64,000 nt of DNA from the NCBI RefSeq assembly GCF_900172265.1, contig NZ_FWFK01000004.1, positions 434,001-498,000 of the forward strand, in the 5' to 3' direction. Positions 1-64,000 of the stretch are shown here, one piece after another; the first letter of the stretch is position 1, and the number at the start of each line of letters is the position of its first letter. The notes under the pieces are model-generated. The model worked only from the letters and a program-made list of their open reading frames with translations, did not search any database and was not told the DNA's origin. Made by a program: the position numbers and the translations under genes. Origin of the DNA: Roseivivax jejudonensis. GTDB lineage: Bacteria; Pseudomonadota; Alphaproteobacteria; Rhodobacterales; Rhodobacteraceae.

Positions 1-38
1 GCCGGTGGCGAGCGAAGAGGCGCGTCAGGCGCCTGTCC

Positions 39-4178
<4,140 letters not shown>

Positions 4179-4355
4179 GTTCTGGATATCGTCCCTAGCA
4201 TCGCGCACGCACGAACACGGTGGGGGCCGGGCCCGTAGTGCAATCGGGAAGTCCGACGGAGATCAATTCCTGACGCGTCGCCCCAGACGCCTCGCCCGAT
4301 CCTGTCCGCCGAATCGACACGCTGCGCACGTGGCGCAGCGGAAAATCGAGCGCTC

Positions 4356-4383
4356 GATATAGCCATTGACACGGGGAGTGCAA
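4356..4383 (-). promoter_or_regulatory. Putative sigma70-type promoter of rpoB
   Basis: On the minus strand a TTGCAC -35-like hexamer (4383-4378) and a TATATC -10-like hexamer (4361-4356) are 16 bases apart, about 180 bases upstream of the rpoB ATG. A hairpin with an 8-bp stem (CGCTGCGC/GCGCAGCG, 4320-4340) lies just after it in the untranslated leader. An own promoter would fit the terminator found between rplL and rpoB. This is pattern matching only. Confidence 0.4.
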
Positions 4384-4408
4384 CCCCCGGATTGGCATTT
4401 CGGTCACA

Positions 4409-5467
4409 TCAATCGCGATTGCCTAATTCGGCCTCGATGGCGTCCCATGCCGCCAGGACCGAACGTTGAAACGCATCTTCGCTGTAACACGCGGTGATTG
4501 TGTCCGACGCGGCGCGCCGCAACGCGTCGAGGCGCACGGGATCGTGATCGTACTCGGCTGCGACGGCGGTGGTCGCCTCCACCAGCCCGACGACATCCGA
4601 GTCGGGAACCGGGACGCCCGTCGCGTCCGTGAAATACTCCCGACCGCCGACACCGGTGTACCCGACGACGATGCAGCCGGCGATCATCGCCTCGGCCGGG
4701 GGCAGGCCGAAGCCCTCGCGCTGGGAAAACGCGAGAAAGATCCGCGAGTCGCGCAAAACGGCTATCATCTCGGCCTCGGACATGCGCTCGATCGCAGTGA
4801 ACTCGTAGCCATCGAGTGCCGCTCGCTCACGAAGCGCGGCAACGGCGAACGCCGCCTCGAGACCACGCTTGCGCGGCATGTAGGCGACGCGGCGCGACTT
4901 CTTTGCCTCGAAGCCGAGCCCGGTGCGGCCGACCTGGAGACGCAATTGAAGCTGCGGGCGGTCCGTCACCGCTGCGACGGCGCTAGCGCTGGCCTCTGAC
5001 GTCGTCAGGACGGCGACGCTCCGGTCTAGAACACGATCGGCGTCGCGCAGGAACCCTTCGGCAAAGCCGTGCACATCCTGTGCGGCGACGATGATCGGAT
5101 TGTCAGGATAGAGAGCCGCAAATTCGGGGTAGCGGTATTCGGGAACGACGATTACGTCGCTGCCACGCACCGTCGCGACCGAGCTGCGCACGCCGCGCCA
5201 GGCCGGATCGCGCCAGATGGTCTTCAGCCGCGACCGGCGCGAGCCACCGGGCAACACCTGTTTGCGCAGCCGCGGGTCGTGGCAGACCGGTGCAGCGCTG
5301 TCGAGGAAGCGGTAATGATAGCGGGGGGACCCGTAGAGAGCGCGGGCGTCGAAGCCCGCCTTGCACAACGTGTCGACGATCTGCATCGCGACGTTCACGC
5401 CGCCGACCGGGTGCGCCACTTCGGGCAACACGAAGTAGTAGGTTCGCGGATCGCCCAAGGATGCCAC
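4409..5467 (-). CDS. Glycosyltransferase, GT4-like, inserted between rplL and rpoB
   Basis: A 352-aa protein resembling GT-B fold glycosyltransferases. The C-terminal half has EGFGLPPAEAM at residues 251-261, followed by AGCIVVGYTGVGGREYF, the usual nucleotide-sugar binding region with the E-x7-E type motif. The N-terminal part (VLPEVAHPVGGVNVAMQIVD, 13-32) looks like the acceptor-domain loop. No signal peptide or membrane segment is visible, so it is probably cytoplasmic. The donor and acceptor cannot be told from sequence. The start codon is GTG, with no clear ribosome binding site, and it lies 15 bases after a terminator hairpin that follows rplL. No neighbouring polysaccharide genes are present. 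Base composition looks like that of its neighbours. Confidence 0.85.
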   Translation of the reverse strand: MASLGDPRTYYFVLPEVAHPVGGVNVAMQIVDTLCKAGFDARALYGSPRYHYRFLDSAAPVCHDPRLRKQVLPGGSRRSRLKTIWRDPAWRGVRSSVATVRGSDVIVVPEYRYPEFAALYPDNPIIVAAQDVHGFAEGFLRDADRVLDRSVAVLTTSEASASAVAAVTDRPQLQLRLQVGRTGLGFEAKKSRRVAYMPRKRGLEAAFAVAALRERAALDGYEFTAIERMSEAEMIAVLRDSRIFLAFSQREGFGLPPAEAMIAGCIVVGYTGVGGREYFTDATGVPVPDSDVVGLVEATTAVAAEYDHDPVRLDALRRAASDTITACYSEDAFQRSVLAAWDAIEAELGNRD

Positions 5468-5482
5468 TCGCGCCGGACGTGA

Positions 5483-5507
5483 AAAGGGGCGCCGATGGCG
5501 CCCCTTT
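5483..5507 (-). terminator. Intrinsic terminator or attenuator after rplL
   Basis: A perfect 11-bp inverted repeat, AAAGGGGCGCC-GAT-GGCGCCCCTTT, lies 5 bases after the rplL stop. In the direction of rplJL transcription it is followed by TTTTC. It should stop or attenuate transcription before the glycosyltransferase and rpoB. In E. coli an attenuator also lies between rplL and rpoB. Confidence 0.8.
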
Positions 5508-5512
5508 CAGGA

Positions 5513-5896
5513 TCACTTGAGCTCGACTTCCGCGCCTGCGTCTTCGAGCTTCTTCTTGATCTCTTCGGCTTCTTCCTTCGAAGCGCCTTCCTTCACCGGC
5601 TTGCCGCCTGCTTCGACCAGCTCCTTGGCTTCCTTGAGGCCAAGGCCGGTGATGCCGCGGACTTCCTTGATCACGTTGATCTTGGATGCGCCGGCCGACT
5701 TCAGGATGACGTCGAATTCGGTCTGCTCCTCGGCGGCCTCGGCTGCGCCACCGCCATCGGCGGGGCCTGCCATCATGACGGCGCCGCCCGAAGCGGGCTC
5801 GATGCCGTACTCGTCCTTGAGGATGGTTTTCAGTTCCTGTGCCTCGAGAAGGGTCAGACCCACGATCTCTTCGGCGAGTTTCTTCAGATCAGCCAT
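5513..5896 (-). CDS. rplL: 50S ribosomal protein L7/L12
   Basis: A 127-aa stalk protein of the large ribosomal subunit that recruits translation GTPases. The N-terminal dimerisation domain ([20 protein letters not shown]) is followed by an Ala/Gly-rich hinge around residues 38-55 and the globular C-terminal domain with [12 protein letters not shown] and the ending AGAEVELK. The reading frame stays open upstream, but the MADLKK start at 5896 matches the family. It lies 70 bases downstream of rplJ on the same strand. A terminator hairpin follows its stop codon. Confidence 0.98.
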
Positions 5897-5966
5897 TGTG
5901 ACTTCTTCCGTATCTAGATGTGATCCAACGCCGCGGCCGAATGTGCCGCGGACCTCGCGGATTGCC

Positions 5967-6485
5967 TTAGGCCGCCTCGGCCTTCTCCTCGATGGTGGAG
6001 AGAATGGAGGCGATGTTCGAAGCGGGCGCGCCGATCGCACCGGCGATGTTCGAAGCGGGGGCGCCAAGCATGCCGGCGATCTGAGCGAGAAGCTCTTCGC
6101 GCGACGGCATCTTCGACACGGCTTCGACACCGGCCCGGTCCAGGGCCTCCCCACCCATTGCGCCGCCAAGGACTTGCAGCTTCTTGTTATCCTTGGCGAA
6201 ATCCTCGACCACCTTGGCCGCGGCCACGGGGTCTTCGGAATAGGTGAGGACGGTCATGCCCTCGAGGTACTTCGACATGCTCTCGCATGCCTTGCCCTCG
6301 AGCGCGATCTTGGCGAGCCTGTTCTTGGCGACGCGCACCGACGCACCGGCCTCTCGGGCACGGCCACGCAGGTCCTGCATCTCGGCAACCGTGAGGCCCT
6401 GGTAGTGTGCAACCACCACGACGCCAGAGCTCTCGAAGATCTGGCCGAGTTCGTCGACCACTTTCTCTTTCTGGGCTCTATCCAC
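5967..6485 (-). CDS. rplJ: 50S ribosomal protein L10
   Basis: A 172-aa protein that anchors L7/L12 dimers to the ribosome. The conserved N-terminal part reads [20 protein letters not shown], followed by [30 protein letters not shown] and the alanine-rich C-terminal helix that binds L7/L12. The start is GTG at 6485, preceded at a good distance by TTGGAG. L10 or the L10-L12 complex usually represses its own mRNA by binding the leader, and hairpins are visible upstream. The rplK-rplA genes that normally precede it are absent here; a marR gene lies upstream instead. Confidence 0.98.
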
Positions 6486-6790
6486 AGTTTCACTCCAAGT
6501 TCTGGAGGGTCGACCCCTCCGGCTCGTTCAAAGCCGGGCAGCATTGCCCGGCCCCAAGGTCCGATCGGGTCGTCACAATCGCGTATCCGGAGGAGACAGC
6601 GCTCCAACGGACGGAATGTTCTGGTCCCGTCTCGGGCAGGACTTAGCGGCATCGGATCCCGGATCCTTTGCCCGCCCACCGTCTCGGACGATACGCATAG
6701 GCCGCACGAATCGCATGCCGCCCATTGCGATGGTCCGCATAGACGGTTGTGCCGGCTTTGCCAAGGGCGCAGGCGCGACCGGCACCTGCT
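6486..6790 (-). promoter_or_regulatory. rplJ leader region, possible L10-binding leader
   Basis: This is a 305-base gap between marR and rplJ with no convincing gene. Toward rplJ it holds two inverted repeats: GCCGGGCA-GCAT-TGCCCGGC (6533-6552) and a GGAGG/CCTCC palindrome centred on GTCGAC (6504-6520). Structured leaders before rplJ are the usual site of autogenous control by L10(L12)4. I have not matched it to a leader model, and I did not find a convincing -35/-10 pair. Confidence 0.35.
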
Positions 6791-7270
6791 CTAGCGCGGC
6801 GGGGCCAGCGCCGCGAGATCGGCGCGCAGATCGGCCATTTTTCCGGCGCCGGCGTCGCTCTCGATCTCGGCCTGGGCGCGCCGCCACACCGGCAGTGCCG
6901 CACGCAGCCGCGCGCGCCCCTCAGCCGTCAGGGCGAGTCGCCGCGCCCGGCTGTCCGACGGATCCGGCGACGAGGTGACGAGGCCGCGTCGCTCGAGCGG
7001 TTTCAGCGCCGCCGTCAGCGTCGTGCGGTCCATCCCGAGCAACGGCACCAGCGCCCCGAGCCGCGGCCGCTCGGGCCGGTTGAGCGCCATCAACAGCGAG
7101 AACTGCCGGTTGGTCAGCCCCACCGGCGCCAGCGCCGCGTCGAAGTGACGGGCCACGACCCGGGCGGCCCGCTGAAGATGCAGGCACAGGCAGCTGTCGC
7201 GCACCTCTCGGGTCACCGACAGCGGAAGATCCGGATCCATCTCCGGCGGGGTTTCGCGCGTCTCGCTCAT
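6791..7270 (-). CDS. MarR family transcriptional regulator
   Basis: A 159-aa winged-helix regulator. The DNA-binding domain spans about residues 48-112: TNRQFSLLMALNRPERPRLG, then the recognition-helix region LGMDRTTLTAALKPLERRGL and a wing with PDPSDSRARRLALT, which is the MarR signature. It is divergent from the DUF1428 gene. A perfect palindrome lies four bases upstream of its start codon, so it very probably represses itself and the neighbour. The ligand is unknown. Confidence 0.93.
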   Translation of the reverse strand: MSETRETPPEMDPDLPLSVTREVRDSCLCLHLQRAARVVARHFDAALAPVGLTNRQFSLLMALNRPERPRLGALVPLLGMDRTTLTAALKPLERRGLVTSSPDPSDSRARRLALTAEGRARLRAALPVWRRAQAEIESDAGAGKMADLRADLAALAPPR

Positions 7271-7274
7271 TTAT

Positions 7275-7286
7275 GTTGATATCAAC
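7275..7286. promoter_or_regulatory. Palindromic MarR operator GTTGATATCAAC
   Basis: A perfect 12-bp palindrome lies in the 59-base gap between the divergent marR and DUF1428 genes, ending four bases before the marR start. TTGATATCAA-like palindromes are typical MarR-family operators. The role is inferred from position and symmetry. Confidence 0.65.
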
Positions 7287-7329
7287 TCAAATGAAGCGCA
7301 GCCTCAAGGGGTCAAAGCGGAGATTCGTC

Positions 7330-7692
7330 ATGCCCTATTATTCCGGCTTCCTCCTCGCCGTTCCCACGGCCAACCGCGACGCCTATCGCGACATGGCCGC
7401 GTCGGCATGGGAGATCTTCAAGGAACACGGCTGCCTCGGCGCGGTCGAGACTTGGGGCGTCGACGTGCCGGACGGCAGCGTCACCTCGTTTCCGATGGCG
7501 GTGAAAAAGACCGAGGACGAAACCGTCGTGTTCTCGTGGATGGTCTGGCCGGACAAGGCCACCGCGGACAAGGGCTGGGACGCGGTGATGGCCGATCCGC
7601 GCATGAAGGACATGCCCGAGATGCCGTTCGACGGCATGCGGATGATGTGGGGCGGGTTCGAGCCGCTCTTCACCGCCGGCACGCCGGCCTGA
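7330..7692 (+). CDS. DUF1428 family protein (YbaA-like)
   Basis: A 120-aa soluble protein beginning MPYYSGFLLAVPTANRDAYR and containing FKEHGCLGAVETWGVDVPDG and SWMVWPDKATADKGWDAVM, as in the DUF1428 family of ferredoxin-like (dimeric alpha/beta barrel) folds. The biochemical role of the family is not known. The ATG at 7330 was chosen because the family starts at MPYYSGF; the frame is open 19 codons further upstream but that part crosses the operator. It is paired with the divergent marR gene, a common arrangement for substrate-induced small enzymes. Confidence 0.9.
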   Translation: MPYYSGFLLAVPTANRDAYRDMAASAWEIFKEHGCLGAVETWGVDVPDGSVTSFPMAVKKTEDETVVFSWMVWPDKATADKGWDAVMADPRMKDMPEMPFDGMRMMWGGFEPLFTAGTPA

Positions 7693-7893
7693 GCCGGCCC
7701 CGCTGAACCTCCGCGCAAACGCGTCGAGCTGGTCCGTCACGGTGCCCCGGCGGTCGCGGGCTGCCATCTCGCGGCGTGTTTCGCACGCCTCCGCGCTGCG
7801 GTGCCGTGCGATTGCGGTGTCGTCTTCGACGCGACCCTCGGCATGCCGAAGGTCGGGATCGCGCGCGAACGGATGCCCGCGCGCGATGCCGGT

Positions 7894-9450
7894 TCATTGC
7901 ATCGTGATGCGGCCGTCGGTGTAGGGCTCGTAGGGGCCGTTCTCGGCGAGATACTCCGCGGTCACGTCGGCGAGGTCCGGTCCGTAATCGTAGGCGTCCC
8001 GCGCATCGATGAACATGGCGTAGCCATCGCCGCCGTTGCGGACGTAGTTGTTCGACACCACGCCGTAGAGCGTGTCGGGATCGAGCGGGGCATCGCCCAC
8101 CATGATGTCGCTCACGCGGTTGCCGACGTCGGCCGAGGCATCGACCGTGAAGCTGAGACCCGCCACCTGCGGGAAGCGCCCGGCCCCCTCCTCGATCTGG
8201 CTGACGCCGTTCTCCAGCGCTTCCTTCAGCACAGACCCGGAGACCCGGAACGTCGACAGCGTGTTCTGGAACGGCAGCACCGTCAGAACCTCGCCCATCG
8301 TCACCTCGCCCGCGTCGATGGACGCGCGCAGGCCGCCCGAGTTCGTGATCGCGATCTCGATGCCCTGATCCGCGACGCGGTCGAGCATGGCATCGGCCAC
8401 GAGGTTGCCCATGGCGCATTCCTGCGCGCGGCAGACGGTACGATCGCCCTCGATGGGCGCGGCGGCCTCGGCCACGACCTCGTTGCGGATCTCGTCGAGC
8501 GGCTCGGCCGCCTCGGCGATGCGGGCCACGACCTCCTCGTTCTCGGCCACGGCGGCATCCATGATGAGCGGGGCGCCGGTCGCAGACGTGACCACGCCGT
8601 CGTCGTCGAACACCACGTTCAGTTCGCCGAGAAACTTGCCGTAGGCATAGGCCTGGACGATCGCGGTGTCGCCGACCATGGTCGGGTATGGCCCCGCGGC
8701 ATCCTCCATGTCGCCCAGAAGCGTGTTGGTGTGCCCACCGACGATCACGTCTACGCCGGTCGTCTCCTCGGCGACCCGCTGGTCCACGGCATAGCCCGAG
8801 TGACTGAGCACGATGATCTTTGTCACACCGTCCTCGGTGAGCCGGTCGACCTCGGCCTGCACTGCGGCGACGGGATCGCTGAAGGTCACGTTCGGGCCGG
8901 GGCTCGCCAGTTCGTCGGTGTCCTCGGGCGTCAGGCCGATCAGCCCCAGCCGCTCGCCGTTGCGTTCGATCACGGTGGATTTCTCGATCACGTCGGCGAG
9001 CTGCGGCTCGTTCGAGATGTCGGCGTTCGACATCAGGATCGGGAATTCGACGGCGTCGACGAAGCCGCGCAGGACCTCGGGCCCGTCGTCGAACTCGTGG
9101 TTGCCCACCGTCATCGCGTCGTAGCCGAGCCGGTTCATCATCTCCGCGGCGAGCTGGCCCTTGTAGTAGGTGTAGAACAGCGTGCCCTGGAACTGGTCGC
9201 CGCCGTCGAAGAGAACCGGGTTCTCGGCGCGCGCGCGCGCCTCCTCGATCGCCGTGATCAGCCGCGCGGTGCCGCCGAAACATTCGCCGGCCGCGTTGTC
9301 CTCGGCCGCGCAGGTCGAATCGTAGGCCGAGATCGGCTCGAACCGGGCATGGAAGTCGTTGGTGTGCAGGATGGTCAGGGCATAGTCGGCCTGCGCCGTC
9401 CCGGCACCCAGCGCGAGCGCGGCGGCGCCCGTCATGAGACGAATGGACAT
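7894..9450 (-). CDS. Secreted bifunctional metallophosphatase/5'-nucleotidase
   Basis: A 518-aa protein of the UshA/5'-nucleotidase family, which hydrolyses nucleotides outside the cytoplasm. A signal peptide (residues 1-21, ending GTAQA) precedes the calcineurin-like domain with LTILHTNDFHARFEP (metal ligands Asp and His), TVGNHEFDDG, VLSHSGYAVD and VGGHTNTLL. The C-terminal 5'-nucleotidase domain follows (SGGLRASIDAGEVTMGEVLTV is split here as SGGLRAS and GEVLTVLPF), with YVRNGGDGY near the end for substrate binding. It stands alone, divergent from the DUF952-pyrD pair. Exact substrate is not certain; UDP-sugars or nucleotides are likely. Confidence 0.93.
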   Translation of the reverse strand: MSIRLMTGAAALALGAGTAQADYALTILHTNDFHARFEPISAYDSTCAAEDNAAGECFGGTARLITAIEEARARAENPVLFDGGDQFQGTLFYTYYKGQLAAEMMNRLGYDAMTVGNHEFDDGPEVLRGFVDAVEFPILMSNADISNEPQLADVIEKSTVIERNGERLGLIGLTPEDTDELASPGPNVTFSDPVAAVQAEVDRLTEDGVTKIIVLSHSGYAVDQRVAEETTGVDVIVGGHTNTLLGDMEDAAGPYPTMVGDTAIVQAYAYGKFLGELNVVFDDDGVVTSATGAPLIMDAAVAENEEVVARIAEAAEPLDEIRNEVVAEAAAPIEGDRTVCRAQECAMGNLVADAMLDRVADQGIEIAITNSGGLRASIDAGEVTMGEVLTVLPFQNTLSTFRVSGSVLKEALENGVSQIEEGAGRFPQVAGLSFTVDASADVGNRVSDIMVGDAPLDPDTLYGVVSNNYVRNGGDGYAMFIDARDAYDYGPDLADVTAEYLAENGPYEPYTDGRITMQ

Positions 9451-9588
9451 CGGTTCCCTCTCTGTCGGAGTGTGGTTGGCGGTGATGCTGGCGCGCGGCG
9501 CGCCCCTTGTCAAAGCTCTGTTACATTCGCGACGCGAGGTCCGCCCGGCGCGCTTGACCGCTGCACCGGCGCGCGGCAAGAGGCGGGC

Positions 9589-9930
9589 ATGACCCTCATC
9601 TACAAGATCTTCCGCGAAGACGAATACGCCGACTTCCTCCGGGCCGGAGAAACCGCCGGCGCGCCGATCGACGTGGCCGACGGCTATATCCACTTCTCCA
9701 CCCCCGAACAGGCAGAAGAGACGGCCGCCAAGCATTTCGCCGGCGAGGACGGGTTGATGCTGGTGGCCTGCGACGACGCCGCGCTCGCCCCCGATCTCAA
9801 GTGGGAGCCCTCGCGCGGGGGCGCCCTCTTTCCGCATCTCTACCGGCGGCTGAGAACGGACGACGTGGCCTGGGCGCAGAAGCTGCCGCTCGAGGGCGGG
9901 CGCCACAATTTCAATCCCTCGGAGGGCTGA
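9589..9930 (+). CDS. DUF952 domain protein
   Basis: A 113-aa protein beginning [16 protein letters not shown], with [20 protein letters not shown] and [17 protein letters not shown], the conserved blocks of DUF952 (related in fold to ADP-ribosyltransferase-like proteins, function unknown). The reading frame is open far upstream, but this ATG matches the family start. Its stop codon overlaps the pyrD start by one base (TGATG), so the two are translationally coupled. Confidence 0.9.
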
Positions 9931-10982
9931 TGCTGGAGCGCGCCGGCCTCGCACTCCTGCGCCGCGTCGATCCCGAACGCGCGCACGGGCTGGCGCTCAC
10001 GGCGCTGCGCACAGGCCTCGTGCCGCTGCCGGGCCGGGTCACCAGCGACCGGCTCAAGACCGACCTCGCGGGGCTCGGCCTCGACAATCCCGTGGGCCTC
10101 GCCGCCGGTTTCGACAAGAACGCCGAGGCGCTCGGTCCGCTGTCGCGCGCGGGCTTCGGCTTTCTCGAGGCCGGCGCCGTCACGCCGCGGCCGCAGCCGG
10201 GCAACCCGCGCCCGCGGCTCTTCCGCCTGGCCGAGGACCGGGCGGCGATCAACCGGTTCGGCTTCAACAACGCCGGTATGGAGGCGGTCGCGCCGCGCCT
10301 CGCGGCCAGGCCCCGCGACGCCGTGATCGGGCTCAACCTCGGCGCCAACAAGGACAGCGCCGACCGCGCCGCGGACTACGCGACCGTCCTGTCGCGACTC
10401 GGCGCGGATCTCGACTTCGCGACGGTGAACGTATCGTCGCCGAACACCGAGCGCCTGCGCGACCTGCAGGGGCGCGAGGCGCTCGCCGGTCTCCTCGCCG
10501 GCGTCCTCGCGGCACGCGACGCCCTGCCCGCCCGGATCCCGGTCTTCCTCAAGATCGCGCCCGATCTCGACGACGCGGCGCTCGCCGACATCGCCGCCGT
10601 CGCCCGGGAGACCGGCGTCGACGCCATCGTCGCCACCAATACCACCCTCGCCCGCGACGGGCTGACCGCCGCCACCGCGGCCGAGGCTGGCGGCCTCTCC
10701 GGTGCGCCGCTCTTCGACCGCGCGACGCGCGTCCTCGCGCGGCTGTCGCAGCTCACCCGCGACGCCATCCCGCTGATCGGCGTCGGCGGGATCGGCTCGG
10801 GGGCCGACGCCTACGCCAAGATCCGCGCCGGCGCGTCCGCGGTGCAGCTCTACACGGCGCTGGTCTACGACGGGATCGGCCTCGCCGGACGTATCGCGCG
10901 CGACCTCGACGCGCATCTCGAACGCGACGGATTCGCCTCGGTGGCCGAGGCGGTCGGGACCGGCCGGGCCGCATGGCTCTGA
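9930..10982 (+). CDS. pyrD: Dihydroorotate dehydrogenase (quinone), class 2
   Basis: A 350-aa flavoprotein that oxidises dihydroorotate to orotate in pyrimidine synthesis, passing electrons to quinone at the inner membrane. The N-terminal helices (residues 1-35) are the class 2 membrane-association part. Visible motifs are [42 protein letters not shown] with the class 2 catalytic Ser, [28 protein letters not shown] and [11 protein letters not shown] for FMN binding. It is coupled to the DUF952 gene and ends 28 bases from convergent trpF. Confidence 0.97.
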
Positions 10983-11010
10983 CCGGCCGCGGACGGCCCA
11001 GCGGCGCGGC

Positions 11011-11673
11011 CTAGAGCGTCGGCGCCGCCTCGGCCGTCCGCGCGGCCCGCACGAAGGCCGCGATCCGCTCTGGATCCTTCAGCCCCGGCGCCGCCTCCAC
11101 GCCCGAGGACACGTCGACCTGCCGCGCGCCCGTCATCGCCACCGCGCGCGCCACGGTTCCGGGCGTCAGCCCGCCGGCCAGCATCCACGGAACCGCCACC
11201 CGCAGCCCGGCGATCAGACGCCAGTCGAAGGCGAGCCCGTTGCCGCCCGGGAGCGCCGCGCCCGCCGGCGCCTTCGCGTCGATCAGGATCTGGTCGGCCA
11301 CCCGCGCCTGCGCGGCGATGGCCCCGAGGTCGTCCGACGCCGCGACGCCCACCGCCTTCATCACCGGAAGGCCGGTGCGCGCGCGGATCTCGGCCACCCG
11401 CTCCGGCGTCTCGCGGCCGTGCAACTGCACCATGTCGAGCGGCACCGCCGCCAGCACCGCATCGAGCGCCGCGTCCGCGGGATCGACCATGAGACCGACC
11501 TTGGCGAGCCCCGGCGGCGCGGCCAGCGCCAGGTCGCGCGCCACCTCCGGCGCCACGTTGCGCGGCGAGCGCGCGAAGAACACGAACCCTGCATAGGCCG
11601 CGCCGGCGGCCGCCGCGGCGGCGACGTCCGCCTCCCGCGTCAGCCCGCAGATCTTGACCCTGACCTCGCTCAT
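11011..11673 (-). CDS. trpF: Phosphoribosylanthranilate isomerase
   Basis: A 220-aa TIM-barrel enzyme of tryptophan synthesis that converts N-phosphoribosylanthranilate to its ribulose form by Amadori rearrangement. The catalytic Cys is in VKICGLTR (Cys9) and the general acid Asp is in LIDAKAP (about residue 132). AGGLTPGTV and VDVSSGVE form the phosphate-binding end of the barrel. It lies downstream of ihfB and the LapA-like gene on the same strand, separated from them by a repeat element. trpB would often follow in this group, but pyrD lies on the other side here in opposite orientation. Confidence 0.96.
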
Positions 11674-11698
11674 CCCGTGCCGGCCTCCGCCGTCGCGC

Positions 11699-11748
11699 TT
11701 TTCTTCTTGGTGAAACTACTCCGGGGTCCGGGGCAGCGCCCCGGTCCG
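11699..11748 (-). repeat. Dispersed intergenic element with ACCAAGAAGAA core
   Basis: On the minus strand this is a near-perfect hairpin (GGACCGGGGC/GCCCCGGACC with one mismatch) followed by CCGGAGTAGTTTCACCAAGA and then AGAAAA. The same layout, a GC hairpin followed by GGAGTATTTGGACCAAGAAG, recurs near 43.05 kb. It lies between the LapA-like gene and trpF. From general knowledge, similar intergenic sequences are common in Rhodobacteraceae genomes. The function is unknown; it could affect transcript ends. Confidence 0.6.
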
Positions 11749-11759
11749 CGTCGGCCGCC

Positions 11760-12110
11760 TCAGCGCGGCTGGTCGAGCAGCGCCAGGACCTCGTCCTTGC
11801 CCTTGTCGCGCTCCGCCCGGGTCCGCTTGAGCTCGCGCTCGAGCCGGCGGGCCTCCGCATCCTTCCGCGCCGCCTGCGCGCGATGCTTGTACTCGCGGAG
11901 CCATTCCCAGACGAATCCGATCAGGAGCCCCGCGACGATGCCGATGAAGACCACGAGGAACAGCGGCAACTCGATCCCGTACTGCACGCCCAGGAGCTCC
12001 GCCACGTCCGGCGGCAGCAATTGCAGCGACACGATCGCGCGGTTGGCCAGCGCCACGCAGACGAGGATCGCCGCCAGAACGGCCAGAAACACGTATCGGA
12101 TGTAGCGCAT
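11760..12110 (-). CDS. LapA-domain (DUF1049) inner membrane protein
   Basis: A 116-aa protein with two transmembrane segments (residues about 5-25 and 45-70) and a basic, charged coiled-coil tail (EWLREYKHRAQAARKDAEAR onward). It fits the LapA/DUF1049 family; the E. coli relative LapA works with LapB in lipopolysaccharide assembly control. No lapB-like TPR gene is next to it here. It starts five bases after the ihfB stop, so it probably shares the ihfB transcript. Confidence 0.85.
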   Translation of the reverse strand: MRYIRYVFLAVLAAILVCVALANRAIVSLQLLPPDVAELLGVQYGIELPLFLVVFIGIVAGLLIGFVWEWLREYKHRAQAARKDAEARRLERELKRTRAERDKGKDEVLALLDQPR

Positions 12111-12115
12111 GGATG

Positions 12116-12400
12116 TCAGGCCTTTCCGTTCAGACGGTCGCGAAGCAGCTTGCCGGTCTTGAAGAAAGGCACGTGTTTTTCTTCGACGTCAACCGCTTCG
12201 CCGGTGCGTGGGTTGCGGCCGACGCGCGCGTCGCGCTTCTTCACCGAGAAGGCGCCGAACCCGCGCAGTTCCACCCTGTCGCCCCGCGCCATCGCGGTGA
12301 CGATCTCCTCGAATATGGTGTTCACGATCCGCTCCACGTCGCGCTGGTAGAGATGCGGATTCTCGTCGGCGATCTTCTGGATCAGTTCTGAACGGATCAT
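12116..12400 (-). CDS. ihfB: Integration host factor subunit beta
   Basis: A 94-aa DNA-bending protein of the HU/IHF family. It begins [20 protein letters not shown] and carries [20 protein letters not shown] with NPRTGE, including the Pro in the DNA-intercalating arm. The IHF-beta assignment rests on the ELIQ N-terminus and its position downstream of rpsA, which is the standard rpsA-ihfB order. It should pair with IhfA encoded elsewhere. Confidence 0.96.
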
Positions 12401-12615
12401 GCGTCACACCCTCACCGGAGCGGCGTCGCGCTCCTCCCCACGTTTCCGTGACTATACGGCGAAGGCGGCGTTTCCGAAACCGAAAGGACGGGAAAAAATG
12501 CCCTGTTTCACGTCACTTCGGCGACAAGCGCCGGGATTCCGCGCGGCGGGCCCGTGTGGCGGGCGCGCAGAGGGCCGCACGGGAGTGCGTGCAACCGACG
12601 ATTCGATACAACGAA

Positions 12616-12645
12616 GCGGCCCCGGTCCTGCCGGACCGGGGCCGC
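12616..12645 (-). terminator. Intrinsic terminator of rpsA
   Basis: A perfect 13-bp stem, GCGGCCCCGGTCC/GGACCGGGGCCGC, with a 4-base loop lies 27 bases after the rpsA stop. On the transcribed strand it is followed by TTCGTTGT, a weak U-rich run. ihfB is downstream, so it likely attenuates between the two genes or ihfB has its own promoter in the 215 bases that follow. Confidence 0.75.
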
Positions 12646-12671
12646 CATTCTCCCGTGCGGGAGCGCCAGGA

Positions 12672-14351
12672 TCAGTCGTCGTCGCGGTTCAGCGCGGCGC
12701 CGAGAATGTCGCCGAGCGACGCACCGGAATCGGAAGAGCCGTACTGCTCGACCGCTTCCTTTTCCTCGGCGATCTCGCGGGCCTTGATCGACAGGCCGAG
12801 GCGGCGCGACTTCATGTCGACATTGGTGACGCGCACGTCCACCTTGTCACCGACCGAGAACCGCTCGGGGCGCTGCTCGGCGCGGTCGCGCGACAGGTCG
12901 GAGCGGCGGATGAAGGACTTCATGCCCTCGTATTCCACCTCGATGCCGCCGTCCTCGATCGCGGTGACCGTGCAGGTCACGATCGAGCCGCGCTTGATGC
13001 CACCGGCCGCGTCGGCGAACTTGTCGCCGCCCAGCGCCTTGATCGACAGCGAGATGCGCTCCTTCTCGACATCGGTGTCCTGCACCACCGCCTGGACGAC
13101 ATCGCCCTTGCGGTAGTTCTGGATCGCCTCTTCGCCGCGCTCGTCCCAGCTGAGGTCCGACAGGTGGACCATGCCGTCGATGTCGCCCTCGAGACCGATG
13201 AACAGGCCGAACTCGGTGATGTTCTTGACCTCGCCCTCGACCTCGGTGCCCGGGGGGAACTGCTCGTTGAAGACTTCCCACGGATTGCGCTGGGTCTGCT
13301 TGAGCCCGAGCGACACGCGGCGCTTGGCCTGGTCGATCTCCAGCACCATCACGTCCACCTCCTGGGAGGTCGACACGATCTTGCCCGGATGGACGTTCTT
13401 CTTGGTCCAGCTCATCTCGGAGACGTGCACGAGGCCCTCGACCCCCGGCTCCAGCTCCACGAAGGCGCCGTAGTCGGTGATGTTGGTCACGCGGCCGGTG
13501 TGCACCGAGCTCATCGGGTACTTCGCGGCCACCAGATCCCACGGATCTTCCTGCAGCTGCTTCATGCCGAGGCTGATGCGGTGGGTCTCGCGGTTGATCT
13601 TGATGACCTGCACCTTGACCGTCTCGCCGATCGACAGGATCTCGGACGGGTGATTGACCCGGCGCCATGCCATGTCGGTCACGTGCAGCAGGCCGTCGAC
13701 GCCGCCGAGATCGACGAACGCGCCGTACTCGGTGATGTTCTTGACCACGCCGTCGACCGCCTGGCCCTCTTCGAGATTGGCGATGACTTCGGCGCGCTGC
13801 TCGGCCCGGCTCTCCTCGAGGATCGCGCGGCGCGAGACCACGATGTTGCCGCGGCGGCGGTCCATCTTGAGAATCTGGAACGGCTGCTTGAGGCCCATGA
13901 GCGGGCCTGCGTCACGCACGGGGCGCACGTCGACCTGCGAGCCCGGCAGGAACGCCACGGCGCCGCCAAGATCGACGGTGAAGCCGCCCTTGACGCGGCC
14001 GAAGATCGCGCCCTCCACGCGCGCGTCGTCGGCATAGGCTTTCTCGAGCCGGTCCCACGCCTCTTCACGGCGGGCCATGTCGCGCGAGATGACGGCCTCG
14101 CCGCGGGCGTTCTCGGCCGCGCGAAGATAGACCTCGACCTCGTCGCCCACGGTGATCCCGGATTCCTCGCCCGGGTTGGCGAATTCCTTGAGATCGACGC
14201 GGCCTTCCATCTTGTAGCCGACGTCGATGATGGCTTGGCCCGCCTCGACGGCGATGACCTTGCCCTTGACGACAGTGCCCTCGTCGGGCGTGTCCATTTC
14301 GAGGCTTTCGTTCAGGAGGGCCTCGAATTCCTCCATGGATGCGTTCGGCAT
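12672..14351 (-). CDS. rpsA: 30S ribosomal protein S1
   Basis: A 559-aa protein with six S1 RNA-binding repeats, for example VVKGKVIAVEAGQAIIDVGY, VDGVVKNITEYGAFVDLGG, TGRVTNITDYGAFVELEPG and VEGEVKNITEFGLFIGLEG. It binds mRNA on the 30S subunit and helps initiation. I chose ATG 14351 (MPNASMEEFEALLNES), which matches the relatives' lengths. Another ATG nine codons upstream (14378, MTSKETDRH) is possible, with a GGA three to eight bases ahead of it. The longer open frame is not supported. ihfB follows, and cmk-aroA lie nearby at 17-19 kb but are separated by a chemoreceptor locus. Confidence 0.97.
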   Translation of the reverse strand: MPNASMEEFEALLNESLEMDTPDEGTVVKGKVIAVEAGQAIIDVGYKMEGRVDLKEFANPGEESGITVGDEVEVYLRAAENARGEAVISRDMARREEAWDRLEKAYADDARVEGAIFGRVKGGFTVDLGGAVAFLPGSQVDVRPVRDAGPLMGLKQPFQILKMDRRRGNIVVSRRAILEESRAEQRAEVIANLEEGQAVDGVVKNITEYGAFVDLGGVDGLLHVTDMAWRRVNHPSEILSIGETVKVQVIKINRETHRISLGMKQLQEDPWDLVAAKYPMSSVHTGRVTNITDYGAFVELEPGVEGLVHVSEMSWTKKNVHPGKIVSTSQEVDVMVLEIDQAKRRVSLGLKQTQRNPWEVFNEQFPPGTEVEGEVKNITEFGLFIGLEGDIDGMVHLSDLSWDERGEEAIQNYRKGDVVQAVVQDTDVEKERISLSIKALGGDKFADAAGGIKRGSIVTCTVTAIEDGGIEVEYEGMKSFIRRSDLSRDRAEQRPERFSVGDKVDVRVTNVDMKSRRLGLSIKAREIAEEKEAVEQYGSSDSGASLGDILGAALNRDDD

Positions 14352-14605
14352 GTGTCGGTCGGTTTCCTTTGACGTCATCGTTTTCCGGCCGCGCGGTTGT
14401 CTCCGCCGGTCTTTGGGGTGGTCGGGGCCCGCAAAGCAAAGAGGGCCGGTAATCCCGACCCTGCTCGATGTCCTGCTTCGCGGCGTTTGCGCCTTGTCGA
14501 CAGCGCGTCCATAGCGGCTCACGCGCCGCAGGGCAAGTCCCCGGGGCGTGTGCACCCCGGCGGGCGTTTACGCGATGGAAAGACCGAGGGTGCTAGGCCG
14601 GGCGC

Positions 14606-14917
14606 ATGTGGCAGTCTGTACGCGATTGGGCCCTCGTCTGGGCGCTCGTCCTGACCGGGATCGCCGCGCCGGTGGCAACGCTGGCGCGCACACCGGTGAC
14701 GCGGGACGCTCCGCTGCTGGTGATCGCGCGCGATCCCGGGGCGCTCGTCGCCCGGGCCGGCGGGCGCGTGGTCGGGCCCGCCCGCGCGCCGCTCGCGATC
14801 CTCGCGGACGCTGATCCCGGCCTGCCCGACCGGCTGCGCGCCCTCGGTGCCTGGCATGTCGGCGGGGCGGCCGCGCTCGCCGCCCTTTGCGATCCTGGAC
14901 AGGGGACTTCGAAATGA
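14606..14917 (+). CDS. Small membrane-anchored protein paired with the chemoreceptor
   Basis: I do not recognise this 103-aa protein. It has one hydrophobic N-terminal segment (about residues 8-26, ALVWALVLTGIAAPVATLA), then a roughly 75-residue domain beginning with TRDAPLLVIARDPGALVARA that would face the periplasm if the segment is a signal anchor. It is rich in Ala, Pro and Asp and has no Cys pair. Its stop codon overlaps the start of the chemoreceptor gene (ATGA), so the two are co-translated. A role as an accessory or ligand-sensing partner of the receptor is only an inference from this coupling. Confidence 0.7.
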   Translation: MWQSVRDWALVWALVLTGIAAPVATLARTPVTRDAPLLVIARDPGALVARAGGRVVGPARAPLAILADADPGLPDRLRALGAWHVGGAAALAALCDPGQGTSK

Positions 14918-16629
14918 AGCTCGATTCGACAATGTCGCCGGCCGGCGAGCCCGATCTCTCCGGCGCGCGACAGAGGCTCCTCGTGCTGGGCTGGCTCATG
15001 GTCCCTGTCGTCACCGGGGCCAGCCTCATGGCCGGAAACGGATGGGTCCTTGCCCCCGCCCTTTCGCTGATCTTCGCCGGTCTCGCGCTGGCGGGGCGCG
15101 GGGCCGCGCCGGCGCGCGCGCCGATCATCGCCGCCCTCGCGGCAGTGGGCCAACCGATCGCCCTGACCGCGGCGCTCGCCGGTCATCCCTGGCAGATCGA
15201 CAGCCACATGCTGTTCTTCGCCGTCCTGGCCGCGCTCGTCATGCTGCAGAGCGTGCCGGCGGTCCTGGCCGCGACGGGCCTCGTCGCGCTGCATCACCTC
15301 GGCTTCGCGGTAGCGCTGCCTGGCCTCGTCTACCCGAGCTTCGACCTCGCCACCAATCTCGGGCGTACGCTTCTTCACGCGATGATCGTTCTGGGCGAGG
15401 CCGGCGCCATCGTGTTCGCCATCCGCCAGCAGCGCGCGCTTCTCGACGCAAACGCCCGGCAACTGGACGCGGTCGCCTCCGCCACGGCCGAGGCCGAGGC
15501 GGCCCGCGACGCCGCCGAGGCCGCCAGCCGCGAAGCCGAAGCGCAGAAGCGCGCTGCCGAGGAAGAGCGCGCCACCGCCGAGGCCGCGCTGGCCGAGACG
15601 GAGCGCGAGCGGAGCCTCGCCGCCGAGGCCGACGAACGCCTGCACGCCACCGAGGAGGCGCGCCGCGCCGAAGAGGTGCGCCAGCGCGACGCTCAGCGCC
15701 TCACCATGCAGCGGCTCGGCGAGGGGTTGAAGGCACTGGCCGCGGGCGACCTGACCTTCCGCCTGACCGACCGGTTCCCGGACGACTACGAAGAGGTGCG
15801 CGCCAATTTCAACGACGCGGTCGCTGCGCTCGGCGAGGCGGTGCGCCATGTCTCCGAGCAGGCGGACCGCATGCTCGCGGACATCGACGGCCTCGGGCGC
15901 ACGGCGGAGGACCTGTCGGATCGCTCCACCCGCCAGTCCGGCAGCCTCGAGCACAATGCCGGCGCGCTCGAACGGGTCACCGACGTCGTGCGCGCGACCG
16001 CCGAGGGCGCGGCCGAAGTGTCACGTTCGGCCCGCGACGCCCGCGCCAGCGTCGAACGCAGCGGCGAGGTCGTGCGCCGCAGCTCCGACGCGATGGCCGC
16101 GATCAACGACTCGGCACAGGAGATCAACAAGATCATCGACGTGATCGACCAGATCGCCTTTCAGACGAACCTTCTCGCACTGAATGCCGGGGTCGAGGCA
16201 GCGCGCGCCGGGGACGCGGGGCGCGGCTTCGCTGTCGTCGCCACCGAGGTCCGCGCGCTCGCGCAGCGCTCCTCGGACGCCGCGCGCGACATCAGCGCCC
16301 TGATCTCGAACAGCCAGGCCCACGTGGACGAAGGCGTGCGCAACGTCGGCGATACCGTTTCCGCGCTCGAAACCGTCGCCGGCGCGGTCGTGGAGATCGC
16401 GACCCGGATCGACGGCATCGCGCAATCGGCCACCGACCAGGCCGCCGGACTGGGCGAGATCAACGCGGCCGTCGCCGCGCTCGATTCAGACAGCCGCCAA
16501 AGCACCACCCTGTCGTCCGAGACCGCGCGCGCCGCCGAAACCCTCGCGGACAGCGCGGCGGAAATGAAGCGGCTGACGGCGCGGTTCAAGCACCAGGCGC
16601 CACGCACGCGCCCGCGCGCCGTTGCCTGA
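14914..16629 (+). CDS. Methyl-accepting chemotaxis protein with multi-helix membrane sensor
   Basis: A 571-aa chemoreceptor. Residues about 20-175 contain several closely spaced membrane helices (LLVLGWLMVPVVTGASLMAG first) with no large periplasmic domain. A long Ala/Glu-rich coiled coil follows (about 185-265), then a HAMP-like stretch (ALAAGDLTFRLTDRFPDDYE) and the signalling hairpin with IDQIAFQTNLLALNAGVEAA, RAGDAGRGFAVVATEVRALA. The C-terminus lacks a CheR-tethering pentapeptide. The sensed signal is unknown; a membrane-embedded sensor could respond to energy state or a lipophilic ligand. ATGA overlap with the small upstream gene suggests they act together. Confidence 0.93.
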   Translation: MKLDSTMSPAGEPDLSGARQRLLVLGWLMVPVVTGASLMAGNGWVLAPALSLIFAGLALAGRGAAPARAPIIAALAAVGQPIALTAALAGHPWQIDSHMLFFAVLAALVMLQSVPAVLAATGLVALHHLGFAVALPGLVYPSFDLATNLGRTLLHAMIVLGEAGAIVFAIRQQRALLDANARQLDAVASATAEAEAARDAAEAASREAEAQKRAAEEERATAEAALAETERERSLAAEADERLHATEEARRAEEVRQRDAQRLTMQRLGEGLKALAAGDLTFRLTDRFPDDYEEVRANFNDAVAALGEAVRHVSEQADRMLADIDGLGRTAEDLSDRSTRQSGSLEHNAGALERVTDVVRATAEGAAEVSRSARDARASVERSGEVVRRSSDAMAAINDSAQEINKIIDVIDQIAFQTNLLALNAGVEAARAGDAGRGFAVVATEVRALAQRSSDAARDISALISNSQAHVDEGVRNVGDTVSALETVAGAVVEIATRIDGIAQSATDQAAGLGEINAAVAALDSDSRQSTTLSSETARAAETLADSAAEMKRLTARFKHQAPRTRPRAVA

Positions 16630-16774
16630 TCGTTTTCGCCAGTCTCATGCGCGCAACGGTGCGACAGCCGCCGACCGCCCCGCCGTTGACGGGCGTCTCT
16701 GAAACGCGGCGCCGTCCCCGCCCGGCCCGCCTCGGCAAGGCGACACCGCCAAGATCCGATCCGGCAACGAAAAA

Positions 16775-16798
16775 GGGCGGATCCCGCAGGATCCGCCC
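16775..16798 (-). terminator. Intrinsic terminator of the DUF4168 gene
   Basis: A perfect 10-bp stem GGGCGGATCC/GGATCCGCCC with a CGCA loop, followed on the minus strand by TTTTTCG. It lies 34 bases after the stop of the DUF4168 gene. Confidence 0.85.
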
Positions 16799-16831
16799 GA
16801 AGCCCGGAAATGTCGGTGAGTGTGACTGCGC

Positions 16832-17275
16832 TCAGCCCGCGTCCTCGGTCTGCATCTCCTCGAGACGCTGAGCGATGCGCTGGTTCAGATCCTCGTCCAT
16901 CGACGCGGCACGATTGATCGCCATGTAGTCGTCCATGGTCAGGCCATCAGTGGCCTCGATGGCGCTGCGCATCTCGGCGTTGGCCTCGTCGATCAGCTCC
17001 TGCTGGGCCGTCTCGTCCTCGACGCCCTGAAGCTCGGTCGCATACTGGTCGCGGATCTCGGTGACCTCGATCACGGCGCTGGCGAACGCGTCGATCTGTG
17101 CATCCTCGAAAACCGGCGTCTCGGGCGCCGCATCCTGGCTTTGCTCCATCTCGGTCTGCGGCTGGGTCTGGGTCTCCATGTCGCCGGACGCATCCTGTGC
17201 GAGAGCGAAGCTCGCGGGAGCAGCGGCAATTGCGGCGGCCAGCGTGGCGGCGGTGATCTTGCGCGTCGGGAACAT
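16832..17275 (-). CDS. Secreted DUF4168 protein
   Basis: A 147-aa periplasmic protein. A signal peptide (residues 1-26, ending ASFALAQ) is followed by an acidic Gln/Thr-rich linker (METQTQPQTEMEQSQ) and a helical DUF4168-like domain (FEDAQIDAFASAVIEVTEIR to QRIAQRLEEMQ). The family has no assigned function. The start at 17275 is supported by an AAAGGAG site eight bases upstream. It is a single-gene unit with its own terminator. Confidence 0.85.
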   Translation of the reverse strand: MFPTRKITAATLAAAIAAAPASFALAQDASGDMETQTQPQTEMEQSQDAAPETPVFEDAQIDAFASAVIEVTEIRDQYATELQGVEDETAQQELIDEANAEMRSAIEATDGLTMDDYMAINRAASMDEDLNQRIAQRLEEMQTEDAG

Positions 17276-17395
17276 GAGCGCTCCTTTCTGTCCTGTGCAT
17301 GCGCCGGGCCCGGTCCGGGCGGCGGCTTCACGGGACATGGGACCGCGATCCCCCGCTGCCAAATCCTGTCAGCGATTTCTTGCGTTTCCGCAGCG

Positions 17396-18034
17396 TCAGC
17401 CGCGCGAGGACCCGCCGGCAGACCGGACGTCGCGCGCCGCATCGACCGCCGCGATCGCCGCTGCCACCGCCGCCTCGACATCGAGCCGGCTGGTGTCGAT
17501 CGTCACCGCGTCGTCCGCAGGACGCAACGGCGCATCGCTGCGCCCCATGTCGCGCTCATCCCGCGCCCGGATGTCCTCGAGCACGGCCTCGAACCGGGTA
17601 TCGGCCCCGGCGGCGACCAGTTCGCGAAACCTGCGCTCCGCGCGCACCTCCGCGCTCGCGGTGACGAAGAGCTTGGCCTCGGCCTCCGGGCAGATCACCG
17701 TGCCGATGTCCCGCCCATCGAGCACCGCACCGCCGGAGCGCCGCGCAAACGCGCGCTGAAAGTCGAGAAGGGCCGCGCGCACCTCGGGCAGCGCGCCCAC
17801 GCGCGAGGCCGCTTCGCCCACCGCCGCGGTGCGCAGGCCCTCGACCTCGAGATCCCCGGGCACGAGCGCCCGCGCCGCCGACACCGGCTCTTCGCCGTCG
17901 AGCATGCGCCGGCCGACCGCGCGATAGAGCAGCCCGGTGTCGAGATGGCCGAGCCCGAAATGCGCCGCCACCCGCTTGCTGATCGTCCCCTTGCCCGAGG
18001 CGGCCGGCCCGTCGATCGCCACCGTGAACGCCAT
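17396..18034 (-). CDS. cmk: Cytidylate kinase
   Basis: A 212-aa nucleoside monophosphate kinase that phosphorylates CMP and dCMP. The P-loop is GPAASGKGT at residues 9-17. [11 protein letters not shown] (CMP binding) and [20 protein letters not shown] are typical, as is the LID region [20 protein letters not shown]. Its ATG overlaps the aroA stop by one base (TGATG), giving the common aroA-cmk operon. In relatives rpsA follows; here rpsA is 3 kb away beyond a chemoreceptor locus. Confidence 0.97.
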
Positions 18035-19383
18035 CACGCCGCCTCCGTCGTCAGCGTGGCTCCGAGCGTGCGCATCAACGGCTCGAAGATCGGGAAGGAC
18101 GTGGCGATCGGCCCGCAATCGTCGACCGTGATCGCCGCGCGCGCCGCAAAGCCGAGCACGAGGAACGACATCGCGATCCGGTGGTCGAGCCGGCTCTCGA
18201 CGCGCGCGCCGCCGGCCACGCTGCCCGCCCCTCGCCCGGTCACCGCCCACCAGTCCTCGCCCTCCTCGACGGTGACGCCGCAGGCCTCGAGCCCGCGCGC
18301 CATCGCGTCGATCCGGTCGCTTTCCTTCACGCGCAACTCGCGCACGCCGGTCATCAGGGTGCGCCCCTCGGCACAGGCGGCGACTGCCGACAGAACGGGA
18401 TACTCGTCGATCATCGAGGCCGCGCGACCGGGCGGCACCTCGATCCCGCGCAGGTCCGGAGAGAAGCGCGCGCGCAGGTCCGCGACCGGCTCGCCGCCCT
18501 CCTCGCGCGGGTTCTCGTAGACGAGGTCCGCACCCATCTCGCGCAGCGTGGTGAAGAGCCCCGCCCGGGTCGGGTTGAGCCCGATATTCGGCACGAGCAC
18601 GTCGGAGCCTTCGGTGATCAGCGCGGCACAGACCGGAAAGGCGGCCGAGGACGGATCGCGCGGCACCGCGATCGTCTGCGGCCGAAGGTCGGGCTGGCCG
18701 GTCAGCGTGATGATCCGTCCCTCCGCGTCATCCTCGACCGATACCTCCGCGCCGAATCCCGCGAGCATCCGCTCCGAGTGGTCGCGCGTCGCCTCACGCT
18801 CGATCACCACGGTCTGGCCGGGCGCGTTCAGGCCGGCCAACAGAACCGCCGACTTGACCTGCGCCGACGGCACGGGCGTCGCGTAACGCACCGGGACCGC
18901 GTCCTCCGCGCCAACGATCGTCATGGGCAGTCGACCGCCCGCGCGGCCCACGGCGCGTGCACCGAAAAGCGCCAGCGGATCGGTGACCCGCGCCATCGGC
19001 CGGCGGTTGAGCGAGGCGTCGCCGGTGAACGTCGCGGTGATCGGAGAGGTCGCCATCGCGCCCATGATCAGCCGCACGCCGGTGCCCGAGTTGCCGCAAT
19101 CGATCACCGTCTCGGGCTCGGCGAAGCCGCCCACCCCGACGCCATGGATGTGCCAGGTCTCGCCGCGCCGCTCGACATCGGCCCCGAAGGCGCGCATCGC
19201 CGACGCGGTGTCGAGGACGTCCTGCCCCTCGAGAAGCCCGGTCACCGTCGTTTCGCCCACGGACAACGCGCCGAGGATCAGAGCGCGGTGCGAGATCGAC
19301 TTGTCTCCCGGCACCTCGGCCACGCCCGACAGCGGGCCGCAGGGATGGGCGGTCATGGGCACCGGCGCGCCGTGGCTCGACAT
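18034..19383 (-). CDS. aroA: 3-phosphoshikimate 1-carboxyvinyltransferase (EPSP synthase), class II
   Basis: A 449-aa enzyme of the shikimate pathway joining shikimate 3-phosphate and phosphoenolpyruvate. Motifs are [15 protein letters not shown] (Lys28), the [13 protein letters not shown] loop, [50 protein letters not shown] and RVKESDR. The class II pattern resembles the CP4 enzyme, but the residue matching CP4 Ala100 (E. coli Gly96) is Gly100 here, which predicts normal glyphosate sensitivity at that position. ATG 19383 was chosen by family match. It is coupled to cmk. Confidence 0.97.
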
Positions 19384-19468
19384 TCGGGGGCATCCTCTCG
19401 TGTGGGTCGGCGGCTCTCGTAGCAAGCACACGGCACGCCGTCCATCGGGCCCCGGCGCTCGCCGCGGC

Positions 19469-20182
19469 TCAAAGCCGCTCGAAACTCAGGTAATGCGGCA
19501 CGCGGCCTTCGCGCAGCGCCTTCTGCTCGTAGCGTGTGGACGGCCAGCCCGCCCAGGGCGTCCGCCAGTCGGCCGCGCGCTCCGCCTGCCAGGCAAAGCC
19601 CGCGCGCGGCACCTCCTCCAGGGCCTGACGCACGTAATCGGGGATGTCGGTCGCCATGCGAAAGAGCGCGCCCGGTTGCAGCGCGCGGTAGAGCGGCCCG
19701 AGATGCTCGGGCGTGACGAAGCGGCGGCGGTGATGCCTCTTCTTCGGCCACGGATCGGGATAGAGCAGAAAGGCCGCCGACAGGCTATGGTCCGGCAGCA
19801 CATCGAACAGGTCGCGCACGTCGCCGGGATGGATCGCGACGTTCTGCGCCGGGCTCTCGCGCAGCTTGCCAAGCAGCATCGCCACACCGTTGATGTAAGG
19901 CTCGCAGCCGATGAAGGCCGTATCTGGCGCGGCTTCGGCCAGGTGCACGAGGTGCTCGCCGCCGCCGAACCCGACCTCGAGCACGACTGGCCTGTCGCCG
20001 AACCGCGCCGCGAGATCGAGCGGTGCGCGCTCCGGGTTGTCCTGCCAGTCGACGCCCGAAAGCTGCCGCGCCGGCAGATCCTCGTCGAGATACCGCTCCT
20101 GGGCCGGCCTCAGGCCCTTGCCCTTCAGCCGGCCGTAGAAGTTACGCCACGGCGCGCCGCTCTGATGCCTCGTCTGCGTCAT
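19469..20182 (-). CDS. trmB: tRNA (guanine-N7-)-methyltransferase
   Basis: A 237-aa SAM-dependent enzyme making m7G46 in tRNA. The SAM site is [17 protein letters not shown] (about 66-82), followed by [25 protein letters not shown] and the signature [20 protein letters not shown], then [16 protein letters not shown] near the C-terminus. It lies downstream of the aldo/keto reductase gene and upstream of aroA on the same strand, with gaps of 43 and 85 bases. Confidence 0.97.
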
Positions 20183-20225
20183 GGGCCGCGGCGATAGCGT
20201 GCCGGGCTGCCGGGCGCAACGCCGC

Positions 20226-21269
20226 TCAGTACGGGAAGGGGTGCACCTTCCACACTGCGTCGAGCGCGGCGGCGAGTTCGTCGGAAATCTCGACGTCGGC
20301 GGCCCCGAGCGCATGCTCGAGTTGCTCGAGCGTCGTCGCGCCAAAGATCGACGAGGCGACGAAGGGCCGCCGCGCCGACCAGGCGAAGGCCATGTGCACC
20401 GGGTCGATACCGAAGCGGCGCGCGACCTCCAGGTAGGCGTCGACCGCCGGAAACACCCGCGCCGTGGCGCGCCCGCCGAGATCACCGTTGATCGACATGC
20501 GGCTGCCCGCCGGCACCGCGCCTTCCTGGTACTTGCCCGACAAGAGGCCCGCGGCCAGCGGCGAGAACGGCAGAAGGCCCACGCCCTCGTTCACCAGAAC
20601 CTCCGCAAGGTCGGTATCGGCCATGCGGTAGAGCAGCGAATACTCGTTCTGCACCGACTGCACCTCGGGGGTGCCCGTCTCGCGCGCGATGCGCAGCCAC
20701 TCGGTCGTGCCCCAGGCGGATTCGTTCGACAGACCGAAATGCCGGATGGTGCCGCGGGCGACCTGCTCGCCCATCCAGCCCAGCACGTCGTGCATGTGCT
20801 GGCGCGTCGCCGCGCGGTCCTGCTCCCACGGGGCATAGCTCCAGTTCTGCCGGAACGCGTAGCTGCCGCGGTTCGGCCAGTGCAGCTGGTAGAGGTCAAT
20901 CACGTCGGTGCGCAGCCGCCGCAACGACGCCTCGAGCGCCTCGGTCATGGTCCGGGGGCTGATCGGCGCGCCGTCGCGCACCGCCTGCAACCCGGCGCCG
21001 GACACCTTCGTCGCGACGATCCAGTCATCGCGCCGACCCGTCTGGGCGAACCAGGTGCCGAGGATCTCCTCCGTCCGGCCGATCGTCTCCTTGGCGACGG
21101 GGTTCACAGGGTACATCTCTGCGGCGTCCATGAAGTTGACGCCGGCGTCGAGCGCACGGTCGATCTGGGCATGGGCCACGGTCTCGTCGGTCTGGCTGCC
21201 GAAGGTCATCGTGCCGAGGCAGAGTTCGGACACGGACAGGCCGGTGCGGCCAAGCGGGCGATACTGCAT
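20226..21269 (-). CDS. Aldo/keto reductase, Tas-like
   Basis: A 347-aa NADPH-dependent oxidoreductase of the aldo/keto reductase superfamily. It begins MQYRPLGRTGLSVSELCLGT; the catalytic Asp and Tyr are in NFMDAAEMYPVNP, the Lys in IVATKVSG, and the His in DLYQLHWPNRG. GLSNESAWG and SPLAAGLLSGKY are conserved barrel parts. It resembles E. coli Tas (YgdS). The natural substrate is unknown. Confidence 0.93.
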   Translation of the reverse strand: MQYRPLGRTGLSVSELCLGTMTFGSQTDETVAHAQIDRALDAGVNFMDAAEMYPVNPVAKETIGRTEEILGTWFAQTGRRDDWIVATKVSGAGLQAVRDGAPISPRTMTEALEASLRRLRTDVIDLYQLHWPNRGSYAFRQNWSYAPWEQDRAATRQHMHDVLGWMGEQVARGTIRHFGLSNESAWGTTEWLRIARETGTPEVQSVQNEYSLLYRMADTDLAEVLVNEGVGLLPFSPLAAGLLSGKYQEGAVPAGSRMSINGDLGGRATARVFPAVDAYLEVARRFGIDPVHMAFAWSARRPFVASSIFGATTLEQLEHALGAADVEISDELAAALDAVWKVHPFPY

Positions 21270-21341
21270 GAGGGGCTCCTTCGCGGTCGCGCGGAGCCTA
21301 GTCCGCGACGCGGCGGGCGCAAGGGATCCGGTGCGGCAGGC

Positions 21342-22445
21342 TCAGCCGGCGGCGTCGCCGCCCGGCCCGCCGATATCCGCCGGGGCGACCGCGACGGACT
21401 TCAGCACCGCATAGCAGCGCGTGCCCGGCGATAGGCCGAGCGCGGCCGCGCTCCGCCGAGTCACCCGCGCCAGCAACCGGTCGTCGCCCGCGGCGAGCTG
21501 CGCGGTCACGCCCGGACCTCCGCCGTAGCGCAGCGCGACCACCGTGACCGGCAGCACGTTGAGGGCCGATATCCCACGCGGCCGCTCGGTCGCCAGCATC
21601 ACGTCCTGCGCGAGGATCCGAACCCGGAGCGGCGTGCCCGGCGCGGCGTCGATCCGCGGCAGGAACAGCGTCCCGCCCGAGATCGAGAGTTCGCTCACCC
21701 CGTCCTCCGCATGCGCCTCGACCCGCGCGCGCAGAACCGCGCCGGCCTCGCGCAAGCCGAAGAGACGGACCAGTTCTGGATCCGACAGCAGGGTCTCTGG
21801 CTCGCCCGCGCGAGCGACGCGCCCGTCCTCCAGCACGACGAGATGCGTGGCCAGCCGCGCGACCTCCGCAAGGTTGTGGCTCACGTAGAGGATCGGCATC
21901 CGCGCGCCGTCGCGAAGGCGCTCGAGATACGGCAGGATCTCGGCCCGGCGCGCGGCGTCGAGCGCCGCCAGCGGCTCGTCCATCAGCAGGAAATCGGGCT
22001 CCGACAGCAGCGCCCGGCCGATCGCGACGCGGCTGGCCTCGCCGCCCGAAAGCCCCGCCGTGCGCCGCTCGAGCAGCCCGCCGATCCCCAGAAGCTCCGT
22101 CACCTCGCCGAGCGGCCCGTCACCCCGCGCGCGTCCGGCCCGCCGACCATAAAGCAGGTTGTCGCGGACCGTCAGGTGGGGAAAGAGACGCGGCTCCTGA
22201 AACACGACGCCGGCCCGCCGCCGGTGCACCGGCACGTCCGTCGCATCCGCCGTGTCGAACAGCCTGCGGCCGTTCACGGCGATCCGGCCGGCATCGGGGC
22301 GCAGCAGCCCGGCGACCGCGCTGACGACGGTGCTCTTGCCCGCGCCGGACCGGCCGAACAGGACGGTCACGCCGTTCGGCGCGTCGAACGCCACGTCGAG
22401 CGTGAAGTCGCCCTGCCGGCGCCGGATCGCGACCGACAGGCTCAC
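21342..22445 (-). CDS. modC: Molybdate ABC transporter ATP-binding protein
   Basis: A 367-aa ATPase energising molybdate import. Walker A is GRSGAGKST (31-39), the signature is LSGGEASRVAIGRALL, Walker B is FLLMDEPLAALD, and the switch His is in LYVSHNLAEVARLA. The C-terminal part (about 290-355) is the Mop/TOBE molybdate-binding domain (ISALNVLPVTVVALR, RVTRRSAAALGLSPGT). The start is GTG at 22445, overlapping the modB stop as GTGA. A much longer open frame reads into modB but is not real. Confidence 0.96.
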   Translation of the reverse strand: MSLSVAIRRRQGDFTLDVAFDAPNGVTVLFGRSGAGKSTVVSAVAGLLRPDAGRIAVNGRRLFDTADATDVPVHRRRAGVVFQEPRLFPHLTVRDNLLYGRRAGRARGDGPLGEVTELLGIGGLLERRTAGLSGGEASRVAIGRALLSEPDFLLMDEPLAALDAARRAEILPYLERLRDGARMPILYVSHNLAEVARLATHLVVLEDGRVARAGEPETLLSDPELVRLFGLREAGAVLRARVEAHAEDGVSELSISGGTLFLPRIDAAPGTPLRVRILAQDVMLATERPRGISALNVLPVTVVALRYGGGPGVTAQLAAGDDRLLARVTRRSAAALGLSPGTRCYAVLKSVAVAPADIGGPGGDAAG

Positions 22446-23164
22446 GCCGCGCCGCGGATGCGCCGCGCCACCCGCGCGCCGACCCATTCGGAGGCAAAGA
22501 GCGCGGCCAGCGCGATGACCACGGACACGAGAACGAGCGCAAGTGCGGCGCGCTCGCCGCCCGGTGCCTGCAGGAAGGCATAGATCGCCGAGGGGATCGT
22601 GCGCGTTTCGCCGGGGATGTTCGACACGAAGGTGATGGTCGCGCCGAACTCGCCCATCGCCTTGGCGAAGGCGAGAATCGCACCGGCGACGATGCCCGGC
22701 GCCACGAGCGGCAGCGTCACCGTCGCGAACACCCGCGGCCCCGAGGCGCCCAGCGTCGCCGCCGCCGCCTCCAGCCGCGGATCCACAGCCTCGAAGGCGA
22801 GCCGGATTGCGCGCACCATCAGCGGGAAGGCCATGATCGCCGCCGCGAGCGCCGCACCGGTCCAGCGAAAGGCCAGGCTGATCCCGAACAGCTGATCGAG
22901 CGCCGCGCCGAGCGGCCCCTGCCGCCCGAAGAGCACGAGCAGCACGTAGCCCGTCACCACCGGCGGCAGGATCAGCGGCAGGTGCACCAGCCCGTTCAGC
23001 ACCGCACGGCCCGGGAAGCGGCGCCGCGCCAGAAGCCACGCCGTCGCGATGCCGAACGGCAGGCTCGCCAGTGTCGCGACCAGCGCCACGCGCAGCGACA
23101 GGATCACCGCCTCGCGGATGCCGGGCCAGAGCTCGGGCCATGTCTCGGATCCGGGGGGCAGCAT
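22442..23164 (-). CDS. modB: Molybdate ABC transporter permease
   Basis: A 240-aa inner membrane protein with about five membrane helices. The EAA loop that contacts ModC reads LEAAAATLGASGPRVFATVT. Other typical blocks are LPPVVTGYVLLVLFG, FPLMVRAIRLAFE and AFAKAMGEFGATI. ATG 23164 lies five bases after the modA stop and the gene overlaps modC by four bases. Confidence 0.96.
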   Translation of the reverse strand: MLPPGSETWPELWPGIREAVILSLRVALVATLASLPFGIATAWLLARRRFPGRAVLNGLVHLPLILPPVVTGYVLLVLFGRQGPLGAALDQLFGISLAFRWTGAALAAAIMAFPLMVRAIRLAFEAVDPRLEAAAATLGASGPRVFATVTLPLVAPGIVAGAILAFAKAMGEFGATITFVSNIPGETRTIPSAIYAFLQAPGGERAALALVLVSVVIALAALFASEWVGARVARRIRGAA

Positions 23165-23169
23165 CCCGT

Positions 23170-23934
23170 TCAGCCCGGCGGGCCGAAGCCGTGACGCGCG
23201 AACACCGCCTGCGCGGCCGGACCCGCCAGCCAGTCGAGTAGCGCGCCAGCGGCCTCGGGCGAATCCGCCCCGGCGATCACCGCGCCAGGATAGACGATCG
23301 GATCGTGGCTCTCGGGCGGAAAGGTCCCGGCCACGTGCACGCGCGGCTCGGCCCGCGCGTCGGTGGCGTAGACCACGCCGAGAGGCGCCTCGCCCAGCGC
23401 CACCAGCGCGAGCGCGGCACGCACGTTGTCGGCCTGTGCGACGCGCGGCGCAAGCGCCTCCCACTGGCCGAGCCATGTCAGCGCCTGGCGCCCGTAGAGT
23501 CCCGCCGGCACGGCGTCCACCAGCGCCATGGCAAGCCGCCCCTCTTCTCCGAGGCGAGCGGGGATATCGAACTCGGGCGACATCGGCACCGGTGCGATGC
23601 GCAGCCCGCCATGGCCGACGAGGACAAGCGCGTTCGTCATCAGGACGCGCCGGCTCTCAACGTCGATCACGCCCTGTCCCTCGGTCCAGTCCATCCAGTC
23701 CGGGCTGGCCGAAACATAGAGATCGGCCGGCGCGCCCTGCGCGATCTGGCGCGCGAGCACGGAACTGCCGGCGGCCGCCACGGTCACGTCGTGCCCGGTC
23801 TCGTCCTCCCACAGCGCGGCCGCCTCCTCGAGCGCGGGGCCGAGGCTCGCCGCCGCGAAGACGGTCACCGTGTCGGCGAGCGCCGGTCGGGCGAGAAGAC
23901 AGAGGCTGAGGCTCAGGGCGAGGACGCGGATCAT
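23170..23934 (-). CDS. modA: Molybdate-binding periplasmic protein
   Basis: A 254-aa substrate-binding protein. A signal peptide (1-20, ending RPALA) is followed by DTVTVFAAASLGPALEEAAA, the AGSSVLARQIAQGAPADLYV block whose Ser residues contact the oxyanion, and GVVYATDAR. It is the first gene of modABC. I see no clear ModE-type palindrome in the 140-base gap before the divergent ImuA-like gene. Confidence 0.96.
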   Translation of the reverse strand: MIRVLALSLSLCLLARPALADTVTVFAAASLGPALEEAAALWEDETGHDVTVAAAGSSVLARQIAQGAPADLYVSASPDWMDWTEGQGVIDVESRRVLMTNALVLVGHGGLRIAPVPMSPEFDIPARLGEEGRLAMALVDAVPAGLYGRQALTWLGQWEALAPRVAQADNVRAALALVALGEAPLGVVYATDARAEPRVHVAGTFPPESHDPIVYPGAVIAGADSPEAAGALLDWLAGPAAQAVFARHGFGPPG

Positions 23935-24039
23935 CGGGGGCCGGAGATGGGAAGCGGGTCGGCGGCACTGTCCCTGTCGATCGGCGCGAGCGCAAGGGCG
24001 CAGAAGGTCGGCCCCGCCACGGCGCCGCATGGATCGGAC

Positions 24040-24068
24040 TTGAGAACATTTGGTGAACACGCTATCTT
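24040..24068 (+). promoter_or_regulatory. Promoter of the ImuA-like gene with a LexA box in its spacer
   Basis: A -35 TTGAGA (24040-24045) and a -10 TATCTT (24063-24068) are 17 bases apart. The spacer holds GAAC-ATTTGGT-GAAC (24044-24058), which on the other strand is GTTC-N7-GTTC, the alphaproteobacterial LexA box. Bound LexA would cover the -35 and spacer. The expected start of transcription is at or next to the ATG at 24075, and no ribosome binding site is visible, so the mRNA may be leaderless. Confidence 0.75.
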
Positions 24069-24074
24069 TCCGCC

Positions 24075-24677
24075 ATGCTCGTCGCCCCTCTCGCCCGCAA
24101 ACCGCACGCCCCGCCGCCCGCGCTCACCCTCTGGGACGAGGTGACGCTGCCACTGGCGCGGGTGCACGAGATCTGCGGCCGGGCACGGCGCACGCTGGCG
24201 CTGCGGCTGGCGGCGCAGGCGGGCAGCCCGGTGATCTGGATCGCGCCGGCCTGGGGGCGAGATCCGCTCAATCCGCCGGGCATGGCGCCGCTGATCGACC
24301 CGGGCGAGGTAATCTTCGCCGCCGCGCGCCGCCCCGAGGATCTGCTCTGGGCGGCAGAGGAAAGTCTGCGGGCCGGCGTCGCGCCGGTGGTGGTCGCCGA
24401 GCTGCCCGAACCGCCGCCGCTGACTCCGGTCCGGCGGCTGCATCTCGCCGCCGAGGCGGGCGCGGAGATCGGGCGCTGCCGTCCGCTCGGGCTGCTGCTG
24501 ACGCCGGGATCGGGCGGTGCGCCGGGGGTGGAGACGCGGTTCCGGATGGAGCCCGCCCATGCCGGCGGACAGGATCACTGGCGGCTCGACCGGCTGCGCG
24601 CGCGCATGGCGCCGCCCTGCGCATGGCGCGTGGGCCCCGGCGGGATCGAAGCGCGGCTCGAACCTGACCTGACCTGA
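24075..24677 (+). CDS. ImuA-like SOS protein (RecA-fold relative)
   Basis: A 200-aa protein with the general pattern of ImuA/SulA-like proteins: VHEICGRARRTLALRLAAQA, then SPVIWIAPAWGRDPLNPPGM, VIFAAARRPEDLLWAAEESL, VVVAELPEPPPLTPVRRLHL and AAEAGAEIGRCRPLGLLL. ImuA works with ImuB and DnaE2 in mutagenic repair; neither partner gene is adjacent here, so this is an orphan. The strong LexA box directly upstream supports DNA-damage control. It has no intact Walker A motif. It is divergent from modA and convergent with clpS2. The name is a resemblance call from reading the sequence. Confidence 0.7.
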   Translation: MLVAPLARKPHAPPPALTLWDEVTLPLARVHEICGRARRTLALRLAAQAGSPVIWIAPAWGRDPLNPPGMAPLIDPGEVIFAAARRPEDLLWAAEESLRAGVAPVVVAELPEPPPLTPVRRLHLAAEAGAEIGRCRPLGLLLTPGSGGAPGVETRFRMEPAHAGGQDHWRLDRLRARMAPPCAWRVGPGGIEARLEPDLT

Positions 24678-24712
24678 GGCCCGTTCCGGCAGGCCGGACG
24701 CCCGCGCCGGTC

Positions 24713-25024
24713 TCACACCTCCTTTTCGGTCGTGAAGGCAAGCGGATAGCCGGCCTCGCGCCCCTTGTCGGTCGCGCGGCGCGCCTTTTCCTCGGCCACC
24801 TCGCGGGTATAGACGGCCACCACGCAGGCGCCCCGGCGATGCGCCGTCAGCATCACGCCGAGCGCCTCGCCCTCCGTCATCCGGAATACCGCCATCAGCA
24901 CAGCGATCACGAACTCGCGCGGCGTGAAGTCGTCGTTGAGCAGAATCACCTTGTAGAGCGGCGGCTTCTCGGGCTTCGCGCGCGTCTTCGTCTCGGGCGT
25001 CGGGGTCGTCACGGTCTGGGGCAT
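24713..25024 (-). CDS. clpS2: ClpS-like N-degron adaptor, ClpS2 type
   Basis: A 103-aa ClpS paralog. It carries the NDDFTPREFVIAVLMAVF and MLTAHRRGACVVAVYTREVA blocks. The N-degron pocket residues Asn-Asp-Asp and His are kept, but the Met of the canonical TPMEF motif, which gates the pocket, is Arg here (TPREF). This, and the ending AGYPLAFTTEKEV, mark the divergent ClpS2 group of alphaproteobacteria, which delivers a different set of substrates to ClpAP. A canonical clpS lies at 63.2 kb. ATG 25024 fits the family length. Confidence 0.92.
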   Translation of the reverse strand: MPQTVTTPTPETKTRAKPEKPPLYKVILLNDDFTPREFVIAVLMAVFRMTEGEALGVMLTAHRRGACVVAVYTREVAEEKARRATDKGREAGYPLAFTTEKEV

Positions 25025-25106
25025 GGTGCGCCTCCTGTCCGGTGCCCGGCAAGTGTCGCCCACACGACGCGCCCGGTCCAGAGCGCGCGGTCCCCCGGAC
25101 CAGCGG

Positions 25107-25967
25107 CTAGAGCAGCATCGACCAGAGATCGCGCAGCCGCTGCCACGATGCCTTGTCCGCAGCCGCGAGCAGGTAGCCGTCGGTCGTCCCGGCCCGGTAG
25201 TCCGACCCGTCGAGCATCGCCACGTGACCGCCCGCACGCGCCGCGATCAGCGCGCCGGCCGCGTGATCCCACGGCGACAGCCGCGCCGACAGCACGAAAT
25301 CCACCCCGCCCTGCGCAAAGGTGCGGAACTCGTGCGCCGCACAGCGCAGCGACACCACCCGCGCGAGCCGCGGCAGGGTCTGGGCAAAGCTGTCCTGCTT
25401 GTCCCGCGGCAGCAGGTGCATCGTCGCATAGCCCGACATCTGCTCGAGCTGCCCGCCACCCGACACCGAAAGCGTCCGCGGCCGCCGGCGCGACTGCACC
25501 ATCTCGGCTGCCTCGCCGGTCTCGGCCCAGACGCAATCGTCCATCACGGGGTCGTAGATCATCGAGAAGACCGGCGTGCCGAAACGCGTCATCGCCACCA
25601 TCACTCCGAAGAGCGGAAGGCCGTTCGCGAAGTTCCACGTCCCGTCCACCGGGTCGATCGCGAAGCCGAGCGGCGCGTCGTTGAGCGTCGCCACGATCTC
25701 GGGCCGCGCGCTCGCATCCTCCTCGCCCACGATGGTCGCGCCCGGCCACATCTGCGCGATCCCCCGCGCGATCATCTTCTCGGCCTCGCGGTCGGCGTCG
25801 GTCACCAGGTCGAGCGGCCCGCTCTTCTGCTGGATGTCCTCGGCGCCGAGGCCGCGAAAGCGGGGCAGGATCTCGGCCCGGGCGGCGCGCCGCACGAGGT
25901 TCAGAAGACGTGTCTTCTGGGCGCGGCTGATCTCGGCGCCGAGCGGCGCGGGCAGGCTCTCGGTCAT
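25107..25967 (-). CDS. Inositol monophosphatase family protein (HisN-type candidate)
   Basis: A 286-aa metal-dependent phosphatase. The metal site is built from DLVTDADREAE, IVGEED, IDPVDGTWNF (the DPxDGTxNF signature) and LSPWDHAAGALIAARAGG. In alphaproteobacteria such proteins often act as histidinol-phosphate phosphatase (HisN) or dephosphorylate other sugar and inositol phosphates, and sequence alone does not decide. It lies alone between the ybbP-like permease gene and clpS2, both on the same strand. Confidence 0.9.
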   Translation of the reverse strand: MTESLPAPLGAEISRAQKTRLLNLVRRAARAEILPRFRGLGAEDIQQKSGPLDLVTDADREAEKMIARGIAQMWPGATIVGEEDASARPEIVATLNDAPLGFAIDPVDGTWNFANGLPLFGVMVAMTRFGTPVFSMIYDPVMDDCVWAETGEAAEMVQSRRRPRTLSVSGGGQLEQMSGYATMHLLPRDKQDSFAQTLPRLARVVSLRCAAHEFRTFAQGGVDFVLSARLSPWDHAAGALIAARAGGHVAMLDGSDYRAGTTDGYLLAAADKASWQRLRDLWSMLL

Positions 25968-26054
25968 GGTCGGACGTCCCTTGTCGGCGGTGTCGCGCCC
26001 CGGCTTTAGGGGCCCGCGCCCGGGCGATCAAGACGATTGGCGCCCGCGCGGCGC

Positions 26055-28571
26055 TCACTCGCGCGCACGCAGGACCTGTGCGGGCCGCGCCGCGAGTGGT
26101 CGCCAGGCGAAGGCGAGGCCCGCCGCGAGCGTCGCCACCACGCCCCCCGCGACGATGCCGAGGGCCGACGGCCACACCGGCGAAAACGATGTCTCCATCA
26201 CGAAAGTCGACACCGCCCACCCGCCGCCGATGCCGGCGAAGATGGCGACGAGCCCCGCACCCGCGCCCAAAAGCCCGGCCCGAAGCGCGAAGCTCGCGAG
26301 GATGCGCCCGCGTGCGGCGCCCAGCGTCTTGAGCACCGCCGCCTCGTAGGTGCGCGCCTGCTCGCCCACCGCGGCCGCGCCAATCAGCACGAGAAACCCG
26401 GTCACCAGCGTCGCCGCCGCGCCCCAGCGCACCGCCTCCGACACCCCGGCCAGCAACTCGGACACCCTGTCGATCGCGTCGCGCACGCCGATCGCGGTGA
26501 CGTTTGGCATCTCGTCGGCGACCGCGCGCAGCACGTCGGCCTCCGCCTCCGCGTCGGCATAGACCGTCGAGATGAAGGTATGCGGCGCGTCCCGAAGCGC
26601 GGCAGGGTTCATCGCCATGATGAAGCCGATTCCGGCGGTCGAGAAATCGACGACCCGAAAGCTCGTGATCTCGGCGGTGATGTCGCGGCCGAGGATGTTC
26701 ACGGTGATCTCGTCGCCGAGTTCCAGCCCGATCTCGGCGGCCTCCTCGGCGGCAAAGCTGACCTGGGGCGGCCCGTCGTATCCCTCGGGCCACCAGTCGC
26801 CCGCCGTGATCCGGGTGTCCTCGGGCGGGCGCTCGGAATAGGTCACGCCGCGGTCGCCCCGGATCACCCAGTGTTCGCCCGCCACGTCCTGCGCGGACCG
26901 GCCGTTGATCTCGGTGATGATGCCGCGCAGCATCGGCGCGGACTGCACGCGCGCGACCGCCGGATCGCCTTCGACGATCTCGCGAAAGCGCGGCATCTGG
27001 TCCCGCTGGATATCGACGAAGAAATAGGACGGCGCGACCTCGGGAAGATCCCGGCTGATCGCGGCACGCAGGTTGCCGTCGATCTGGCCGATGGCCGCCA
27101 GCACGGCAAGCCCGAGGCCGAGCGACAGGACGACGGACGCCGCCTCGTCGCGCGGTCCGCCGATCGCGCCCAAGGCCCAGCGCAGCGCCGGGCGCCCCCG
27201 CGCCGCCGGTGCCGCCCGCCGCGCCAGCAGGCGCAGCCCGGCGGCAGCCGCGACGAGGACCAATAGCGAGCCCAGGATCCCGCCCGCCGTCCAGAGCGTC
27301 AGTTCGACCGCGCCGGAGAACAGGATCGCCAGACCCACGAGCGCCACGAGCAGCACCGCCGTCGCGGCGATGTAGCGCGGCGCGGGCAGCGCCCGCGCCG
27401 AGGCCAGCGCATCGCGAAAGAGAGTGGCTGCGCGCACCTCCTCGGTCCGGGCAAGCGGCCAGAGCGTGAACAGGAGGGCCGTCAGGATCCCGTAGATCGC
27501 CGCCTCGGCCAGCGGACCGGGATGCAGGCCGAACGCCGCCGGCACCGGCAGCGCATCCGAGATCAGCGGAGAGAAGACGAGCGGCAACGCCGCCCCGAGG
27601 CAGAGCCCGATGATGATTCCCAGAAGCGCGAGCGCGCCGACCTGCAGGAAATAGGTCTGGAAGATCGTCGCCCGCGTCGCGCCGAGCGTCCGCAGCGTGG
27701 CGATCACGCTCGTCTTGCGCGCAAGATAGGCGCGCACCGCAGCCGACACGCCGATGCCGCCGACGGCGAGCCCCGACAACCCGACGAGGATCAGGAAGGC
27801 TCCCAGCCGGTCCACGAACTGCGCGGTGCCGGGGGCCCCGTTGCGCGCGTCGCGCCAGCGGATGCCGGCATCGCGGTAGCGCCGCTCCGCTTCGGCCGCG
27901 AGCGCGTCGAGGTCGGCACCGTCCGGCAGGTCCAGCCGGTACTCCGTCTCGAAAAGCGTGCCAGGCGACAGCAGGCCCGTCCCGTCGAGCGCGTCGCTCC
28001 TCACGATGGTGCGCGGCCCCAGGTCGAACCCGCCGCCGGCATCGTCGGGCTCGGTCTCCAGCCGCGCGCGGAAGGTGAAGTCCTTGTCTCCCAGCCGCAC
28101 CGTGTCGCCCGGCGCGATGCCGAGCCGGTCCGCCAGGATCGGCGCCATCACCACGCCGTCGTCGGCCAACGCCTCCGACAGCGGCATCTCGGGCGACAGC
28201 TCGACCGCGCCCAGAAGAGGATAGGCGTCGTCCACCGCCTTGACCTGCGTCAGTCCGCGCTCGGCCCCGCCGTCGCGCGGCACCACGGCCATCGACCGGA
28301 AGTCCGCGATCTCCGACACCTCGTCGGAGATACTCTCGAGCCACGTGCGCTCGTCCTCGGTGGCGAAGCGATAGGTGAACTGCGCCTGCGCGTCGCCGCC
28401 CAGCAGCACCGCGCCCTGTTCTTCGAGCCCGGCCTGGATCGCGGAGCGCACCGAGCCGACGCCGGCGATCGCCGCGACCCCGAGCGCGAGGCAGGCGAGG
28501 AAGATCCGGAACCCGCGCAGCCCGCCGCGCAATTCGCGGCGCGCAAAGGTGGCCGCCGTCCGCAGGCTCAT
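26055..28571 (-). CDS. ABC transporter permease, YbbP-like (FtsX family)
   Basis: An 838-aa inner membrane protein with two FtsX-type domains. An N-terminal helix (residues 19-42) is followed by a large periplasmic domain (about 43-250), four helices (about 255-410), more helices near 440-500, a second periplasmic domain and three C-terminal helices. Blocks VGLSGLAVGGIGVSAAVRAY and TLRTLGATRATIF are typical, as is the C-terminal KTLGAARGRILASF. It is the partner of the upstream ATPase, with a 4-base ATGA overlap. E. coli YbbP is close in size; substrate unknown, possibly a lipid or envelope export role. Confidence 0.93.
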   Translation of the reverse strand: MSLRTAATFARRELRGGLRGFRIFLACLALGVAAIAGVGSVRSAIQAGLEEQGAVLLGGDAQAQFTYRFATEDERTWLESISDEVSEIADFRSMAVVPRDGGAERGLTQVKAVDDAYPLLGAVELSPEMPLSEALADDGVVMAPILADRLGIAPGDTVRLGDKDFTFRARLETEPDDAGGGFDLGPRTIVRSDALDGTGLLSPGTLFETEYRLDLPDGADLDALAAEAERRYRDAGIRWRDARNGAPGTAQFVDRLGAFLILVGLSGLAVGGIGVSAAVRAYLARKTSVIATLRTLGATRATIFQTYFLQVGALALLGIIIGLCLGAALPLVFSPLISDALPVPAAFGLHPGPLAEAAIYGILTALLFTLWPLARTEEVRAATLFRDALASARALPAPRYIAATAVLLVALVGLAILFSGAVELTLWTAGGILGSLLVLVAAAAGLRLLARRAAPAARGRPALRWALGAIGGPRDEAASVVLSLGLGLAVLAAIGQIDGNLRAAISRDLPEVAPSYFFVDIQRDQMPRFREIVEGDPAVARVQSAPMLRGIITEINGRSAQDVAGEHWVIRGDRGVTYSERPPEDTRITAGDWWPEGYDGPPQVSFAAEEAAEIGLELGDEITVNILGRDITAEITSFRVVDFSTAGIGFIMAMNPAALRDAPHTFISTVYADAEAEADVLRAVADEMPNVTAIGVRDAIDRVSELLAGVSEAVRWGAAATLVTGFLVLIGAAAVGEQARTYEAAVLKTLGAARGRILASFALRAGLLGAGAGLVAIFAGIGGGWAVSTFVMETSFSPVWPSALGIVAGGVVATLAAGLAFAWRPLAARPAQVLRARE

Positions 28572-29260
28572 TCCGCGGCCCGGAGCGTCGCGCCCTCGGC
28601 CCGGCCGTCGCGCAGCCGCACGACCCGGTCGCAGCGATCCGCCAGCGCGGGCGCGTGGGTGACGAGGACGAGCGTCGCGCCATGCCGATCGCGCAGCCCG
28701 AACAGCAGATCGACGATCGCCTCGCCGGTCTGGCCGTCAAGATTGCCGGTCGGCTCGTCCGCCAGCAGAATCTCGGGCCGCGGCGCCGCGGCGCGGGCCA
28801 GCGCCACGCGCTGCTGTTCGCCGCCCGACATCTGCGAGGGATAGTGATCGAGCCGCTGCCCGAGCCCGATCGCGTCGAGCTCGGCCCGGGCCCGGTCGAA
28901 GGCGTCCGGCGCGCCGGCAAGCTCCAGCGGCGTCGCCACGTTCTCGAGTGCGGTCATCGTCGGGATCAAATGGAAGGACTGGAATACCACGCCCATGTGA
29001 TCGCGCCGGAACCGGGCCAGCGCGTCCTCGTCCATCGCCGTGAGATCCTGCCCGAGCGCGCGCACGTCACCGCCCGTCGCGCGTTCGAGCCCGCCCATGA
29101 TCATCAAGAGTGACGACTTCCCCGACCCTGACGGCCCGACGAGGCCGAGCGTCTCGCCCCGCGCGACATCGAGCGTGATCCCGTGCAGGATCTCGACCGG
29201 GCCGGCATTGCCCATCAGCCGAAGGGTCACATCTTTGAGCGAAAGAACATGATCGGTCAT
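28568..29260 (-). CDS. ABC transporter ATP-binding protein, YbbA-like
   Basis: A 230-aa ATPase of the LolD/MacB-like group. Walker A is GPSGSGKSS, the signature is MSGGEQQRVALARAAA, Walker B is ILLADEPTGNLD, and the switch His is in VLVTHAPALADRCD. It overlaps the permease gene by four bases. It is divergent from the tesA gene 18 bases away, reproducing the E. coli tesA/ybbA-ybbP layout. Confidence 0.95.
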   Translation of the reverse strand: MTDHVLSLKDVTLRLMGNAGPVEILHGITLDVARGETLGLVGPSGSGKSSLLMIMGGLERATGGDVRALGQDLTAMDEDALARFRRDHMGVVFQSFHLIPTMTALENVATPLELAGAPDAFDRARAELDAIGLGQRLDHYPSQMSGGEQQRVALARAAAPRPEILLADEPTGNLDGQTGEAIVDLLFGLRDRHGATLVLVTHAPALADRCDRVVRLRDGRAEGATLRAAE

Positions 29261-29278
29261 TCGGAGGATACGCGCCCT

Positions 29279-29977
29279 ATGGTTTGCCTGACGCGATATG
29301 GGGCCGCGACGCGGCGCAGCAAGACGGCGCTCTGGCTCGTGGTCTGGGGCATGTCCGCCTCGGCGCCGGCGGCGCAGACGACGGAAATCGTCGCGCTCGG
29401 CGATTCGCTCACTCAGGGCTACGGCCTTATGGAGCAGAACGGCTTCGTCCCGCAGCTGGAGGCGTGGCTGACGGAGCGCGGACATGACGTGGACGTGATC
29501 AATGCCGGCGTCTCGGGCGACACGACAGCCGGCGGCCTGTCGCGCGTCGACTGGTCGCTGAGCGAGGAAACCGACGCCATGATCGTGGCGCTCGGCGGCA
29601 ACGACCTGTTGCGCGGGATCGACCCGGCAGTCTCGCGCGAGAACCTCTCCGGCATCCTCGACGTCGCCGCGTCGCGCGACCTGCCGGTGCTGCTTGCCGG
29701 CCTCACCGCACCGGGAAATTACGGCGCCGACTACAAGCAGTCGTTCGAGGCGATCTTTCCCGACCTCGCCGAGGAATACGACGCGCGGCTGTTTCCCGAT
29801 TTCCTCGGCCCCCTGCGCGAGGACGACGACACCGCGAGCATGCAGGGCTTCATGCAGTCCGACGGGATCCATCCCAACGCAGAAGGCGTGACGCGCATCG
29901 TCGAGGCGATCGGCCCCGAGGTGGAAGCGCTGATCGAGCCTGCGCCCGACGAGACTTCGGAGGCCGGGTCGAACTGA
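29279..29977 (+). CDS. tesA: Multifunctional acyl-CoA thioesterase/lysophospholipase, TesA-like arylesterase
   Basis: A 232-aa SGNH hydrolase secreted through an N-terminal signal peptide (residues 1-32, ending APAAQ). Block I is ALGDSLTQGYG with nucleophile Ser43, block III is ALGGNDLLRG and block V is DGIHPNAEG with the catalytic Asp and His. Enzymes of this type cleave thioesters, aryl esters and lysophospholipids. I chose ATG 29279, which has a GGAGG site 11 bases upstream; earlier in-frame ATGs would overlap the ybbA gene. It is followed one base later by the SRAP gene. Confidence 0.92.
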   Translation: MVCLTRYGAATRRSKTALWLVVWGMSASAPAAQTTEIVALGDSLTQGYGLMEQNGFVPQLEAWLTERGHDVDVINAGVSGDTTAGGLSRVDWSLSEETDAMIVALGGNDLLRGIDPAVSRENLSGILDVAASRDLPVLLAGLTAPGNYGADYKQSFEAIFPDLAEEYDARLFPDFLGPLREDDDTASMQGFMQSDGIHPNAEGVTRIVEAIGPEVEALIEPAPDETSEAGSN

Positions 29978-29978
29978 C

Positions 29979-30590
29979 ATGCCGGGGCGGCTCTTCATCG
30001 ACGCGCCGCTGGCCGACGCCGCCCGCGAGGCCGGCGTCCCCGCCCCGCCCGCGGCGGAGCCGCGCCTCGATATCTCGCCCGGCGAACCGCTCTGGACGCT
30101 GACAGTCGACGGGTTTCGCGAGATGCGCTGGGGGCTGATCCCCTCGGGCCGCACCAACGCGCGCGGCCGCCCGGTTCTCGAGACGCTGATCAACGCGCGG
30201 TCCGAAACCGTGTTCGACAAGAGCGCCTTCGCCGGGCTGAAGCGCGCGGTCGTGCCGATCAATGGCTGGTACGAATGGACCGGCCCGCCGCGGCGCAAGA
30301 CACGTTGGGCCCTGCGTGACCGGGACGGCGGCTGGCTGTGGTGCGCGGCTGTGTGGGACGAGTGGCAGGCGCCGGGCGGCACGAGGGTCGCGCAACTGGC
30401 GACTCTGACCTGCGCGCCCAACGCGGAGGTCGCGCCGATCCACGACCGCATGGGCGTCATGCTGTCGGCGGAGGCTATACGGACGTGGCTGAGGGGGGAC
30501 GAACCCGAGGCGCGCGCGCTGTGCACGCCGCTGCCGGACGGGCGAGTGGCCGTGTCCGAGACGCCGGCCCCGGACACGGCACGCGGCTAG
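29979..30590 (+). CDS. SRAP (YedK/HMCES) family protein with Cys2 replaced by Pro
   Basis: A 203-aa SOS-response-associated protein family member. Canonical SRAP proteins start MCGR; after Met removal the Cys bonds to abasic sites in single-stranded DNA. Here the start is MPGRLF, with Pro in place of Cys. The other active-site residues are kept: Asn72 in INARSET, Glu99 in PINGWYEW and His155 in APIHDRMGVML, and RWGLIPSG is intact. So the fold and DNA site look functional while the nucleophile is changed. The start codon cannot be moved, because MPGRLF is itself the family start. It is co-transcribed with tesA. Confidence 0.9.
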   Translation: MPGRLFIDAPLADAAREAGVPAPPAAEPRLDISPGEPLWTLTVDGFREMRWGLIPSGRTNARGRPVLETLINARSETVFDKSAFAGLKRAVVPINGWYEWTGPPRRKTRWALRDRDGGWLWCAAVWDEWQAPGGTRVAQLATLTCAPNAEVAPIHDRMGVMLSAEAIRTWLRGDEPEARALCTPLPDGRVAVSETPAPDTARG

Positions 30591-30603
30591 GCCGCGCGCA
30601 AGG

Positions 30604-30810
30604 TCACATGAGCTGCAGGTCGACCGCGGATTCGCGGCCGTCGCGGCCCGACTGGATCTCGAAAGACACTTTCTGGTTGTCCTGAAGACCGGTCAGGCCC
30701 GAACGCTCCACGGCGCTGATGTGAACGAACACGTCCTTCGATCCGCCATCGGGCGCGATGAAGCCGTAGCCTTTTGTAGCATTGAACCATTTGACGGTGC
30801 CGGTGGCCAT
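30604..30810 (-). CDS. Cold-shock domain protein (CspA family)
   Basis: A 68-aa single-stranded nucleic-acid-binding protein. RNP1 is KGYGFIAP and RNP2 is [26 protein letters not shown] is the classic start. GAGAGGAG lies seven bases before the ATG. The upstream gap (30811-31053) would include a structured 5' leader of the kind used for temperature control in csp mRNAs. Its stop is 13 bases from the convergent SRAP gene. Confidence 0.97.
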
Positions 30811-31053
30811 CGTCGAACTCCTCTCGGAAGTGCTGCTGCCCGCGGGATTGCGGCAGAACGGCTCAGTCAGTGCTTGATCGAGGGACTGACGCTTCGGAGA
30901 GGACAGGTCGATAGAGATAACTTAGCGATCGCAAGTATGCGGAACCACCCGTCACGAAGCAAGACTGGAATACGTTTGCCGGCGGACTTGCCCTCCCCGC
31001 TCGGGACACCATCTGCTGACCGAACGTCGCACAGTCAGATCGGGAATGCTACA

Positions 31054-31317
31054 ATGGACGGATCCACCATCGACGACCAGCGATTGGCGGACGCGGAGGC
31101 GCAGCGCGCCCGCTACGAGGTGCTCAAGGCCGAGTACGAGCGCACGATGAAGGTCGAAGTCGGCCAGACGATGGCGCTGCCTTATGCCGCAGCTGCGTAT
31201 GCCGAAACGATGGAACAGACGCCGCTCCTCCAGAAGGCGAGCCACATCGCGCAGCTGGTCTGCATTGCCGCCGCCGGCGCGTTCCCGATCCTGCTCTTTT
31301 TCCACGTCGCTCTTTGA
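31054..31317 (+). CDS. Small hypothetical protein with C-terminal membrane helix
   Basis: I do not recognise this 87-aa protein. The first 60 residues are charged and helical (DDQRLADAEAQRARYEVLKA), followed by one membrane helix at the C-terminus (HIAQLVCIAAAGAFPILLFF), so it is probably tail-anchored with the N-terminal part in the cytoplasm. GGGA lies nine bases before the ATG. The frame is open upstream but that part lacks coding character. A hairpin follows its stop. Confidence 0.6.
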   Translation: MDGSTIDDQRLADAEAQRARYEVLKAEYERTMKVEVGQTMALPYAAAAYAETMEQTPLLQKASHIAQLVCIAAAGAFPILLFFHVAL

Positions 31318-31324
31318 CGCGAAA

Positions 31325-31345
31325 CGGCGGGCCACCGGCCCGCCG
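31325..31345. terminator. Hairpin between two convergent genes
   Basis: A perfect 9-bp stem CGGCGGGCC/GGCCCGCCG with a 3-base loop lies between the small membrane protein gene and the convergent L,D-transpeptidase gene. On the minus strand it is followed by TTTCG; on the plus strand there is no T run. It may end both transcripts. Confidence 0.55.
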
Positions 31346-31371
31346 CGCTCAGACTTCGACTGGGGAAGCGT

Positions 31372-31938
31372 TCAGAGAACCGTGACCTTGGTTCCCACGG
31401 GCACGCGCTCGTATAGGTCGATCACGTGCTCGTTCAGCATCCGGATGCAGCCGTTCGACACCGAGCGGCCGATCGACCGCGGCGCCGTCGTGCCGTGGAT
31501 CCGGTAGAACGTGTCGCGCCCGTTCTGGAACAGGTAGAGCGCCCGCGCGCCCAGCGGATTCTCCGGCCCGCCCGGCTGCACGTAATCGTTGTCGACGAAC
31601 CGCGAATAGGTGTCGGGCTCCCGCTCGATCATCTCGTCGGTCGGGCGCCAGGTCGGCCATTCCTTCTTCACCTGGATCACCGCTTCGCCGGTGAACTCGA
31701 GGCCGGCACGTCCGACGCCGACGCCATAGCGCAGCGCCGACCCCGGCTGATCGACGAAGTACAGGAAGTGCGCACGCGGCAGGATGATGATCTGAGGCGC
31801 GCCCAGATCACGTTTAATCGTCACGCGTTGCGGGCGAAAGACGGGCTCGAGTTGGAAGCCGCCGGACTGGGCCAACGCGGGCGCAGGCAGGGCGACACCG
31901 GCCGCGGTCGCGGCAAGGAAGTGACGGCGAGAAATCAT
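31372..31938 (-). CDS. L,D-transpeptidase (YkuD domain), Tat-exported
   Basis: A 188-aa cell-wall enzyme. The N-terminus MISRRHFLAATAAGVALPAP is a twin-arginine signal ending near ALAQ. The YkuD domain (about 48-188) has the catalytic pair His148 in RIHGTTAP and Cys164 in SNGCIRM. Such enzymes make 3-3 cross-links in peptidoglycan or attach lipoproteins to it. ATG 31938 was chosen because the Tat signal starts there. Confidence 0.94.
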   Translation of the reverse strand: MISRRHFLAATAAGVALPAPALAQSGGFQLEPVFRPQRVTIKRDLGAPQIIILPRAHFLYFVDQPGSALRYGVGVGRAGLEFTGEAVIQVKKEWPTWRPTDEMIEREPDTYSRFVDNDYVQPGGPENPLGARALYLFQNGRDTFYRIHGTTAPRSIGRSVSNGCIRMLNEHVIDLYERVPVGTKVTVL

Positions 31939-32261
31939 GGCAGCACTCTTTCGACTCGGATCGCACGAATACTGGGCGGAACGCCGCGAGAGAATCAACG
32001 TCGCGACAGGCCCTCACGGCGCGGACATGGCACCCGCGCAACAATCAAACACCGACAACGGCCGGAATTTCCGGGTGACGTTGCGTGACCCTGCGCCGCG
32101 GCGCAGCGATCGCGCGCCGCCGATCCCTTTGCATTCTGCGGTCACGATGATTAGCCTTGCATGTGAACGTGACGCAGACAGCGCAGCGCGAGCCACCTGA
32201 TGGGCCACCGACCCGTCAGCCTCGCCGTCAGAAACCCACCGCGAACCAGATTGGACATAGC
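31939..32261. other. Divergent intergenic region between L,D-transpeptidase and FKBP genes
   Basis: No gene is seen in these 323 bases. A perfect 16-base palindrome CTGCGCCGCGGCGCAG lies at 32091-32106. A possible plus-strand promoter is TTGCAT (32129-32134) with TAGCCT (32152-32157), 17 bases apart, but the -10 is poor. Promoters of both genes must lie here. Confidence 0.3.
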
Positions 32262-32696
32262 ATGAGCGAAGTCAAAGCGGGTGACACCGTTCTCATTCAC
32301 TATACCGGAACCCTGAACGACGGATCGACCTTCGATTCGAGCGCGGGCCGCGACCCGCTCGAGTTCACCGTCGGCTCCGGACAGATCATCCCCGGTCTCG
32401 ACAAGGCGCTTCCGGGCATGAACGTTGGCGACAAGAAGTCCGTCGCCGTGGCGGCCGACGAAGCCTACGGCCAGCGCAATCCCGAAGCGCTGCAGCAGGT
32501 GCCGCGCACCGAGATTCCGGACCACATCCCGCTCGATCCGGGCACGCAGCTGCAGGTGCAGACGCCCAACGGCCAGACCGTGCCGGTCGTCGTCGCCGAC
32601 GTGACCGAAGAGCAGGTGACCCTCGACGCGAACCACCCGCTCGCCGGGCAGGACCTGACGTTCGACATTGAACTGGTCGAGATCAAGGCCGCCTGA
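32262..32696 (+). CDS. FKBP-type peptidyl-prolyl isomerase, SlyD-like
   Basis: A 144-aa cytoplasmic prolyl isomerase and chaperone. It begins MSEVKAGDTVLIHYTGTLND, has FDSSAGRDPLEFTVGSGQII and PGLDKALPGMNVGDKKSVAV for the FKBP site, and a bulky insert-in-flap domain (DEAYGQRNPEALQQVPRTEI to HPLAGQDLTFDIELVEI) as in SlyD. It lacks the His-rich metal-binding tail of E. coli SlyD. ATG 32262 is the family start. A terminator follows. Confidence 0.94.
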   Translation: MSEVKAGDTVLIHYTGTLNDGSTFDSSAGRDPLEFTVGSGQIIPGLDKALPGMNVGDKKSVAVAADEAYGQRNPEALQQVPRTEIPDHIPLDPGTQLQVQTPNGQTVPVVVADVTEEQVTLDANHPLAGQDLTFDIELVEIKAA

Positions 32697-32720
32697 TTCG
32701 CGAGCCTTTCTCAACATTCA

Positions 32721-32752
32721 CGCCGCCGCCCGGTTGACCCCGAGCGGCGGCG
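32721..32752 (+). terminator. Intrinsic terminator of the FKBP gene
   Basis: A 9-bp stem CGCCGCCGC/GCGGCGGCG with a 14-base loop, followed by TTTG, 25 bases after the stop codon. Confidence 0.6.
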
Positions 32753-32794
32753 TTTGCATGTCGGGGTGTCACCGCGAACAGGAAAGCGGCCCTC

Positions 32795-33628
32795 GTGCCC
32801 AAGTCACCCCCGGTCGATCATCCCGTCATGCTGGAGCCGCGGCCACTGATCTTCGCGGACCGTCCGCTCGTCGTGGCGTGGACCCCGAAAAGCGCCTGTT
32901 CGACCGTTCTGATGTGGTATCTCCACCTCGAAGGCCTGCTGAACGCGGCAGCGTTCTACGATCCGTGGCCGCACCAGTTCAGAACGCGGGTCTACTACTC
33001 CTCGGCCACCTGGAAGCATCGGGCGAACGCCGTCGCAGACGCGGGCGGCACCGGCTTTTCGCTGCTGCGGGTCACGCGCGATCCGGTCAAGCGCCTCGTG
33101 TCCACGTTCCGTCACAGCCTCCGGAATCCGCAATTCCTGCGCATGCTCAGCGACGGGCTCGGACGCGATTGCGCGGAAACCGGACATTCCCTGCGTGACC
33201 TCGCCGAGGTGCTGATGCGGCACACGCTGACCGTTCCGACCGACGTGAACGTGCACGCGATCGCACAGACCCTGCCGCTTATGGACATGGGGTTCGACCG
33301 GCGATTGACGCTGAACATCGACACGCACGACATGGAGGCCGGGCTGAACGCGGTCGCCGCCGCGTTCGATCTGCCTGCCACGCAGTTTGCCGACATTGCG
33401 TACCTGCAGGAGGTCACGGGGCGGCATCACGCGCGGGACACGCCCTATTCCGGGGACATCCCGGTGGATGAGCGCCGGTTTTGCGCCGCCGACGCGGCGG
33501 CCTGGCCAAAGTCGGCGCTGGAACGCAGCGCCGCGGCACGCGACATCGCTCGGGCCCTGTACGCGACGGATATGGCGAACGTCTCCACCGACGACAGCGC
33601 CGGCCAGATCGCCTTTGCACCGCGTTGA
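32795..33628 (+). CDS. Sulfotransferase family protein
   Basis: A 277-aa protein with the PAPS-binding sites of sulfotransferases: the 5'-phosphosulfate loop TPKSACSTVLMWYL (residues 30-43) and the 3'-phosphate site RVTRDPVKRLVSTFRHS (92-108), with Arg95 and Ser104 as the usual contacts. No signal peptide or membrane segment. The acceptor, probably a carbohydrate or surface glycan, is unknown. The GTG start at 32795 has AGGA 11 bases upstream; ATG 32828 is an alternative that would shorten the protein by 11 residues. It is convergent with metG. Confidence 0.85.
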   Translation: MPKSPPVDHPVMLEPRPLIFADRPLVVAWTPKSACSTVLMWYLHLEGLLNAAAFYDPWPHQFRTRVYYSSATWKHRANAVADAGGTGFSLLRVTRDPVKRLVSTFRHSLRNPQFLRMLSDGLGRDCAETGHSLRDLAEVLMRHTLTVPTDVNVHAIAQTLPLMDMGFDRRLTLNIDTHDMEAGLNAVAAAFDLPATQFADIAYLQEVTGRHHARDTPYSGDIPVDERRFCAADAAAWPKSALERSAAARDIARALYATDMANVSTDDSAGQIAFAPR

Positions 33629-33641
33629 GCGGTGACGCGCC

Positions 33642-35351
33642 TCAGCGCGCGCCGGCGAAGCGCGCCTGCCAATCCTCGCGCTCTGCATCCGTGATCTTTC
33701 GGAAGGTCACGTCCGGCACGGTGAACGCGTGGCCCGGCGACAGCGCCTGCAGGTCGGACTCCGGTTCGGAGGGCCAATCGGCGTCCTCGGCCTTCATCGC
33801 CTCCAGAAGCTGCGCCGACGCGTCCGGAATGAAGGGCGAGGAGATCACCGCGTAGAACCGGATCAGGTTCAGCCCCAGCCGGATCTGCATGGCCGCCGTC
33901 TCGGGGGTCTCCTTGAAGGTGGACCACGGCGCGGCTTCCTGCAGGTACTCGTTGCCTGCGACCCACATGGCACGAAGTGTGCTCGCAGCTTTCCGAACCT
34001 CCATAGCTTCCATCTGCTCTTCGTATTGAGCCAATTTAAGAAGCAAGTACTGTGAGAGCTGCCTCTCGGCATCGCCCCAGGCGCCGCCCTCGGGCACCAC
34101 CTCGCCGAATTTCGAGCGGCAGAACTTGGTCACGCGACTTGCGAAGTTGCCGAGCACGTCGGCAAGGTCCTTGTTCACCGACGACTGGAAATTCTCCCAC
34201 GTGAACTCGGCGTCGCTGCTTTCGGGCGCGTGGCTGAGGAGCCACCAGCGCCAGTAGTCCGACGGCAGGATCTCGAGCGCCTGGTCCATGAACACGCCCC
34301 GCCCGCGCGAGGTCGAGAACTGACCGCCCTCATAGTTCAGGTAGTTGAACGACTTGATGTAATCGACGAGCTTCCACGGCTCGCCCGAACCGAGGATCGT
34401 CGCCGGGAACGACAGCGTGTGGAACGGCACATTGTCCTTGCCCATGAACTGGGTGTAGCGCACGTCGTCGGCGCCTGCGTCTGTGCGCCACCAGCGCGCC
34501 CAGTCCGCCCCTTTGCCGGCCTCTTCCCATTCCTGCGCGCACGCGATGTATTCGATCGGCGCGTCGAACCAGACGTAGAAGACCTTGCCCTCCATGCCGG
34601 GCCAGTCCGCGTCCCCGCGCTTGACCGGGATGCCCCAGTCGAGGTCGCGGGTGATGCCGCGGTCCTGCAGGCCGTCACCGTCGTTCAGCCATTTCTTGGC
34701 GATCGAGGTCGTCAGGACCGGCCAATCGGTCTTTGTGTCGATCCAGGCCTCGAGGTCGTCCTTCATCGCCGACTGACGCAGGAACAGGTGCTTGGTTTCG
34801 CGCATCTCCAGGTCCGTCGCGCCCGAGATCGTCGAGCGCGGATCGATCAGGTCGACCGGATCCAGCTGCTTGGTGCAGTTGTCGCACTGGTCGCCGCGTG
34901 CGCTGTCGAACCCGCAGTTCGGGCACGTCCCCTCGATATAACGGTCAGGCAGGAAGCGGCCGTCCTGCGGCGAATACATCTGTGTCTCGCTGACCTCACG
35001 GATGAGACCGGCCGCGTCCAGACGCTCGGCGAAATGCTGGGTCAGGCGGTGGTTCTGCGGGCTCGACGAGCGGCCGAAATGGTCGAAGGACAGCCGGAAG
35101 CCTTCGGCCAGCTTCGCCTGGACCTGGTGCATCTCGGCGCAGTACTCGGCCACGGGCTTGCCCGCCTTGGCCGCCGCCAGTTCAGCCGGGGTGCCGTGTT
35201 CGTCGGTCGCGCACAGGAACAGGACCTCGTGCCCCCGCGCGCGCTGGTAGCGAGCGAACAGGTCCGCCGGCAGCTGGGAGCCCACCAGATTGCCCAGATG
35301 CTTGATCCCGTTGATGTACGGGATGGCCGAGGTGATGAGGTGCCGTGCCAT
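33642..35351 (-). CDS. metG: Methionyl-tRNA synthetase
   Basis: A 569-aa class I aminoacyl-tRNA synthetase. The HIGH-equivalent is [13 protein letters not shown] at residues 10-22. A zinc knuckle [17 protein letters not shown] is present, and the KMSKS-equivalent is FSTSRGRG. The anticodon-binding helical domain follows, without a C-terminal tRNA-binding (dimerisation) domain. ATG 35351 ([12 protein letters not shown]) matches the family. It lies downstream of gcvP on the same strand, 228 bases away, with no clear gene in the gap. Confidence 0.97.
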
Positions 35352-35579
35352 GTCGCTCCGCCGCGTGGTCCTGAGGGTCGCGGGCGTCCTTAGCGGATCG
35401 GGTCCGAAGGGGCCAGTGGGTGCGGCATCGGCGCGGACCTGTGCAGACGGACGCGTACCGACCACCCGCGCAGCGCCGGTCGCCCGGAGCAGCCAGAACG
35501 ACGAGATGCCCCCTCGGGCCGGACACCGCTCCCCGCAGAACCCGGCCTCGCGGAGCGCGACCGATCCGTCAGATGCTCC

Positions 35580-38429
35580 TCATTCCGCCGCTTCGGCGTA
35601 GTCCTCCATCGGCGGGCAGGTGCAGATGAGGTTGCGGTCACCAAAGGCGTTGTCGACGCGGTTGACCGGGGGCCAGTACTTGTCGACGCGGAACGCGCCG
35701 GCGGGAAAACAGGCCTCTTCGCGCGAATAGCTGCGCGTCCATTCGCCCACCAGGTCCTCGACCGTGTGCGGCGCATGCTTGAGTGGATTGTCCTCGCGGT
35801 CGAGCCGACCTTCTTCGATCGCGCGGATCTCCTCGCGGATCCCCAGCATCGCGTCGCAGAAGCGGTCGAGCTCGGCCTTCGTCTCGCTCTCGGTCGGCTC
35901 CACCATCAGCGTACCGGCGACGGGCCAGCTCATGGTCGGCGCGTGAAACCCGCAATCGACCAGCCGCTTGGCGATGTCATCGACGCTGACCCCCGCGCTG
36001 TCCTGGAACGGCCGCACGTCGAGAATGCACTCGTGCGCGACCCGGCCCTTGGGCCCGCGATAGAGCACCTTGTAGCCGCTCTCGAGCCGCTTCGCGATGT
36101 AGTTGGCGTTCAGGATCGCGACCCGCGTCGCCTGCGCCAGACCCTCGGCCCCCATCATCTGGACATAGGCCCACGAGATCGGCAGCAGCGACGGCGACCC
36201 GAAGGGCGCGGCGGCCACGGGCCCCGGCCCCTCGCCCGATAGCGGGTGCGACGGCAGGTGCTCGGCCAGGTGCGCCTTCACCCCGATCGGCCCCATGCCG
36301 GGGCCGCCACCGCCATGCGGAATGCAAAAGGTCTTGTGCAGGTTCAGGTGGCTCACGTCGCCGCCCAGTTCGCCCGGCTTCGAGATCCCGACCATCGCGT
36401 TGAGGTTCGCGCCGTCGATATAGACCTGCCCGCCATGCTCGTGGGTGATCGCGCAGACCTCCTTGACCGTCTCCTCGAACACGCCATGCGTCGAGGGATA
36501 GGTGATCATGATGCCGGCCAGCGCCTCGGAATGCTTTTCCGCCTTGGCGCGGAAATCCTCGAGATCGATCGATCCCATCTCGTCGCACTTCACCGGCACG
36601 ACCTTCCAGCCGACCATCTGCGCCGAGGCCGGGTTGGTGCCGTGGGCGTTCACCGGGATCAGGCAGACGTTGCGATGCCCCTGCCCGTTCGCCGCGTGAT
36701 ACGCCGCGATGGTCAGGAGCCCGGCATACTCGCCCTGCGCGCCCGAATTGGGCTGCATCGAGATCGCGTCGTAGCCGGTGATCTCGCACAGCTTCGCGTT
36801 CAGCCCCTCGATCATGTCGGTATAGCCGCGCGCCTGGTCGGCCGGGCAATAGGGGTGCAGGTTCGCGAATTCGTGCCACGACAGCGGCATCATCTCGGCC
36901 GCCGAATTCAGCTTCATGGTGCAGGAGCCGAGCGGAATCATCGCGCGGTCGAGTGCCAGATCGCGGTCCGCGAGACGGCGCATGTAGCGCATCATCTCGG
37001 TTTCCGCCCGGTTCATGTGAAAGACCTCGTGCGTGAGGTACGGGCTGGTGCGGATCAGGCTCTTCGGCAGCCGGTATTCCTGCGCCTGCGGGTCGTCGCG
37101 GCGGTCGATGCCGAAGGCGCGCCAGACGGCCTCGATCTTGGCCGGGCGCGTCGTTTCATCCACCGTCAGGCCGATCTTGGTCGTGCCGACCGCGCGCATG
37201 TTCACGCCCTCGCGCACGCCGGCCTCGATCACCGCCTTCTGAAACAGCCCCACCTCGACCGTGATCGTGTCGTAGAAGCTGTCGGGCTCCACCGCGAAGC
37301 CGGCTTCCTGCAGGCCGCGCGCCAGCCGCACGGTCTTTCGGTGGATGCGTTCGGCGATGGCGCGCAGGCCCTTCGGCCCGTGGAAGACCGCGTAGAAGCC
37401 CGCCATCACCGCCAGCAGGGCCTGCGCCGTGCAGACGTTCGACGTGGCCTTTTCGCGGCGGATGTGCTGTTCGCGCGTCTGCAGCGCCAGCCGGTAGGCC
37501 CGGTTGCCGCGCGCGTCGACCGACACGCCGACGAGCCGCCCGGGCAGCGACCGTTTGTAGCCGTCGCGGCATGCGATATAGGCGGCGTGCGGCCCGCCAT
37601 AGCCCATCGGCACGCCGAAGCGCTGGGTCGTGCCCACCGCGATGTCGGCGCCCATCTCGCCCGGGCTCTTCAGCACGCACAGCGCCATCGGATCGGCGGA
37701 CACGATTCCGATCGCACTTGCCGCATGCAGCCGCGACATGTGTTCGGTCAGGTCCCGCACGTGCCCGTGAGTGCCGGGATACTGGAACAGCGCGCCGAAG
37801 ACGGCCTCGGCGTCCATGTCATCGGGGTCACCGACGATGATCTCGATGCCCAGCGGCTTGGCCCGCGTCTTCACCACGCCGATGTTCTGCGGATGGCAGT
37901 TCTCGTCGACGAAGAACGCCTTGGCCTTCGACTTCGCCACGCGGCCGGCCATCGTCATCGCCTCGGCGCAGGCCGTCGCCTCGTCGAGAAGCGACGCGTT
38001 CGCGATCTCGAGCCCGGTCAGGTCGGCCACCATCGTCTGGTAGTTCAACAGAGCCTCTAGGCGGCCCTGGCTGATCTCGGGTTGGTAGGGCGTGTAGGCG
38101 GTGTACCACGCCGGGTTCTCGAGGATATTCCGCTGGATCGCCGGCGGGGTGATCGTGCCGTGGTAGCCTTGGCCCAGAAACGAGGTCAGGACGGTGTTCT
38201 TCTTTGCCGTCTGGCGCATCCACCACAGCAGCTGGCGCTCGGACATCGGCCCGCCGGTCTCCAGCGGCTCGGCCTGCCGGATTCCCTCGGGCACCGTCTG
38301 TTCGATCAACTCGTCGATGCCGCCGACGCCCAGGGTGGCGAACATCTCGTCCATTTCCGCAGGCGACGGCCCGATATGCCGACGGTTGGCGAAATCGTAG
38401 GGCATGTAGTCGGTGGGCTCGAACGTCAT
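35580..38429 (-). CDS. gcvP: Glycine dehydrogenase (decarboxylating), P protein
   Basis: A 949-aa single-chain P protein that decarboxylates glycine and passes the aminomethyl group to the lipoyl arm of GcvH. It begins [20 protein letters not shown]. The PLP lysine is Lys699 in [18 protein letters not shown]. Both halves (Gcv-PA and Gcv-PB) are fused, as usual in proteobacteria. A longer open frame continues upstream into gcvH but is not real. Third gene of gcvT-gcvH-gcvP; an intergenic hairpin-rich stretch of 122 bases separates it from gcvH. Confidence 0.98.
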
Positions 38430-38551
38430 GGCTCTTCTCCCTTGACGCCGGGCGGCGCGCGCACCGCGCCCGGCTTCGGTGTTCTGCAGATCCGATGTCG
38501 CACGGCCGCTGCGCGGGCCGGCTGCCAGGCGCAGACGCGCGCCCGGCCGGA

Positions 38552-38914
38552 CTAGCCGATGAAGTCCTTGTAGGCGGCTTCGTCCATGTACTCGTCGAGG
38601 GTCGAGAGATCCTCGACCTGAACCTTGAAGAACCACGCGTCGCCCTCGGGGTCGTCGTTGACCTTGGAGGGGTCGTCGACGATCGCGTCGTTCACTTCGA
38701 CGATCTCGCCGTCGACGGGCGCGAGGATGTCCGAGGCGGCCTTGACGCTCTCGATCACCACCACTTCGTCGTCCTTCGAAACCGTGGTGCCCACGTCGGG
38801 CAGTTCCACGAACACCACGTCGCCCAGCTGTTCGGCGGCGTGCGCGGTGATTCCGACGGTGACGATGTTGTCCTCTTCGGGACGCAGCCACTCGTGTTCT
38901 TCGGTAAACTTCAT
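38552..38914 (-). CDS. gcvH: Glycine cleavage system H protein
   Basis: A 120-aa lipoyl carrier that shuttles the aminomethyl intermediate between P, T and L proteins. The lipoylated lysine is Lys58 in [11 protein letters not shown]. It begins [10 protein letters not shown] and ends with the conserved [13 protein letters not shown]. It lies 51 bases after gcvT and 122 before gcvP. Confidence 0.98.
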
Positions 38915-38965
38915 CTGGTCTGTCTCCTGCTGGACTTGCCTGCCGGTCGAAGCGGCGTATCGGGG

Positions 38966-40219
38966 TCAGCGTTTGAAACCGGGGGGCACGAAAGGCAAGC
39001 GCACCACTTCGAGGGGCAACCGCTTGCCGCGGAGCGCGCCCCAGAGCCGGGTGCCCGGCGCGGCCATCGCCGCGGGAACGTAGCCCATCGCGACCGGGCC
39101 CTCGACGCTCGGGCCAAATCCGCCCGAGGTTATGTGGCCGACGGCGGTCGCCCCGTCCTCCTCGGCGGCAAAGAGCTCCACTCCCTCGCGCATCGGCGCC
39201 CGGCCCTCCGGTTTCAAACCGACACGCATACGCGGCGCCGCCTCGCTGAGTTCCCGCAGGATCCGCGCGTCGCCCGGAAAGCCGCCGGCGCGTGCGCCAT
39301 TGGCGCGCCGCGCCTTGCCGATCGACCACGACAACGCCGCCTCGACGGGCGATGTCGCGGGATCGAGATCGTGACCATAAAGGCAGAGCCCGGCCTCGAG
39401 CCGAAGCGAATCGCGCGCGCCCAGCCCGATGGGGGCAACGTCGTCATGCGCGAGGAGCCGGCGGGCCAGTCCTTCGGCCGCCGCTTCGGGCACCGAGATC
39501 TCGAACCCGTCCTCGCCCGTGTAGCCCGAGCGCGACACCCACGCCTCGGCACCGTCGAGCGCGACCGTCGCAACATCCATGAACCGCATGTCGCGCACTT
39601 CCGGTGCCAGATCGGCCAGCACCGCTTCGGCGGCGGGACCCTGCAGCGCCAGAAGCGCCCGGTTGTCCAGCGCCTTGACGCTCACCTGCGGTTCGAGCGC
39701 CGCGCGAAGCCGAGCCACGTCGGCCTCCTTGCAGGCCGCATTGACCACGAGGAACAGGTGATCGCCGCGATTGGCGACCATCAGGTCGTCCTCGATGCCG
39801 CCCTCTTCGTTGGTGAAGACCGCGTAGCGCTGCCGCCCTTCGCCGAGCCCTCGGATATCCGCGGGCACCAGCCGCTCCAGCGCCTCTGCCGGGTCGGCGC
39901 CGCGATCGCGCAGGACGACCTGCCCCATGTGGCTGACGTCGAACAGCCCGGCGCGGCTCCGCGTGTGGAGATGCTCCGTCTTTACCCCGGAGGGATATTG
40001 CACCGGCATCTCGTAGCCGGCGAACGGCACCATCTTCGCGCCGAGCTCGAGGTGCAGCGCGTGCAGCGGCGTGCGGGCGAGCCCGCCCGTATCGTCCTCT
40101 GGCATCTGGGCCTGCTGCTGCGCCGATGCGCCGGAATGCCCTTCCGGCCCGTGCGCCACGCCGCAGCCGCAGATCTCGCGCGTTTCGAATCCGTTGTAGC
40201 GGTCGCCGTCTCCGGTCAT
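38966..40219 (-). CDS. gcvT: Aminomethyltransferase (T protein) with N-terminal extension
   Basis: The folate-dependent T protein releases ammonia and makes methylene-tetrahydrofolate from the H-protein intermediate. Core motifs are [45 protein letters not shown] and [19 protein letters not shown]. The start is uncertain. ATG 40219 gives 417 aa, has a GAGGGG ribosome binding site five bases upstream, and its first codons keep high GC in third positions; this adds a 38-residue leader with [22 protein letters not shown] 40105 would give the usual 379 aa but has a poor binding site. A tandem glycine riboswitch lies upstream. Confidence 0.93.
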
Positions 40220-40317
40220 GTGCCCCTCGCCCGCGTCCGTTCGCATGCCCGCGGCGGCCGAATGCCGACACCGGGCGCATCACGTCGGCGGCCCGTCACG
40301 GACCGCCGATCATCGCG

Positions 40318-40482
40318 CCCCCTCTGTCCATCCGCCTGAGATCGTTATCCCTTCGGCGGGCGCGCGGCCCCTGGCCCGCGCCTCTCTCCAGAGTGTGTCA
40401 CCGCGACGGTCCGTCTGGCCTGAGAGTTTCCGGGGCGGTTGCTCCTTCGGCACCGGCCTGGCGCCGGTTCTCCCATCGCGGT
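40318..40482 (-). promoter_or_regulatory. Tandem glycine riboswitch controlling gcvT-gcvH-gcvP
   Basis: On the minus strand two aptamer-like units follow each other. The first has GATGGGAGAACCGG, then GTGCCGAAGGAGCAACC and GGAAACTCTCAGGCCAGA. The second has CTCTGGAGAGAGGCGCGG, then CGCCGAAGGGATAACG, ATCTCAGGCGGA and ends with GGACAGAGG. The GCCGAAGGAGCAA and ACTCTCAGGC blocks are hallmarks of the glycine aptamer. Cooperative glycine binding usually switches glycine cleavage genes on. It ends about 100 bases before the gcvT start and begins just after the NsrR-like gene. Confidence 0.95.
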
Positions 40483-40492
40483 CGAGGCGAAG

Positions 40493-40972
40493 CTAGCCGA
40501 CGGCCCGCCCGGTTGCAACCGGGCGCATGCGTTCGGGCTCGGCCCGGTCGAAGATGGTCAGAAGTTCATCGTTCCCGGCAATGAGGGAGTCGAGCGTGAT
40601 CGAGTCGAGCACCTGGTAGAACGCCTGTCCCGCCAGCGCGAGCGCCGGACGCAGCCGGCAGGCCTCGACCAACGGGCAGGTGTTGCTCTCGATCGCGAAG
40701 CACTCGGCGATCGGCACGCCGGATTCGAACACGCGGAACACCGCGCCGATATGGATCTCGGATGCCGGTCGACCCAGCGCGATGCCGCCGTAGCGCCCGC
40801 GCCATGTCCGCAGATACCCCATCTGCGCAAGCTGGTTGACGATCTGCCCGAGGTGATGCTCCGACGCGTTGCAGGCCTCGGCGATCGCGCTCTTGGTGAT
40901 GCGCTTGTCCGGGTTGCTGCCGCAATACATCAGGATGCGCATCGCAATGTTCGCACGCTTCGTGATACGCAT
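40493..40972 (-). CDS. Rrf2 family regulator, NsrR-like
   Basis: A 159-aa winged-helix regulator. The N-terminal domain MRITKRANIAMRILMYCGSN through YLRTWRGRYGGIALGRPASE matches the Rrf2 family. Three cysteines, Cys91, Cys99 and Cys105 (in AECFAIESNTCPLVEACRL), sit where NsrR binds its Fe-S cluster, and the CRLRPAL and LDSITLDSLI stretches also resemble NsrR, a nitric-oxide sensor. The spacing Cys-x7-Cys-x5-Cys differs by a few residues from E. coli NsrR. ATG 40972 is the family start. It ends next to the glycine riboswitch and is divergent from the GGCT-like gene. Confidence 0.88.
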   Translation of the reverse strand: MRITKRANIAMRILMYCGSNPDKRITKSAIAEACNASEHHLGQIVNQLAQMGYLRTWRGRYGGIALGRPASEIHIGAVFRVFESGVPIAECFAIESNTCPLVEACRLRPALALAGQAFYQVLDSITLDSLIAGNDELLTIFDRAEPERMRPVATGRAVG

Positions 40973-40997
40973 CGGAAAACCCTCGAAACCCCCTGAC

Positions 40998-41017
40998 GAT
41001 CGACCCAAGGGTCAATC
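40998..41017. promoter_or_regulatory. Near-palindrome in the rrf2/GGCT divergent region
   Basis: GATCGACCC-AA-GGGTCAATC is a 9-bp inverted repeat with one mismatch, 26 bases upstream of the Rrf2 regulator start. It may be an autoregulatory operator. A second perfect palindrome TGCTATAGCA lies at 41025-41034 near the start of the divergent gene. Neither matches the known AT-rich NsrR site or the IscR site. Confidence 0.4.
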
Positions 41018-41043
41018 GCCGAATTGCTATAGCACATAAAGGT

Positions 41044-41625
41044 ATGTTCGCACCATCAAATCAAGGCGTTCCGACGCACTTCTTCGGGTATGGCAGTTTG
41101 GTCAACACGCGCACCCACCAGAACCGTCCGGCGGCGGTCGCGCAGCTGCGCGGGTGGCGGCGCGGATGGCGCACACCGCCCGGCAGCGAGGTCGCGGTCC
41201 TGACCGCGCTGCCTGATCCCGAGGCCGAGATCGAGGGCCTTGTCGCCGCGGTGGCACCGGCGGACTGGGCCGCGCTTCACGCCCGCGAGGCGCATTACGA
41301 CCTGCACGACGTATCGACGAGCACCCGGCACGACACCGGGACAGAGTCTCGGATCGGCCTCTACGCGGTGCCCGACCGGCACGGCCGCGCCGCCGCCGCG
41401 CCGATCCTGCTCAGCTATCTCGACGTGGTGGCGCAGGGGTATCTCGATCACTTTGGGCCCGAGGGCCTCGCGCGGTTCGTCGAAACGACCGAGGGCTGGG
41501 AAACGCCGGTGACCGATGATCGCGCCGCGCCGCGCTATCCGCGCGCGCAGCCGCTGGCCGACGACACCCGCGCCGCGGTCGACGCGCTCCTGTCCGGGCT
41601 CGGCGCCCGCATCCTCAGGGGCTGA
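41044..41625 (+). CDS. Gamma-glutamylcyclotransferase-like protein
   Basis: A 193-aa protein with the FGYGSLVNTRTH substrate-loop motif (residues 14-25) at the start of the cyclotransferase fold, then QLRGWRRGWRTPPG and EIEGLVAAVAPADWAALHAR. The expected catalytic Glu is likely in REAHYDLHDV. Such proteins cleave gamma-glutamyl amino acids or related amides. The Rrf2 gene is divergent and gltX is convergent, 13 bases away. Confidence 0.85.
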   Translation: MFAPSNQGVPTHFFGYGSLVNTRTHQNRPAAVAQLRGWRRGWRTPPGSEVAVLTALPDPEAEIEGLVAAVAPADWAALHAREAHYDLHDVSTSTRHDTGTESRIGLYAVPDRHGRAAAAPILLSYLDVVAQGYLDHFGPEGLARFVETTEGWETPVTDDRAAPRYPRAQPLADDTRAAVDALLSGLGARILRG

Positions 41626-41638
41626 GCCGGCGCAGGCG

Positions 41639-42976
41639 TCACGCCTGCGACAGCTTCCGCGCCGGATGCACCTGCAGAAGCGGAAGCACGTCGGCCATCT
41701 CCGGCCCGCGCTCCTGTCCCGTCACGGCAAGGCGCAGCGGCATGAAGAGCCCCCGGCCCTTGCGGCCGGTGCGCTCTTTGACCTCGGAGGTCCAGGCGCC
41801 CCACGTCTCGGCGGAGTAGGGCGGGTCGGGCAACAGCGCGAGCGCCTCGGCGACGAACGCGCGGTCCTCCTCGGCGACGCGCGGCTCCGCCCCTTCGGAA
41901 AACAGCCGCCACCAGCCCGCGAGTTCGGCGCGCGTGGTGATGTTCTCGCGCGTGACCTGCCAGAACAGCGGCGCGCGGTCGTCGGGCACGCCGAGCGCGC
42001 GGATCTCGTCGGCCATCGCCTCGTAGGGCAGCGCGTGCAGGCGCCGGGCCGTCAGCGGATAGAGGTCGTTCACGTCGAACTTCGTGGGCGCCGAGCCGAA
42101 CTGCGACAGCTCGAACCCTTCCGCGATCTCCTCGAGCGAGGTGCGCAGCTCCACCGGCTGGCTCGACCCGAGACGCGCCATCAGCGACAGCAGCGCCTCC
42201 GGCTCGATCCCGTTTTCGCGCAGATCCTTGAGCGCGAGCGAGCCCAGCCGCTTCGACAGCCCCTCCCCCTGCGGCCCGGTCAGGAGCGAATGGTGCGCGA
42301 AGGTCGGGTGATCGTGACCGAGCGCGGCCATGATCTGGATCTGCGTCGCGGTGTTGGTGACGTGGTCGGAGCCCCGCACCACGTGCGTCACGCCCATCTC
42401 GGAATCGTCGACCACCGACGCCAGCGTGTAGAGCACCTGCCCGTCGCCGCGGATCAGCACCGGGTCGGACACGCTCGCCGCGTCGATCGAGATCTCTCCG
42501 AGGATGCCGTCCTGCCAGACGATCCGCTCGTGATCGAGCTTGAAGCGCCAGTGCCCGTCGCCACGCTCGGCCCGCAGGCTCGCCTTGTCGTCCTCCGACA
42601 ATGCCAGCGCCGCGCGGTCGTAGACCGGCGGGCGGCCCATGTTGAGCTGCTTCTTGCGCTTGAGGTCGAGCTCCGTCGGCGTCTCGAACGCCTCGTAGAA
42701 CCGGCCCTTGTCGCGCAGGGCATCGGCCGCCGCCGCGTAGCGGTCGAGCCGAAGCGACTGGCGCTCGATCCGGTCCCAGCCCAGCCCGAGCCAGTCGAGG
42801 TCGCGCTTGATGCCGTCGACGAACTCCTCCTTCGACCGATCCGGATCTGTGTCGTCGATCCGCAGGATGAAGGTGCCGCCCGCCTTCTTGGCGATCAGGT
42901 AGTTGAACAGCGCCGTGCGCAGGTTGCCCACGTGGATGTGGCCGGTCGGCGACGGGGCGAAGCGGGTGGTGGTCAT
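41639..42976 (-). CDS. gltX: Glutamyl-tRNA synthetase
   Basis: A 445-aa class I synthetase. The HIGH-equivalent is FAPSPTGHIHVGNLRTALFN (residues 6-25) and the KMSKS-equivalent is GEGLSKRLGSLAL. The anticodon-binding helical domain follows. Alphaproteobacteria often have two GltX proteins, one of which charges tRNA-Gln with Glu; which one this is cannot be told. ATG 42976 matches the family start. Confidence 0.95.
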   Translation of the reverse strand: MTTTRFAPSPTGHIHVGNLRTALFNYLIAKKAGGTFILRIDDTDPDRSKEEFVDGIKRDLDWLGLGWDRIERQSLRLDRYAAAADALRDKGRFYEAFETPTELDLKRKKQLNMGRPPVYDRAALALSEDDKASLRAERGDGHWRFKLDHERIVWQDGILGEISIDAASVSDPVLIRGDGQVLYTLASVVDDSEMGVTHVVRGSDHVTNTATQIQIMAALGHDHPTFAHHSLLTGPQGEGLSKRLGSLALKDLRENGIEPEALLSLMARLGSSQPVELRTSLEEIAEGFELSQFGSAPTKFDVNDLYPLTARRLHALPYEAMADEIRALGVPDDRAPLFWQVTRENITTRAELAGWWRLFSEGAEPRVAEEDRAFVAEALALLPDPPYSAETWGAWTSEVKERTGRKGRGLFMPLRLAVTGQERGPEMADVLPLLQVHPARKLSQA

Positions 42977-43049
42977 GGATCGGCTCCTCGGAACGCGCCC
43001 GCTCTGACCATAGACGCCGCGAGATGTCCATATCGCCGTGCCCGGCCGC

Positions 43050-43111
43050 GATGCCGGAGCGCCTCCGGCGGGAGTATTTGGACCAAGAAGAAGATGCGGG
43101 CCTCGCCGGGG
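43050..43111 (+). repeat. Dispersed intergenic element, copy 1 of a tandem pair
   Basis: It begins with a perfect 7-bp hairpin GCCGGAG-CGC-CTCCGGC (43053-43069) followed by GGGAGTATTTGGACCAAGAA and GAAG, then GCGGGCCTCGCCGGGG. The layout matches the element at 11699-11748. A diverged second copy starts 101 bases later. Confidence 0.7.
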
Positions 43112-43150
43112 GAGGCCGGTGGATGCGATCCGTGTCGCGCGCCCGGGCGG

Positions 43151-43211
43151 GGTGCCGGCGCGCCTCCGGCGGGTGTCTTCGGACCAGATAGACGGCGCGG
43201 GCATCGCGGGG
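43151..43211 (+). repeat. Dispersed intergenic element, copy 2 of a tandem pair
   Basis: A diverged direct repeat of the 43050 element: GCCGGCGCGCCTCCGGC, then GGGTGTCTTCGGACCAGATA and GCGCGGGCATCGCGGGG. The hairpin loop and the AAGAAGAA tail are altered. Confidence 0.65.
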
Positions 43212-43372
43212 TGGGCCGGCGGGGGTCCTGCCGGTGGGGCGTTCGGCGACGCCGTGGCGGGTGGAACGCGGTCGGTGCGAAGGGGATCCCCGGACGCGGG
43301 AGCGCGGCGGAGCGGGCCCCGCGTCCGGCCCGCGCCCCGGGTGGGCCGCGGGCGCGGCGGCCGGTGCCGGCG

Positions 43373-44398
43373 TCAGCCGCGGATCGCCTCGATCATCCGG
43401 CTCACATTGTCGGGATCGGCGTCCGGCGTGATGCCGTGCCCGAGGTTGAAGATGTGCGGCCCGCCGCGGAACGCCTCGACGATGGCCTTCGTCTCGCGCA
43501 CGAGGGCCTCTCCGCCCTCGACCATGTGGTGGGGCGCGAGGTTGCCCTGAACGCAGCCCGAGACCTGCACGTTCTCGGCCGCCCAGGCCGGATCGACGGA
43601 ATTGTCGATCGCCACGCACTCGGCGCCGGTGGCGGCGTGAAAGCCGATGTACTTCTCGCCGGCCTGCCGCGGAAACGCGATCACCGGCACGCCGGGATGC
43701 CGGCGCTTGAGCGTCTCGGTGATGATCCGCGCGGGCTCGGTCGCGTAGCGGTCGAACTCCGCGCCCGACAGCGAGCCGGCCCAGCTGTCGAACACCTTCA
43801 CCACCTCGGCGCCGGCGTCGATCTGCCGCGACAGGTACTCGATCGTGCCCTCGGTGATCTTGCCGAGAAGCTGCTCGAACAGCGCGCGGTTCTCGGCCTT
43901 CAGCGCATGCGCCGGGCCCTGGTCCGGCGTGCCCTGCCCCGCGATCATGTAGGTCGCGACCGTCCACGGCGCCCCGGCGAACCCGATCAGCGTCGTTTCC
44001 GGCGGCAGTTCGCCCCTGAGGATGCGGATCGTCTCGTAGACCGGCGACAGCGTCTCGTCGATCGCGTGCACCGGATGCAGGCCGGCAAAATCCTCTTCCG
44101 TGGTCACGGTCGACAGGCGCGGCCCCTCGCCCTTCACGAACCACAGGTCGGCCCCGAGCGCCTGCGGCAGGAGCAGGATGTCGGCGAACAGGATCGCCGC
44201 ATCGAAGCCGTAGCGCCGGATCGGCTGCAGCGTGACCTCGGCGGCCAGCTCCGGATTGTAGCAGAGCGACAGGAAATCGCCCGCCTTCTCCCGCGTCGCG
44301 CGGTATTCCGGCAGGTAGCGCCCCGCCTGTCGCATCATCCACACGGGCGGCACCTCTTGGCGCTCGCCGGCCAGTGCACGCAGGATCGTCTTGGTCAT
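43373..44398 (-). CDS. hemE: Uroporphyrinogen decarboxylase
   Basis: A 341-aa TIM-barrel enzyme that decarboxylates uroporphyrinogen III to coproporphyrinogen III in haem and chlorophyll synthesis. The N-terminal signature [16 protein letters not shown] holds the substrate-binding Arg residues; [33 protein letters not shown] and [14 protein letters not shown] are typical. It is divergent from hemC with a 98-base gap. Confidence 0.97.
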
Positions 44399-44496
44399 CT
44401 CGTTCCCTTCGGTCTCGGCCGCACATGGGTCGGACGGGGGCGGCCCGCTGTCAAGCGCGCTTGTCAGCGCGCGCTGCGCCGCTTAAGCCTCGGGCC

Positions 44497-45456
44497 ATGG
44501 CACCACGCGACCTTCCCGCCCCCGACGCCCCGCTCAAGATCGGCACCCGCGGCTCCCCGCTCGCGCTCGCGCAGGCGAACGAGACGCGCGACCGGCTGGC
44601 CGACGCCTTCGACCTGCCGCACGAGGCATTCGAGATCGTCGTCATCAAGACGACCGGCGACCGCATCATCGACCGCCCGTTGAAGGAGATCGGCGGCAAG
44701 GGCCTGTTCACCCGCGAGATCGAGGCCGCGATGGTCTCGGGCGAGATCGACCTCGCCGTGCACTCGATGAAGGACATGCCGACGCTCCAGCCCGAGGGGC
44801 TGATCCTCGACACCTACCTGCCGCGGGAGGATCCGCGTGACGCGTTCATCTCTCCGGAATTCGCCGCCATCGCCGATCTGCCGGAGGGCGCGGTCGTCGG
44901 CACCTCGTCGCTGCGCCGCCGCGCGCAGGTGCAGCATCGCCGGCCCGATCTGCAGGTCGTGGAGTTTCGGGGCAACGTGCAGACCCGCCTGAAAAAGCTG
45001 GAGGACGGCGTGGCGCGCTGCACCTTCCTGGCCTGCGCCGGGCTCAACCGCCTGCAGATGTCGGACCTGCCGCAGACGCCGGTGGCGCCCGAGGACATGC
45101 TGCCGGCCGTCGCGCAGGGCGCCATCGGCATCGAGCGGCGGATCGACGACGACCGCGCGGCCGAGATGCTCGCCGCGATCCACGACGCGGAGACCGCCGA
45201 CCGGCTGGCGGCGGAGCGCGCGTTCCTCGCCGCGCTCGACGGCTCCTGCGAGACGCCGATCGCGGGGCTCGCGCTCCTCGACGGCGATGGCGGGCTCTGG
45301 CTTCGCGGCGAGGTGCTGCGCCCCGACGGGTCCGAGGCGCATGCCGACGAGCGGCGCGGCGCGGTGGCGGACGGCGCGGCGATGGGCCGCGATCTCGCAC
45401 GCGACCTTCTCGACCGCGCCGGCACCGACTTTTTCGACTGGATCGGCGTGGCCTGA
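44497..45456 (+). CDS. hemC: Porphobilinogen deaminase (hydroxymethylbilane synthase)
   Basis: A 319-aa enzyme polymerising four porphobilinogens on a dipyrromethane cofactor. The cofactor Cys is Cys251 in LDGSCETPIAG. IGTRGSPLALAQA, HSMKDMPTLQP with the catalytic Asp region and GTSSLRRRAQV are typical. ATG 44497 was chosen; the open frame extends into the hemE promoter side. It is divergent from hemE, so haem synthesis genes may be co-regulated from the shared gap. Confidence 0.97.
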   Translation: MAPRDLPAPDAPLKIGTRGSPLALAQANETRDRLADAFDLPHEAFEIVVIKTTGDRIIDRPLKEIGGKGLFTREIEAAMVSGEIDLAVHSMKDMPTLQPEGLILDTYLPREDPRDAFISPEFAAIADLPEGAVVGTSSLRRRAQVQHRRPDLQVVEFRGNVQTRLKKLEDGVARCTFLACAGLNRLQMSDLPQTPVAPEDMLPAVAQGAIGIERRIDDDRAAEMLAAIHDAETADRLAAERAFLAALDGSCETPIAGLALLDGDGGLWLRGEVLRPDGSEAHADERRGAVADGAAMGRDLARDLLDRAGTDFFDWIGVA

Positions 45457-45469
45457 CACGCGCCGGGCG

Positions 45470-45937
45470 TCAGCCCGCGCGCTTCAGCCGCGTCTCGAGG
45501 TCGCGCGAGAATTCCGTCGCGCGCTGTTTCATCCGCCGGTCGATGGAGCCGCGCGCGAATTTCATCGACTGCACCAGAAGCCGCGCCGACAGCGTCCGTG
45601 GCAACAGCGTGACGTCGAGCGCGACCCGCGTACGGGTCCGCGACAGCGCCACGAGATCGACCACCGTCGCGATCTCCAGCCCGCCGGACGCGCTGTCGAA
45701 GGCCATCCGGTGCGGCGGAGTGAATTCGGTCATCACGATCGACGCCTCGCGCCGGCGGCCGCGATACCGGAACGCGATCTCCCACGTCATGCCGGGCCCC
45801 GGCTCGGCCCGGTCATCGACCCGGCGTACCTCGACCCCGCGGCGCATGGCCGAACGTTCGAGCGCCTCGAGATCGCTCAGGTGCGCGAACACGCGGTCGA
45901 GCGGACCCTCGATGTCTTCCTTGACCGATAGCTTCAT
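45470..45937 (-). CDS. SRPBCC family protein
   Basis: A 155-aa START/Bet v1-fold protein. It begins MKLSVKEDIEGPLDRVFAHL and continues with PGMTWEIAFRYRGRRREASI and PPHRMAFDSASGGLEIATVV, with a basic C-terminal helix (SIDRRMKQRATEFSRDLETR). Such proteins bind hydrophobic ligands, but no function is assigned. It is convergent with hemC, 13 bases apart, and downstream of nudC. Confidence 0.85.
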   Translation of the reverse strand: MKLSVKEDIEGPLDRVFAHLSDLEALERSAMRRGVEVRRVDDRAEPGPGMTWEIAFRYRGRRREASIVMTEFTPPHRMAFDSASGGLEIATVVDLVALSRTRTRVALDVTLLPRTLSARLLVQSMKFARGSIDRRMKQRATEFSRDLETRLKRAG

Positions 45938-46049
45938 GCCTGCCGCCCCGTGCCCGCGCGCCGGCACCGCTCGCAGCCCGTCTCCGGGCCGACCCGGCGC
46001 CTGATCTGTTTCCGGACCGGCCGCCCCGACCGGTGATCCGAATGTGTCG

Positions 46050-47018
46050 TCAATCCAGCCGGTCCGCAAGCCAGTTGCGCAGCAGGAACCGGGCGATCGC
46101 GCCCTCGCGCGCCGGCCAGATCCGGTCGTGCGTGCCGGCGAACGCGGCGGCCAGGTCCTCGCGCGTCAGCCACTCCGCCTCGGCGATCTCCGCGGGGTCG
46201 CGCACGATCTCTTCGCTCAGTGCCTCGCCATGCATTCCGATCATCAGCGAGGCCGGGAACGGCCAAGGCTGCGAGGCGAGATATCGCACCGGGCCGACCC
46301 GCACGCCGACCTCCTCGAACACCTCGCGGCGCACCGCGGCTTCCAGCGTCTCGCCCGGCTCGACGTAGCCGGCGAGGCACGAGAACATGCCGTCGGGCCA
46401 GAACGGCGCGCGCCCGACCAGCGTCCGCTCGCCGCGCGTCACCAGCATGATGACGACCGGGTCGGTGCGCGGAAAATGCCGCCCCCCGCAGGACGGGCAG
46501 AGCCGCTGCCAGCCTGCTTCGCTCATCGCGGTTTCGGTGCCGCAGCGCGCGCAGAAGCGGTGCGAGGCGTGCCATCCGAACAGCGCGCGCGCCGTCGCCG
46601 CCAGTTCCGCGTCGCGCGAGCCGAGCCGCGTCATAACGCGCCGCAGTTCCGCGAAGCGCAGAGCCTCGCCGATGTCGGGATGGACCTGTTCGGTCGGATC
46701 GACGAACCCGCCGATCGTCGAGGGATCGAGGCCCTCGGGCGTCCAGCCCGAGATGTCCGCGGCGAAGATCGGCGCGCCGTCCTCCCGGCCGAGGAGGATG
46801 GCCGTCTCCATCGCCGACGCGACGACCGGGTGGCTCAGCGGCAAGCGGCAGAGCCGGTCGAGCCCCGGCGCCTCGAGGAGCGGTTTGCCCCGCCAGATCA
46901 GCGTCGCGCGCGCCTCGGAGGCCTGCCGCGCCCGCGCCACGGCGTCCGGATCGGCCCGCCATTCCGCGGCCCGGTCGAGCCCCGATCCTCCGAATGTCAC
47001 CTCTTCGGCGTGACGCAT
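46050..47018 (-). CDS. nudC: NAD(H) pyrophosphatase, NudC
   Basis: A 322-aa Nudix hydrolase that cleaves NADH to NMNH and AMP and can remove NAD caps from RNA. An N-terminal domain is followed by a zinc ribbon (CARCGTE and CPSCGGRHFPR, about 157-181) and the Nudix box GYVEPGETLEAAVRREVFEE with VGV. The downstream SQPWPFPASLM is the NudC-specific SQPWPFPxS motif. ATG 47018 is the family start. Confidence 0.96.
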   Translation of the reverse strand: MRHAEEVTFGGSGLDRAAEWRADPDAVARARQASEARATLIWRGKPLLEAPGLDRLCRLPLSHPVVASAMETAILLGREDGAPIFAADISGWTPEGLDPSTIGGFVDPTEQVHPDIGEALRFAELRRVMTRLGSRDAELAATARALFGWHASHRFCARCGTETAMSEAGWQRLCPSCGGRHFPRTDPVVIMLVTRGERTLVGRAPFWPDGMFSCLAGYVEPGETLEAAVRREVFEEVGVRVGPVRYLASQPWPFPASLMIGMHGEALSEEIVRDPAEIAEAEWLTREDLAAAFAGTHDRIWPAREGAIARFLLRNWLADRLD

Positions 47019-47253
47019 GTGCGATCTCCTCGGCTGCGGCGCGCCCTTCTGTTTCACGCCGCGGCGCCGGAGGCAATTTTGCAGCATCCCAGACTGAATA
47101 CGTTTGCCGGGCCACAACTAGGGATTGCGCTTCGCGTCCGAATTTGTAACTCGGCGTGAGGTTTTATGTTTGGGGTGAGATACGCGCTCGCGCCCGCGAG
47201 CGGATCCAGGGATCCGTTCGGTCCGCGACCGCAACGGTGATTTAAGTGGTGCG

Positions 47254-49128
47254 ATGGAAGACGCTTTCAGGCAGGCGGGCGGCGCGCGAACCAATGTCGC
47301 CGAATCGGTGGTGTCCCTGCGGGTCCTCGCGACCTCGGATCTGCACATGCACCTCTATCCTCACGACTACCACGCGGACCGACCCGACGACTCGCGTGGG
47401 CTCGCGGCACTCGCCCGGGTGATTCAGGCGGCCAGCGCCGGTGCCGACAACTGCCTGCTGGTCGACAACGGGGACCTCATCCAGGGCAGCCCGATGGGCG
47501 ACACCGCCGCCGAGGCCGTCGCGAACGATCCCGACCGGCCCCACCCGGCGATCGCCGCGCTGAACCGGCTCGGCTACGACGTGGCCACGCTCGGCAACCA
47601 CGAGTTCGACTTCGGTCTCGACGCGGTCGAGCGCATCTATGCCCAAGCCGCCTTTCCCGTCGTTCTCGCCAACGTTGCGCGCAGCGCACCTGACGGCGGC
47701 GGCCCGGTCTTTCCGGCCTTCGCGGTGATCGAACGCGACGTGGTGACCAAATGCGGCGGCACCGTCCCGCTCCGGATCGGGATCACCGGATTCGCCCCGC
47801 CCGAGACGACCATCTGGAACCGCGCGAAGCTGGAAGAGCGTGTCGTCACCGAAAGCATCCTCGACTCGGCCCGGCGCACCGTTCCGCGCATGCGCGAGGC
47901 CGGGTGCGATATCGTCATCGCGCTCTGCCACGCCGGAACGTCGGGCGCGGACGCGGCCGGCGAGAGCGATCGCGCCGCGCGCGAACTCGCGGCCGTGACC
48001 GGCATCGACGTCGTGGTCGCGGGCCACAGCCACGAGCGGTTTCCCGGCCCGGACGATTGCGGCAGCGGGCTCATCGCGGGCACCCCGGTCGTGGTGCCGG
48101 GATGCCACGGCAGCGACCTCGGGCAGATCGACCTGACCCTCGCTCGCGCCAGCGACGGCAGGTGGCACTGCCGCGACTCCACCGTTCGTCTGCGACCCGC
48201 GGACGCCCCGGTCGGCCCCGCGCCCGAAAGCTGGACCGACAGCAAGGCCAGTTATGCCCGTGTGCTGAACGCCGTTTTCGACGATCACGTGCGCACGCTG
48301 AGCCGAATGCGCCGCCCGCTCGGGACGCTGGATCACCCGGTCACCACGTATTTCGCAGCGGCGGGCGACTACCGCGCCGCGGGCCTCGTCGCGTGGGCGT
48401 TGAGGCGCCATATCCTCCGCGTCGCCCCGGTCGGGTCGCTTGACCACGGCCCGCTGCTCGTATCGACGACGACCTACCCCGCCGGCGCCCGGCGCGGGGC
48501 CGAGGGGTATCTCGACATCCCCCGCGGCCGGCTGCGGATGCGCCACGTGAACGAGCTCTACCCCTTCGCCAACATGCTCGTGCTGCGCCGGGTCCGCGGC
48601 GCCGAGCTGCGCGCGTGGCTCGAACGTTCGGCCGCCTGCTACGAAACCGTGGCCCCCGGCGCCCGCGACCTCCCGCTCCTCGCTCCCACGACGCCGCTCT
48701 ACGATCTCGAGATCATCGACGGTCTGACATGGCAGATCGATCTGTCGCGTCCGCCCGGGACAGGCCGCGTGCGCTATCTGTGCCATCGCGGACAGCCCAT
48801 CGGCGACGACGAACCGTTCACCCTCGCGCTGAACGATTACCGCGACAGCGGCAGCGGCGGCTTCTGCGCCCCGCGCTCCGGCCCCGCGCTTCATCACTTC
48901 GACATGCCGGTGCCCGAAATCCTCGCCGACATCCTGTCGCACCCGGGTGCGCGCCCACCGGACCGGCCGGCCCCGTGGCGCTTTGCCCCCATGCCGGACG
49001 CGACGGTCGTGCTCGACACCGGCGCCAGCGCGCGCAGCCACCGGATCCGGGGCCTGCAACTGGGCCTGATCGATGTCGGCGGCCCTGCGCCCCCGGGCTT
49101 CGCGCGGTTCCGCAAGACGATGTCCTGA
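47254..49128 (+). CDS. CpdB-like 2',3'-cyclic-nucleotide phosphodiesterase/nucleotidase
   Basis: A 624-aa metallophosphoesterase. The metal-binding blocks are LRVLATSDLHMHLYPHDY, LVDNGDLIQGSPMGD, TLGNHEFDFGLDAV, ALCHAGTSG and VVAGHSHERFPGP. The C-terminal 5'-nucleotidase domain has VNELYPFANMLVLRRVRG and LNDYRDSGSGGF for substrate stacking. GDLIQGSPMGD marks it as CpdB type. E. coli CpdB is periplasmic, but no signal peptide is seen here (MEDAFRQAGGARTNVAESVV), so this one may be cytoplasmic. It is upstream of the SRP RNA. Confidence 0.9.
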   Translation: MEDAFRQAGGARTNVAESVVSLRVLATSDLHMHLYPHDYHADRPDDSRGLAALARVIQAASAGADNCLLVDNGDLIQGSPMGDTAAEAVANDPDRPHPAIAALNRLGYDVATLGNHEFDFGLDAVERIYAQAAFPVVLANVARSAPDGGGPVFPAFAVIERDVVTKCGGTVPLRIGITGFAPPETTIWNRAKLEERVVTESILDSARRTVPRMREAGCDIVIALCHAGTSGADAAGESDRAARELAAVTGIDVVVAGHSHERFPGPDDCGSGLIAGTPVVVPGCHGSDLGQIDLTLARASDGRWHCRDSTVRLRPADAPVGPAPESWTDSKASYARVLNAVFDDHVRTLSRMRRPLGTLDHPVTTYFAAAGDYRAAGLVAWALRRHILRVAPVGSLDHGPLLVSTTTYPAGARRGAEGYLDIPRGRLRMRHVNELYPFANMLVLRRVRGAELRAWLERSAACYETVAPGARDLPLLAPTTPLYDLEIIDGLTWQIDLSRPPGTGRVRYLCHRGQPIGDDEPFTLALNDYRDSGSGGFCAPRSGPALHHFDMPVPEILADILSHPGARPPDRPAPWRFAPMPDATVVLDTGASARSHRIRGLQLGLIDVGGPAPPGFARFRKTMS

Positions 49129-49176
49129 TGGCGGGGCGGGTTGCGAATCCGTTCCGGGCGACTTAGATCGACCATT

Positions 49177-49270
49177 GAGAGGTTGGTGCGGGCAAGCGCC
49201 TCGCCAACCCGGTCAGGTCCGGAAGGAAGCAGCCGTAACGAGCCCCGCTTGGGTCGTTTTCCAGCCTCTC
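49177..49270 (+). ncRNA. ffs: Signal recognition particle RNA, small bacterial type (4.5S)
   Basis: The ends pair as GAGAGG/CCTCTC, and the apical loop has the universal Ffh-binding core GGTCAGGTCCGGAAGGAAGC with AGCCGTAACGA. Length is about 94 nt, so it lacks an Alu domain. It guides membrane protein insertion together with Ffh and FtsY. Its 3' 58 bases overlap, on the opposite strand, the end of the phosphatase-like gene at 49213-49848. The exact ends are inferred from the closing helix. Confidence 0.95.
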
Positions 49271-49848
49271 ACCCCCACACCATGTGCAGGCCGGCGCGTT
49301 GCGTCGGCGCGACGGCTGAGGAAAACGGCCGCCTCGCGTTCAGCCGCCATCGCCCAGCGCAGTTGCGCCGTCCCACCGATCATCGGCCGATGCAGCGCCC
49401 ACAACCTCTGCTGCGCCTCGTCGGGGGCCTCGCCCGCCTCGATCATCAGCCGCAACGCCGCCATGCCCGCCCGGCCGCATCCGTCGCGCCCGTGGATCAG
49501 CACGCGTCCGCCACCCCAGAGCGCGCGGCGCGCGAAGGCGCTCGTCTCGGTCCAGCGCTTCGCGACATCGGGTGTGGGCGCGGCATCCGGCGCCACCGGA
49601 ACGTGCGCCCAGCGGGTCGCGCGCTCCTGAAGCTGCGGACCCAGATCGCCCGCGCCGGTCTGCGCGAGCTCGTCCGTCGTGGTCAGCGACACGACGAGCG
49701 CCGGACGCCAGTCGAGGATGTGGCCGAGATCCTTGTCGTAGCTGTCATGCGCGCCGGGTTGCGGCGCGATGGCGAGGATTCCGCCCCCCACGGGCAAGGC
49801 GTGGATCACGCCCCCGGTGCGGTGCACCTGTGGATCATGCTCGGTCAT
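49213..49848 (-). CDS. Tyrosine phosphatase-like protein lacking the catalytic Cys
   Basis: A 211-aa protein with the layout of small dual-specificity phosphatases: DWRPALVVSLTTTDEL, the acidic turn PVAPDAAPTPDV, and the P-loop region VLIHGRDGCGRAG. The canonical loop is HCx5R, but the Cys position is Gly120, followed by RDGCG and Arg126. Another Cys is at 124. The helix AALRLMIEAGEAPDEAQQRL is typical. So it is likely inactive as a Cys phosphatase. Its last 19 codons overlap the SRP RNA gene on the other strand. It starts 118 bases from the divergent DUF3253 gene. Confidence 0.82.
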   Translation of the reverse strand: MTEHDPQVHRTGGVIHALPVGGGILAIAPQPGAHDSYDKDLGHILDWRPALVVSLTTTDELAQTGAGDLGPQLQERATRWAHVPVAPDAAPTPDVAKRWTETSAFARRALWGGGRVLIHGRDGCGRAGMAALRLMIEAGEAPDEAQQRLWALHRPMIGGTAQLRWAMAAEREAAVFLSRRADATRRPAHGVGVRGWKTTQAGLVTAASFRT

Positions 49849-49965
49849 TTGCGTCGAACTTCCCCCAAAGTCCCGGCGCGCATCATAGCCGTCGCGCGCC
49901 AAATCGTTAACACGGAATGTGGCGCGCCGCTCGCCGCGGTCCAGCCTGCCGCTAGATCGCCCGGC

Positions 49966-50226
49966 ATGACAATCGACGATGCAGAGGTTGCGGCAGCGCT
50001 GATGGCACTTGCCGAAAAACGTGGACGGGACAAGACGTTCTGCCCGTCGGAGGCGGCGCGGCGTCTTGCCGATGACTGGCGCCCCCTGATGCCGGAGATC
50101 CGTCGCGTCGCCGGCACGCTTCCGCTCATCGCCACCCAGAAGGGCCAGCCCGTCGATCCGGTCACGGCGCGCGGCCCGATCCGCCTGCGGCTGGCGCCTC
50201 AGGGGCGGCGGGGGTCGCGCGGATAG
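49966..50226 (+). CDS. DUF3253 family protein
   Basis: An 86-aa protein beginning MTIDDAEVAAALMALAEKRG and carrying KTFCPSEAARRLADDWRPLM and the block IATQKGQPVDPVTARGPIRL, typical of DUF3253, a small winged-helix-like family of unknown role. The frame is open far upstream but that stretch crosses other genes. Its last 28 bases overlap the end of convergent pheA. Confidence 0.88.
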   Translation: MTIDDAEVAAALMALAEKRGRDKTFCPSEAARRLADDWRPLMPEIRRVAGTLPLIATQKGQPVDPVTARGPIRLRLAPQGRRGSRG

Positions 50227-51038
50227 GTGCCGAGGATCTCCAGCATGTGCGTGAAGTAGTCGAGCTCCTCCAGCGCGCGCTGCACCGCCGGGTCGTCCGG
50301 GTGCCCCTCGATGTCGGCATAGAACTGCGCCGCCTCGAACGAGCCGTCGACCATGTAGCTCTCGAGCTTGGTCATGTTCACGCCATTCGTCGCGAAGCCG
50401 CCCATCGCCTTGTAGAGCGCGGCCGGGATGCTGCGCACACGGAAGACGAAGCTCGTGAGCATGCCGTGGCTGCCGCGCCGGGTCATGTCGGGCTCCGCCG
50501 CCATGACGAGGAACCGGGTGGTGTTGGTGTCGTGGTCCTCGATGTGCCGCGCCAGCACCTCGAGCCCGTAAATTTCGGCCGCGAGTTCCGAGGCGAGCGC
50601 GGCGTGCGACGGATCCGCGCGCTCGGCGACCTCGCGGGCGGCGCGGGCGTTGTCTGGGCTGACGCGTCCGACGATGCCGTTGGCCCGCAGGAAGCCTCCG
50701 CATTGCGGCAACAGGACGAGGTGCGAGTGCGCCTCGCGCACCGCCTCCAGCGTCGCGCCCGGAACACCCAAAAGGTTGATGTGAACCCGCACGAAGGCTT
50801 CTCCGATGATGTGCAGGCCCGAATGCGGCAACAGCCTGTGGATGTCCGCCACGCGGCCGTATGTGGAGTTCTCGACCGGCAGCATCGCGAGCTCTGCACT
50901 GCCCTCGCGGACTGCGGCGATCACGTCCTCGAAGGTTCCGCAGGCCATCGGCTCGTGGTCGGGCCGCGCCGCGCGGCAGGCTTCGTGGGAATACGCGCCG
51001 GGTTCACCCTGGAACGCGATTTTGGGTCGATCGGTCAT
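50199..51038 (-). CDS. pheA: Prephenate dehydratase
   Basis: A 279-aa monofunctional enzyme of phenylalanine synthesis. It starts with FQGEPGAYSHEACRAA, has LPVENSTYGRVADIHRLLP and the catalytic DTNTTRFLVM. The C-terminal ACT domain (about 190-279, beginning TSFVFRVRSIPAALYKAMGG) gives phenylalanine feedback control. There is no chorismate mutase domain, as usual in alphaproteobacteria. It is divergent from the cytochrome gene. Confidence 0.97.
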   Translation of the reverse strand: MTDRPKIAFQGEPGAYSHEACRAARPDHEPMACGTFEDVIAAVREGSAELAMLPVENSTYGRVADIHRLLPHSGLHIIGEAFVRVHINLLGVPGATLEAVREAHSHLVLLPQCGGFLRANGIVGRVSPDNARAAREVAERADPSHAALASELAAEIYGLEVLARHIEDHDTNTTRFLVMAAEPDMTRRGSHGMLTSFVFRVRSIPAALYKAMGGFATNGVNMTKLESYMVDGSFEAAQFYADIEGHPDDPAVQRALEELDYFTHMLEILGTYPRDPRRP

Positions 51039-51163
51039 GGTCCGGTTCTCTGTCCGCAGGCACCGCGTCCGGGCGTTTGGTCGCGGCTACTACACCTTGC
51101 CACAGCCGGAGGGAACCAATACTACACGGCCCGAACGAAGCCTTCGAGACGGATACGCGACCG

Positions 51164-52477
51164 ATGTTTGACACGATGACGTTCACCAAGGTGGTCGGCG
51201 GCTTTTGCGGCGCCTTCCTTGTTTTCCTGCTGGGCAAATGGGGCGCCGAGGAGATCTATCACGTCGGTATCGAGGCACATGGCGACGAGCGCGAGATGGC
51301 GTATGTCATCGAGACCGGTGAAGAGGACGGCGGCGGCGAAGAGGCCGCGCCGGTCGACTTCGCGACGCTCTGGCAGAACGCCGATGCCGACGCCGGCGAG
51401 CGCGTGTTCAACCAGTGCCGCGCGTGTCACCAGCTCGAGGAAGGCGCAAACGCGGTCGGCCCGTATCTCTACGGTGTCGTCGGGCGCGAGATCGGCAGCG
51501 CGAACGGCTACGGCAGCTATTCCGGCGCGTTGTCCGAGCAGGACGCCCAACATTGGGATCCGCGTGTCCTCGACGCGTTCCTCGAGAACCCGCAGGGCTG
51601 GGCACCGGGCACGTCGATGAGCTATTCCGGCATCTCCGACCCCGAGGACCGCGCCAACCTGATCGCCTACCTCAACACGTTCGACGGCAACGCCGAGGTC
51701 GGCGTGCTCGAAGGTGAAGAGGCGCCGGCCGAGGGCGGTGGCGAGGAAGCCGCCGCAGAGGAAGCGCCCGCCGAGAGCGAAGGCTCCGAGCAGGCCGCCG
51801 CCGAGGAAGCACCCGCCGAGGGCGAAGGCTCCGAACAGGCCGCCGCAGAGGAAGCACCCGCCGAGGGCGAAGGCTCCGAGCAGGCCGCCGCAGAGGAAGC
51901 ACCCGCCGAGAGCGAAGGCTCCGAGCAGGCCGCGGCAGAGGAAGCGCCCGCCGAGGGCGAGGGCTCCGAGCAGGCCGCCGCCGAGGAAGCGCCCGCCGAG
52001 GGAGAAGGCTCCGAACAGGCCGCCGCCCAGGAAGCACCCGCCGAGGGCGAAGGCTCCGAGCAGGCCGCCGCGGAGGAAGCACCCGCCGAGGGCGAGGGCT
52101 CCGAGCAGGCCGCCGCAGAAGGTGAAGGATCCGGCGGCGATTCCGAGATCGTCGCGATGGTCGAGAACGCCGACGCATCCGCCGGCGAGAGCGTGTTCAA
52201 CCGCTGCCGCGCCTGCCACCAGATCAACGGCTCCAACGGCGTCGGCCCCTATCTGAACGGTGTCGTCGGTCGCGAGATCGGCGCGGTCGAGAGCTACTCG
52301 AACTACTCCGGCGCGCTCACCGAGCAGGGCGCCGACGTCTGGACCGTCGAGCACCTCTTCAACTATCTCGAGAACCCGCGCGAATGGGCGCCGGGCACCT
52401 CGATGAGCTACGCCGGCCTGCGCAGCGAAGAGGATCGCGCGAACCTCATCGCGTATCTGCAGACGCTGTCGGAGTGA
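51164..52477 (+). CDS. Membrane-anchored di-haem cytochrome c with repeat linker
   Basis: A 437-aa protein. An N-terminal anchor (residues 8-26, TKVVGGFCGAFLVFLLGKWG) is followed by two class I cytochrome c domains of the CycM/c552 type. Haem sites are CRACH at 85-89 and 348-352; each domain ends with APGTSMSYSG or APGTSMSYAG supplying the Met ligand, then EDRANLIAYL. Between them is an acidic linker of eight 15-residue repeats (about 196-315). Single-domain CycM proteins carry electrons from bc1 to oxidases; here the gene seems to have doubled. A terminator follows. It is divergent from pheA. Confidence 0.93.
   Translation: MFDTMTFTKVVGGFCGAFLVFLLGKWGAEEIYHVGIEAHGDEREMAYVIETGEEDGGGEEAAPVDFATLWQNADADAGERVFNQCRACHQLEEGANAVGPYLYGVVGREIGSANGYGSYSGALSEQDAQHWDPRVLDAFLENPQGWAPGTSMSYSGISDPEDRANLIAYLNTFDGNAEVGVLEGEEAPAEGGGEEAAAEEAPAESEGSEQAAAEEAPAEGEGSEQAAAEEAPAEGEGSEQAAAEEAPAESEGSEQAAAEEAPAEGEGSEQAAAEEAPAEGEGSEQAAAQEAPAEGEGSEQAAAEEAPAEGEGSEQAAAEGEGSGGDSEIVAMVENADASAGESVFNRCRACHQINGSNGVGPYLNGVVGREIGAVESYSNYSGALTEQGADVWTVEHLFNYLENPREWAPGTSMSYAGLRSEEDRANLIAYLQTLSE
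51749..52108 (+). repeat. Eight 45-bp tandem repeats inside the cytochrome gene
   Basis: Eight in-frame units encode AAAEEAPAEGEGSEQ with small changes (Gly or Ser at position 10, and Gln for Glu in unit 7); a partial ninth unit AAAEGEGS follows. Third-position changes (GCG/GCA, GAG/GAA) show that the units have partly drifted. The array keeps the frame between the two haem domains. Copy number is likely variable among strains. Confidence 0.95.
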
Positions 52478-52510
52478 TCCCGGGAAACCGGATCGCCGAA
52501 ACCGAACCGT

Positions 52511-52546
52511 GCAACGGCCGTCGCCTCTCCGGGCGGCGGCCGTTGC
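52511..52546 (+). terminator. Intrinsic terminator of the cytochrome gene
   Basis: A stem GCAACGGCCG/CGGCCGTTGC extended by a further 5 bp (with one G-T pair) and a 6-base loop, followed by CGTTTCGG, starts 34 bases after the cytochrome stop. Confidence 0.7.
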
Positions 52547-52667
52547 CGTTTCGGCCGCCCGCTCCGCCCAGATAACACGGTTGCAACTTGATCATGGCGA
52601 GAGCGCCCCGTTAGCTTACGTTCCAGCCCAGCACGACTGGCGAAGACAAGCCGGAGGGGAGCTTTCC

Positions 52668-54707
52668 ATGACGATCAGACGACGCCGCACCGATCCTGCA
52701 GGGAACGACCGGAGCTCCGCCGTGGCCCTGCCGCGATCCGCCTCGCGGCGCATCGCCGGCGCCAGCTTCCTCGCGCTCGCGCTCGCCTTCGCCGCGGCCG
52801 AAACCCGCGCACAGGATGACGCCGCCGCGGCCGACACGACCGAGGAGCAGAGCGGCCCGATCGTGCCCCAGACCACCGAGATCGACCCGCAGGGCGAGAT
52901 CATCACGTCCCACGGCTACACTTTCTTCGAAGGCAACCTCGTCTACCCCGAGGGCTTCGAACAGCTGAACTACGTGAACCCCGACGCACCGCGTCAGGGC
53001 GAGCTCGTGATCGCCACCACCGGCACGTTCGATTCCATGAACCCCTACTCGCGCCAGGGCCGGGCCTACATCTACTCGATCTTCCCGACCGAGAGCCTCT
53101 TTGCCGAGAGCGTCAGCGGAGAGACCTTCCCCGCGGACGACAACGACGGGTTCTACGGCCTCCTCGCCGAGCGGATCGAGTACGACGAGGGCAAGACCTT
53201 CGCGACCTTCCACATGCGTCCCGAGGCGCGCTTTTCGGACGGGGAGCCCGTCACCGCGCACGACTTCATCTTCTCGATGAATCTCATCCTCGAGCAGGGG
53301 CTGCCGTCCTACCGCAACGCGGTGTCGCAGCGCCTGACCGGGGCCGAGGCGCTCGACGACCACACGGTGCGCGTCACCTTTGCCGAGGGCGTGTCGCGCC
53401 GCTCGCTGATCGAATCCGTCGGCATGATGCCGGTCTGGCCCGAGCACTGGTTCGAAGAGACCGGCGCACGGCTCGACGAGAGCCGGCTCGAGACGCCGCC
53501 GGGCTCCGGCCCGTGGCTGATCGAGGAAGTGGAGCCCAACCGCCGCATCGTGCTCGCCCGCGATCCCGACTACTGGGGCTGGGATCTGCCGATCAATCGC
53601 GGACGTCACAACTACGACCGCATCCGGGTGGAATTCTTCGCGGACTCGACCGCGACCTTCGAGGCGTTCAAGGCCGGCAATGTCAGCTACCGCAGCGAAG
53701 GCGACCCCCGCCTCTGGGCCACCGCCTACGACTTCCCGGCGGTCGAGCGCGGCGACGTGATCCGCGAGGAGTTCCCGAACGGCCTGCCCCCGGCGAACGT
53801 GGGCTTCGTGTTCAACCTGCGCCGCGACATCATGCAGGACAAGCGGATCCGCGAGGCGGTCTCGCTCGCCTACAACTTCGAATGGACCAACCAGTCGCTG
53901 CAATACGGCCTCTACGAACAACGCGCCTCCTTTGCGCAGGACTACCGCACGCAGGCGACCGGCGTTCCCGAGGGCGCAGAGCTCGAGTTCCTGCAGGGGC
54001 TCGGCGACGTCGTGCCCGAGGAGATGCTGACCGAGGAGGTGCGGACGCCGCATTCCTCGAACCCCGACAGCCTCAGCGACCGGCGCAACCTGCGCCAGGC
54101 CATGCGCCTTCTCGACGAGGCCGGCTGGGAGGTCGGCGACGACGGCATCCGCCGCAACGCGGACGGCGAGACGCTGTCGCTCTTCATCCCCTACCCGACG
54201 AACGTCAGCCCCATCGTCGAATCCATCCATGAAACCTTTGCCCAGAATCTCGAGGCAATGGGCATTCAGCCGCGGCTGGAACGGCTCGACCCTTCTCAGT
54301 TCTCCCTGCGCGAACGCGAGTTCGATTTCGACATGGTCTACACGGACTATCCGGCGCTGACCGGGACCGGCGCGGGCCTGAACCAGTATTTCGGTTCCGA
54401 GGCGGCGGACTACTCGCTGTTCAACCCGGCGGGCCTTGCGTCACCGCTGATCGACGCGATCATCGCGGCCTCGCTCGAAACCCAAAGCCAGGAGGAAGAG
54501 GACGCGTCGGTCATGGCGCTCGACCGGGCGCTGCGATACGAGTTCATCCAGATCCCGATGCACTATTCCGACGTGAGCCGCGTGGCCTACTTCAACCACC
54601 TGACCCCGCCCGACGAGATGCCGCCCTACGCAGTCGGCGTGCTCGACTTCTGGTGGATCGACGAGGACGCAGCGCAACAATTGCGCGCCGACGGCGCACT
54701 AAGGTAA
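52668..54707 (+). CDS. yejA: ABC transporter substrate-binding protein, YejA-like
   Basis: A 679-aa family 5 solute-binding protein. The start at 52668 has GGAGGGG seven bases upstream. The N-terminus is long and basic ([20 protein letters not shown]) before the hydrophobic segment [16 protein letters not shown]. Typical parts are [40 protein letters not shown] and [13 protein letters not shown]. coli YejA binds peptides and microcin C. First gene of yejABEF. Confidence 0.95.
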
Positions 54708-54717
54708 GCGCACCGCC

Positions 54718-55812
54718 ATGGCCTCCTATATCCTCCGACGGATCCTGCTGATCGTCCCGACGCTGCTCGGCATTCTGGTGGTGAACTTCGTGCTCACCCA
54801 ATTCGTGCCGGGCGGGCCGATCGAACAGGTCATCGCCAACGTGCAGGGCCGCGGCGACGTGTTCGGCGGCTTTGCCGGCGGGCAGGGCGGCGATGCCGCC
54901 AGCAGCGAGATGCTGGGCCCCGGCGACAGCCAGTACCCCGGCGCGCAAGGCCTGCCGCCCGAGTTCATCGAACAGCTCGAGCGCGAATTCGGCTTCGACA
55001 AGCCGCCGCTGGAACGCTTCCTGTCGATGGTGTGGGACTACGCGCGCTTCGACTTCGGCGAGAGCTATTTCCGATCGATCGAGGTGACGGAACTCGTGCT
55101 CGAGAAGATGCCGGTGTCGATCTCCCTCGGACTATGGTCGACATTGATCGCCTACCTCGTGTCCATCCCCCTCGGGATCCGGAAGGCGGTGAACGATGGC
55201 ACCAGCTTCGACACCTGGACTTCGGCCGTGGTGATCGTCGCCTACGCGATCCCGGGCTTTCTGTTCGCGATCCTGCTGCTCGTGCTCTTCGCGGGCGGGT
55301 CTTACTTCCAGATCTTCCCGCTTCGAGGACTGACCTCGGACAACTTCGAGAGCCTGTCGCTCCTCGGCAAGATCGCCGACTACTTCTGGCACATCGCGCT
55401 GCCGGTCACGGCCTCGACCATCGCGGCCTTCGCGACGCTGACGCTGCTGACGAAGAACTCGTTTCTCGACGAGATCAAGAAACAGTACGTCATCACCGCG
55501 CGCGCGAAGGGGCTGAGCGAACGCCGGGTGCTCTACGGGCATGTCTTCCGCAACGCGATGCTGATCATCATCGCGGGCTTCCCGGCGGTGTTCATCGGCG
55601 TCTTCTTCTCGGGCTCGCTGATCATCGAAACGATCTTCTCGCTCGACGGTCTCGGCCGGCTCGGCTTCGAAGCCGCGGTGCAGCGCGACTACCCGGTGAT
55701 CTTCGGCACGCTCTACCTCTTCGGCCTGATCGGACTTCTGGTGAACATCGTGTCCGACCTCATGTACGTGCTCGTCGATCCGCGCATCGACTTCGAAAAG
55801 CGGGAGGGCTGA
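54718..55812 (+). CDS. yejB: Peptide ABC transporter permease, YejB-like
   Basis: A 364-aa inner membrane permease. It begins [20 protein letters not shown], has a periplasmic loop (about 40-110) and the EAA-type loop [20 protein letters not shown] that contacts the ATPase. About six membrane helices. It lies 10 bases after yejA and three before yejE. Confidence 0.96.
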
Positions 55813-55815
55813 GCC

Positions 55816-57015
55816 GTGGTCGCCAACCCCGAACCGCAGGACAAGGGCGACGTCGTCGTTCAGCCGGCTCCGGGCAAGTCCGTGGCCCCCGAGCCGCCGC
55901 GCGGCCGCTTCGGCCTGTCTCCGCTGAACCAGCGCCGGTGGCGCAACTTCAAGCGCAACCGCCGCGCCTTCTGGTCGCTGTGGATCTTTGCGGTGCTGTT
56001 CGGGCTGTCGCTGTTCGCCGAGTTCATCGCCAACGACAAGCCGATCCTCGTGAATTACCGCGGGGAATACCGGATGCCGATCTTCAGCTTCTACGCCGAA
56101 ACGGATTTCGGCGGCGATTTCCGGACCGAGGCTGCCTATCGCGACACCGAGGTCCAGTGCCTGATCGAGACCGGCGGCCTCGTCGACTGCTTTGACGACC
56201 CGCAAGGGTACATCGAGGCTGCGCGCGAGGGCACGATCGAGGATCCGGACTTCGAGAAGGGCTGGATGATCTGGCCGCCGATCCCCTATAGCTACAACTC
56301 GACGGTCGACCGGCCGGGCGCGGCGCCCCTGCCCCCCAATGGGCACAACCTTCTGGGCACCGACGACACCAAGCGCGACGTGCTCGCGCGGGTAATCTAC
56401 GGCTTCCGCCTGTCGATCATGTTCACGCTCGTGGTGACCGCCCTGTCGTCCATCATCGGCATCATCGCCGGCGCCGTGCAGGGCTATTTCGGCGGGCTCA
56501 CGGACCTGATCTTCCAGCGGGTGATCGAGATCTGGGCAGCGACGCCGCAACTCTACATCATCATCATCCTGTTCGCGATTCTCGGCCGAGGGTTCTGGCT
56601 GCTCGTGTTCCTGATGGTCCTCTTCGGATGGATCGCGCTCGTGGGCGTGGTGCGCGCCGAATTCCTGCGCGCGCGAAACCTCGAATACGTGCGCGCGGCC
56701 AAGGCGCTCGGCGTGTCGAACTGGACGATCATGTTCCGCCACATGCTGCCCAACGCGATGGTCGCGACCGTCACCATGCTGCCCTTCATCGTCACCGGCA
56801 CGATCTCCACGCTCGCCGGGCTCGACTTCCTCGGCTTCGGCCTGCCCTCGTCGGCGCCGTCGCTGGGCGAGCTGACACTCCAGGCCAAGCAAAACCTCCA
56901 GGCGCCCTGGCTCGCCTTCACCGCGTTCTCCGTTTTCGCGCTGATGCTGTCGCTGCTCGTCTTCATCTTCGAGGGCGTGCGCGATGCCTTCGACCCGAGA
57001 AAGACGTTCTCGTGA
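55816..57015 (+). CDS. yejE: Peptide ABC transporter permease, YejE-like
   Basis: A 399-aa permease with a cytoplasmic N-terminal tail and a helix at about 52-75 (FWSLWIFAVLFGLSLFAEFI). A periplasmic insertion of about 100 residues follows (FIANDKPILVNYRGEYRMPI onward), then the GTDDTKRDVLARVIYGFRLS block and the EAA loop VRAAKALGVSNWTIMFRHM. Start codon is GTG at 55816, three bases after the yejB stop. Confidence 0.96.
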   Translation: MVANPEPQDKGDVVVQPAPGKSVAPEPPRGRFGLSPLNQRRWRNFKRNRRAFWSLWIFAVLFGLSLFAEFIANDKPILVNYRGEYRMPIFSFYAETDFGGDFRTEAAYRDTEVQCLIETGGLVDCFDDPQGYIEAAREGTIEDPDFEKGWMIWPPIPYSYNSTVDRPGAAPLPPNGHNLLGTDDTKRDVLARVIYGFRLSIMFTLVVTALSSIIGIIAGAVQGYFGGLTDLIFQRVIEIWAATPQLYIIIILFAILGRGFWLLVFLMVLFGWIALVGVVRAEFLRARNLEYVRAAKALGVSNWTIMFRHMLPNAMVATVTMLPFIVTGTISTLAGLDFLGFGLPSSAPSLGELTLQAKQNLQAPWLAFTAFSVFALMLSLLVFIFEGVRDAFDPRKTFS

Positions 57016-57139
57016 ACGCAGCCGCGACGCGCCATGCCGATTCCCCGGGTTGGTCGCGGTCCGCCGCCACGCGCGGGCCGGCCGAAATCGTACGGAACGT
57101 GTCCGTATTGGTCCGAATCTTACGAACCGAGGCCCCAAG

Positions 57140-58732
<1,593 letters not shown>

Positions 58733-58820
58733 GCGCCCGTGAATCGCGCTTGCCAGACGCGCTACGTCCGGTAGCATTTCCTGCATGCGTTGGCGTCATC
58801 GTGGCGGGAGGGTTCGAGCG

Positions 58821-59438
58821 ATGCGGTACCTGTTGGGAGGCGTGTGCCTGATCGGCCTGTCTGCACCTGTCGTGGCGCAGGAGGGCCCCTCCTTCGATTG
58901 CGCGCGCGCCGAAAGCTCGGCCGAGACGCTGATCTGCGAGGATGCGGAGCTTGCCCGGCTCGACCGGCGGGTGGCCGAGCGCTATTCCGAGGCTTTGGCG
59001 GCGATCCGGGGTCTCGACGCCGGAGCGGCGGAGGCTGAGAGCGAGCTGCGCGCAACGCAGCGCGGCTGGATCGGCGGTCGCGACGAATGCTGGAAAGCAG
59101 AGGATCTGCGCACCTGCGTCGCCGACGCCTACCTGCGCCGCGAGGGCGAGCTGGTCGCCCGGTGGATACTCGAAGAGCCCACCAGCACCGCATTCTGGAC
59201 CTGTGACGGCACCCCGGCCAACGAAGTCGTCACTATATTCTTCGACACCGAGCGCCCGAGCCTGCGCTTCGAACGCGGCGATAGCGTCGATACCGGATCG
59301 CTGGTCCCGACAGGGTCGGGCGCGCGCTACGAGGGTAGCTTCGGCCGATCGATCTGGATCAAGGGCGACGCCGCGACCTACCGCGACCCCGACCCCGACG
59401 GCACCACGTACGAGTGCACGTTGGCCCGGTCGGAGTGA
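58821..59438 (+). CDS. Secreted lysozyme inhibitor, LprI-MliC fusion
   Basis: A 205-aa protein with a signal peptide (residues 1-19, ending PVVAQ). The N-terminal domain (about 24-105) has the LprI/DUF1311 pattern FDCARAESSAETLICEDAEL with a Cys pair and RDECWKAEDLRTCVADAY. The C-terminal domain (about 118-205) looks like MliC: FWTCDGTPANEVVTIFF, then the signature GSGARYEG and IWIKGDAATY, ending YECTL. LprI and MliC both bind lysozyme, so this would protect peptidoglycan. GGGAGGG precedes ATG 58821. It follows yejF. Confidence 0.85.
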   Translation: MRYLLGGVCLIGLSAPVVAQEGPSFDCARAESSAETLICEDAELARLDRRVAERYSEALAAIRGLDAGAAEAESELRATQRGWIGGRDECWKAEDLRTCVADAYLRREGELVARWILEEPTSTAFWTCDGTPANEVVTIFFDTERPSLRFERGDSVDTGSLVPTGSGARYEGSFGRSIWIKGDAATYRDPDPDGTTYECTLARSE

Positions 59439-59451
59439 CCTGAACGAAAAA

Positions 59452-59475
59452 GCGGCCCCCGCATCCGGGGACCGC
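59452..59475 (-). terminator. Intrinsic terminator of the three-gene micro-operon
   Basis: On the minus strand a stem GCGGTCCCC/GGGGGCCGC (one mismatch) is followed by TTTTTCG, 45 bases after the last small ORF. Its T run points in the minus direction, so it does not serve the plus-strand LprI-MliC gene. Confidence 0.8.
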
Positions 59476-59520
59476 CAGTGTGCCGCGCGAACCGTCAGGG
59501 AGGCGGTCCGGCGGGCCGTA

Positions 59521-59664
59521 TCAGCGTGCGGCGCGGTAGCGTGGAGCCGGCGTCTCGCGCCCTGCGTTCCAGGGCGACAGGCGGAACAGCCAGCGCATGT
59601 GCTCGGCGGCACGAATGTCCTGGCGCAGCAGCGCCTCTGTCTGGCGAAGGATGGGATCAATCAT
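59521..59664 (-). CDS. Micro-operon small protein 3 (47 aa)
   Basis: I do not recognise it. The sequence begins MIDPILRQTEALLRQDIRAA and continues EHMRWLFRLSPWNAGRE, ending PAPRYRAAR. It is basic, with an amphipathic helix in the first 28 residues. A very good ribosome binding site (AAAGGAG, seven bases before the ATG) lies inside the preceding gene, and the ATG overlaps that gene's stop as ATGA. A terminator follows. Overlap, binding site and terminator together make a real gene likely. It could be a DUF1127-like small protein, but the resemblance is weak. Confidence 0.72.
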   Translation of the reverse strand: MIDPILRQTEALLRQDIRAAEHMRWLFRLSPWNAGRETPAPRYRAAR

Positions 59665-59804
59665 CTCACTCTCTCCTTTCGGGGCGCGAAGGGGATCTTG
59701 TCGTCGAGGGTGACGGGGCGGCGAAGCCGGGCGCGACGCGCGGCCTCCATCGCGCTGAGACGGCGACCGAGGCCGAGCCATGCAGTGGCGAAACGCTTGC
59801 TCAT
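59661..59804 (-). CDS. Micro-operon small protein 2 (47 aa)
   Basis: I do not recognise it. It begins MSKRFATAWLGLGRRLSAME and has an Arg-rich middle, AARRARLRRPVTLDDKI, and ends PRKERVR. GGAGGT lies seven bases upstream of the ATG. Its start overlaps the stop of protein 1 (ATGA) and its stop overlaps the start of protein 3 (ATGA). The very basic character suggests binding to RNA, DNA or membrane. Arg-rich DUF1127 proteins are a possible relative, not shown. Confidence 0.72.
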   Translation of the reverse strand: MSKRFATAWLGLGRRLSAMEAARRARLRRPVTLDDKIPFAPRKERVR

Positions 59805-59926
59805 TTGCGGACCTCCGTGCGGCGCGCGGTGTCCGGACGCGTTGCCACCAGCCGACGTTCGTGCGGACGGGCCCGGCTCTGGCTTTGCGCTGCGGTCAGA
59901 AAGCTTTGTGCAAGGATCTGTAACAT
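59801..59926 (-). CDS. Micro-operon small protein 1 (41 aa)
   Basis: I do not recognise it. It begins MLQILAQSFLTAAQSQSRAR and ends RPDTARRTEVRK, with a short hydrophobic helix and a basic tail. GAGAGGAA lies six bases upstream of the ATG. It is the first gene of a three-gene overlapping unit and is divergent from a LysR-type regulator 101 bases away, which may control it. Confidence 0.68.
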   Translation of the reverse strand: MLQILAQSFLTAAQSQSRARPHERRLVATRPDTARRTEVRK

Positions 59927-60027
59927 GGCGGCGGTTCCTCTCGGCTTGCCCTCATGCCACCGATATTGTCTTTCGGGCGCTTCGATGCCACTCAGGAATT
60001 CTAAGAACGTGTAAGCTGTAGTTACCG

Positions 60028-60930
60028 ATGCCCTTCTCCCGCCTGCCCCCTCTGTCGAGTCTTCGTGCGTTCTCGGCCTTCGCCGAAACGGGCTCGGTCA
60101 CGCGGGCGGGCGCGATGCTGAACGTGAGCCACGCCGCCGTGTCCCAGCAACTGCGCAATCTCGAAGCGCACCTGGGGGTAAAGCTCGTGGACCGGTCCGG
60201 CCGGCAACTCGAGCTCACGCAGGAGGGCCGCCAGCTGGCCGACGCGCTGATCGGCGCGTTCGGCCGGATCGCGCAGGTGATCGAGGCGCTGACCGGCGCC
60301 GATGCCGATCGGCCGCTGCACGTCTCGACCTCGCCGTCCTTCGCGTCCAACTGGCTCATGCCGCGGCTCGCGGGCTTTCGTGCCGCGCATCCCGAGATCG
60401 ACATCATGATCGACCCGACGCCGGTCCTCAACGACCCCGAGCCGGGCGGTATCGACCTGGCCATCCGCTATGGCGACGGCAGGTGGCCCGGTCTCGAATC
60501 CGAGTCGCTGATCCAGTCGCCGATCTGGATTGTCGCGGCGCCCGAGCTGATCGGGGATCTCGACCCCGACGCGCCGCAGGACCTGCTCGCCTTTCCCTGG
60601 CTGCAGGAGCTCGGCACGTCGGAGGCGTCGGAGTGGTTCGCCCGCCACGGGATCACGGAGCGGCGGGTGAAGGGCCTCATCCACGTGCCGGGCAACCTGA
60701 TGCTCGACGGCGCGCGCAACGGCCAGGGCATCGTCGTGACGACGCGCGTGTCCGTGGGACAGGACGTGCGGGCCGGCCGCCTTCGGCTCCTGTTCGAGGA
60801 GCGCCCCGAGGGCGGCTATCACGCGGTGACGGCCCCCGGCGTCGCCCGTCCGCAGCTGCAGGCGTTCCTGCGCTGGCTCAGAAAGGAAGCGGCGCGCGAG
60901 GAGGTCCCCTCGCGCGCCGCGCTGCCGTGA
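60028..60930 (+). CDS. LysR family transcriptional regulator, GcvA-like
   Basis: A 300-aa regulator. The helix-turn-helix (about residues 9-66) reads LSSLRAFSAFAETGSVTRAG, MLNVSHAAVSQQLRNLEAHL with the typical GVKLVDRSGRQLELT. The substrate-binding domain follows (TSPSFASNWLMPRLAGFRAA). The ASNWLMPRL and IDLAIRYGDGRWPGL blocks are those of the GcvA/AmpR group. It is divergent from the micro-operon, which makes that operon its most likely target, and convergent with dacA. Confidence 0.93.
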   Translation: MPFSRLPPLSSLRAFSAFAETGSVTRAGAMLNVSHAAVSQQLRNLEAHLGVKLVDRSGRQLELTQEGRQLADALIGAFGRIAQVIEALTGADADRPLHVSTSPSFASNWLMPRLAGFRAAHPEIDIMIDPTPVLNDPEPGGIDLAIRYGDGRWPGLESESLIQSPIWIVAAPELIGDLDPDAPQDLLAFPWLQELGTSEASEWFARHGITERRVKGLIHVPGNLMLDGARNGQGIVVTTRVSVGQDVRAGRLRLLFEERPEGGYHAVTAPGVARPQLQAFLRWLRKEAAREEVPSRAALP

Positions 60931-60952
60931 GTGATCGTGTTGAGCGCGCGGC

Positions 60953-62602
60953 TCAGCTCGGCGGGCCGACCATGAAACAGGTCACCTGCTGCGCCTGAAG
61001 CCGGCGGCACGCGAGGTCGGCCATGTCGCGCGTCATGCCCATGAAGTTGGCGTCGTAGCCGCTCGGCCGGTCGACGACCTTGCGCAGCGCACCATCGAGC
61101 GACGACATCTCGGACAGCGCCGTCTTCAGCAGAACTCGCTGCGCCTCGTATCGGCTCGGGTAACGCCCGACATTGATGCCCCAATGCCGTCCGCCCGAGG
61201 TCGAGACGCGGCTGACCACCTCGGCGGTCGCCTCGTCCGGCACGTTGCGCGCGGCAACGGCGATCTCGGCTTCGGTCGTGCCGCCCAGCGACGCGAGAAC
61301 CACGTCCGTCGGCCGCGACCGCGGCCGGATCGATGCGCCGGGCGCCGCGGCCGTTCCGGCCACCACGGCTTCTTCGACTGCCTCGGCGACGTCGACGGAC
61401 TCGATGACCGCGGTCTGAACCTCGGCCGTCTGCGCCTCCGCCGCCTCGGTCTCGGCGGTTTCCGCCTTCGCCGCAGCAATCACGGCGTCGATGTCCGCAC
61501 CGACGGACGCGACCAGCGGCGCAGGCACGGCGGCCGGCGTGGTCGACCCGGGCCGCGGCATCGGCCGAAGGCTGCGGGTAACCGCAGCGGCGACGGTCCG
61601 GACCGACCGGCCCTGATGACCCGGCGAGGGGTCGGCATCGCGCGCCACATCGACGTTGATGCCGGAATTGCCCTGGTAACCCGGACGACGCGGCGCTGCA
61701 AAGGCGATACGGCTCGGCGCCTTGGAGAACCCGAGATCGAGGAGCTTGGCGACCTGCGCGTTGCGCGAGGCCGTGGAGTTGCCGCCGAACACGGTCGCGA
61801 TCACGCGCTCGCCGCCGCGCTCTGCCGAGGCGACGAGGTTGAAGCCGGCCGCGCGGGTGTAGCCGGTCTTGATGCCGTCCGCCCCGGAGTAGCTCTGCAG
61901 CATTCGGCGGTTGGTGTGCGATACCGTCCGAACGCCCGCATCTGCGGTGATGCGGCTGAAGAGGTTGTAGTACTCCGGATAGTCGTAGAGCACGTGCCGC
62001 CCGAGGATCGTCATGTCGCGCGCGGTCGACAGGTGACCGCTCTCGGTGAGGCCGTGCGCGTTCTTGAAGGTCGTGCGGGTCATGCCCATCGCCTTCGCCG
62101 TGCGGTTCATCCGCCGGGCAAAGGCCGCTTCGGACCCCGAAATCGCCTCGCCGATCGCGGTCGCCGCGTCGTTGGCCGACTTAACCGCCGCGGCGCGGAC
62201 GAGGTAGCGCAGCTTGATTTTCTGGCCCGACCGAAGCCCGAGCTTCGACGGCGGCTCCGACGCCGCGTTCCGCGAGATCGTCACGAGCGTGTCCATCGAC
62301 AGCTCGCCATGCTCCACCGCCTCGAAGGCGATGTAGAGCGTCATCATCTTGGTCAGAGACGCGGGATGAAGCCGCGTGTCCGCATTTTCGCTGTAGTAGA
62401 CCGTGCCCGACCGCGCATCCATCACCATGCCCGCATACGGCGCCGCCATGGCGCTGAGGGGGATCACGACGAAGAACCAGAATGCGGTGAGAACGAATAG
62501 ACCGGTATGGCCCGGCCGCCTGCGCCGTCCCGTCACTGTTTCCGCCTTTGTCTGCCTCGAGGCTTCCGATGTTTCGGTAAGCCGTTGCTCGTTGCCGCAC
62601 AC
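60953..62602 (-). CDS. dacA: D-alanyl-D-alanine carboxypeptidase with SPOR domain
   Basis: A 549-aa penicillin-binding protein of the S11 family that trims D-Ala from peptidoglycan stems. Active-site motifs are SxxK at Ser82 (HPASLTKMM), SxN at Ser142 (VKSANDAA) and KTG at 245-247. A long Ala/Pro/Glu-rich linker (about 330-460) follows, and a SPOR-like domain at the C-terminus (WGINVGRYPSRYEAQRVLLK) that binds denuded septal glycan. The start is GTG 62602; a second GTG at 62536 (reading TGRRRRPGHTGLF) gives a more normal signal peptide, ending near AMA, and may be the true start. Confidence 0.92.
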   Translation of the reverse strand: MCGNEQRLTETSEASRQTKAETVTGRRRRPGHTGLFVLTAFWFFVVIPLSAMAAPYAGMVMDARSGTVYYSENADTRLHPASLTKMMTLYIAFEAVEHGELSMDTLVTISRNAASEPPSKLGLRSGQKIKLRYLVRAAAVKSANDAATAIGEAISGSEAAFARRMNRTAKAMGMTRTTFKNAHGLTESGHLSTARDMTILGRHVLYDYPEYYNLFSRITADAGVRTVSHTNRRMLQSYSGADGIKTGYTRAAGFNLVASAERGGERVIATVFGGNSTASRNAQVAKLLDLGFSKAPSRIAFAAPRRPGYQGNSGINVDVARDADPSPGHQGRSVRTVAAAVTRSLRPMPRPGSTTPAAVPAPLVASVGADIDAVIAAAKAETAETEAAEAQTAEVQTAVIESVDVAEAVEEAVVAGTAAAPGASIRPRSRPTDVVLASLGGTTEAEIAVAARNVPDEATAEVVSRVSTSGGRHWGINVGRYPSRYEAQRVLLKTALSEMSSLDGALRKVVDRPSGYDANFMGMTRDMADLACRRLQAQQVTCFMVGPPS

Positions 62603-63169
62603 CCATCGGGTGCTTCTTGTTGTTGAGGAACGTTAGCACGAGAAGGACGGGCCGCAAAGCGCTCAATTAAATCAATTTTTCGGAATGCGGCCGAACAGCC
62701 TCACCAGATATGGGTGCTGGTCTGCCTTCCTCCCACTAGGAGCGCGATTGTGGCGAGATTGTGTCCTCATGACAGCCCGTCGCGCCGCGTTCGTCGGTGT
62801 CGCTCGGGCGCCTCTTTCAAACGGGTCAGACGGCGCGGATCAATCGGACCGGCGGCCTCCGGTGAGATCGCGCGCCCGCGAGAGCGAGTCGCATGGGGCA
62901 CGCGGATCGCGCCCGAAGGCCGGACAACGTGCCTCGGAATGTCCTCGCAGAGTGCGCGCAGACGCGCCTTGCGTCGCTGAACGCAGCGTCCCGGTGCTGT
63001 GCCGGTGCATCTGCCATCGATCTGGCGCGCCTCCGCCCTTTTCTCGCTGGCAGGCTCGATTATATACTGCGCTCAGACCCGCCACGCACAACGGATCTCT
63101 TCCGGCCACATGACCCAGTTCCGCACCAGCGCGATTGAGCCCCGCGATCCCGCCCTCGCGCCTGTTGGC
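62603..63169. other. Long divergent intergenic region between dacA and clpS
   Basis: There is no convincing gene in these 567 bases. It has an AT-rich patch (62665-62685, AATTAAATCAATTTTT) on the dacA side, unusual for this genome. A TATACT hexamer at 63063-63068 could be a -10 for clpS; no good -35 was found 17 bases upstream. The stretch 62760-63050 looks like GC-rich spacer. No tRNA or structured RNA was recognised. Confidence 0.4.
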
Positions 63170-63502
63170 ATGAGCGGATCGGACGACGGCCCCGGTCGCG
63201 GGAGCGACAGCGATGCCGGCGTCGTCGTCGACACGAAACCGAAGACCAAGCGCCCGCCGCTCTACAAGGTTCTGCTACTGAACGATGACTACACGCCGAT
63301 GGAGTTCGTCGTTCATGTGCTCGAACGCTTCTTCGGCATGAGCCACGCGCAGGCCTTCGAGATCATGCTGACCGTTCACAAGAAAGGCGTCGCCGTCGTC
63401 GGCGTGTTCAGCCACGAGATCGCGGAGACGAAGGTCGGTCAGGTGATGGATTTTGCCCGCCGGCATCAGCACCCCCTGCAATGCACGATGGAGAAGGAGT
63501 GA
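63170..63502 (+). CDS. clpS: ATP-dependent Clp protease adaptor ClpS
   Basis: A 110-aa N-degron adaptor that delivers substrates to ClpAP. It has the canonical pocket [20 protein letters not shown] with the gating Met, then [20 protein letters not shown] and the ending [15 protein letters not shown] 63170 ([11 protein letters not shown]) gives the usual length; ATG 63110 would add 20 residues ([15 protein letters not shown]). This is the canonical ClpS1, complementing the divergent ClpS2 at 24.7 kb. An rsmC-like gene follows. Confidence 0.95.
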
Positions 63503-63545
63503 CGCGCCGCGCGTCACCCTGCCAGCGGCACCCGGACCACGTCCG

Positions 63546-64000
63546 ATGACGGCCTCCCGCCTGTCCCACGCGATCGAAACCGGGGCGCTCGCGCTCCCGG
63601 ACGAGGGACGCGTCGCGGTGTTCGGACCGCCGGGCGATATTGACCTGTCTGCCCTCCCGCGCGAGCGTTGGCACCTGATCCAGCCGTTCGCTCCCGATCA
63701 CGCCGCGCTGGCCGCCCGCGGATTCGAGTGCGCGACTGTCCCCGCGACGGGCTATGCGGCGTCGCTCGTCGTGCTGCCCCGCGCCCGGGACCGCGGCGAG
63801 GCGTGGATCGCCGCAGCCGAGGAGGCGACACAGGGCCCCGTGATCGTCGAGGGCGCCAAGACCGACGGGATCGACGCCCTCATCAAGGCCGCGCGAAAGC
63901 GCGTCGCGATCGAGGGCCAGGTCGCCAAGGCGCATGGCAAGCTTTTCTGGTTCACCGCCGGCGACGCCTTTGCCGATTGGCGCCGGATCCCCACGGCGAA
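63546..64000 (+). CDS. RsmC-like rRNA methyltransferase, 5' part (cut by window end)
   Basis: The frame starts at ATG 63546 (MTASRLSHAIETGALALPDE) and stays open to the window end, 151 codons. It matches the N-terminal domain of class I methyltransferases of the RsmC/RlmG group: VAVFGPPGDIDLSALPRERW, GYAASLVVLPRARDRGEAW, TQGPVIVEGAKTDGID and AKAHGKLFWF. RsmC methylates G1207 of 16S rRNA. The catalytic half (NPPY/F motif) lies beyond the window, so the substrate is not confirmed. Confidence 0.85.
   Translation, partial: MTASRLSHAIETGALALPDEGRVAVFGPPGDIDLSALPRERWHLIQPFAPDHAALAARGFECATVPATGYAASLVVLPRARDRGEAWIAAAEEATQGPVIVEGAKTDGIDALIKAARKRVAIEGQVAKAHGKLFWFTAGDAFADWRRIPTA

Follow-up and report, generated by a model that had tools for sequence, protein, structure and literature searches.

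A conserved group of SRAP-family proteins in Rhodobacterales with proline in place of the catalytic cysteine

Judged from the sequences, the SRAP proteins of Rhodobacterales in which proline occupies the position of the catalytic Cys2 represent a genuine variant within the SRAP family, natural and conserved. They probably constitute a natural thiol-free form of SRAP, which would form a Schiff base with abasic (AP) DNA and then either release it or act upon it as an AP lyase. The protein studied here is encoded in Roseivivax jejudonensis (GCF_900172265.1), within a stretch of 64,000 nt (NZ_FWFK01000004.1, positions 434,001-498,000, forward strand) that is referred to below as the window.

Cys2 underlies the protection of abasic sites by YedK and HMCES; PMC3765255, in its account of the SRAP family, holds it to be absolutely conserved and in every case residue 2. 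A natural Pro2 group with an otherwise complete active site therefore offers a ready-made test of shielding versus release versus cutting. Among the papers listed by a literature search at the level of titles and abstract openings, with few subscription papers, none treats natural Pro2 or other non-Cys SRAPs or reports activity for the Pro2 group, which does not show their absence from print.

Results and Discussion

A SRAP protein with proline at residue 2

The gene and its principal features are as follows, in window coordinates:

29979..30590, + strand: gene for a SRAP-family protein of 203 amino acids, a member of the Pro2 group (open reading frame, Pfam match, orthologues)
29982..29984, + strand: codon 2, CCG, encoding Pro2 where the catalytic Cys2 is expected
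30147..30170, + strand: group-specific loop from Gly57-Arg58 to Arg64 (GRTNARGR), from alignment against standard copies
30192..30194, + strand: Asn72, equivalent to YedK Asn75
30273..30275, + strand: Glu99, equivalent to YedK Glu105, general acid/base
30441..30443, + strand: His155, equivalent to YedK His160, which takes part in AP-site ring opening in YedK

The translation opens MPGRLFID, with an ATG start codon followed by CCG. The protein belongs to Pfam family PF02586 (SRAP), which it matches over profile positions 1-202 of 214 with 125.7 bits (E 2.5e-36) against a curated cut-off of 27.1 bits; SRAP was its sole Pfam match at E<=0.001, and the Fpg/Nei profile was not matched. Of the features that define the Cys2 cross-linkers YedK and HMCES, it has lost the cysteine at residue 2, which is Pro, and possesses the active-site Asn, Glu and His. 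Like Fpg/Nei proteins, it is encoded with an N-terminal proline directly after Met.

An AlphaFold2 model of the window protein, run on an alignment of 33 sequences of which two were from the Pro2 group, has a mean pLDDT of 90.7 and a pTM of 0.87. In a Foldseek search, 21 PDB chains were matched at E<=0.001, comprising YedK, HMCES and structural-genomics SRAP entries; entries 1zn6, 2f20, 2aeg and 2bdv are named as SRAP structures in PMC3765255. The best match was 2f20 (E 6.6e-14), with YedK-DNA complexes from E 1.7e-13, and the matches include 8d2m, the Schiff-base complex of YedK C2A with abasic DNA. The predicted model thus has the SRAP fold by AlphaFold2 and Foldseek. Across the 21 chains, the TM-score by query length was 0.63-0.84, the rmsd 3.4-6.0 Å and the identity 20-25%, and the superposition on the YedK chains is loose (rmsd 3.4-4.2 Å). 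No entry with the Fpg/Nei fold was present among the 50 Foldseek matches listed of 555.

Conservation of Pro2

A search with the window protein gave matches at E<=1e-10 in 104 of 149 same-family genomes, its own included, and a distinct group stood at 188-457 bits in 17 of the 149, other listed matches reaching at most 84 bits. Profile A1, built from 18 group members, recovered a member in 62 of 292 genomes sampled from the order (scores of 301-352 bits in 61 of them and 250 bits in genome G320), the best match below the group being 148 bits; in the phylum sample of 299 genomes only five matches exceeded 148 bits, all in the window's family. The same-family and order-sample searches share six genomes, giving 73 genomes of the window's family combined, to which one named member from a Pseudooctadecabacter contig (order Rhodobacterales) adds the last of 74 orthologue loci. 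Matches also occurred in 454 plasmid and 33 phage records, every one of which stayed below 60% identity even at its best-matching place.

Residue 2 is proline in all 74 loci read, including that of genome G173, where a stop lies further along the frame, and that of G369, which opens MPGQ instead of MPGR. These loci yield 71 distinct full-length proteins, that is, all except L111, L112 and the broken L114. The 71 start with ATG (63) or GTG (8), and codon 2 is CCG in 49, CCC in 18, CCA in three and CCT in one; because all four proline codons are used, it is the amino acid itself that is kept. In 60 of the 71, the stretch from the preceding in-frame stop to the Met-Pro codons contains no ATG, GTG or TTG. 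Asn72, Glu99 and His155 are present in 71/71, and the alignment has thirty columns without variation, including P2, G3, N72, R74, E99, W100, T144, H155 and R157. Arg4 is conserved in 70 of the 71 and Arg74, Thr144 and Arg157 in every one, as they are in most Cys2 SRAPs. The NG86 dN/dS ratio has a median of 0.105 and a range of 0.05-0.24 (58 usable of 92 pairs within 72-98.5% identity); the protein is constrained and under purifying selection.

Could the proline nevertheless stem from a sequencing error at codon 2, a wrongly assigned start or a gene in decay? One orthologue does carry an in-frame stop: L114 is the only SRAP match of G173, a Pro2 gene interrupted early that is either a pseudogene or the product of a sequencing error. 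For the Pro2 group at large, the constancy of Pro2, the lack of an alternative upstream start in 60/71, the synonymous variation at codon 2 and the low dN/dS led all three explanations to be rejected, and an artefact is barely credible. The original prediction, which was made from the window alone, held that proline had replaced Cys2 while Asn72, Glu99 and His155 were retained, and proposed that SRAP proteins of Rhodobacterales be aligned for position 2. Both statements are confirmed, the second by alignment with Asn75, Glu105 and His160 of YedK, and the codon-2 error that it had named as a possible refutation is ruled out for the group.

Cys145 was considered as a source of a replacement thiol and rejected. 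It is Cys in 68 of the 71 proteins, Thr in two and Val in one; because it varies within the group and several Cys2 copies carry Cys in that motif too, it is no substitute for Cys2.

Standard SRAPs in the carrier genomes

Three SRAP matches were found in the window genome (4.3 Mb, 21 contigs). The window copy scored 125 bits in this genome-wide search, and its contig also carries, at a distance of about 62 kb, a standard MCGR copy (G000 C16:527156-527749, 218.8 bits), so that the normal copy which had been said beforehand to weaken the need for the Pro2 protein does exist. The third match is an ORF on contig C6 (L003:1468-1983) with 43.6 bits over profile positions 63-194; the three frames just upstream of it hold no SRAP N-terminus, and it is either a fragment or a diverged copy. 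The MCGR protein (L001:1477-2094) ends early, without the VNSN-type C-terminal segment of its relatives.

A standard-type SRAP of at least 213 bits was likewise found in 51 of the 72 other carrier genomes, and Cys2 is present in all 24 of those 51 that were read (L153-L175, L202). Among 40 second SRAPs from carriers, residue 2 is Cys in 39; the other has no visible N-terminus. Because these 51 genomes and the window genome possess a standard SRAP as well, the Pro2 SRAP is mostly an added paralogue. The Pro2 gene is the sole SRAP match in seven genomes of 99-100% completeness (G359, G340, G350, G169, G369, G257 and G173, the last with its in-frame stop), and G078 and G146 (83% completeness) likewise show only this gene. 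Such Pro2-only species raise the question of how abasic sites in single-stranded DNA are handled without a stable cross-linker.

Active-site residues in other SRAPs

An alignment of 193 SRAP proteins was assembled from 116 with Cys2, the 71 of the Pro2 group, a deeper-branching Pro2 copy from G320, and five whose second residue is Ala (two proteins), Thr (two) or Ser (one). It does not take in every distant SRAP fetched: ORFs whose profile match starts after position 25 (a number of distant SRAPs, as well as L111, L112 and L114), three ORFs with no clear start codon, identical proteins, and L214, L215, L220 and L223, whose starts are unsure, were dropped. L111 and L112 both open MPGR, and their Asn, Glu and His can be read. 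The position-2 counts are not family frequencies, because some rows were hand-picked for low-scoring SRAPs and the loci from genome searches are the best-scoring ones.

Asn, Glu and His are kept together in 114 of the 116 Cys2 proteins, the remaining two being without Asn and His, and all three are retained in the deeper-branching G320 copy. None of the five proteins with Ala, Thr or Ser has the complete set; Asn and His are gone from all five and Glu from three. Both Ala proteins and one of the Thr proteins come from family f41, of the window's phylum and another class, which was searched separately. Matches were obtained in 78 of 81 f41 genomes, in six of which a stop interrupts the matched region, and the best 30 loci of the 78 matching genomes all open MAGR and have lost Asn, Glu and His in 30/30, with a gap at the Asn column, Val, Ile, Leu or Ala for Glu, and Ser, Thr or Gly for His. 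Arg4, Arg77, Trp106, Thr149 and Arg162 are retained in all 30. The f41 Ala2 SRAP (L277-L306, together with L205, which has Thr2, L206 and L207; L277 and L206 denote one gene) looks like a non-catalytic DNA binder with the SRAP fold.

The alignment thus shows the acid-base residues to be missing, in whole or in part, from the other alignable SRAPs without Cys2, and complete in the Pro2 group. As Asn, Glu and His are invariant here and not kept as a set in the other non-Cys proteins, Pro2 is, by this comparison, a maintained change within a complete active site.

Two further sets of SRAPs were seen. In a short SRAP type from family f34 (L229, L218, L216, L217), residue 2 varies between Cys, Ser and Thr, and Asn and His are absent even with Cys2. 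Of 31 viral SRAP loci, 29 open MCGR; in one the Met-Cys belongs to a different motif, and one has an unclear start.

With a second SRAP present in most of its carriers, the protein might have a regulatory role. Pro2 might merely block cross-linking, leaving a non-catalytic binder of AP sites or single-stranded DNA that regulates, competes with or partners the Cys2 paralogue. The standard SRAPs in 51 of 72 carriers speak for such a binder, as does the existence of f41, a conserved non-Cys SRAP family of non-catalytic appearance. Yet what f41 has lost in 30/30 the Pro2 group keeps in 71/71, its position 2 shows no drift, and in seven carriers, at least 99% complete, no second SRAP was matched (one of them with the in-frame stop). 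A purely binding role is considered unlikely.

A rebuilt loop and the origin of Pro2

Comparison of the 71 Pro2-group proteins with 41 standard copies of the window's family shows that the loop preceding Asn72 has been rebuilt. Gly57 (69/71) and Arg58 (71/71) stand where the standard copies have Trp (41/41) and Tyr (41/41), the position of Trp67-Trp68 in YedK, and are followed, ahead of Asn72, by an Arg-rich insert with N60 in 70 of the 71 proteins and A61, R62 and R64 in all of them. Elsewhere, Trp97 replaces Phe or Tyr (71/71) and Pro147 replaces Ala (70/71).

With this loop rebuilt, the substrate may have changed as well. The same Pro2/Glu/His chemistry might be directed at 3'-PUA ends, oxidised or formylated bases, or a peptide or small-molecule aldehyde; YedK itself is reported to react with 3'-PUA ends and formaldehyde (PMC9436759), and the invariant Arg58, Arg62 and Arg64 replace the Trp pair. 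Against a switch of substrate, Arg4, Arg74, Thr144 and Arg157 are retained, as in most Cys2 SRAPs, and such a switch is regarded as quite unlikely.

Two Pro2 SRAP genes lie about 2 kb apart in G320 (L123:5274-5864 and L123:7925-8533). The second has Pro2, the Gly-Arg pair, the Trp and Pro147, is without the insert, and is closer to the standard copies, which makes it a possible evolutionary intermediate. In a tree of 49 rows, computed with the first four columns left out and with 19 of the 71 Pro2-group proteins (36 were used in another thinned tree), the branch separating the Pro2 group is supported at 100/99 and that of the group plus the second G320 copy at 100/98, the bootstrap being not fully settled. 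Since the tree places the second G320 copy as sister to the Pro2 group, Pro2 most simply arose once. An independent second origin in G320 is disfavoured, though not firmly: forcing this copy among the standard family copies gave a tree worse by 17.95 lnL, with a p-AU of 0.066.

Gene neighbourhood

The genes surrounding the SRAP gene in the window are as follows:

29183..29977, + strand: tesA-like GDSL esterase, directly upstream with a 1-nt gap (listed start; the true start may be downstream)
28568..29260, - strand: ORF, presumably an ABC transporter ATPase, divergent from tesA
26055-28571, - strand: ORF, presumably an FtsX-like permease, after the ATPase gene
30604..30810, - strand: ORF, presumably a cold-shock protein, downstream on the opposite strand

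The names of the last three are those we take to fit their sequences. The stop codon of the tesA-like gene occupies 29975-29977, and the SRAP gene starts one base later. Context was read in 38 loci of the 73 carrier genomes, chosen with flanks of about 3 kb and not drawn at random. The gene directly upstream on the same strand is tesA in 26 of the 38, a divergent ATPase gene lies upstream in 27 (one a weak, 34% match), the FtsX-like permease is present in 26, and a cold-shock-type gene follows on the other strand in 30. The earlier remark that the gene is coupled to tesA and not to repair genes therefore holds, the former in 26/38 loci and the latter in that no repair-gene link was found in the neighbourhoods examined.

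The LexA motif of alphaproteobacteria reads GTTCN7GTTC or GAACN7GAAC. Neither form occurs in the 40 loci scanned (the 38 context loci, L004 and L001), and control of the Pro2 gene by a LexA-type SOS box was rejected on that ground. The 64-kb window holds one LexA-type motif, at 24044, about 5 kb from tesA, which is near chance by our own estimate. The gene neighbourhood does not reveal the function of the protein.

Proposed mechanism

The chemistry of YedK is described in PMC9436759. Opening of the AP sugar is the work of His160 and Glu105; Glu105 also helps the amino group of residue 2 to attack, and the thiazolidine is finally closed by the thiol of Cys2. When this thiol is missing, YedK makes no stable cross-link, but it can be trapped with borohydride and AP-DNA is cleaved; the trapped Schiff base is reported for both C2A and C2S and lyase rates for C2A, with fitted rates of 0.05 for cleavage and 1.7 for the trapped Schiff base, making C2A a slow lyase. 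The E105Q mutation strongly slows both trapping and cleavage, H160Q slows cleavage 2.5-fold, and cleavage still follows, via ring opening alone, when the N-terminus is blocked. For Nei2, PMC11323726 reports that the N-terminal Pro2 is essential for AP lyase activity on single-stranded DNA, that P2C is inactive, and that Met1 is not seen in the crystal.

A Schiff base is to be expected of the Pro2 SRAPs because they combine the acid-base parts of YedK with the nucleophile of Nei2. Methionine aminopeptidase would remove Met1 and free the secondary amine of Pro2. On an AP site, probably in single-stranded DNA, His155 and Glu99 would open the sugar to the aldehyde, and Glu99 would assist the attack of Pro2 on C1' to give an iminium (Schiff base). 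Because thiazolidine closure at residue 2 is, we infer, chemically excluded when that residue has no thiol, the adduct would either hydrolyse, amounting to a brief and reversible hold, or go on to beta-elimination and a strand cut 3' to the lesion, as in an AP lyase. The Pro2 SRAP would then process, or briefly mark, AP sites that its Cys2 paralogue would shield for hours. We lean towards lyase activity in vitro; cleavage alone would be no proof of Pro2 chemistry, since N-blocked YedK also leads to it.

That this lineage may have swapped a stable cross-link for reversible Schiff-base or lyase chemistry was proposed in the original prediction. The function it proposed is plausible and is now better, though partly, supported, as the acid-base residues are invariant here, the other alignable non-Cys SRAPs lack some or all of them, and YedK mutants lacking Cys2 perform such chemistry. 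The word swapped is too strong, given the standard SRAPs that 51 of 72 carriers keep.

N-terminal prolines act as a general base or acid in tautomerase-type enzymes, and from this role in other enzymes it might be argued that Pro2 serves in the same way here instead of as a nucleophile on AP sites. The residues retained, on the other hand, are the ones on which YedK relies to open the ring and form the Schiff base, and a tautomerase-type role is very improbable.

Extending the Schiff-base mechanism to a lineage history is more tentative and falls somewhat short of probable: a Rhodobacterales lineage may have evolved a dedicated thiol-free AP lyase for single-stranded DNA from a SRAP shield, its proline nucleophile converging on that of Fpg/Nei, with shield and lyase kept side by side or the lyase alone. 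If this is true, one N-terminal residue and a rebuilt loop before the active-site Asn turn an abasic-site protector into a processor.

Comparison with known systems

The window protein shares with YedK and HMCES the fold, the Pfam family, Gly3-Arg4, and the equivalents of YedK Asn75, Glu105, His160, Arg77, Thr149 and Arg162. Unlike them, it has Pro2 rather than Cys2, and hence no thiol at residue 2 for thiazolidine closure, Gly-Arg and an Arg-rich insert rather than Trp67-Trp68, and a shorter C-terminus. The f41 Ala2 SRAPs are likewise homologues without Cys2, but they have lost the Asn, Glu and His that the Pro2 group keeps.

The C2A and C2S mutants of YedK (8d2m being C2A) resemble the Pro2 SRAPs in combining a thiol-free residue 2 with intact acid-base residues; the Pro2 SRAP, however, is natural, and its residue 2 offers a secondary amine where the mutants have a primary one. 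With the Fpg/Nei proteins it has in common a proline encoded directly after Met, which in mycobacterial Nei2 is needed for AP lyase activity on single-stranded DNA (PMC11323726). Neither the family search nor the fold matches listed link the two, and it is the chemistry alone that is proposed to converge.
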